A DNA stretch of 36,015 nucleotides from the NCBI GenBank assembly GCA_021815205.1, contig JAKAHD010000007.1, forward strand, positions 1 through 36,015, given 5' to 3'. Below, piece after piece: positions 1 through 36,015 of this stretch; the stretch's first letter is position 1; each line of letters begins with the position of its first letter. The translations under genes and the position numbers were made by a program. The stretch is from a bacterium (lineage in GTDB: Bacteria > Patescibacteriota > Minisyncoccia > UBA6257 > GWB1-50-10). Under the pieces are notes generated by a model, which saw nothing but the letters and a program-made list of their open reading frames with translations, ran no database searches and was not told where the DNA came from.

Positions 1-1
1 C

Positions 2-136
2 CGGGCGCTCACGGAATGGCTCGTGGAGTACAACTTCAGGAGACCGCACCAATCCCTTGCCTATCTCACCCCAATCGAGTTCAATGAGAAGTGTTACGAA
101 GTGTCAGGGATGTACTCATCCAGTACAAACCCTTGA
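2..136 (+). CDS. Transposase, integrase core (rve-like) C-terminal fragment, truncated by window start
   Basis: Manual translation from nt 2: RALTEWLVEYNFRRPHQSLAYLTPIEFNEKCYEVSGMYSSSTNP*; 'EYNFRRPHQSL..LTP' is typical of IS3/IS481-type transposase C-termini. Confidence 0.8.
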   Translation, partial: RALTEWLVEYNFRRPHQSLAYLTPIEFNEKCYEVSGMYSSSTNP

Positions 137-177
137 GAACTGAGAGATAGTGGAGTAAGCTCAATCAAGAAAGCTCG

Positions 178-268
178 GGAGAGGTGCGGCGAATGGTAAG
201 CCAGCAGTTTGCTAAACTGTAGCCGTGTAAAAAGCGGCTTGTGGGTTCGACTCCCACCCTCTCCGCCA
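178..268 (+). tRNA. tRNA-Ser(GCT), long variable arm, CCA present in the integrated state
   Basis: Acceptor GGAGAGG/CCTCTCC; anticodon loop within cagtttGCTaaactg; T-arm gtgggTTCGActcccac; ends CCGCCA. Confidence 0.93.
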
Positions 269-1765
269 GATTGTACTTTTTGCGAAATCGTAAGAGGTTG
301 CCTCGGCGCAAAGCGCCTCGGCATGGTATTTTTCCGCAATTTTGAAGGCATTTTTGAAATCCAAAACCAAAGTGCGGTCGGCAATGCGGAAGTTCGAACC
401 AATCTTTTTAAGAAAATCCCGAATCCTTTCGGGATTTTCTTGTTGAGCGTATTTTTCGGCTTGGTTGGCCTCTTTTAGAAAAGCAATGGCAAGTTCGAAC
501 CGATTATTGCTCTTTCGCCCAAAAGCGGTGATTTTTTCTTCCAAATCCTTTTTAGCAAGAATGAGCTTGTGCTTTTTAGCGGTATATTCCGCTTGCGACA
601 AATTGCCGTCCAGTTGTAAATCAAGCAAACGATCAAGTTTTGTTTCTATCTCTACAAGTTCATTTCTCGCTTTTTGGGCGAAAGAGCTTTCCGCTTGGGC
701 AATTTTCATTTTTTCGTTTTCAAAATAATTGATTGAAGCATTTGCCCAAGCGGAAGACAAAGAAACTTTTTTGATTTCCTCTTTTATTTGAGAAGTGATG
801 ATTTCTTCGCGAACATATTTTTGCTCGCAAGGATTTTTCCGTTTAGTACATCGCAGATAGTTATGACCTTTCTGCGTTTCGGTAGTGATAAAACAGCCAC
901 ATTCTCCGCAACGGAAAAATCCTCTAAAAATGTAAGGTTTTAGTTTTGGCGATTTCGGTTTGCTTTTGTTCGCCATCACTTCTTGAACAGAATCAAAAAG
1001 TTTCTTTGTGATAATCGGTTCATGCTTTCCGTCATATAGTTCGCCGTTATATTCAATCATTCCGTAGTAGATTTTGTTCTTGAGCATATACTGATAATTT
1101 GAGACGGAAAGCATTTTGCCTTTCTTGCCAACCAAGCCCAAGGAATTGATAATCTTTCGGATTTGAGCGAGGGGGTATTCGCCAGTGGCGTACATTTCAA
1201 AAGTCCGCTTGATATACTTTGCCTTTTCTTTATCAACAGCTATACAACGGGCGTTTTTGTCGTTTATATAGCCAAGTGGCGCCCAAGCGGGCCATATTCC
1301 ATTTCGCAATTTCTGGCGAATACCCCTCTTTATATTTTCCGAAAGATTATCCACATAATATTTTGATTGCCCAAAAGCGATAGACAACATAAATTTTCCC
1401 TGCGGTGTCGGATCAAACCAAAAAGTTGGAAATTTTAGCGTGGTTATTTTTCCAGTGTCCACCAAGTAGATTATCCGTCCGCCGTCTATGGAATTACGAG
1501 CCAATCTATCGGGGTGCCACGCTAAAATTCCCTCGGCTTCATTTTTCTCTATGCTTGCTATCATTTCGTTAAAAATTTCTCGCCCCGGCTCTTTGGCAGT
1601 TTTGCTTTCCACAAATTCACGGACGATATTCAGTCCTTCTTTTTTGGCAAATTCTCGCAACTCAAACATTTGTGCCTCAATGGAAAGCACTTGTCGCTCT
1701 GGTTCGTCCGTGGATTTGCGAGCATAGAGAAAAATCTTTTTGGTTTGAAAATTTATGTTGTCCAT
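212..1765 (-). CDS. Large serine recombinase (resolvase + recombinase + zinc ribbon); 3' end runs antisense into tRNA-Ser
   Basis: N-term YARKSTDEPERQVLSIEAQ, GILAWHPDRLARN, zinc ribbon CGECGCFITTETQKGHNYLRCTKRKNPCEQ, coiled-coil C-term; tail WRRGWESNPQAAFYTATV is translated from antisense tRNA. Confidence 0.93.
   Translation of the reverse strand: MDNINFQTKKIFLYARKSTDEPERQVLSIEAQMFELREFAKKEGLNIVREFVESKTAKEPGREIFNEMIASIEKNEAEGILAWHPDRLARNSIDGGRIIYLVDTGKITTLKFPTFWFDPTPQGKFMLSIAFGQSKYYVDNLSENIKRGIRQKLRNGIWPAWAPLGYINDKNARCIAVDKEKAKYIKRTFEMYATGEYPLAQIRKIINSLGLVGKKGKMLSVSNYQYMLKNKIYYGMIEYNGELYDGKHEPIITKKLFDSVQEVMANKSKPKSPKLKPYIFRGFFRCGECGCFITTETQKGHNYLRCTKRKNPCEQKYVREEIITSQIKEEIKKVSLSSAWANASINYFENEKMKIAQAESSFAQKARNELVEIETKLDRLLDLQLDGNLSQAEYTAKKHKLILAKKDLEEKITAFGRKSNNRFELAIAFLKEANQAEKYAQQENPERIRDFLKKIGSNFRIADRTLVLDFKNAFKIAEKYHAEALCAEATSYDFAKSTIWRRGWESNPQAAFYTATV
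265..395. repeat. Inverted repeat, P'-arm copy 1 (integrase 3' end)
   Basis: CCGCCAGATTGTACTTTTTGCGAAATCGTAAGAGGTTGCCTCGGCGC... matches the reverse complement of about 1880-2016. Confidence 0.88.
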
Positions 1766-1794
1766 ATTGTGTTGAAATTAGTTTTTGGGCAATC

Positions 1795-2058
1795 GAAAAA
1801 TACGCTCAACCTTTCGCCGAAGGCGAAAGAAAAAAGATTGGTTTGCAAAATTTCATTTTGCCCGTGCTTTGCACGGCGAACTTCCGCATTGCCGAGCGGA
1901 CGCTTTCGTTTTCCCTCAAAAATGCTTGGGTTATAGCGGAAAAATACCATGCCGAGGCGCGAAGCGCCGAGGCAACCTCTTACGATTTCGCAAAAAGTAC
2001 AATCTGGCGGTCGTTTTTGATTGATGTTCGAACTTTCTTTGAGCAGAACCCCGACTAA
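1795..2058 (+). pseudogene. Remnant of a second, related serine recombinase 3' end (inverted P'-arm copy 2)
   Basis: NFRIAERTLSFSLKNAWVIAEKYHAEARSAEATSYDFAKSTIWR against NFRIADRTLVLDFKNAFKIAEKYHAEALCAEATSYDFAKSTIWR of the intact gene; upstream similarity continues (gaaaaatacgctcaac) with indels. Confidence 0.8.
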
Positions 2059-2363
2059 GGAAGCCGCCCCGCCGCCGCTCGCTAACGCTCGCCAGCCAGC
2101 CAAAAAGTTTTCTTTACATTTTTTGATTTGCGCGCGCCGATTTTTCTCTTCTAAAAGGAAAAGAAAACTTTTTGACTGGCTTCCGCTTCTGACAGAGCGG
2201 GCGGCGGGTGCGGCCTCTTTTTGTATTCGCTCCGGCATGGCGGAATTCCCCCCAAACCCCCCTTCCGCCATGCCTCCGCTCAAAAGCAGGCGGGCAAAAA
2301 TTCCTTCCCCCCAACCCCCTTCCTTTTTGCCCGCCTGCTTGGGCTTCACCCTGAAATTTTTTT
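2011..2363. repeat. ~350-bp terminal inverted repeat, copy A (left of R-M cassette)
   Basis: GCGGTCGTTTTTG...CCCCGACTAAGGAAGCCGCC...CACCCTGAAATTTTTTT nearly identical to reverse complement of 6480-6832. Confidence 0.95.
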
Positions 2364-2445
2364 GCGGGGCTATTATTTTTAGAGTTGCCCTTGCCCCACC
2401 CACCCAGTGCGCGGGCAACGGGGAACTCCCTGTGAATTTTGAGGA

Positions 2446-2474
2446 TTGTGAAGATTCTGAAGAATTGCTATAAT
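2446..2474 (+). promoter_or_regulatory. Putative sigma70-type promoter for the R-M operon
   Basis: TTGTGA (2446-2451), 17-nt spacer, TATAAT (2469-2474). Confidence 0.6.
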
Positions 2475-2496
2475 GTATATAGGCCAATGTTTCCAT

Positions 2497-2541
2497 ACTA
2501 TAATTATAGTACCTACTTTACGGATAGTAAATAACTACTAT
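2497..2541 (+). promoter_or_regulatory. Putative operator/C-box region upstream of the XRE regulator
   Basis: Perfect palindrome ACTATAATTATAGT (2497-2510) plus ATAGT (2524-2528)...ACTAT (2537-2541). Confidence 0.55.
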
Positions 2542-2545
2542 ACAC

Positions 2546-2749
2546 ATGACAACGATTTCTAAAAATATTAAGAAACACCGTAACAAAAAGGGAATCTCCC
2601 AAGACAAGCTTTCAAAACTCGCTGGTGTTACCTACAACACAATCATAAAAATAGAATCAGGAGTGACTACAAATCCACGAGTTGAAACCCTAGACGCAAT
2701 CGCCCACGCTCTAGGGGTTACTGTGGATAATTTATTACGTTCCGAATAA
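2546..2749 (+). CDS. XRE-family HTH regulator, putative R-M controller protein
   Basis: 67 aa; IKKHRNKKGISQDKLSKLAGVTYNTIIKIESGVTTNPRVETLDAIAHALGVTVDNLL. Confidence 0.88.
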   Translation: MTTISKNIKKHRNKKGISQDKLSKLAGVTYNTIIKIESGVTTNPRVETLDAIAHALGVTVDNLLRSE

Positions 2750-2753
2750 ATTT

Positions 2754-4937
2754 ATGAACACAAGTTTTTTAACCGCAAAAAACGAGTTTGATACGAAATA
2801 TGGTAAGATATTATCCTTGCCGAAATCTTTTGTGCCTGTTGACGGTAAATACATAGACAATGTTTCTCTCAAAAACAAAAGGGGCGAACCGAACGAGGAA
2901 TATTATAAATGGCAATTTATATGTTCCTTAATAAACAGCGGGCTTTATTCAAAGGATTATATTGGTGCAGAAATTTACTTTCCGAAAGGCAATAAAAATT
3001 CAGCCCCCATAAAAATTGACGCCTGTATTTTCGACGATAAGAAATGGTCTGATTTTTATAAAAAGTGGCGGGAAAAAAAGGACGACGATGCGGTTGAATG
3101 GTTGCGTCACCATCTAGTCGCGGCAATAGAATTTAAAAAATCTGACGGAAAAGACATAAAAACGGTTTTTACTTCTCAAATCAAACCGGAAATAAAAGAA
3201 TCAGAAGGAAATTATTGTCTCGGTTTCTATTACGATACCGAACGGCTTTATATCTTTCAGAGAAAAAACGGTGCGGTTATTCGGTACGACGAATCAAAAA
3301 ATCAGAAGGGAAACAAGAGTTCAACAGGCCAACTCTCGCTAGACTTAACAGATAGCTATAAGTACATACCGTCTTTTGAGGGACTGATGAAGCGCGTAAA
3401 TGCGACCCAAGAAATTGATAGGAGCAAAAGAACAGTTGACGATCTGGATCCGATAACTGGAGCGTCTAGTTCTCAAATCAATTATGCCATTTCAAATATA
3501 CTTAAAACGCTAGACCGCGTTGGCCTTCGTAATCCGCGCGGCTATCAGGTTTTGATTGAAATGCTCGCCTTGAAAATTTTTGATGAAAAACGGAGCGAGG
3601 AATACAAAAAGACAACTTCCGACAAAAAACATCTGAAATTTTATCAAACGGAACCGGAAAAAGCCGTTTTGAGTTTTTTTATTACTGACTCGGAAAAGCA
3701 ATTCTTTAAGTTAAGCGATGAAGATGTTCAATCTTTTATAAAAAGAATTCGCCAACTTTATAACGATGCAGCAGAAAAATATAATGTCATCCTACCCTCG
3801 GTCGATACAGCGACGATCAACTGGCAAGATGAAAGCCATGCGAGAGCAATCGGTTCTATAGTGGAAAATTTACAGGATTATAGCTTCATCCGGTCGGCAG
3901 ACTCTGACCTCTACCAACTCGTTTTCTATAAGTTTTCAAACGAATTTACAAAAACTGACAAAGCCCAGTTTGTTACGCCATTAAAAATAATCGATTTTCT
4001 AGTGAAAATTGTTAATCCTGGGTTTGGGGAATCTATCATTGACCCCACAGTGGGTATTGCAGATTTTCTATCGATGAGCTTCGTTAATGCAAAGGGTAAT
4101 TTGGACGATCGTAATATCTATGGCGTTGATAATGATGATCAAATGGTCAAATTGGCACAGCTCAACATGTTGCTTAACGGCGATGGAAATGCCACGTTAA
4201 AATACCAGCCGGATAAAGGCTCAATTTTATACAAATTCAACACAAAAAAAGAACTCGTTGCGCTCGATCCAAAACAGCATAAAAATGGAAATTGGGATAA
4301 TTGGGTTGATGACACAAAATTATTAAAATTCGATGTCGTCCTAACCAATCCGCCATTCGGCGAAAACAGAAAATTTGAGCCAAAGACTGAACATGAGAAA
4401 CAAATCGCTGAAATGTACGAATTATGGAATGTCGCACGCTCTGGAAGTTGGATTGATCCAGGTCTTATTTTCCTTGAGAACGCTTACAGAATTCTAAGAG
4501 AACACGGACGGGTGGGTATTGTTTTATCAAACTCGATTGCGTCAATAGACAGGTGGGAAAGTGCCCGGAGGTGGCTGGCAAGTAAAATGAGAATTGTTGC
4601 CCTTTTTGATTTACCTCCAAATGTATTCGCAGAAACAGGTGTAAATACAACTCTTGTTATTGCTTACAAACCGAAAGAAAAGGAATTAGAAAAGTTAAAT
4701 AGCGAAGGCTACGAGGTTTTTGTTAAAGATATACAGCGGATTGGTTACGAAATAAGAACCGCAAATCGAGTTAAATATTTCAATCCGATATACAAAATTG
4801 ATGAGGAAACATTTGAGACGGTAATAAACGAACAAGGAGAATCCGTATTGGATGAAGAATTTACGGAAACCATTCAAGAATTTAGGAAATGGGCGGTGGC
4901 GCAAGAAGAAACGCTCAAAAAGCTTTTCCTGAAATGA
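2754..4937 (+). CDS. Restriction-modification fusion: N-terminal nuclease-like domain + N6-adenine methyltransferase (Type IIB/IIG, BcgI A-like)
   Basis: NPPFGE motif, LRE-GRVGIVLSNSIAS HsdM-like region; N-terminal KIDACIF...AAIEFKKS consistent with D-ExK nuclease. Confidence 0.82.
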   Translation: MNTSFLTAKNEFDTKYGKILSLPKSFVPVDGKYIDNVSLKNKRGEPNEEYYKWQFICSLINSGLYSKDYIGAEIYFPKGNKNSAPIKIDACIFDDKKWSDFYKKWREKKDDDAVEWLRHHLVAAIEFKKSDGKDIKTVFTSQIKPEIKESEGNYCLGFYYDTERLYIFQRKNGAVIRYDESKNQKGNKSSTGQLSLDLTDSYKYIPSFEGLMKRVNATQEIDRSKRTVDDLDPITGASSSQINYAISNILKTLDRVGLRNPRGYQVLIEMLALKIFDEKRSEEYKKTTSDKKHLKFYQTEPEKAVLSFFITDSEKQFFKLSDEDVQSFIKRIRQLYNDAAEKYNVILPSVDTATINWQDESHARAIGSIVENLQDYSFIRSADSDLYQLVFYKFSNEFTKTDKAQFVTPLKIIDFLVKIVNPGFGESIIDPTVGIADFLSMSFVNAKGNLDDRNIYGVDNDDQMVKLAQLNMLLNGDGNATLKYQPDKGSILYKFNTKKELVALDPKQHKNGNWDNWVDDTKLLKFDVVLTNPPFGENRKFEPKTEHEKQIAEMYELWNVARSGSWIDPGLIFLENAYRILREHGRVGIVLSNSIASIDRWESARRWLASKMRIVALFDLPPNVFAETGVNTTLVIAYKPKEKELEKLNSEGYEVFVKDIQRIGYEIRTANRVKYFNPIYKIDEETFETVINEQGESVLDEEFTETIQEFRKWAVAQEETLKKLFLK

Positions 4938-4940
4938 GAT

Positions 4941-6440
4941 ATGCAATACGTCGATATTCCAAAGAAAATCAACATTGTCGACCTATTGAATAATAGGGCG
5001 TCTTTCTCGCCTCACAATTATAAAAAAGTTACTCTTGGCAAGGGAGATTACAAATTTGTTAAGGATTTTATTTCCGGTGATTTAATAAAAGGCGATGAAG
5101 TCGGATCGGATGCTTATATTTCAAAATCACATAAGTTTTTTATTCGCAATAAATCGTTGCAACCTGATAGTTTTTCGTTTTCGTTTAGCGAAGATAGTGT
5201 TGTGCCCATTCTCCCAGATAAATTCGTCAATTTGCATCTTAAAGAAGGAGATATCGTAATCTCAAAAGATTCAAATGTTGGCGAAGTGGTTATTTTGGAA
5301 AAGGATTATCCAGATCATATGCTTTCGGGTGGGCTATACAAGATGCCAGTTAGGGAAAACAAATATTATCTTTTCGCTTTTCTCAAACATGATTTTTTCA
5401 AGACACAATTAAACTTTCTAGTTTCAAAAGGGGCAACGATCAGACACGCAAAAAAATTATTCTTAGATTGTCAGATTCCGCTCCCACCAGAGAAAGGACG
5501 AAACGGCGTAATAAAATTTGTAGAAACGTTAGTCGGGGCAATCATTGAAAAAGAAAAATGGATACGTGTTAATGAGAAAAAAATTTTTGAAATCATTGAA
5601 AAGGAGTTGACTGACAATCAAAAAGCGAAAAGTTTCTCTTATCGTTTCCCCAATCTTAATGATTTGCAAAAAACTTCTCGCATTGACGCAGGTTTTTATT
5701 GTGAGAGTTACATCCAAAAGCAGTTTTTAATGAAAAACTACATTCACGATGCAGGAACGATTAAGGATTGGGGTTATGACATTGGACGTGGACAAAACTT
5801 ACAGGTTTCAGCTATAGGGAAAAGCATTTACTCTGACAAGAAAAGAGACGGGTTTTACATTTTAGTAAGACCGACAAACATTTCCGATTTTGGAACAGTC
5901 TCAAAATATGAATATCTTGGAAGTGCACAAGGGCTTTCAACAATATCGGAGGGCGACATAATTTTTTCTGCCGAGGGATCGATCGGAAAATGTATTATGT
6001 TCGCAAATCCGAAAGAAAAATTGATTACAAATATTCACGGCATCGTTTTACGAAAGAAAAATCATAACCAAATTGAAAGTGCTTTTGTTGCTTCCTTTCT
6101 ACGCTATTTAAGAAAGGTCGGGGTTTTAGATTATATTTCGGTTGGGGGTCAAGGTGGAAGTCTCGCAATGAAATATTGGTCGGAAGTAAAAATTCCTTTC
6201 TTTCCTAAAAATAAGCAAGAGGAAATCGCAAATCTATATCATAGTTCAGCATCTTATCCAACAAACAAAATTACGGGGAGTAATTTTGAGAAAATTGATG
6301 CTGACGCGAATAAGAATTTCGGTATTCTTGAGCTAGATCATCAACTAAGAATTATGAAGGAATTTTTACAGACGACCATTGATAAAATTGTAGCCGGAGA
6401 TAAAGTAAAAAGTGATTTTTCTTTCGTGGATAACTTCTAA
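4941..6440 (+). CDS. R-M specificity subunit with two target recognition domains (HsdS/BcgI B-like)
   Basis: 499 aa directly after methylase; paired 'EGDIVISKDSNVGEVVI' and 'EGDIIFSAEGSIGKCIM' blocks; 'QIPLPPEKGRNGVIKFVE' / 'KIPFFPKNKQEEIANLY' helices. Confidence 0.85.
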   Translation: MQYVDIPKKINIVDLLNNRASFSPHNYKKVTLGKGDYKFVKDFISGDLIKGDEVGSDAYISKSHKFFIRNKSLQPDSFSFSFSEDSVVPILPDKFVNLHLKEGDIVISKDSNVGEVVILEKDYPDHMLSGGLYKMPVRENKYYLFAFLKHDFFKTQLNFLVSKGATIRHAKKLFLDCQIPLPPEKGRNGVIKFVETLVGAIIEKEKWIRVNEKKIFEIIEKELTDNQKAKSFSYRFPNLNDLQKTSRIDAGFYCESYIQKQFLMKNYIHDAGTIKDWGYDIGRGQNLQVSAIGKSIYSDKKRDGFYILVRPTNISDFGTVSKYEYLGSAQGLSTISEGDIIFSAEGSIGKCIMFANPKEKLITNIHGIVLRKKNHNQIESAFVASFLRYLRKVGVLDYISVGGQGGSLAMKYWSEVKIPFFPKNKQEEIANLYHSSASYPTNKITGSNFEKIDADANKNFGILELDHQLRIMKEFLQTTIDKIVAGDKVKSDFSFVDNF

Positions 6441-6479
6441 ACCCACCCACCACCCTTTTTATTTGTAGCCCGTCCGCCG

Positions 6480-6832
6480 AAAAAATTTCAGGGTGAAGCC
6501 CAAGCAGGCGGGCAAAAAGGAAGGGGGTTGGGGGGAAGGAATTTTTGCCCGCTTGCTTTTGAGCGGAGGCATGGCGGAAGGGGGGTTTGGGGGGAATTCC
6601 GCCATGCCGGAGCGAATACAAAAAGAGGCCGCACCCGCCGCCCGCTCTGTCAGGAGCGGAAGCCAGTCAAAAAGTTTTCTTTTCCTTTTAGAAGAAAAAA
6701 ATCGGCGCGCGCAAATTAAAAAATGTAAAGAAAACTTTTTGGCTGGCTGGCGAGCGTTAGCGAGCGGCGGCGGGGCGGCTTCCTTAGTCGGGGTTCTGTT
6801 CAAAAAATGTTCGAACATCGTCCAAAAACGAC
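6480..6832. repeat. ~350-bp terminal inverted repeat, copy B (right of R-M cassette)
   Basis: Reverse complement of 2011-2363 with few mismatches. Confidence 0.95.
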
Positions 6833-6838
6833 CGCAAA

Positions 6839-6876
6839 ACAAAAAAGAAGATGACTTGTGCCATCTTCTTTTTTGT
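6839..6876 (+). terminator. Rho-independent terminator, probably the original tRNA-Ser terminator displaced by the island
   Basis: AAAAAAGAAGATG-acttgtgc-CATCTTCTTTTTTG, located just after attR. Confidence 0.7.
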
Positions 6877-6946
6877 TTTATGACGCGAAGAATCTGAACC
6901 GAAGCGTGGATACGGTACGCTATTGTGGTATGCTGTATACATTGAT

Positions 6947-7441
6947 ATGGCAGACTACGAAGCGAAAACTCCCGAACGCAAGTGCATATTCTGCGAGATT
7001 GCCGCGGGACGGATACCGGCCGCGAGCTTTTGGGAAAATGAAGAGTTTATGACATTCCTCGCGATCGATCCGAATACCGAGGGCTTTTCCGTCATTATTC
7101 CCAAAGCGCATTTCGGGAGTGATGTGTTGAAGATGCCGGACGATGTGTTGCAAAGGTTTATTATCGCGGCAAAAAAAGCCGCGCAGATTCTCGAGGATTA
7201 TTTTCATGACGTGGGCCGCGTGGGGCTCATCATGGAAGGTACCGGTATCGATCATGCGCACATGAAGCTCGTTCCCCTGCATGGCACGGAGCACATGAAG
7301 CGCGGCGAGTGGAGGCAGTATCTCTCGGGGCAGGAACATTGGTTCGACAAGTACGAAGGATGGATCTCCTCGGCGGGCGGCCCGATGGCTGATCGGGAGC
7401 AGCTCGAGAAGCTCGCGAAAGATATCAAAGAAAAGAAATAA
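6947..7441 (+). CDS. HIT family protein (histidine triad hydrolase)
   Basis: CIFCEIAAGRIPA...FSVIIPKAHFG...GTGIDHAHMKLVPLH. Confidence 0.9.
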   Translation: MADYEAKTPERKCIFCEIAAGRIPAASFWENEEFMTFLAIDPNTEGFSVIIPKAHFGSDVLKMPDDVLQRFIIAAKKAAQILEDYFHDVGRVGLIMEGTGIDHAHMKLVPLHGTEHMKRGEWRQYLSGQEHWFDKYEGWISSAGGPMADREQLEKLAKDIKEKK

Positions 7442-7442
7442 C

Positions 7443-7979
7443 ATGAAAAAGAAAGAATCCGTCACCGTCTGCTCAAGCGCCGCGTTTTTTAAACAAGCGA
7501 TCGAGGCGGATAAAGAGCTCCGGAGAATGGGATTCGCCGTGAAACTCCCGTATACGGCGATGAAGATGAAGCAGAGCGGCGACTATCGTCCCGAAACCTA
7601 TAAGATCTGGTTCAAAAATCCGGAGCAATACGGCCGCAAGACATGGCTCATCAAGAATCACTTGCAGAAAGTAAAGAAAGGTGACGTGGTGCTTGTTTTG
7701 AACTACGAAAAGAACGGCATCCCCGGCTATATCGGCGGGAACACGCTCATCGAAGCGGCGATCGGGTTCCATTACAAAAAGCCGATTTATATTTTGAATC
7801 CGATTTCGGACAAGCTCGATGTTAAGGAGGAAGTGCTCGGCATGCGGCCGATATTTCTGGATGGCAATCTCCAAAACATCGCCCCCGAGAAAAAAGAGAA
7901 GGTGTGCGGCAGAGGACATCGCTATAAAGGAAGAAACCCTTGCCCCGTCTGCTGGCCCGGACGTAATAAGAGAAAATAA
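7443..7979 (+). CDS. Conserved hypothetical, nucleoside 2-deoxyribosyltransferase-like fold with C-terminal Cys-rich tail
   Basis: VTVCSSAAFFKQAIEADKELRRMG...GGNTLIEAAIGFHYKKPIYIL...CGRGHRYKGRNPCPVCWPG. Confidence 0.55.
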   Translation: MKKKESVTVCSSAAFFKQAIEADKELRRMGFAVKLPYTAMKMKQSGDYRPETYKIWFKNPEQYGRKTWLIKNHLQKVKKGDVVLVLNYEKNGIPGYIGGNTLIEAAIGFHYKKPIYILNPISDKLDVKEEVLGMRPIFLDGNLQNIAPEKKEKVCGRGHRYKGRNPCPVCWPGRNKRK

Positions 7980-8000
7980 CCAACGCTCGGTAATGCACGA

Positions 8001-8026
8001 GGGTACTATGAGGCCTCATAGTACCC
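8001..8026. repeat. Perfect 26-bp palindrome between convergent genes
   Basis: GGGTACTATGAGGCCTCATAGTACCC. Confidence 0.9.
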
Positions 8027-8059
8027 GTGGCGGATGCGCGTTTGATTGCCGTCTTTCGG

Positions 8060-9346
8060 TTATGATTTGCTGATCTCGAGTTTCGTGACGTTGAAGATTC
8101 TCCGCACCGAATAGTGCGAAGCGAAATCAACATCCTTGCCGTCCGCGAGGTATGGATCGCGCATCACATAGTTCCCCCGCCTGCCGCGTATAAGTACCAC
8201 GAAGTGCGTTCCGCCGTAGGCTCGTACGCCCACGATCACCGGATGCCCCGTCGCAAGCGTCGCGTCTAGGTACGCGCTCTTCCGCGTTACGGTCATGCCA
8301 TCTACGAAAATAGTGTATGAGAGGTACGCGGGATAATACGAAGCGAAGTTTGCTGGGTTTGCATTAATGGTGACGGGCGTCACGTCGCGGTAACCGTAGT
8401 GCGTCATCACCATCGCGACAGCGGTTACAAGACAGCCATCGCTTGCGAGCGTGTACTTCGTGTTATTAAGACGATCACTTCCCCACGCCGTATCGCGCTG
8501 ATTATAATAACAGCCCCATGAATCGCACACGGTCTGGCTTCCCAAGAGCTTTGAGCCGCCCGCGTTCCGGGAAAACGCGGAAAAGCTCTCAAGCTCCGCC
8601 TCCGCTTCGGCAAGAAGTTTCTGGTAGATGGATTCCTTCGCGTTCGTCTCCGCGAGGAGCTGGTTTTTAGATGCTACGGTTGCGGCGAGCGATTGCTGTT
8701 GGGAAGTGAGCGATTGTTTCTGTGACGTGAGCGTCTCCTGCTTCTGCTTGGAGACCGTCCGCGAATCGGCGAGCGCGGTCTTTTGGGTAGAGAGCGTTTG
8801 GATCTGATTACGGAGCGCGTCCTGCGCTTCTATCGTCATATTCACGTCATGCCATGCCTGGGTGAGCGTGTTCGATGAAAGAAGGCGCACGAAGAGCGGC
8901 TCACTTTCCGCAAGCTGAATACTCCGGATTGCTTCCCCGAGCGCGATCTGGTCCATTGCGATCGTCTTTTCCGCATCCGTGATCGCGCCGCCGAGTTGCT
9001 GAATTTCGAGTTGGGTGACGTTAATCTGGCGCTGTGTCGCCGCAACCTGTGCCTGCATTTTATTGCGCTCGAGATCGAGTGAACGGATTGCCTGCTGGAG
9101 CGTTCGCTTATCCGCCCCTACCTGGTCGAGCTCTTTTTGGTACTCCGCAATCTTCTGGTTCAGATCCGCGATCTGCTGGTTTTGGGCGTCGATCTTTGCT
9201 TGTAATGAGCTCGTGGCGGTTGCGTAAGTTGTTGTTGCTATCGTATTCGTGTCCGCATGCGCCGCGGGGGAGTACCGTCCCAGCGCAAGGAATACGGCGA
9301 TACCGAGAAGCGCGGCGGTTCGCGCGGATGACGTATGAGGACTCAT
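8060..9346 (-). CDS. Secreted coiled-coil protein with C-terminal C39-like cysteine peptidase domain
   Basis: Signal-like N-term, long coiled coil, then YYNQRDTAWGSDRL...SDGCLVTAVAMVMTHYG...GTHFVVLIRG...RDPYLADG. Confidence 0.8.
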   Translation of the reverse strand: MSPHTSSARTAALLGIAVFLALGRYSPAAHADTNTIATTTYATATSSLQAKIDAQNQQIADLNQKIAEYQKELDQVGADKRTLQQAIRSLDLERNKMQAQVAATQRQINVTQLEIQQLGGAITDAEKTIAMDQIALGEAIRSIQLAESEPLFVRLLSSNTLTQAWHDVNMTIEAQDALRNQIQTLSTQKTALADSRTVSKQKQETLTSQKQSLTSQQQSLAATVASKNQLLAETNAKESIYQKLLAEAEAELESFSAFSRNAGGSKLLGSQTVCDSWGCYYNQRDTAWGSDRLNNTKYTLASDGCLVTAVAMVMTHYGYRDVTPVTINANPANFASYYPAYLSYTIFVDGMTVTRKSAYLDATLATGHPVIVGVRAYGGTHFVVLIRGRRGNYVMRDPYLADGKDVDFASHYSVRRIFNVTKLEISKS

Positions 9347-9400
9347 GTCGTGATATATGATAACCAACCCTTCTTTTTTGGCAACCGTCTTCTTTATCTT

Positions 9401-10267
9401 CTAATGTTGCGTCAAGGCGCTGGTCTCGCCAGTGTTTTTTGCGGTCGCGATCCGCACGATAAGGTAGAACGCGAAGACGCTCGCGGTAATGAAGAAGCTT
9501 ACGGGATAAGGGAGATAGAAAGAGACGAAGAGACCGAACCATGTTGCGACGAGCGCAATCACTGCCGAGATGAGCATGCCGCGCACGGGGCGTTTTGTGA
9601 GACGCGCCGCGATCGCCGCGGGTGTTACCATGAGCGCGAAGATAAGGAGGATGCCGACCGCCTGCACCGCGATCGAGGTCGCGAACGCGACGAGGAGCAT
9701 GAAGATGATGTGTACAAAAAGCATGGGAACACCCTTCGCTTCGGCAACATCTTCGTCGATTGAAGAGAAGAGAAGCGGCCGGTAGGCGGCGCAGAATACG
9801 AGGAGGATCGCGAGGCCGGCGATAAGCGTCACCAAGACGTCATTTGCGCTGATGCCGAGGATCTGCCCAAAAAGAAGGGAATATGCTTCGCTCGCGTAGC
9901 CGCTATAGAGACTTATGAAGAGCGCGCCAAGCCCGAGCATGAAAGCGAGCGTGGTGCCGATTTCTACATCGCGGTTCGCGGCGCGGCGCCCCAGGAGCGC
10001 CATAATGATGCCGCCGCCGCTCGTGAAGACAAAGAGACCGAACATCGGAGGTATGCCCATAAGCACCGCACCCGCGGCGCCCGCGAATCCGATATGCGAG
10101 AGCGCGTGCGCCGCGAACGACGATCGGCGGAGCACGACGAAGTAGCCGATGATACCCGCGATCAAGGCGACAATTGTCCCCGCTTCGAACGCGTTCCGCA
10201 TGAAGGCGTACTGCCACATGCCTTGCAGGTCTTGGAACAGATTGAAGCTGAAGGAAAGGTTATCCAT
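9401..10267 (-). CDS. znuB: Zinc/manganese ABC transporter permease (ABC-3 family)
   Basis: FFVVLRRSSFAAHALSHIGFAGAA..., multiple TM segments, next to cognate ATPase and binding protein. Confidence 0.88.
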   Translation of the reverse strand: MDNLSFSFNLFQDLQGMWQYAFMRNAFEAGTIVALIAGIIGYFVVLRRSSFAAHALSHIGFAGAAGAVLMGIPPMFGLFVFTSGGGIIMALLGRRAANRDVEIGTTLAFMLGLGALFISLYSGYASEAYSLLFGQILGISANDVLVTLIAGLAILLVFCAAYRPLLFSSIDEDVAEAKGVPMLFVHIIFMLLVAFATSIAVQAVGILLIFALMVTPAAIAARLTKRPVRGMLISAVIALVATWFGLFVSFYLPYPVSFFITASVFAFYLIVRIATAKNTGETSALTQH

Positions 10268-11090
10268 GATGGTGTTCTTGACTCGCGTGATCGTGATGGT
10301 GATGGTGATGCAGCTCTTCGGCGCCCAAGACCGCAATACGTCCCGCCGCATTCTTCATAACCTCGATCGGGATGCCGTAGAGCGATGAAAGCGTATGCGA
10401 GTTCAGGACTTCCTCGGGTGTTCCCGTCGCGACCTTCCCATTTGCGATGTAGATGATGCGATCCAAAACAGGAAGGAGGGGATTGATGTCGTGCGCGATA
10501 AGGATCGCCGTAAGATGCCGCTCGGTGACAATCTTCTTCACAAGTTGGACGAGCTCTCCCTGGCGCCGGATATCGAGGTTTGCGGTCGGTTCGTCGAGGA
10601 GAAGAAGATCCGGTTTTCCAACGAGCGCCTCCGCGAGAAATACCCGCTGAAGTTCTCCACCCGAGAGTGTGCTCAAAGCGCGGTGCGCCAGGTCCTCAGC
10701 GCCCGTGGCGCGAAGCGCCTCGCGCGCGATCTCACGGTCGTCTTTGCATAAAAAGTGGAATCCCCACCGCGTGCCGTCTACGCCCAAACGCACGAGCTCA
10801 AGAACTTCCACGCTGATGTCGCTCGAGATAGGATGCCGCTGGGGCACGTAGCCGATTTTCGGATTGCCGCGTTCCGGCGTTGCGCCCAAAATCCGCACAC
10901 TCCCCTTGCGCGGCGCGTGGAGACCAAGGAGAAGGCGGAAGAGCGTCGTCTTTCCCGATCCGTTCGGTCCCAAGATTGCGACGAACTCGCCCTTATGTAT
11001 CGAGAAGGTCGCATCGTGCCACACGGTGTGATTCCCGTATCCGACGGTACATTGTTCGACGGCAACCACGGGATGAGTATTGGTATTCAT
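10260..11090 (-). CDS. znuC: Zinc/manganese ABC transporter ATPase with His-rich C-terminus
   Basis: Walker A GPNGSGKTT, LSGGELQRV, LLLLDEPTANLD; C-term ELHHHHHHDHASQEHHHG. Confidence 0.9.
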   Translation of the reverse strand: MNTNTHPVVAVEQCTVGYGNHTVWHDATFSIHKGEFVAILGPNGSGKTTLFRLLLGLHAPRKGSVRILGATPERGNPKIGYVPQRHPISSDISVEVLELVRLGVDGTRWGFHFLCKDDREIAREALRATGAEDLAHRALSTLSGGELQRVFLAEALVGKPDLLLLDEPTANLDIRRQGELVQLVKKIVTERHLTAILIAHDINPLLPVLDRIIYIANGKVATGTPEEVLNSHTLSSLYGIPIEVMKNAAGRIAVLGAEELHHHHHHDHASQEHHHG

Positions 11091-11094
11091 CTGA

Positions 11095-12024
11095 TTATCG
11101 TGAGATTCCTTGCGCAAGCGCCCGCGCGAGCGCCGCGATTTCTCCATTCATCCACGCTTCAAAAGAAGCGTCGGACGGCTGCACAGTTTCCGTAATGCCT
11201 ATCGTGGGGATGCCGTGCGCATCAGCAAGTCGTTTCATGTTCTTGGTAAGCGGGGTGATCGTTTGTTGATTATACACCAAGACGCGCACCGCGCGGCTCT
11301 TGAGCTGATCTTCAAACTGCACAATGCTCTCCGCGGGTGGATCGTTCTCTTCCGCGACCGCTTGCATGAACGCGGGCGGGGAGACAAGATCAAGGCCTGC
11401 CGCCTCCGCAAGGTAGACGAAGATATCCTCCGTGGCGGCGACCTTCACGCCGGCGAACCGATTCTTGATCTCGGCAATCTGATTTTGATACCGGGCAAGC
11501 GATGATTGCAGATTCACGTAATTCATTGCGTACGTGCCGGCGTGCTGGGGGTCGATTGCAGTAAGGTCGTGCGTAATCTGTGCCGCGACGAGATTCACAT
11601 ACTCAGGGTTATACCAGAAGTGGGGATTATCACCTTCTTTCTTTTGGAGGAGATCCGCGACCTTGAGCGTCTTGCGGTCGGGATTCGGTTCGGCCTCGAG
11701 CAGTTTTCCGATCCAGCTGTCATACCCCGCGCCGTTTTCGATTACGTACTGGGCTTCGGCGACCGCGCGGGCGGTTCCCGCATCCGTCTCATACTCGTGC
11801 GGATCAGCGTTCGGATCGGAAACGATCGAGCGTACGCGCACGCGGGCTCCGCCGATCTCTCGCGCGATACTGCCCCAGAAATTCTCCGCCGCAACCACTA
11901 ATATCGCAGTGCTATCACCCGATGCGTTTTGAGTAACAGGATGCCGTATCGCAAGAAGGTACATCGCCGCGGCCGCACCAAAGAGTATAAGCGCGATGAG
12001 GAAGATTTTATGCCACATTCGCAT
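11095..12024 (-). CDS. znuA: Zinc/manganese ABC transporter substrate-binding protein
   Basis: AAENFWGSIAREIGG...DPNADPHEYE...NPHFWYNPE...TEDIFVYLAEAAGLDLVSPPAF. Confidence 0.88.
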   Translation of the reverse strand: MRMWHKIFLIALILFGAAAAMYLLAIRHPVTQNASGDSTAILVVAAENFWGSIAREIGGARVRVRSIVSDPNADPHEYETDAGTARAVAEAQYVIENGAGYDSWIGKLLEAEPNPDRKTLKVADLLQKKEGDNPHFWYNPEYVNLVAAQITHDLTAIDPQHAGTYAMNYVNLQSSLARYQNQIAEIKNRFAGVKVAATEDIFVYLAEAAGLDLVSPPAFMQAVAEENDPPAESIVQFEDQLKSRAVRVLVYNQQTITPLTKNMKRLADAHGIPTIGITETVQPSDASFEAWMNGEIAALARALAQGISR

Positions 12025-12223
12025 ACGTGAGAATAGTATTGCTATTGAGTATATATGCAAAGGCAAGAGACTGGAAGTATTGGGGGAAATATAAATCCTG
12101 TGAGAAGCTCACATGAGGTAGTAACCCCCGCGTTCGCCACGGGACGAGGCATTCACCCCCCACGAAATGAGTGTGGGGTTCATCCCCGTGGCAAGCCACA
12201 GGGTTTTCTGCTTCTAACGGGAT

Positions 12224-12262
12224 AAAAACCGCATTTCAGAAATGATTGGAATGCGGTTTTTT
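12224..12262. terminator. Hairpin terminator
   Basis: AAAAACCGCATT...AATGCGGTTTTTT. Confidence 0.75.
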
Positions 12263-12289
12263 GTTGATTTCGCGGGATATATAGATCAC

Positions 12290-13282
12290 CTACTGTTGTA
12301 CAAGTAGGGGATCGAGGGGGTTAAAGTCCTCCGAGTCCAATATCATGGAATACTTCTCAAGATACGGGAACGGTGTGTCTCCGCATGTAAATGCGACCAC
12401 CACTCTTCCTTCAGAATTGCGGAGCCCGTCCAATTGTCCGGCTTCTTTCGTTTCTTGAATGAATTTCAGGGCGCCCGCATATGCAAATCCGGAACTCGGA
12501 CCTGCCATAATACCGGCTAGGCACAATGCACGGCTTTTTTGGTAGGCGGATTTGGTCTCCACGAGTTCTGCACGATGAAGGAAACTTCCCCAGTCGAATT
12601 CTATCTGTCTAAGATCCTTTTCCGTTCTTACTCCCGGAATCGCACTTTCCGGAGCAAGGATAATCCCGACCACCGTTATTTTTTGGTTTCGTTCTTTTAA
12701 GAATCTTGAAGCGCCTATAAGCGTACCGGTGGTTCCAAGTCCCGCACAAAATACGGAGATTTTCCCATTGGTTTGTTTCCACACATGAGGACCCGTCCAG
12801 CCGTAGTGAGCTTTCCAGTTTGCATCATTCCCGTATTGATTCAGATTAAGATATCCATCCTGCGCTCCCATCTCTTTTGCTTCATTAATCGGTGTTTTAT
12901 CTTGAGATGCAAAATGAATTTCAACTCCCGCAAGCCGTAATTGTTCCAATTTTCCGGGTGCCGTATCGCGTTTTACTACCGCAATCACCCTGCGGATCCC
13001 AAAATACGGAGCAAGAATACCAAGCGCGTACCCCGTGTTCCCGGAAGTTGCCTCAACAAGCGTATGCACTCCTCGTAGCAACCCCTTTTTCTCCGCATCC
13101 TCGAGCATCTGCAAGGCAACCGGCACCTTCATATTTTGGAAGGTCGGGTTGTAGATAATAACGGGGATGATATCCACTCCGTCATTCAAAAAAGGGTTCA
13201 GGTGAGGCGGGAGAGGGACCGTATCCGGAAACGGATATTTCTCCGGATTCAAAAAATCTTTGATATTCTCCTGGTTGTTCAT
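12290..13282 (-). CDS. PLP-dependent cysteine synthase/CBS-like enzyme
   Basis: EATSGNTGYALGILAPYFGIRRVIAVVKRDTAPGKLEQLRLAG; GLGTTGTLIGASRFLKE; start taken at MNNQENIKDFLN. Confidence 0.82.
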   Translation of the reverse strand: MNNQENIKDFLNPEKYPFPDTVPLPPHLNPFLNDGVDIIPVIIYNPTFQNMKVPVALQMLEDAEKKGLLRGVHTLVEATSGNTGYALGILAPYFGIRRVIAVVKRDTAPGKLEQLRLAGVEIHFASQDKTPINEAKEMGAQDGYLNLNQYGNDANWKAHYGWTGPHVWKQTNGKISVFCAGLGTTGTLIGASRFLKERNQKITVVGIILAPESAIPGVRTEKDLRQIEFDWGSFLHRAELVETKSAYQKSRALCLAGIMAGPSSGFAYAGALKFIQETKEAGQLDGLRNSEGRVVVAFTCGDTPFPYLEKYSMILDSEDFNPLDPLLVQQ

Positions 13283-13388
13283 ATGATTTCTCCAAAAAGT
13301 TGAAAAATTATCAAGGGTATCTCTCCCCACAATACGCCCCGTGCATCGCGGGGTCAAATACCTTCCCCAACCCCACCAACAAAAAAAG

Positions 13389-13546
13389 TCGTGCAGAAAA
13401 GAACGAAAAGGGCAAAAATATGAGGAGATGAAGTGGGTAAGACTTACCCCCACACCTACAAGGTAGGTGTGGGGGCTTGGCCTAGCGCCCCGGAGCGCAC
13501 ACTTCATCTCCTTATATTTTTGCCTAGTTGCTTTTCCGCACGATGC
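13389..13546. repeat. Large imperfect inverted repeat (core arms 25 bp) enclosing nested hairpins
   Basis: 13411-13435 GGCAAAAATATGAGGAGATGAAGTG vs 13500-13524 CACTTCATCTCCTTATATTTTTGCC; inner GGGTAAGaCTTACCC and CCCCCACACCTAC-aag-GTAGGTGTGGGGG. Confidence 0.85.
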
Positions 13547-14246
13547 AAAAAGGAGTCATCTCGTCGGACTGCCCCAGCGGATTGTCGCGGAAGAGTTTCT
13601 GAATAAACTTCTCGGAGATCTTCCGCGTCGATTTCCCGAGGGAGAACGCGCCGCGGTAGTTCGCGTCGAGGACCACTACCTCGCGGCCGATCTTCTCCTT
13701 AATGTGTTTCGCGACGCCCCTCGGGTCGTGCGGCGCGAGCTTCGCGAAGTGTGCATACTCGAGAATAAGAAACGACATCGGGCAGTCGATCGATTTTGCC
13801 CGCTTGCCGCAGAGTAAGTAGAAGGCGCCTTTAATGCCGAGGGGGCGCGTGATAGCCGCAACCGCCGCCGCGAAGAAAGCGCGCAGATAGCCGGCCTCTT
13901 CAATAAAGAGTTGCATCGCGATCGGCGTGCCGTGCCCGAATCCCTTGAAGTCCTTGGTGCCGTAGTGATTACGTACGTGCTTTGCGAGGAAGCGCGCGAA
14001 CTTCGTGGGCTTGATGTCGTTCATATTAATGATTCTTCCCTGAAGTACCGTCACCACTTTTTCGCTGATGCAAAAAAGATCTCCCGGCTCGAGATGCGGG
14101 ATGACGTATTTTTCGAGAAGCGCGTCGAGCGTGTCGTTCTGAGTCACGAGCGGCGTTTTGATGGGAAGGCGCAGGTACGTTTTCCCGTTTACATCAATCG
14201 CGAGACTCTTTCCCGGATTGGGTTTGAATATAAGAGAAGATGGCAT
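13524..14246 (-). CDS. CofE-like (coenzyme F420:L-glutamate ligase family) protein
   Basis: LRLPIKTPLVTQNDTLDALLEKYVIPHLEPGDLFCISEKVVTVLQGRII; overall CofE-like layout. Confidence 0.6.
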   Translation of the reverse strand: MPSSLIFKPNPGKSLAIDVNGKTYLRLPIKTPLVTQNDTLDALLEKYVIPHLEPGDLFCISEKVVTVLQGRIINMNDIKPTKFARFLAKHVRNHYGTKDFKGFGHGTPIAMQLFIEEAGYLRAFFAAAVAAITRPLGIKGAFYLLCGKRAKSIDCPMSFLILEYAHFAKLAPHDPRGVAKHIKEKIGREVVVLDANYRGAFSLGKSTRKISEKFIQKLFRDNPLGQSDEMTPFCIVRKSN

Positions 14247-14418
14247 GAGAACTATAATACACTGACTTTTTTGTTTCGTCATTTCTGCCCGAAAGACGAT
14301 AGAAGCAGATTACGCAGAAGCTTCGCAGAATGACGCAGAGACTATCCGCGTGTTCGTGGTATAGTCGGCTTCTATAAATCCTCCTTGCAAAAGTGTAATC
14401 TCGCCGTACAATAGTCTT

Positions 14419-14814
14419 ATGCTTATTCGAATTTGCTCGTCAAAAATACACAGAGCGACCGTGACCGAGGCGGATTTGAATTATGTGGGCTCGATTACGA
14501 TTGATGAGGATCTTCTCGATGCGAGCGGCATCAAGCCGTTCCAATACGTGAATATCACGAATGTGTCGAACGGGATCTTTTGGCAGACCTATACGATGCC
14601 GGGGCCCCGCGGCAAGGGCGACATCTGCCTGAACGGTCCTCCGGCGAGGCATTTCCATCCGGGCGATAAGATCATCGTCTTGGCCGAGGCGTGGGTTACA
14701 CCCGAGGAGTACAAGGACATCGTGCCGATCGTGGTCTTCGTGGATGAGAAGAACAAGGTGACAAGTGTTGAGAAACACACCGAGTTAAAAGGAAGCACCT
14801 CTGGTGTAAGATAA
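14419..14814 (+). CDS. panD: Aspartate 1-decarboxylase
   Basis: HRATVTEADLNYVGSITIDEDLLDASGI (Gly-Ser self-cleavage site), ICLNGPPARHFHPGDKIIVLAEA. Confidence 0.88.
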   Translation: MLIRICSSKIHRATVTEADLNYVGSITIDEDLLDASGIKPFQYVNITNVSNGIFWQTYTMPGPRGKGDICLNGPPARHFHPGDKIIVLAEAWVTPEEYKDIVPIVVFVDEKNKVTSVEKHTELKGSTSGVR

Positions 14815-14927
14815 CGAATGTCTAATTCCTAATTTCTAATCAATGCCCAATCTGCGAATGTCTAAAACGAATTTGCTCATTGGGATTTAATTCGTCATTA
14901 GGTTAATTAGAAATTAGAAATTCAAGG

Positions 14928-15620
14928 ATGCAATACTCATTTGGGAAAACAGTGGTAGTAGCGCTCGGCGGGTCGGTCTTGTACCCCGACGTCATTGATA
15001 TTCAGTTCTTGCGCAATTTTAAAAAATTCGTATATTCGCTCACCTCCCATGGTGAGCGTTTTGTTTTTGCTGTGGGAGGGGGATCGGTGGCGCGTACCTA
15101 TATAGAAGCGGCGGCGAAGGTGACGAAGCTCACGGACGAGGACAAGGACTGGCTCGGGATTCACGCGACGCGCACGAACGCGCATCTCGTGCGGGCGATC
15201 TTCAAGGAAGTTGCGAATCCTGTTGTGATTGACACGCGCGGCAAGATCGGGAAGCTCACATATCCCGTGACGGTCGCAAGCGGCTGGCATCCGGGGTGGT
15301 CTACGGACTATGTTGCGATGGCGCTTGCCGAGGATTTCCGCGTGCCGGAAGTTATAATCGCGGGGAAGCCGGCATACGTCTGCGATAAAGATCCGCGCGA
15401 GTATAAAAATGCAAAACCGTTTCACGAGATTTCGTGGAAAGAGTACCGGAAGCTCATCCCGAAAAAATGGTCTCCGGGGTCGCATGCGCCCGTCGATCCC
15501 ATTGCCGCTCGTCTCGGAGAAAAAGCGGGGATCAATGCCGTTATCGTGAACGGGAGGCATATGAAGAACTTCAAGAATCTTATTCTGGGGAAGGAATTCG
15601 AGGGGACAATCATCTCATAA
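14928..15620 (+). CDS. pyrH: UMP kinase (amino acid kinase family)
   Basis: VVALGGSVLYPD...FAVGGGSVARTYI...DKDWLGIHATRTNAHLVRAIF...SGWHPGWSTDYVA. Confidence 0.82.
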   Translation: MQYSFGKTVVVALGGSVLYPDVIDIQFLRNFKKFVYSLTSHGERFVFAVGGGSVARTYIEAAAKVTKLTDEDKDWLGIHATRTNAHLVRAIFKEVANPVVIDTRGKIGKLTYPVTVASGWHPGWSTDYVAMALAEDFRVPEVIIAGKPAYVCDKDPREYKNAKPFHEISWKEYRKLIPKKWSPGSHAPVDPIAARLGEKAGINAVIVNGRHMKNFKNLILGKEFEGTIIS

Positions 15621-15798
15621 ATTTAGGAGCAGACCACGCCACGAATACACAGAGAAGAATGCAGAAAGACAATTCGCGTTGATTTGCGTCCATTTCCGCG
15701 TTATCTGCTTCTATACATGTGGGTGTATAATAAACTCCATAAGTCCCTCGCATAACTCAGGGGAAAAGTATAATTATATAAGGAATAAGGAATCAGGA

Positions 15799-15936
15799 GG
15801 CGCGCCTGCGTACCAAAATATTTCCATCCACTTTCACGGCGACACACCCTGCCCCAACGAGTTTGAAACAAGCTACACCCCCGACCGCCCCGAGATCGTA
15901 TACTGCGAACAATGTTATCAAAGCGAGGTGATGTAG
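15799..15936 (+). pseudogene. Degenerate CxxC-type zinc ribbon remnant
   Basis: CPNEFETSYTPDRPEIVYCEQCYQSEV: second CxxCY half kept, first CxxC pair not intact. Confidence 0.35.
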
Positions 15937-15967
15937 CGGGTGCTATGACATGTCATAGCACCCGCTA
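15934..15967. repeat. Perfect 34-bp palindrome overlapping the preceding stop codon
   Basis: TAGCGGGTGCTATGACATGTCATAGCACCCGCTA. Confidence 0.92.
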
Positions 15968-16075
15968 AAAGTCATAGATTTTTTACATGACGCATGGGAA
16001 AAAACAAGGAAATGGAGAAAGAAGAAGATGATGAAGATGACGATGACGATATATACAACGCAACAGGTCGTATGA

Positions 16076-16103
16076 CAGGTGCTATGCTATAGCATAGCAC
16101 CTG
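16076..16103. repeat. Perfect 28-bp palindrome
   Basis: CAGGTGCTATGCTATAGCATAGCACCTG. Confidence 0.92.
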
Positions 16104-16208
16104 CTAAGAGCGTGAGAGTATTGATAGAGCGCACATGTTACGCCCACAATTTCTGTATATTGCGGCTCGGTTGATGCGGGGATTCCTATTTCTGGTATCA
16201 TAACGACA

Positions 16209-17129
16209 ATGAACAGGAAAGAATGCTCTCCACGGTTTGTGGAGTTCAAAACGAAAGACGGGCTCGCCTTGCCCGGACTCTTGTACGAACCGGAACGGAA
16301 GACGAAAGCTGTTACGATCTTCCTGCACGGGAACGGAAGCTCGTCCGTGTTTTATAAGAAAGAGGAGAACGAACGTATGGCGTCCATATTCGCGCGGCGC
16401 GGCATTGCGCTTTTCCGATTCAATAACCGCGGCGCGCATTTTGTGAAAACATTTCGGGTAACACAAGGACGCAAGGAGGTGAAGAAACGCTTCGGTATGG
16501 CGTATGAAAGAATAAAAGAGTGCGTGCCGGACATTGACGGCGCAATCGCGTTTTTGAAAAAAGAAGGGTATCACACCTTCTATCTCGCAGGTGCCTCGAC
16601 CGGCGCAAACAAGATCTGCGTCTATGATCATTACAAGCCAAAGAACGAGGTAAAGAAATATGTACTCCTCTGTGGCGGCGATGATACGGGTATCTACTAT
16701 CGGGAGCTTGGCAAGAAAAAATTTTGGGAAACCTTGAAACAGTCAAAGCGAAAAATTGCGGCAGGGAAGGGAACAGATATCATTCCCGAACTCCTCCCCG
16801 GAAGTATTTTTTCCTACCAGGGATTTTACGACATTGCGAATCCGGACGGCGATTACAACGTGTTTCCGTTTTATGAAGCGCTCGGGAAGGTGAAGCTTTC
16901 CTCGAAACCGCTCTTTCGTTACTTCGGGAAACTCAAAAAACCCTCGCTTGTTGTGTACGGCGAAAAGGATGAGTTCTCGTGGCCGAAAGATGTGCGGAGA
17001 GCGGTGGCCCTCCTGAAGCGCTATCGCCCGGAGCTGGAGTATAAGATTATCAAAGGAGCGAACCACGGGTTCGATGGACACAAGAGGGAGATGAATACTA
17101 TAGTAGCGGAGTGGCTTATCAGAAATTGA
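16209..17129 (+). CDS. Alpha/beta hydrolase
   Basis: AVTIFLHGNGSSSVFYKKE...FYLAGASTGANKI...SLVVYGEKDEFSWP...GANHGFDGHK. Confidence 0.8.
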   Translation: MNRKECSPRFVEFKTKDGLALPGLLYEPERKTKAVTIFLHGNGSSSVFYKKEENERMASIFARRGIALFRFNNRGAHFVKTFRVTQGRKEVKKRFGMAYERIKECVPDIDGAIAFLKKEGYHTFYLAGASTGANKICVYDHYKPKNEVKKYVLLCGGDDTGIYYRELGKKKFWETLKQSKRKIAAGKGTDIIPELLPGSIFSYQGFYDIANPDGDYNVFPFYEALGKVKLSSKPLFRYFGKLKKPSLVVYGEKDEFSWPKDVRRAVALLKRYRPELEYKIIKGANHGFDGHKREMNTIVAEWLIRN

Positions 17130-17176
17130 TTTCCGCAGATTAAGAACCGTCCACGGATGCGCAACAAAGAATAACT

Positions 17177-17722
17177 ATGAAGAGAAAGATTATTATTCCA
17201 ATCGCTCTTATTATGCTCGCTTTGAGCATCGGAGTGATACTTGCTATCTCGAAGCCCTCGGCGCCTCAAGCTCCGGCCGCTTCCGCAGCAACCTCAACGC
17301 AAGCATCTTCATCGGCGGGGAATGCTACGGCGCGCGAAGAGCAGGCGGTGCGGAATCTTGTCGCGCGGTTTGGGGCAGAACTTAAAAGCGTGCCGCTCCT
17401 TGCGCCGACGAGTACGCTCGCGCAATTGATTCAGAGTGCGTATGGGCCGTTCATCTCCGCGGAGCTTCTTCTAGGATGGGAAAAGAATCCGCGCTGGGCG
17501 CCGGGACGCTACACCTCGAGCCCGTGGCCCGAAGGCATACTCATCACTGATCTTCAGCGCGACCGCGACGGATCGTACACGGCGCAGGGGAAGATCATTG
17601 ATGCCTATAATGGCGCAACGAGTACGATCGAGATGGATTCGGGGGAGTTTGTGGCGATGAAGGTGCGGAACATAGGCGGCACATGGCGCATTACGGGATT
17701 TACGAAGGCGATGCCGCAATAA
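17177..17722 (+). CDS. Hypothetical membrane-anchored/secreted protein
   Basis: N-terminal TM (IIIPIALIMLALSIGVILAI), low-complexity A/S linker, globular C-term. Confidence 0.6.
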   Translation: MKRKIIIPIALIMLALSIGVILAISKPSAPQAPAASAATSTQASSSAGNATAREEQAVRNLVARFGAELKSVPLLAPTSTLAQLIQSAYGPFISAELLLGWEKNPRWAPGRYTSSPWPEGILITDLQRDRDGSYTAQGKIIDAYNGATSTIEMDSGEFVAMKVRNIGGTWRITGFTKAMPQ

Positions 17723-17725
17723 AGA

Positions 17726-18877
17726 ATGGATCACTTCCATTATATACGGGGCCTTTTTCGCGCATTGCGCGCAAGGAAGTTCCAATATCAAAGATTAGTC
17801 GAAGTGACCGTGTCCCGCGAGGCGATACTTCATAATCTCCATACATTTGAAGACCTGTACGGAAAAGGAGTAGCGCCCGTCCTTAAGAGCAATGCATACG
17901 GCCACGGCCTCGTGGAGACGGCAAAGATACTCCGCGGGGAGCGCGTCCCATTTCTCTGCGTTGATTCTTTTTTTGAGGCGCTCGTCTTGAGGAACGAGCG
18001 CATCACGACCCCCATCCTTATTATCGGCTATACGCCTCTCGAAAATTTGAAGAAGCGCCCCCTCAAGGAAGTATCCTTTGCCGTAATAAGCCTTGATGAG
18101 TTGGAACGGCTGGCTTCCTCGGGATTGCGTGTCGCAATCCACCTCGAGGTTGATACGGGAATGCACCGCCACGGAATCATGCTCAATGAGCTCGATCGCG
18201 CGCTCGCGCTCCTCGCAAAAAATCCGCAGATCGCGCTCGAGGGCATATATACGCATCTTGCGGACGCCGACACCTCCCATTCGCCTCATGTCGCGCGCCA
18301 GATAACGCAATGGAATGCGGCCGCCGCGGAAGCGAGGAAAAAAATTCCAAGTATACGATATTTCCATTGCGCCCAGACGGCGGGAAGTTTTTACTCATCC
18401 CGAATTGACGCGAATGTGATACGAATCGGCATCGGACTCTACGGCATATATTCAGGCGTCGGGAATATAAGTCTACGCCCGGCGCTCGAGATGCGGACGC
18501 GCATCACGTCCTTGAGAACCATCGAGGCGGGGGAGTACGTCGGATATAACGCCGCGTTTAAGGCGGAGCAACGAATGCGCATCGCCTCCATTCCGGTCGG
18601 GTACCACGAAGGAATAGATCGAAGATTGTCGAATAGAGGGTTCGTCACCGTTTCCGGAATTCCCTGCGGCATCGTGGGGCGAGTCAGCATGAATATCACT
18701 TCAATTGACGTCTCCCGCGTACCGGATGCGGCGATTGACAAAGAGGTGGTTGTTGTAAGCGCCGATCCCAAGGATCCGAACAGTATCGCGCGGATGGCGG
18801 AGATATGCGGCGCCATTCCCTACGAACTGCTTGTGCATATTCCCGAAGGGTTGCGGAGAACTATTAAGGATGCCTAA
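17726..18877 (+). CDS. alr: Alanine racemase
   Basis: PVLKSNAYGHGLVETAKIL; EVDTGMHRHGI; GIYTHLADAD; RIGIGLYGI; SIPVGYHEGIDRRLSNRG. Confidence 0.92.
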   Translation: MDHFHYIRGLFRALRARKFQYQRLVEVTVSREAILHNLHTFEDLYGKGVAPVLKSNAYGHGLVETAKILRGERVPFLCVDSFFEALVLRNERITTPILIIGYTPLENLKKRPLKEVSFAVISLDELERLASSGLRVAIHLEVDTGMHRHGIMLNELDRALALLAKNPQIALEGIYTHLADADTSHSPHVARQITQWNAAAAEARKKIPSIRYFHCAQTAGSFYSSRIDANVIRIGIGLYGIYSGVGNISLRPALEMRTRITSLRTIEAGEYVGYNAAFKAEQRMRIASIPVGYHEGIDRRLSNRGFVTVSGIPCGIVGRVSMNITSIDVSRVPDAAIDKEVVVVSADPKDPNSIARMAEICGAIPYELLVHIPEGLRRTIKDA

Positions 18878-18916
18878 GGGTGTCCAACCTCCTTAAATTA
18901 AGGAGGTTGGACACCC
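18878..18916. repeat. 39-nt near-perfect palindrome immediately after alr stop
   Basis: GGGTGTCCAACCTCCTTAA-A-TTAAGGAGGTTGGACACCC. Confidence 0.92.
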
Positions 18917-18970
18917 CGCTACTGGCACGGCGGTGTAATACCCTTTATAATTGCGTGAGGTTGCAGTAAA

Positions 18971-19042
18971 GGCTCTATCGTCTAACGGTTAGGACGACGC
19001 CCTTTCACGGCGTAAATAGGGGTTCGATTCCCCTTGGAGCTG
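18971..19042 (+). tRNA. tRNA-Glu(TTC)
   Basis: GGCTCTATCGTCTAACGGTTAGGACGACGCCCTTTCACGGCGTAAATAGGGGTTCGATTCCCCTTGGAGCTG. Confidence 0.93.
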
Positions 19043-19102
19043 CTAGAAGTAATTTTTAATTTGAAATTTTTAATTTTTAAGGTAATCATGTAATTGTGGC
19101 GT

Positions 19103-19588
19103 ATGACAGGAGAAAAAGAAAAACCGAAGACGGGAGTGAGCTGGCGGGCGGCGGAGTTTGATTTTGTACCGAAGGGTGTGGTGTGGCACGCGTGGGCCGG
19201 TATCATCACGCTTGCGCTTGTGGGGATCGCTTTGTGGCAGCAGAATTTTTTCTTCGCCATATTTCTGCTTATCGCCGGCTCGATGGTACTGGTCTTGGGG
19301 AACAAGCGCCCCGAGACCTTCGATTTTACGATAGACGAAGATGGGTGTCATATCGGCACCGCGGCTATGTATCCTCTTGATCAACTCGAGGATTACAGTA
19401 TTTATTCCCGTCCTCACCGTCTGGATGAGCTTATCATACGGCGGAAATCGGCGGTGCATCGCGTGCTGCATATTCCGATTGACTCGGAGACGGCGGAGAA
19501 GGTGAAGGTGTTCCTTGAAGACAAGCTCCCTGAGATCGAGCACGAGCCCTCGCTTTTGGAGAGTATTGCGGATATACTGGGGTTCTAG
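19103..19588 (+). CDS. Hypothetical membrane protein
   Basis: ORF 19094-19588, two hydrophobic segments (IITLALVGIALW, FFFAIFLLIAGSMVLVLG). Confidence 0.6.
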   Translation: MTGEKEKPKTGVSWRAAEFDFVPKGVVWHAWAGIITLALVGIALWQQNFFFAIFLLIAGSMVLVLGNKRPETFDFTIDEDGCHIGTAAMYPLDQLEDYSIYSRPHRLDELIIRRKSAVHRVLHIPIDSETAEKVKVFLEDKLPEIEHEPSLLESIADILGF

Positions 19589-19706
19589 ATTCCCCGTAGC
19601 CATGTCCAGCACAAAAGCAGCGGCTTTCTGTGCGGGATCGACAGACCCCACACTATTCACATGAAGTCGAGTAAAGTATAAAATACGAGCGGAAAGAGTA
19701 GCGTAT

Positions 19707-19780
19707 GTCCCCGTAGCTCAGTTGGATAGAGCGCTTCCCTGCGAAGGAAGAGGTCAGCCGTTCAAGTCGGCTCGGGGACG
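19707..19780 (+). tRNA. tRNA-Arg(GCG)
   Basis: GTCCCCG/CGGGGAC acceptor; anticodon arm CTTCC-CTGCGAA-GGAAG; T-loop TTCAAGT. Confidence 0.88.
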
Positions 19781-19793
19781 CAGAGAGTACGAA

Positions 19794-20018
19794 ATGGAAA
19801 GATGGAAAGATGACAATATGGAAAAGAACGGAATGAAACGTTTTGCCATCCGCGCGCTTGTTGTGATTGTCTTCACACTTGTGATATATTTTGGACTAGC
19901 GCTTCTCTCCGGTATCTCGACGCAAAACACGGAGAAAAAAAATAGCGCACGAACATTTCATGGGCCCGTCGGCGCGCCGTATGTGAAAGGTCCGACAAGT
20001 TCGCCCCCAGCACCTTAA
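19794..20018 (+). CDS. Small single-TM hypothetical protein
   Basis: MERWKDDNMEKNGMKRFAIRALVVIVFTLVIYFGLALLSG..., starts 14 nt after tRNA-Arg. Confidence 0.45.
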   Translation: MERWKDDNMEKNGMKRFAIRALVVIVFTLVIYFGLALLSGISTQNTEKKNSARTFHGPVGAPYVKGPTSSPPAP

Positions 20019-20207
20019 AATCCTAAGCACAAAACCCTAAATTTAAAATAAGTTCGAAACTCCGATTCTCCAATATCCGAAACGCAGAGTTTTGAATTTC
20101 GTGTTTTGATTATTACGATTTCGAATTTTGGTTATTGTTTAGAATTTTCCTCCAAAGGAGGATCCGCCTCTGGCGGAAGAAGCCGGGATTTAGGATTTCG
20201 CCATATT

Positions 20208-20278
20208 GCGGTCATGGTTTAGTGGTAGAATACGACCTTGCCAAGGTTGAGACGGGGGTTCGATTCCCCCTGACCGCA
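20208..20278 (+). tRNA. tRNA-Gly(GCC)
   Basis: GCGGTCA/TGACCGC acceptor; anticodon loop TTGCCAA; T-arm GGGGGTTCGATTCCCCC. Confidence 0.92.
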
Positions 20279-20288
20279 CACAGAAAGA

Positions 20289-20316
20289 CAAAACCTCCCG
20301 CATGTGGGAGGTTTTG
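20289..20316 (+). terminator. Rho-independent terminator downstream of tRNA-Gly
   Basis: AAAACCTCCCGCATGTGGGAGGTTTTG. Confidence 0.8.
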
Positions 20317-20341
20317 TTCTTCTATGTCATAATAGAAGCAC

Positions 20342-20965
20342 ATGGAAGACACCATTCGCCTCATCATCACCGTGCTCTTCATCGGGCTCGTAGTGCTCAC
20401 GATCATATTCTTCGGGATCTTCGGCATTGCACCCTTGACGCGCCTCAATACTGTTTTGAAGACGCCTCCTCAGAGCACCTCAAGCGCGGCATTTCCCGAT
20501 GTTCCTCCTCCGGTTTCCTCTATCCCCTCCGGAGAGCCGCCCCAAGTACCTGCGGGGCATACTACAAGCTCCTCCCCCCCGGAGACGCAACGCGGCGCCC
20601 CTTCAGGGGAGGCGGTAAAAAATCCGGGACCGGTAAGGTTCATCGCGCAGTCGGCGCCGATACGGGGAGATCAAGTTCCTTCAGGCGCGAAGCGACTCAC
20701 CGTTTCTGGCGCGAACGGTTTCGCGCCGCCCGTCGTGACCGTGCAGGCGGGGAGCGTGTTTACGATCGCGCTCATCTCGGGAGATGATGAAACGCATGTG
20801 TTCAAATTCGACGATCCCGCGCTCGCCTCGATCGGCTTGGGAGTGGGGCCGCACGAAACGAGAACCATAACCTTGAGTATCCCAAATCCAGGGACATACC
20901 CCTTTCATTGTGACGTTCCGGGCCACGCCTCGCGAGGGGAAATGGGGAAGATAGTGGTGCAATAG
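20342..20965 (+). CDS. Membrane-anchored cupredoxin domain protein
   Basis: N-terminal TM; GFAPPVVTVQAGSVFTIAL...ETHVFKF...YPFHCDVPGHASRGEMGKIVV, type-1 copper ligands H..C..H..M. Confidence 0.85.
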   Translation: MEDTIRLIITVLFIGLVVLTIIFFGIFGIAPLTRLNTVLKTPPQSTSSAAFPDVPPPVSSIPSGEPPQVPAGHTTSSSPPETQRGAPSGEAVKNPGPVRFIAQSAPIRGDQVPSGAKRLTVSGANGFAPPVVTVQAGSVFTIALISGDDETHVFKFDDPALASIGLGVGPHETRTITLSIPNPGTYPFHCDVPGHASRGEMGKIVVQ

Positions 20966-20980
20966 GAATTTCTAATTAAC

Positions 20981-22186
20981 CTAATTTCTAATTAATCTAA
21001 TTTTGAAAAACCGGTGTTTGCCGATCTTCAGAATCTCACCTCCCTTAAGGATGAGCATTGTGTCGGGATCGATGAGCGTCTTCTCATTGAGCTTCACCGC
21101 GCCCTGCGCAAGAAGCCGCCGCGCCTCGCTCTTCGAGGGCACGTTCGCCGCAAGCAATAGTTCCATAATTCCTAATTCTCCCCCTGCGGGGGATGTCCCG
21201 AAGGGACACAAATTCCTAATTCTCAAGTCGGTGATGTCATATGGCGTCTCTTTCTTCGAAAACACGCGTTTGAACTCTTCCCGCGCTTTTTGTGCAAGGA
21301 GTGGCGAGTGGTACATTTCGACGATGGTTTCCGCGAGAAGGAGTTTCGCGGCATACGGGTTTGCGTTGTTCGGCGGATTCGCTTCCGTGAGCAACTCGAA
21401 GTACTTATTGATGAGCGAGTCGGGTATGCGCATAAGCTTGCCGAACATATCGTTCGGCGTGTCGTTCATCGCAACGTAGTTATCATAACTCTTCGACATC
21501 TTCCGTACGCCGTCCGTGCCTTCAATAAGCGGGAGGGTTATGATATCCTGCGGTTTCATACGAAGCCGCTCCATGAGCGTTCGTCCGGTCAGAAGATTGA
21601 ACTTCTGGTCGCTTCCCCCGATTTCCAAGTCAGCCTTTATCATCACCGAGTCGTATGCTTGAAACACGGGATACAGGAGTTCTTGCATTCTAAGCGACTT
21701 ACCCTTCTCAATCCGCTCTTTGAAATCGTTCCGCTCGATCATCTGCTGGACGCTTATGAGCATAAGGAGCTTGGTGAGTTTTTGCCCGTCGAGTTTTGTG
21801 AGCCACTCGCTGTTGTAGCGCACCTCGGCCCGCTTTACATCAATTACCTTTCCCGCCTGTGCGAGATAGTGCCGCATATTCATCTTCACCTCTTTCTTGG
21901 TGAGGGGCTTTCTCTCGGCGGACTGCCCCGAGGGGTCGCCGATCTGGGCCGTGAAGTCACCGATGATTAAGACCGCCTTGTGCCCCAGTTTCTGGAATTC
22001 GCGGAGCTTCAGAAGCGGCACGGTGTGCCCCAAATGAATGTCCGGTTTTGTGGGATCAATACCGAACTTTACCCGCAATTTTTTCCCCGAGAGAAGCGCG
22101 TTCTTGAGATGCTCGAGGGTGATAATTTCCTCAACGCCTCGGGTGAGGAGCTGTTCAATTTGTCCTTCTTTTCTTTCAAGTTTCAT
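20981..22186 (-). CDS. tyrS: Tyrosyl-tRNA synthetase
   Basis: FGIDPTKPDIHLGHTVPLLKL; IGDFTAQIGDPSGQSAERKPLT; KMSKSYDNYV; C-terminal S4-like region. Confidence 0.93.
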   Translation of the reverse strand: MKLERKEGQIEQLLTRGVEEIITLEHLKNALLSGKKLRVKFGIDPTKPDIHLGHTVPLLKLREFQKLGHKAVLIIGDFTAQIGDPSGQSAERKPLTKKEVKMNMRHYLAQAGKVIDVKRAEVRYNSEWLTKLDGQKLTKLLMLISVQQMIERNDFKERIEKGKSLRMQELLYPVFQAYDSVMIKADLEIGGSDQKFNLLTGRTLMERLRMKPQDIITLPLIEGTDGVRKMSKSYDNYVAMNDTPNDMFGKLMRIPDSLINKYFELLTEANPPNNANPYAAKLLLAETIVEMYHSPLLAQKAREEFKRVFSKKETPYDITDLRIRNLCPFGTSPAGGELGIMELLLAANVPSKSEARRLLAQGAVKLNEKTLIDPDTMLILKGGEILKIGKHRFFKIRLIRN

Positions 22187-22194
22187 ATATGTGC

Positions 22195-22237
22195 AATTGT
22201 AACACAAACCCCCGCACATAAGGATTATGCGGGGGTC
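22195..22237 (-). terminator. Hairpin terminator downstream of clpP / upstream of tyrS
   Basis: Minus strand CCCCCGCATAATCCTTATGTGCGGGGGTTTGTGTT. Confidence 0.65.
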
Positions 22238-22279
22238 GTATCAGCATAAATCAGCTATATCAGCGTTGATCAGCGTCTT

Positions 22280-22864
22280 TTATTTCTTCGTCTTCACGAT
22301 CCCGTCGATAAGTCCATAATCTTTCGCTTCCTGTGCGGTGAGATAGAAGTCGCGGTCGGTGTCGCGCTCAATCGCCGAGAGCTTCTGCCCCGTGTGTTTC
22401 ACGAGAATCTGGTTAATTTTATCCTTGATCTTCACGATGTGCCGCGCGGTAATCTCAATCTCGATTGCCTGGCCTTCCGCGCCGCCCATCACCTGGTGCA
22501 GGAGAATTTCGGAATTGGGAAGCGCAAACCGCTTTCCCTTCGCGCCTGCACCGAGCAAGACGGCGCCCATCGAGGCCGCCATCCCGACGCAGATCGTGGA
22601 GACCGGCGCCTTCACATACTGCATCGTGTCATAAATCGCGAGCCCCGCGGTTACGGATCCTCCCGGCGTGTTCAGATAGAGCTGGATATCCTTCTTTGAG
22701 TCCTCGTGATCAAGAAACAAAAGTTGTGCGATCACGCTGTTTGCGACCTGGTCCACGACAGGGCCGCCCAAAAAAATAATCCGCTCCTTTAAGAGGCGCG
22801 AGTAGATATCGTACACCCGCTCGCCGTATGCCGACTTCTCTATAACGGTAGGAATAAGGTTCAT
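22280..22864 (-). CDS. clpP: ATP-dependent Clp protease proteolytic subunit
   Basis: [70 protein letters not shown]. Confidence 0.95.
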
Positions 22865-22866
22865 CC

Positions 22867-23364
22867 CTAGTACTTTACCAGAGTGACTTTCGTGACGTCA
22901 AACCTCTGTGCGGTCATGATGTTCGCGGCGGTCTCTACGGTAATGGTGGCACCCGTTTTTATAGCGGAGAATGCGAGCGAGCGTGTCTTCGGATTGCCCC
23001 GCGTGTCAATCGAGGAGTAATCCACAAGCACGTACTTGGTAGCGGGAGTCGTGTTCGCCATCAAGGTTTCTTTCACGCGAGGTGAGCCGTCCGTATGCGG
23101 AAGATAATCCGTCGGGTTATTTGCTTCGAGCTGGAGCGTCGCGCCGTAAATCGCGGTCACAGTACCGATAATCGAGTGCAGTTCCTTCGGCGGCTTCGGG
23201 TAAATCGCCTCCACTACATTTTTATATTTTGCCTCACCTTGCAGGGTGCCCTCCGCCATGCCGCGCCCCTCACCAACGAAGTATCCCGCGATGCCGAACG
23301 CGACGACAAGCGCCACGCCTCCGGTAATCAAAATTTTTTTGTTGATATTTGCAGGTTGCTCCAT
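22867..23364 (-). CDS. Hypothetical membrane-anchored protein
   Basis: N-terminal [23 protein letters not shown]; start preceded by TATAAT. Confidence 0.6.
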
Positions 23365-23480
23365 TTGCTATAATTATAACATATCCCGATAATTTTTCCG
23401 CCAAAGGCGGATCCTCCCCTTGAGGATAATTTAAAATTTTTAATTTTTAAAACGATCCTTTGTGGTATAATACTAATGTT

Positions 23481-24986
23481 ATGAGAAGCAAGAAAAATAT
23501 GCGGAGCGCGAAGCGGTTGTATCGCAATCCGTTCGTGTATCTCACGGTCGTGTTGGTATTCATCGCCGCCTTCGAGCTCGTGAACCTCGTGCGGGCGGGA
23601 TACATAGGTCCCACGACGACACCTCCGGGAGGGGAGCCCGCGACGCCTTTGGATACGAGTTCGGTTTTGCAATTCAAGGAAGGAAATCTCGTGGTGGGAA
23701 CCTCCTCTACCGCGAAGGGGGTAAGCTTGAATAATAATGGAATTATCTATTTCGGATCTGTTGGTAGTAACGGTTCATTTACCCCTCAAGGAGGTATCTC
23801 ATTCGATCCTGTAAACCACAAAATGCAGTATGCGACGAGCACCAGCTGGGCGTGGACCGATTTCGGCACCGGTAGCGGAAGCGGAATTTCCGGGATCTAC
23901 GACGTGGACGCTCACGGAGGAGTTCCCTTTATCGTGCAAGGCGCGGGAAACATAGGCGGCATTCTTATAAAAGGTACGAGCGCGAGCCAAAGATACTCAC
24001 CTCTTCTTTCGTGGGACAGCGGTGCGCAAATATTCAGTGCGAGAGCCGAAAATTCCACACTTTCCTTCGGTATCGGCAACGAAAGCGCATTTACGCCGCT
24101 CCTTACGATGGACAAGAATGGAAATTTCTCAATACAGGGTGTCGCGGTCGCACCCCCCGCCTCAAATCCGACCTGGACGGTTCAAGGAACTTACGGGCAA
24201 GACCAGCCGCCGTATGACGCGCAAGGGAACCCGATTCGACAACTCTCATGTGACAAGGGCTCTCAAGACCAGGAGTGTAGCCGCATCTCCCATTTTAATG
24301 GAAATTATCCCGGTGGCACCGTACCAATCCCCGGTGACTTCGGATACGATGCGTATACGCAGCGCACTACTACCAGTTTTTGTTCTAATGATCCCCAGTC
24401 GGGCGACCCCACTTGCCCTGCCAATTCCCATGTATGGTATGACGTGTATAGGTTTTATAGGGATACCACAACAGAAGCTTCGGCGTCGTGGCACCTCGTT
24501 GGTAGTACCGACTCCTTCCCCCCTCCAACCGGGAATACTAAACGGCTTTCATGCGACAAGGTTTCTGACAAAGCTGACTGCCCCTCTACGAGTAGCGAGA
24601 TGAACGGCATGCTCTTCTTTGATGGGACCAGTCCTGGCAGCACATACAATTTTGGTTCTGACGCATATCAATCCTACATCTGTATTGATCCCTACACTTG
24701 TGTCTCGCCCATTCCCTTATACGGGGTCTACCGATACGGAACAAACACCCCCCCACCTCCCGCGACCGCTCCCGCCTCACTCACCATACACGGCACGCTG
24801 GAAGTTATAGGGACTTCGACCGTGAACGGCCAACCTATCGTTCCCCCGGGAACATGGTGCGGGTACTATAACGGCAGTGGCACAGTCTTTTCATGCAATG
24901 GCTATAACGTACAGAATGGGTGCCCGCCGGGGTGGCGTCAAGGAATAGTCAGCAATAAAAACGAACAGATCTGCGTAAAAGAATAG
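23481..24986 (+). CDS. Secreted surface protein with two related Cys-containing modules
   Basis: Signal/TM VYLTVVLVFIAAFELVNLVRAGYIGPTTTPPGG; RQLSCDKGSQDQECS... and KRLSCDKVSDKADCPS... modules. Confidence 0.75.
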   Translation: MRSKKNMRSAKRLYRNPFVYLTVVLVFIAAFELVNLVRAGYIGPTTTPPGGEPATPLDTSSVLQFKEGNLVVGTSSTAKGVSLNNNGIIYFGSVGSNGSFTPQGGISFDPVNHKMQYATSTSWAWTDFGTGSGSGISGIYDVDAHGGVPFIVQGAGNIGGILIKGTSASQRYSPLLSWDSGAQIFSARAENSTLSFGIGNESAFTPLLTMDKNGNFSIQGVAVAPPASNPTWTVQGTYGQDQPPYDAQGNPIRQLSCDKGSQDQECSRISHFNGNYPGGTVPIPGDFGYDAYTQRTTTSFCSNDPQSGDPTCPANSHVWYDVYRFYRDTTTEASASWHLVGSTDSFPPPTGNTKRLSCDKVSDKADCPSTSSEMNGMLFFDGTSPGSTYNFGSDAYQSYICIDPYTCVSPIPLYGVYRYGTNTPPPPATAPASLTIHGTLEVIGTSTVNGQPIVPPGTWCGYYNGSGTVFSCNGYNVQNGCPPGWRQGIVSNKNEQICVKE

Positions 24987-24987
24987 T

Positions 24988-25035
24988 TCTAAGGGTGTCC
25001 AACCTCCTTAATTAAGGAGGTTGGACACCCTTAGA
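24988..25035. repeat. Perfect 48-bp palindrome at gene 3' end
   Basis: TCTAAGGGTGTCCAACCTCCTTAATTAAGGAGGTTGGACACCCTTAGA. Confidence 0.95.
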
Positions 25036-25086
25036 TTAGAACATCAGCGGCTCATTGCCGCTGATTTTGGTATAATGACGAGAACG

Positions 25087-28000
25087 ATGCGCAAGAGCAC
25101 CACGCAATTTAGGAAGTCCGACTTCCTAAGCGCCGTCTTCGCGGGAGTTCTCCTTCTCGCGCTCTTTTTCTTGCCGCTCCGGTCTCTCGCCGCAGGGATG
25201 GGCGCCCCATGCACGCGGGAGGAGACGAACTTCTTCGTGCGGATGGGGTGCCTCGTGAATCTCGGCGTGCAGGCGATTGGAGATATCGCGGGAGGAGTGC
25301 CATCGGCGCGCGACCAAAAACCCGCTCCAGACGCGCTCCGCGCTCCGGAGGGAGCCGCGCGCATCGAGGAACGGGCTCTGGGATTTTCGCGGAACCTCTC
25401 GGCGCTCGCCGCGTCGTATGAGAAGATAAACGCGGAAGGGCGGACCATGCCGATCGAGCCGCTCGTCTCGCTTGCCCGGGAACGGGAGGCGTCCATGATC
25501 GCGCTTATGGAGAAAAATCCCGCGTTGTTTCTTGCGCAGGCGATGAGCCGGGAAGAAGCATCGCGTCTTCCAAACCAGGTACAGCAACATGTTGAAAGAG
25601 ATGTAACACTGACCGGCAAAGTCGAGACCATTCATTACGATGATTTTAAGAACCGCACTTCGCGCGAGGAGTATTTTTTGAGGACCGGCGGGGAGCGAGT
25701 GCGATTGTATCCGGTGGGGCTTCAAACTCCACTTGTCTCTGGAACGACCCTTCGCCTCCAGGGAAAAGAGCTTGGCAGTAATGTCGCCGCGCTCGCTTCC
25801 CCCGCGACATTTGAGGTGACGGGCACCCCCTCGCTCAATGCGGCTGAACCGCAGAAGACGCTCTTTGTGCTCGTGAATTTTCTTGATTCAGGGACCCCTC
25901 CGTTTACGGTGGAGGAAGCGAAGAAGAAAATTTTCGACGGCCAGTTCCAGAAGTTTTACGAGGAGCAGTCCTACGGCAAAACCTACTGGACGGGGGATGT
26001 GGTGGGGTGGTATACCTACCCCACAAACTCTACATGTGACGGATACAGCGGGTGGCCGTGGCCGGACGATCCGCGATTCCCGGATATCGTAAAGCGCTAC
26101 CAGCTCAACCTCTCAAAGTACGACCATGTGGCGTTTCTCGTTCAGGGCGGCGCGCAGAATAATGTGTGCGGGGGGGGCTTTTCGAGTGTCGGCAAATACA
26201 CTCACTTTGTAAACGGCGTCCAGTACACTTTCTCCGCGTCCGATATTGGGCTTGCTAAACCGGATGATCCCTCCTGGTGGGGCGCCCAGCCGTTTCCATG
26301 GACGAACTTGGATGATCTGCTAAGTCATGAACTTGGTCATGCGCTCGGCGTGCTCCACGCGAACGCGTGGGTATGTAATGACGGTCATGTGCTCTATGGC
26401 CGTGATTGCACCCATCAAGAATACGGGAATCATTTCGACGTAATGGGAACAGGCGGGTATGCCCTGCAGATGAACGCGCTCTACAAGGAAGAGCTCGGAT
26501 GGCTTGATAACTCTTCGTTGGCAACTATTACGAAGTCGGGGACGTATACGCTGAAGCCCCTTGAGAATTCTTCGGGAATTCGCGGGCTAAAAATTAAAAC
26601 TCCTCTCCCGGGAGCGCCTTCTTCCGCTGGAACCGCCCCCTTTTATCTCGAGTATCGCCGCGGCATCGGATTCGATGCGAATCTGAATGACCCGTATTAT
26701 GTTTCAAATCAGCAAGGGGTCCTTGTAAATAGATATGTAGGCGGTTTTCCATTCCCCTTTCCCCGTCTTCTTGATATGACACCCAATGGAGCTACCCCGG
26801 ATTCCTGGACGCTGAACGTGAACGCGGCTCCTTTCGCGGATCCGGGTTTGGGCATTACACTTGGTCCAGTAGTCAAGGCAGACGCATCAGGAACGACACT
26901 TGATATCAAAATTCAAAGCCCCGTATGTGTGCGCCACTATCCGAGTCTAAACCCCAGTTCTTATGTTCTCGCCTCCACTGGTTCCGAAACAAGCTACTGG
27001 TTCAGCATTCAAAATAATGACAGCGCGCCTTGCGGGGCATCACGCTTCAAAGTGCCCCTCTCCGATATGGGGGACTGGGCATACAAACTCTATATAGATG
27101 ATACGGGGAGTGCTTATCAAGAAGGATATTCATTTGTAATGAACCCCGGCGAGGAGCGAGGCGGATACTTTCTGATTTCTATCCCCGCGAACGCGGCATC
27201 GGGGAGCTATATTCATGGAGCCCTGCAGGCGGTGAACACGGATAGCAACTTAAGCACCATAAAGAAGGACCTTTCTTTTTCAATAACGCAATCCCTAGGG
27301 GCCTCGCTTTTTCCCGGTACTCCTCCCGAGCGTGATGTCACTCAAAACCAGAGCGACGTCTCGTTCCTGAAGTTCAATATCACAAATGGGAGCAACTCGA
27401 ATCAAATCTCACAACTCTCCTTCTCCGACGGAAACCTGGTCGCGGAACCGGGAACCCTCGCCTTATTCGACGGAGATGGAAAAAAAATTGCAGATGCAAC
27501 AAGTTTCTATCCTGGCTACTACGACGTATTTTTCTCTCCACCACTCTCCTTCTCTCAAGGCGAGACAAAAGTATTTGATCTGAAGGGCACGGTAAGCAGC
27601 TCAACTGTTGTAACGAGTTATATGGCGTTGAACGGTGCGGATACTATTATGCGCGGCACCCCGCTTACGGGACCTCTGCTTCACGTGATTCCCAAGGCGT
27701 CTCTTTTGATTACCTCGCCCACCGAGGGCGCGTCGTATGAGGTGGGGGGAACACTCCCTATTAGATGGACTTCGCAATCCATTCCCGAAAAAGCCACCGT
27801 GGATATCTATCTCATTGATCCCGACAGGTGGAAAATCGTGAAAGACATCGCGATGGGATACCCCGCCTCGCGCGGCGCCTACGATTTCCAGATTCCCGAC
27901 GACATACTCCTCTCCATGGCGAACTCCTACGAGATCATCGTGAAGGCAATTACCAAAGATCCCACGACATTTGACATCAGCAAACGGTTCGGAATCGCGC

Positions 28001-28608
28001 TTCCCGTCGTTCCGGTTCCTTCAAACCTCGGCGGCTCGGTGAAATATCCCCGTGAGGTTACGCTCACCTGGAAGGCGGATCGGGGAGCGCAGGGCGGCTT
28101 CGAGGTGTGGGGGACGCGGGATCTCAAAGAACCCCCCGCTCTCCTCGGAAGGATTCCTGCCGCCACGTACGCCGCTTATAACAAGTATACGACCATGCTC
28201 AATGAGTCCGACACCGACTTTTTCTATAAAGTCCGCGCCTTCAAGACAAGATTGCAGTGCCCGATAAATATTCAAGCGCTGGGGATTAAGCTGTGGTGCG
28301 CGACCGTTCCAAAGTATTATTCGGAGTTTTCCCCCTTCCTTCGCATACGCGCGATTCCCCCACAACCCTCCGCCCCTGCCGCGCCGGGAGGCACGATCAG
28401 TATCCCGCGCGCCAACTTGAAAGAAATCAACCTCTCGCCCGCGGGTGTGGGAGGCGCGCCGCTCATACCGAAAGCGATGACGGGCGATGCGGTAATCTTC
28501 TCGGTGCCTCAAAACCTCACGAGCGACTACACGATCGAAGCGCGGTTCGAGCGTGAAGGGGTGCTCTCCACCGAAGCGTGGAAAGCATCGCCCGGCGCCT
28601 TGCGGTGA
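25087..28608 (+). CDS. Large secreted zinc metalloprotease (gametolysin M11 / M6-like) with C-terminal adhesive domains
   Basis: DDLLSHELGHALGVLHANAW (HExxHxxGxxH) and FDVMGTGGY Met-turn; signal-type N-term. Confidence 0.85.
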   Translation: MRKSTTQFRKSDFLSAVFAGVLLLALFFLPLRSLAAGMGAPCTREETNFFVRMGCLVNLGVQAIGDIAGGVPSARDQKPAPDALRAPEGAARIEERALGFSRNLSALAASYEKINAEGRTMPIEPLVSLAREREASMIALMEKNPALFLAQAMSREEASRLPNQVQQHVERDVTLTGKVETIHYDDFKNRTSREEYFLRTGGERVRLYPVGLQTPLVSGTTLRLQGKELGSNVAALASPATFEVTGTPSLNAAEPQKTLFVLVNFLDSGTPPFTVEEAKKKIFDGQFQKFYEEQSYGKTYWTGDVVGWYTYPTNSTCDGYSGWPWPDDPRFPDIVKRYQLNLSKYDHVAFLVQGGAQNNVCGGGFSSVGKYTHFVNGVQYTFSASDIGLAKPDDPSWWGAQPFPWTNLDDLLSHELGHALGVLHANAWVCNDGHVLYGRDCTHQEYGNHFDVMGTGGYALQMNALYKEELGWLDNSSLATITKSGTYTLKPLENSSGIRGLKIKTPLPGAPSSAGTAPFYLEYRRGIGFDANLNDPYYVSNQQGVLVNRYVGGFPFPFPRLLDMTPNGATPDSWTLNVNAAPFADPGLGITLGPVVKADASGTTLDIKIQSPVCVRHYPSLNPSSYVLASTGSETSYWFSIQNNDSAPCGASRFKVPLSDMGDWAYKLYIDDTGSAYQEGYSFVMNPGEERGGYFLISIPANAASGSYIHGALQAVNTDSNLSTIKKDLSFSITQSLGASLFPGTPPERDVTQNQSDVSFLKFNITNGSNSNQISQLSFSDGNLVAEPGTLALFDGDGKKIADATSFYPGYYDVFFSPPLSFSQGETKVFDLKGTVSSSTVVTSYMALNGADTIMRGTPLTGPLLHVIPKASLLITSPTEGASYEVGGTLPIRWTSQSIPEKATVDIYLIDPDRWKIVKDIAMGYPASRGAYDFQIPDDILLSMANSYEIIVKAITKDPTTFDISKRFGIALPVVPVPSNLGGSVKYPREVTLTWKADRGAQGGFEVWGTRDLKEPPALLGRIPAATYAAYNKYTTMLNESDTDFFYKVRAFKTRLQCPINIQALGIKLWCATVPKYYSEFSPFLRIRAIPPQPSAPAAPGGTISIPRANLKEINLSPAGVGGAPLIPKAMTGDAVIFSVPQNLTSDYTIEARFEREGVLSTEAWKASPGALR

Positions 28609-28748
28609 TTTATCCCCGCACCTATGGCATAGGTGTTAAGATGAATGAGTGGCGTAGGAATTATTCCTGCGGGGGGGGGTAATACCTCGCAGGAAGGTGT
28701 GAGGATTTATTTCCCACCTCTCCCGAATTTGATACAATAAGAATACCG

Positions 28749-31232
28749 ATGAGATGCAACCGATATTGGCTATGGTCTGCGGCGGCAGTGCTCTTTCTTT
28801 TTGCGGGAGCGGCGCTTGTTTCTGCCGCGTCCCCAGTGCCCGCCCCGCCCTCGGGACTCACCGCGTCCGTACTCTCCGCCTCGCGCGTCGCGCTCTCATG
28901 GACGAATAACGCGACGAACGCGACAGGCCTCTTGGCACACGAGTCGCAGTTTTCAAACTTCTCAACCGATCAGGTGATTCCACTTGCTCCGGATGCCACT
29001 GCATATACATTTGCGGGACTCTCCTCAGAGACCCAGTACTATTTCCGTGTTGACGCGTGCAATAGTTCGGGATGCGCACAATCAAGCGTGGTCTCCGCGA
29101 CGACCGGGAGTCCCGGCGGATTCGGACAGCCCATCGGATTTGCCGCGACCGCAATCTCCGCGTGTCGGATTGATCTGGGGTGGGACGCACAACAGGCGAC
29201 GGATCACTTCGAGATTAAGTATGAAGCGAATGCGTCTAACCTCTTTTCCGGTTTCAGTACCACCTCGACTATTTGGAATGTAAACAGTTACCAGATGGCA
29301 GGACTGTCGATCTCGACGCCCTACTTGTTCCAGGTGCGCGCGTATGATGCGAGCGGCAACGTATCCGCGTGGTCCGCGAGCGCGAAAGCCAGAACAATGG
29401 ATATGCCCGCGCCTGGCGCGCCCGCATTCTCCTCTTCGAAGGGAGGAACGGGAAACGCGCAGATGACGCTCGCGTTTGCGTGGAATGGCACGGTTCCCGC
29501 ATCGCCCTACACGGGGAGCTTTATTATCGAGGAGGCGACATCTACGGACGGAACGAATTTCAGTTCCTTTTCCGTACTCGATTCGGTGCCCGCAAGCCTC
29601 ACCTCTTACAGCACCGCCGGAAGTTTGAATCCTTCGCTTGTGTACAAATTCCAAATGAAGAGTTCGGAGACGAGCATCGGTTGCGCGCCGAGCCAAGCGG
29701 TGTATTCTGCGTACGCAACGGCAATTGCGGTACCGACCATTCCCTCGCATCTCGCGGCGAGCTACGCCTATACTCCCTCGAATCCTCCCGTGAATCTCTC
29801 ATGGAACGCGAGCAAGGTGCCGAGCAGTGGGCAGAACTATTACGAAGTGTGGCGCGGTACCTCGCCGTCAAGCATGACCTATCTCGATAAGGTAACAAGC
29901 GGCACCTCGTATGCCGACGCGAGCGTGGCATCAAACACCACCTATTTCTATAAGGTGCGCGCGTGCAATGAGAACGGCGCGGGAGGCATCGGATGCTCCG
30001 ATTTTTCGAATCAGGATTCGAGGACGGTCGCGAACGCGCCCCAGCGGCTTGCCGCAACGGTGTCAGTAATCCACACTGGAAATCCAAGCACCGCAGACGC
30101 GCAGATTACATGGGATAACACCTTCCCCGAGTTCAACTACTATCTCGAGCGAAGTGATGACGGGGGGACTACCTTCACGCAGATAGGAGGAGCAATTGCG
30201 GGCCCAAGGAGCAATGTGAGCAGTGTAGGTCCTATCTTTGATAATGGGCTCGCGATGGGGAAGACGTACATCTATCGCGTGCGTGCCTATTTCGGCGGCA
30301 CGTCATACTCGGATTATTCGAGTCCCGCAACGCTTAATCTGAATATCAAGCCATTAACCGGATGGGCGTGGGCGGATGCGGGGAATGCGGGCGGCGTGCC
30401 GCACGGGATCGGGTGGATCAAGTTTGATTCGAACACCTCGCCGACCGATGGCGTTCCCTACGGCGTGTATGTGGCAAGCGATGGCACCTTGAGCGGCTAC
30501 GCGTGGAGCGGCTTAGCGTGCAACGCGAACGAGAATCGTCCCGCGAACTCCACCTGCGGCTACGGCTGGCTCTCGTTCAATGCGAATGAACTTACGGGAT
30601 GCCCTGACGGAAACTGTACCGCGAAGTATGACCAGCAGAAAAACCAACTCTCCGGATGGGCGAGATTTTTGAACGGGAAGAATGCGCAGGGAAACGGCGC
30701 CTGGGACGGCTGGGTGAGTTTGGATATGAAAGGAGGCGAACCATCGTATGCGGTATACTATAATCCAACCACGAAGAAGTTTGATCAGAGCAACTCCGGA
30801 GTCACCTCCTACGCCTGGGGTTCCACTGTTACGGGATGGATGGTGTTCCCGTATGTAGAAGGGGATATGTCGGGGGTAGGGATAATAAAAGATATTAAAA
30901 ACCTGCAAGCAACCTCGCTCGATTGTGTGAGTAGTAGTAATTGTCCCGTGCAGTTGAGCTGGACGAATCCATCAGGGTCTAATTTTAAACAGATTTATGT
31001 TTTTAGATATAATGGAGATTTTGGGCATGACGCGCCAAATCAATGTGGTGTCATTCATAACGACTCTGAGTTGAGGCAGTGTAGAGATAAATTATTTCAA
31101 ACCAACAAACCACCATTCAAAGTGTTTACTACACCTTCTATACTGACTCCCGACAAGGCGGTGCAAGTCTCAATAGATGGACTTAATCCAGGCACAACCT
31201 ACAGCTTCTTCATACGAGGAATGAGCCAATAA
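28749..31232 (+). CDS. Secreted multi-domain fibronectin type III protein with GWxxF-type repeats
   Basis: Repeated PSGLTASVLSASRVALSWTNNATNATG..., YYFRVDACNSSG..., GWAWADAGN...GIGWIKFDS...GYAWSGLACN...YGWLSFN. Confidence 0.85.
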   Translation: MRCNRYWLWSAAAVLFLFAGAALVSAASPVPAPPSGLTASVLSASRVALSWTNNATNATGLLAHESQFSNFSTDQVIPLAPDATAYTFAGLSSETQYYFRVDACNSSGCAQSSVVSATTGSPGGFGQPIGFAATAISACRIDLGWDAQQATDHFEIKYEANASNLFSGFSTTSTIWNVNSYQMAGLSISTPYLFQVRAYDASGNVSAWSASAKARTMDMPAPGAPAFSSSKGGTGNAQMTLAFAWNGTVPASPYTGSFIIEEATSTDGTNFSSFSVLDSVPASLTSYSTAGSLNPSLVYKFQMKSSETSIGCAPSQAVYSAYATAIAVPTIPSHLAASYAYTPSNPPVNLSWNASKVPSSGQNYYEVWRGTSPSSMTYLDKVTSGTSYADASVASNTTYFYKVRACNENGAGGIGCSDFSNQDSRTVANAPQRLAATVSVIHTGNPSTADAQITWDNTFPEFNYYLERSDDGGTTFTQIGGAIAGPRSNVSSVGPIFDNGLAMGKTYIYRVRAYFGGTSYSDYSSPATLNLNIKPLTGWAWADAGNAGGVPHGIGWIKFDSNTSPTDGVPYGVYVASDGTLSGYAWSGLACNANENRPANSTCGYGWLSFNANELTGCPDGNCTAKYDQQKNQLSGWARFLNGKNAQGNGAWDGWVSLDMKGGEPSYAVYYNPTTKKFDQSNSGVTSYAWGSTVTGWMVFPYVEGDMSGVGIIKDIKNLQATSLDCVSSSNCPVQLSWTNPSGSNFKQIYVFRYNGDFGHDAPNQCGVIHNDSELRQCRDKLFQTNKPPFKVFTTPSILTPDKAVQVSIDGLNPGTTYSFFIRGMSQ

Positions 31233-31233
31233 A

Positions 31234-31262
31234 TTGACTTTTCTTGTACTTTATGATACTAT
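31234..31262 (+). promoter_or_regulatory. Putative sigma70-type promoter for the T9SS-tail protein gene
   Basis: TTGACT, 17-nt spacer, TACTAT; followed by strong SD aaggaggtgag at about 31305. Confidence 0.6.
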
Positions 31263-31320
31263 TTTCCTAAGTAATTAGAGAAAGAAATTTTAAAAATAAA
31301 TAAGGAAGGAGGTGAGAGAA

Positions 31321-32667
31321 ATGAAAAGAATAACAGTTCTTCTAGGTATATTTTTCTGCGCCTCGTTCCTCACGACGGCGCAGGTACGATCCCAAGAGCG
31401 GCAGATCGGGAAGGTAGTTGACACCGCCTATATCTGGCCGGACAGTTTGAAGGGGAAGGACATTAATATTCATGGAATAGCCGTAGACGACAGCAGTTGG
31501 ATCTTCGTCGCCACCGTGGGAAATGGTTTCAGGGATGGACTCGTATGGCGCTCCAAGAATAATGGCAAGACCTGGGAGCATCTCACGAACGGCCTCCAAG
31601 ATGTTTTCTTTGCGGGAACCCTCTCGATATTTCTTACGAAGCAACAAACACTCCTCGTGGGAGCGCTAAACGGGATCTGGAGATCAACCGACAAGGGAAA
31701 TAGTTGGGAAAATGCCCTCTACGGAAACACGTATGGCTATGATGCGTGGTGCTTTATCCAAGCAAAAGACGGCACAATTTTCTCTGGAGGATCTCAAATA
31801 AGGAAATCCACCGACGATGGGAAAACATGGACAATAGTGCCCAATCTTCCAACGTCCTTCTGGCCAATCGGTTGGTTTACTATGGATGTGTCAGGAAATC
31901 TCTATGCCACTTCAAATGGTGTTCTTAAATCCACTGACAACGGTTCCACATGGAACTGGGCGAACGAGGGGTTGATACAGGATCCGAATCAAACACAAGC
32001 AACAGTGAATCAGATCACCGTAGACCCGCTCACCGGATCGCTTTTCATCTACACTAGTAGGTACAAAAGTAGTAGAATGTTCCGTTCAGATGATGAAGGG
32101 GTGCACTGGATACCGATAAATGACGGTTTTATTGGGACATACTCATCAATTTTCGAGCTTGCCTCGTCCTCTCGATACGGCGTTTTTGCCGGTTTGGATG
32201 ACGGTACCGGAATTTTCTCTTCCATCGACGGGGGAAATAAGTGGCAATATATGGCCCTTGAACACCGAGCTGTTCCCGTGATGGTAGTAATCTGTTTCGC
32301 ATGGGAAGGCGAAGACACGCTTCTTGTGGGAACCGGAGACGGGTTGTACCGCGTGGTACTTTCCACCGCAACCGGCGTTTCACGTGAAACATCCGGAATC
32401 CCAAAAAACTTCTCCCTGTCCCAGAACTATCCGAATCCGTTCAATCCCGCGACGAGTATACAGTATATGGTATCTTGTATATCGCACGTGACATTGACTG
32501 TATACAATACGCTCGGACAGGAAGTAGCAACACTGGTGAATGAAGAAAAACCTGCGGGAAGTTACAGCGTTACTTTTGACGCGAGTAACCTTCCGAGCGG
32601 GGTGTACTTCTATCGTCTCCAGGCAGGCAATTTCACGGAGACGAAGAAGATAATCCTTCTTCGCTAA
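31321..32667 (+). CDS. Secreted beta-propeller (BNR/sortilin-like) protein with T9SS type A C-terminal sorting domain
   Basis: Repeated WRSxNNGKTWE / RKSTDDGKTWT / KSTDNGSTWN; C-term LSQNYPNPFNPATSIQYMVS...LTVYNTLGQEVATLVNEEKPAGSYSVTFDASNLPSGVYFYRLQAGNFTETKKIILLR. Confidence 0.93.
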   Translation: MKRITVLLGIFFCASFLTTAQVRSQERQIGKVVDTAYIWPDSLKGKDINIHGIAVDDSSWIFVATVGNGFRDGLVWRSKNNGKTWEHLTNGLQDVFFAGTLSIFLTKQQTLLVGALNGIWRSTDKGNSWENALYGNTYGYDAWCFIQAKDGTIFSGGSQIRKSTDDGKTWTIVPNLPTSFWPIGWFTMDVSGNLYATSNGVLKSTDNGSTWNWANEGLIQDPNQTQATVNQITVDPLTGSLFIYTSRYKSSRMFRSDDEGVHWIPINDGFIGTYSSIFELASSSRYGVFAGLDDGTGIFSSIDGGNKWQYMALEHRAVPVMVVICFAWEGEDTLLVGTGDGLYRVVLSTATGVSRETSGIPKNFSLSQNYPNPFNPATSIQYMVSCISHVTLTVYNTLGQEVATLVNEEKPAGSYSVTFDASNLPSGVYFYRLQAGNFTETKKIILLR

Positions 32668-32754
32668 AGCTACGAAGGACAAGTGCTGATAAAACAGAAA
32701 ACCTGATAATCTTGAAACTCTAGAAAAAGGAAAATTTATGGAATCAAGTATTTA

Positions 32755-32792
32755 GAGGCTCAACACATATGTGTATGAGCCTCGTATTTTTT
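32755..32792 (+). terminator. Rho-independent terminator
   Basis: GAGGCTCAACACATATGTGTATGAGCCTCGTATTTTTT. Confidence 0.85.
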
Positions 32793-32846
32793 AGATTCCT
32801 CTCCCTCAACGCGGCTCGGGATCAGAATGACAAAAATAAAGTATAA

Positions 32847-32880
32847 GAGGCCCACACACTATTCATTTGTGTCGGGCCTC
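32847..32880 (+). terminator. Hairpin, possible second terminator
   Basis: GAGGCCCACACActattcattTGTGTCGGGCCTC followed by atatttt. Confidence 0.6.
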
Positions 32881-33017
32881 ATATTTTCTCTCTCCGCAAA
32901 GTTGTCCCATTAATCCGCTCCAGCGTATTAATGGGACATGAGAAAAAATACGGGCGAATACCCTGCCGCGTGCGCGGATGGTATCTCCGGAACCCCCCCC
33001 ACTTTTGCTACGCACGA

Positions 33018-33043
33018 AGGTGCTATGCTATAGCATAGCACCT
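33018..33043. repeat. Perfect 26-bp palindrome, same family as 16076-16103
   Basis: AGGTGCTATGCTATAGCATAGCACCT. Confidence 0.92.
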
Positions 33044-33146
33044 ACCATAAAACCAGCCGCCAGAAGTCATTCCGCCGCGGATTTTCATTTCTGGGTACCT
33101 ATTTTGAAGTTGCCATCTTTCGAGTAGTTTGTGATATAATCCGAGT

Positions 33147-33482
33147 ATGGCGGAGATCACCAAACAAGACGTGAAAGAAATTATTGTCGGGGCTCTGGAG
33201 CCGTTTGCTAAAGCAGTCCAGGGTGACTTTCAGGAAATTAAGACGCAACTCACCTCGGTTGAGGGTCGCTTAACTTCAGTTGAAGATCGTTTGACTTCTG
33301 TTGATGGCCGTTTGTCCGTAGTTGAGAGTGAACTCAAAGAGTTTAGGGAGAACGCCAGCGAGCTCTTTGCCAAGCTGGACAAATTCATCACCCTTTACGA
33401 AAAGCAGGAACTGGAAACCCGTTCCTTGGCGAATCAGATGGCTCGTCTCGAAGAAAGAGTGAGTAGGTTGGAAACGAAGTAA
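33147..33482 (+). CDS. Small coiled-coil protein with internal heptad repeats
   Basis: LTSVEGRLTSVEDRLTSVDGRLSVVESELKEF; TATAAT 6 nt before the ATG. Confidence 0.75.
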   Translation: MAEITKQDVKEIIVGALEPFAKAVQGDFQEIKTQLTSVEGRLTSVEDRLTSVDGRLSVVESELKEFRENASELFAKLDKFITLYEKQELETRSLANQMARLEERVSRLETK

Positions 33483-33496
33483 TCAAAGGATTACCA

Positions 33497-33566
33497 GATG
33501 CCCTGACGGAAACTGTACCGCGAAATATGATCCGGTGAACAACCAACTCTCCGGCTGGGCGAGTTT
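33497..33566 (+). pseudogene. Fragment duplicated from the FN3 surface protein gene (about 30600-30665)
   Basis: gatgccctgacggaaactgtaccgcgaa[a/g]tatga...aaccaactctccgg[c/a]tgggcgag in both places. Confidence 0.85.
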
Positions 33567-33605
33567 GTTATTAGGAAGTCCGACTTCCTAATGTGATTGA
33601 ACGTG

Positions 33606-33692
33606 GAAATCAGTCAATACATCCCTACGCCTGTGTAGGTGTGAGGATAAAGGGCTTGTACAATAAAAATGTACAAGCCCTGAATATTTTTT
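33606..33692. repeat. Direct repeat, left copy, includes terminator hairpin
   Basis: GAAATCAGTCA...GTGAGGATAAAGGGCTTGTaCaa...atGTACAAGCCCTGAATATTTTTTA; matches 35783-35872. Confidence 0.88.
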
Positions 33693-33773
33693 AAACGCTT
33701 ATGCTATCATGAGACTGTGGTGAAGTACCACGGCAATTTTTATAAGCTAATTTACCTGAAGGAGGTGAAAAAT

Positions 33774-33986
33774 ATGGTAGAAGTGGAAGAGGAAGTGGTG
33801 GAAACCCAGCAAAGATACCTACCTGACCCCATTGTAATCAACGAGAAACCAAAGGGTTCAGTGCCGTTTTTGACTAGATTTGCGAAGAAACCTGATCTCA
33901 AAATCCCCGATATACGGATGGGAAATCAGACATATCTTGGTATAACGAGCCCCGGCGTAGGGGATTATGCAAACGATGATCAATAG
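33774..33986 (+). CDS. Putative graspetide (microviridin-like) precursor peptide, 70 aa
   Basis: SD ggaggtgaaaaatATG; MVEVEEEVVETQQRYLPDPIVINEKPKGSVPFLTRFAKKPDLKIPDIRMGNQTYLGITSPGVGDYANDDQ; VPFLTRF resembles microviridin leader PFFARF(L); Thr/Ser and Asp-rich C-term. Confidence 0.8.
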   Translation: MVEVEEEVVETQQRYLPDPIVINEKPKGSVPFLTRFAKKPDLKIPDIRMGNQTYLGITSPGVGDYANDDQ

Positions 33987-34006
33987 TATATTTGCGCACA
34001 CCGCGC

Positions 34007-34043
34007 AAAAGAGACCCGTTTTTCATTTACGGGTCTTTGTTTT
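34007..34043. terminator. Bidirectional terminator between precursor and convergent TPR gene
   Basis: AAAAGAGACCCG...CGGGTCTTTGTTTT. Confidence 0.75.
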
Positions 34044-34730
34044 GAGTTTTTTGATCTCCTCCTCGAGCGATGTAATGAAGTGAGATTGTTTCATTCTCAG
34101 TCCCCGATACACTTTTTTTCTAAACTCTCTTTTTATCAACTCCTCCGTTTTTATCGCATAAAGAAGCGCCTTCTTGAAATTTTTAATCCTCACATAAAAC
34201 CGGAATAAATTAGAGATTGTCCCGAAATCATTTTTAGGACAGGCCCTGTATTCCTTCTGATACCACGCCTCCGCGTTCTTGATGTCGCCCAATTGTTCAT
34301 ACAAAAAGCCAATTCCAAGTGCGCCGCGTTCTTTTTTGGGAAGTTTCCGCATGAGTTGAAATGCCCTCCTTCCGTACATAAGTGCTCGTGTATAGTCACC
34401 CCGAATACCGAATACCCTCCCGATGCCGTACCACGCGTGCAAATATCGCGGGTCTTCCTTAAGAATCTTCCGATACAATTCCTCGGCGCGATAAAGATGT
34501 ACTCGTGCCGTTCTTTTTTTACCCCCTTTTTCTTGGGCTCTCATCACTACGTGATCGTGAAGGAGCGCAAGGCGATAGATGCAGTCTTTGGAGAGTATGT
34601 ATTTTTGCGCGTACCTCTCGATGATGCGTATTGCTTGAGAATATCGTTCATTCGCAATCGCCTCACCGGAAATTTTATAGATTCGGCTGGTTATTTTCTG
34701 CGGCGCCATTGACTTTGATGTATGTTTCAT
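34023..34730 (-). CDS. TPR repeat protein
   Basis: AEELYRKILKEDPRYLHAWYGIGRVFGIRGDYTRALMYGRRAFQLM...GIGFLYEQLGDIKNAEAWYQKEYRACPKN. Confidence 0.75.
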   Translation of the reverse strand: MKHTSKSMAPQKITSRIYKISGEAIANERYSQAIRIIERYAQKYILSKDCIYRLALLHDHVVMRAQEKGGKKRTARVHLYRAEELYRKILKEDPRYLHAWYGIGRVFGIRGDYTRALMYGRRAFQLMRKLPKKERGALGIGFLYEQLGDIKNAEAWYQKEYRACPKNDFGTISNLFRFYVRIKNFKKALLYAIKTEELIKREFRKKVYRGLRMKQSHFITSLEEEIKKLKTKTRK

Positions 34731-34783
34731 GGTCTATTTCTAGATAGCATAGCATTCAAAAGATGAATAGGAAAGGAGTTGTT

Positions 34784-35776
34784 ATGAAAAATCTGATTTT
34801 GATCGTAACGAACAAGAACGATGAACACGCGGACAGAATCGTAAGCGTATTAGACGAACTTGGTGAACATACGTGCCGTTTCAATACGGAGGCGTTTCCG
34901 CTGAGGATTGCCGCCACGCTTTCATGTTCCGGCGCGTCTCTTAAAATTCCGACAAGAGTAGCAGAAAATAGCGGCCTTGTTGATTTAAACGAGGTAAAGA
35001 GCGTGTGGTATAGAAGGCCAACGCCGCCTCTTATACCGGATAGGAAAACGGAGGAGGGATACGCCCGTTTCATAAAGAATGAAAGCGAGACGGCGCTGTG
35101 GTCGCTTTACACCACGCTTGATGCATTCTGGATAAATCAGCCGCTTTCCCACCGCCTCCTTGAGCGCAATAAGTTATTGCAACTCAAGAAAGCGGCCTTG
35201 GTCGGCCTTACGGTACCGGACACGATCATTACGAACGATCCGGATGTGCTACTGGGTTTTGCCGACGCGCATGGAGGAGTAGTCGCAATAAAACTGCTCA
35301 AGGGGGATTGGTTTAGAGAAAGAAACAGCGAGATACCACTTCTCGTCTTTACACAAAGAGTGGCTTCAGACCAAATCAGGGAACACTATGAAGATATAAA
35401 ACTCACCCCCATTCTTGCCCAACAATATATTGAGAAGGCGCTGGAGTTAAGAGTCACGATAGTCGGAGAAAAAACATTCGCTTGCGCTATTCATTCACAA
35501 GATAGCGAACACACGCGGACCGACTGGAGAGATTATGATCTGGAGCACGTGAAACACGAACCGTTTGAACTGCCGGATGAAGTGCGTGTAAAACTCGGTG
35601 CGTTTATGGAAAAATGCAATTTGAGCTACGGCGCAATCGATATAATTGTTACTCCAGAGGACGAGTACGTTTTTCTTGAAGTGAATCCGAGTGGACAATG
35701 GTTATGGATTGAGGAGCTTACGGGCATGCCAATCTCCAAAACGCTCGCGGAACTCCTTGCGTATCCGCCCCGCTGA
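34784..35776 (+). CDS. MvdC/MvdD-family ATP-grasp ribosomal peptide maturase
   Basis: NKLLQLKKAALVGLTVPDTIITND; AQQYIEKALELRVTIVGEKTFACAIHSQDSEHTRTDWR; LSYGAIDIIVTPEDEYVFLEVNPSGQWLWIEELTGMPISKTLAELL; SD aaaggagttgttATG. Confidence 0.92.
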   Translation: MKNLILIVTNKNDEHADRIVSVLDELGEHTCRFNTEAFPLRIAATLSCSGASLKIPTRVAENSGLVDLNEVKSVWYRRPTPPLIPDRKTEEGYARFIKNESETALWSLYTTLDAFWINQPLSHRLLERNKLLQLKKAALVGLTVPDTIITNDPDVLLGFADAHGGVVAIKLLKGDWFRERNSEIPLLVFTQRVASDQIREHYEDIKLTPILAQQYIEKALELRVTIVGEKTFACAIHSQDSEHTRTDWRDYDLEHVKHEPFELPDEVRVKLGAFMEKCNLSYGAIDIIVTPEDEYVFLEVNPSGQWLWIEELTGMPISKTLAELLAYPPR

Positions 35777-35782
35777 AGTCGT

Positions 35783-35872
35783 TGAAATCAGTCATTAAAT
35801 CCCCGTATCTATGTGTAGATGTGAGGATAAAGGGCTTGTGCAAAACTCATGTACAAGCCCTGAATATTTTTT
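35783..35872. repeat. Direct repeat, right copy, includes terminator hairpin
   Basis: TGAAATCAGTCATTAAATCCCC...GTGAGGATAAAGGGCTTGTGC...GTACAAGCCCTGAATATTTTTTA. Confidence 0.88.
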
Positions 35873-35903
35873 ACGTTACGCGGCACACGCTGTATAGTGA
35901 ACA

Positions 35904-36015
35904 TCAAGGGGTGACAGTGGATAAGTACTGATCGGCCTTTTCTCTTGGAGTGATCCCATTCAACGAGAGATGAATCCGTTCCTCGTTGTACCAGTGGAGC
36001 CATTCGGCAAGGGTG
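35904..36015 (-). CDS. Transposase, integrase core C-terminal fragment, truncated by window end
   Basis: Reverse-strand translation TLAEWLHWYNEERIHLSLNGITPREKADQYLSTVTP*. Confidence 0.78.
   Translation of the reverse strand, partial: TLAEWLHWYNEERIHLSLNGITPREKADQYLSTVTP

Follow-up and report, generated by a model that had tools for sequence, protein, structure and literature searches.

Does a bacterium with a reduced, candidate-phylum genome carry a minimal system for making a cyclised peptide? The question is raised by positions 33774-35776 of the window, the whole 36,015-nt stretch of DNA analysed here, where the first-pass annotation had placed a graspetide locus; the observation was confirmed at these positions. 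The window is the entire contig C2 of a 735 kb genome in 12 contigs with an estimated completeness of 100%, consistent with the label "CPR-like" given to it, and order-mates of this genome are listed at 0.3–1.4 Mb. We consider it highly likely that the region is a minimal locus for graspetide biosynthesis in a candidate-phylum bacterium and works by the mechanism proposed below. It features an intact graspetide-type ATP-grasp ligase, a conserved leader motif, a conserved Thr/Ser-then-Asp core and a conserved layout. Precursor, helper gene and ring-closing enzyme very probably make a cyclised graspetide, a product predicted from the genes. The features of the locus are as follows.

33602..33693, forward strand: two-hairpin terminator element, copy 1, upstream of the precursor, with an intrinsic terminator at 33651-33681
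33774..33986, forward strand: precursor ORF, 70 aa, with the Shine–Dalgarno (SD) sequence AAGGAGGTG directly 5' of it
33864..33881, forward strand: leader motif PFLTRF (P31-F-L-T-R-F36), with P and F invariant in a five-precursor alignment
N51-QTYLGITSPGVGDYANDD-Q70 of the precursor, forward strand: predicted core, with donors T53, T58 and S59 and acceptors D64, D68 and D69
34023..34730, reverse strand: TPR gene, 235 aa, between precursor and ligase
34784..35776, forward strand: ligase ORF, 330 aa, with its own SD sequence AAAGGAG
35780..35873, forward strand: two-hairpin terminator element, copy 2, directly 3' of the ligase stop codon

The distance from precursor to ligase is 797 bp, matching the 0.8 kb annotated earlier. 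The TPR gene is separated from the precursor stop by 36 bp and from the ligase start by 53 bp; it is convergent with the former gene and divergent from the latter. Each of the three ORFs is intact, and the SD sites of precursor and ligase are good; the ligase contains no internal stop or frameshift and may alternatively start upstream, at 34763. Precursor and ligase form two transcription units, separated by a gene on the opposite strand, an arrangement that counts against the graspetide explanation.

The ligase was compared with NCBIfam and Pfam profiles, a check proposed at first pass, when the enzyme was described as MvdC/MvdD-like. The best NCBIfam match was TIGR04187, the ATP-grasp ribosomal peptide maturase profile (6.4e-73), followed by MvdC (3.3e-65), MvdD (4.4e-65) and RimK (6.1e-14); the scores are below the curated cutoffs, and the claim is thus one of family membership, not of orthology to MvdC or MvdD. 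In Pfam, the MvdD pre-ATP-grasp domain PF21068 was matched above cutoff (3.6e-15) and the RimK-family profile PF08443 at 7.7e-05. The RimK matches could suggest a RimK/LysX-like amino-acid or glutamate ligase lying by chance near an unrelated 70-aa ORF. Such matches are, however, expected within one superfamily, and the graspetide maturase profiles are ahead of RimK by at least 50 orders of magnitude.

The best solved relatives by sequence were 5ig8 and 5ig9 (MdnB and MdnC), CdnC, AMdnB and 9bou. An AlphaFold model of the ligase, built from a 23-sequence alignment (pLDDT 90.1, pTM 0.88), gave a predicted fold whose top match was the precursor-bound MdnC-MdnA complex 5ig9 (E 4.7e-32, TM ~0.85). 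MdnC, CdnC (1.1e-30), AMdnB, PruB, MdnB and PsnB (2e-21) were all ranked ahead of RimK/LysX (7.6e-16). Residues K170, K218, E221, R223, D286, E299 and N301 are invariant across the 23 sequences, so the active-site residues are kept. Profiles, solved structures and the modelled fold all favour graspetide synthetases, and precursors are conserved beside the relatives of the ligase. A RimK-like function was rejected on the much stronger graspetide profiles and fold matches, and the reading with an unrelated ORF is hardly credible. The enzyme is hence a predicted member of the graspetide synthetase (ATP-grasp macrocyclase) family. The ligase query had one match only in the window genome, which agrees with the earlier remark that a second ligase is absent.

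The 33774-33986 ORF looks as it had been described: SD-led, 70 aa long, with an acidic N-terminus (MVEVEEEVVE), a GSVPFLTRF segment and the C-terminus MGNQTYLGITSPGVGDYANDDQ / GNQTYLGITSPGVGDYANDDQ. Its PFLTRF, at residue 31, fits the Phhx(1,2)h leader motif. Three SD-led small ORFs in the 36-kb window fit a loose precursor pattern, and the strict pattern P-[FL]-h-x-x-[FLYW] is fitted by the 33774 ORF alone. The canonical microviridin core TxKxPSD was looked for in the precursor core and is absent, as annotated. The arrangement of the core, T-x4-T-x5-D-x3-DD, fails the strict signature TxxxTx(6-10)Dx(1-4)D by small spacing differences and passes the relaxed pattern T.{3,4}T.{4,10}D.{1,4}D; the cores of four related loci (G091, G068, G586 and G160) likewise fail the former and pass the latter.

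A search of the 70-aa peptide against 199 relatives gave two clearly significant matches outside the window genome, both on one contig, G091:C91 (7.8e-6 and 6.2e-5; 5e-9 and 7e-10 in pairwise comparison). This genome belongs to another family than the window genome; its assembly has an estimated contamination of 7%, a point against the main reading. The two precursors are located upstream of the ligase closest to that of the window (53% identical), with an opposite-strand TPR gene between. Their cores are GNQTYVEYTASTNSGDYTNDDA and DKTTYLGLTNSSSGNFSDSAED, which have TY...T in common with the window core. The cores align as GNQTYLGIT-SPGVGDYANDD (window), GNQTYVEYTASTNSGDYTNDD and DKTTYLGLT-NSSSGNFSDSAED; T53 and T58 are invariant in the three precursors, and the C-terminus is acidic in all of them. 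A five-precursor profile (A1), searched against 245 genomes from the order, recovered the same loci and one more cassette in G160, and found homologues only beside TPR/ligase cassettes, except for one weak match in G167 (0.0017). Leaders near that of the window within the family are PFLTRFAK, PFPVRFAE, PFALRFAE, PFPLLFAE, PFPLQFAE and PFLLGFLE, and the cores vary. The earlier assignment of PFLTRF as the leader segment is borne out by its conservation next to related ligases.

Genomes G068 and G586, of the same genus, carry precursors of the form MKTALKEK...PFPVRFAE...YDD[PS]TTVDTTGQYED[VT]RTDE. Among their 66 aligned codons, 35 are identical, 24 differ synonymously only and 7 non-synonymously. 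This corresponds to a dN of 0.061, a dS of 1.28 and a dN/dS of ~0.05, and precursors of this group are thus under strong purifying selection as proteins; the test covers this pair only, the window precursor having no relative close enough. A chance ORF was ruled out by the homologues beside ligases, the pattern scan of the 36 kb and the purifying selection in this pair. As judged from its conserved homologues beside related ligases, the 70-aa ORF is a real, if predicted, graspetide precursor.

The distribution of related loci was studied on 37 distinct ligase loci, nearly all from the same phylum, one of the related ligases coming from Candidatus Wildermuthbacteria. Each locus was scanned for short ORFs preceded by an SD site and encoding a P-h-h-x(1,2)-h leader and an acidic tail. 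Of the 37 loci, 26 have a candidate precursor on the strand of the ligase and 5 have one on the other strand; at least one opposite-strand match (G037) looks genuine, and the same-strand match in G719 is probably false, being a fragment of a larger protein. The scan found no precursor in several loci, e.g., G361, G047, G086 and G154. Ligases at E 1e-40 or better occur in 21 of the 245 genomes of the order, and the cassette is absent from all three congeners examined; the distribution is hence patchy. In a quick ligase tree, the window enzyme groups with those of G091 and G182 (SH-aLRT 95), then G379, G068 and G586 join (support 87), and deeper branches have no resolution. Near the G182 ligase, a weak DUF6624 match (L117 142-711; 1.1e-4, below cutoff) was observed; this family is reported to be frequent in other graspetide groups.

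The order of a forward precursor, a reverse TPR gene and a forward ligase is found in six genomes: the window genome, G091, G068, G586, G379 and G160, in the last of which the ligase is cut by the contig end. This G160 cassette is a second one in its genome (L118 4747-5715, 9397-10628; precursor MKSQGSSAV...DDPTTVSTTDDHEDAESDES, opposite TPR gene); the other, different graspetide ligase of that genome is ~4 kb away.

The opposite-strand gene had been annotated as a TPR gene, and its product indeed matches the Pfam families TPR_16, TPR_12 and TPR_14 above cutoff. In G091, G068, G586, G379 and G160, a homologue is found at the equivalent place and points in the same direction. The protein is most likely a partner or scaffold for the ligase or the precursor. 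TPR proteins commonly bind peptides, and the divergent orientation to the ligase (53-bp gap) and convergent orientation to the precursor suggest separate control; the protein might then be a receptor, or an immunity or sensor protein, for the mature peptide instead of a biosynthetic partner. No DNA-binding domain was matched in it (NCBIfam, Pfam), however, and in G020 the TPR gene is co-directional with the ligase and just upstream of it, an arrangement also compatible with a biosynthetic role. The receptor or immunity function, which would vary a single step and is compatible with the main explanation, is a possibility worth keeping, though an unlikely one. A link to anti-phage defence was dropped, since PADLOC returned a generic weak TPR match only. 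More speculatively still, the window locus, G091, G068, G586, G379 and G160 might form a TPR-dependent graspetide subfamily, whose ligases would not work without the TPR protein and whose T-Y-x3-T ... D-x3-DD cores would form rings of an undescribed connectivity; we hold this proposal to be doubtful.

In the graspetide family, the leader docks on the ligase, ATP activates acidic side chains and Thr/Ser hydroxyls attack them. Most likely, the leader here guides the formation of two Thr-Asp esters, one nested within the other. The PFLTRF helix would dock on the ligase, which with ATP would activate core Asp side chains as acyl phosphates. Attack by Thr hydroxyls would then give two nested macrolactones, in the simplest case T58-D64 as the inner and T53-D68 or T53-D69 as the outer ring; S59 could provide a third ester. 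The predicted mass loss is 36 Da (54 Da if three rings form), and a ring connectivity of a new kind is possible. The leader would probably be removed near G50 by a protease encoded outside the locus. As a guess, the product could act in contact with a host or in competition; functions of these two kinds were also put forward by Makarova et al. 2022 (PMC8939145).

Neither an exporter nor a peptidase is seen within the locus. The C39 peptidase domain PF03412 was not found anywhere in the window genome, and the single PF00664 ABC_membrane exporter is a 588-aa half-transporter of MsbA size on another contig; a dedicated PCAT exporter encoded outside the locus was thus ruled out. These results on maturation and export count against the main reading.

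The cassette is bracketed by two elements of ~93 bp that are 84% identical. Each has two hairpins, the second being the intrinsic terminator; the folding z is −4.9, and the sequence changes between the copies keep the first hairpin foldable. These two are the only full copies in the genome (blastn). A covariance model of the pair found weaker look-alikes on contigs C3 (L158 1598-1693, E 9e-5) and C7 (L162 4294-4377, E 0.001), hence the elements may belong to a small dispersed hairpin family. Rfam reported four tRNAs only over the window and no family for the elements, and a known RNA was thereby ruled out.

Upstream of the precursor, a coiled-coil ORF (33147-33482) is 95% identical (87% at the DNA level) to the ORF directly upstream of the G020 cassette (L099 5162-5518). 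The G020 ligase is only ~39% identical to that of the window and its precursor differs; the same neighbour thus seems to accompany different graspetide cassettes. A diverged copy of the coiled-coil ORF is located on contig C4 (L159 664-957), beside gene fragments like those of the window. In the window, the space from the coiled-coil ORF to the precursor holds a decayed gene piece (33491-33569), 86% identical to 30592-30670 in an 827-aa fibronectin-type ORF, and an IS transposase (rve_3 integrase core) at 35917-36015 (reverse strand) is cut by the contig end. The flanking copies, the shared neighbour and the transposase end suggest a mobile or recombination-prone site.

A true graspetide cassette could have been inserted here and now be silent or decaying. 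It sits at the end of a contig, bracketed by the duplicated terminator-like elements and adjoined by the gene fragment and the transposase end, it contains no exporter or peptidase, and three congeners have no cassette. The intact ORFs and good SD sites, the retained active-site residues and a precursor core conserved with a relative of another family speak against decay, and we rate an unexpressed cassette as improbable.

Proteins with a T9SS C-terminal sorting tail (Por_Secre_tail or the same motif) were observed near three graspetide cassettes: at 31312-32667 of the window, at L099 7560-8996 and around L118 8955. They are unexpected in reduced genomes and were perhaps acquired from a Bacteroidota-like host. 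One partial tail was found in 445 kb of background stretches, hence the association is not statistically established. At the other end of the window, two 356-bp inverted repeats, 97% identical (2007-2362 and 6480-6835), flank N6 methylase and type I restriction specificity genes near a serine recombinase (212-1765), a possible invertible restriction-modification locus.

The six genomes sharing the precursor-TPR-ligase layout firm up the published claim, known from genomes, that ultra-small candidate-phylum bacteria make modified peptides. The loci form a small, expressible test set for the need for the TPR protein, the ring pattern, and peptide maturation and release. The last point concerns a cell in which one ABC_membrane exporter and no C39 peptidase were detected, and the role of the peptide towards a host or rivals likewise becomes testable.

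Compared with known systems, the locus shares the ligase fold and family with microviridin (MvdC/MvdD, MdnB/MdnC). The window PFLTRFA and the microviridin PFFARFL have P, F, R and F in common, in register (4 of 7 positions). Unlike microviridin, the locus contains no TxKxPSD, no core Lys and one ligase instead of two; microviridin proper was ruled out on the absent TxKxPSD core and the single ligase. As in the CdnC (chryseoviridin) and PsnB (plesiocin) systems, one ATP-grasp ligase would form side-chain esters under leader control, as predicted here from the genes. The precursors of those systems carry several core repeats or other spacing, whereas the window precursor has a single short core.

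Carter et al. 2026 described further graspetide groups rich in candidate phyla (groups 27 and 42 of their network contain such phyla) and showed for MirB/MirC that a graspetide synthetase can require a partner protein (PMC13097080). The rosaritide system MirB/MirC resembles the window locus in having a conserved protein beside the synthetase; MirC is a PpiC-type isomerase-domain protein, and the candidate partner here is the TPR protein (PMC13097080).

Makarova et al. 2022 reported graspetide loci with Phhx(1,2)h leaders in two CPR branches (PMC8939145). The first-pass interpretation was supported overall, with the qualification that these published loci make a graspetide in a CPR genome less surprising. 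As in both branches, a reduced-genome host, here of probable candidate-phylum origin, a graspetide ATP-grasp ligase and a short Phhx(1,2)h precursor are combined, Thr donors precede Asp acceptors, and cores differ widely between loci. TPR genes are often present in branch 1, as here, and most, not all, of its cores fit TxxxTx(6-10)Dx(1-4)D (PMC8939145); the window core, compared with the published description, misses this strict signature, which counts against the main reading. No cluster-23/DUF6624 gene or peptidase was seen in the window locus, unlike in the CPR branches (PMC8939145). The locus is a well-supported further example with a slightly different core, not a new kind of system.
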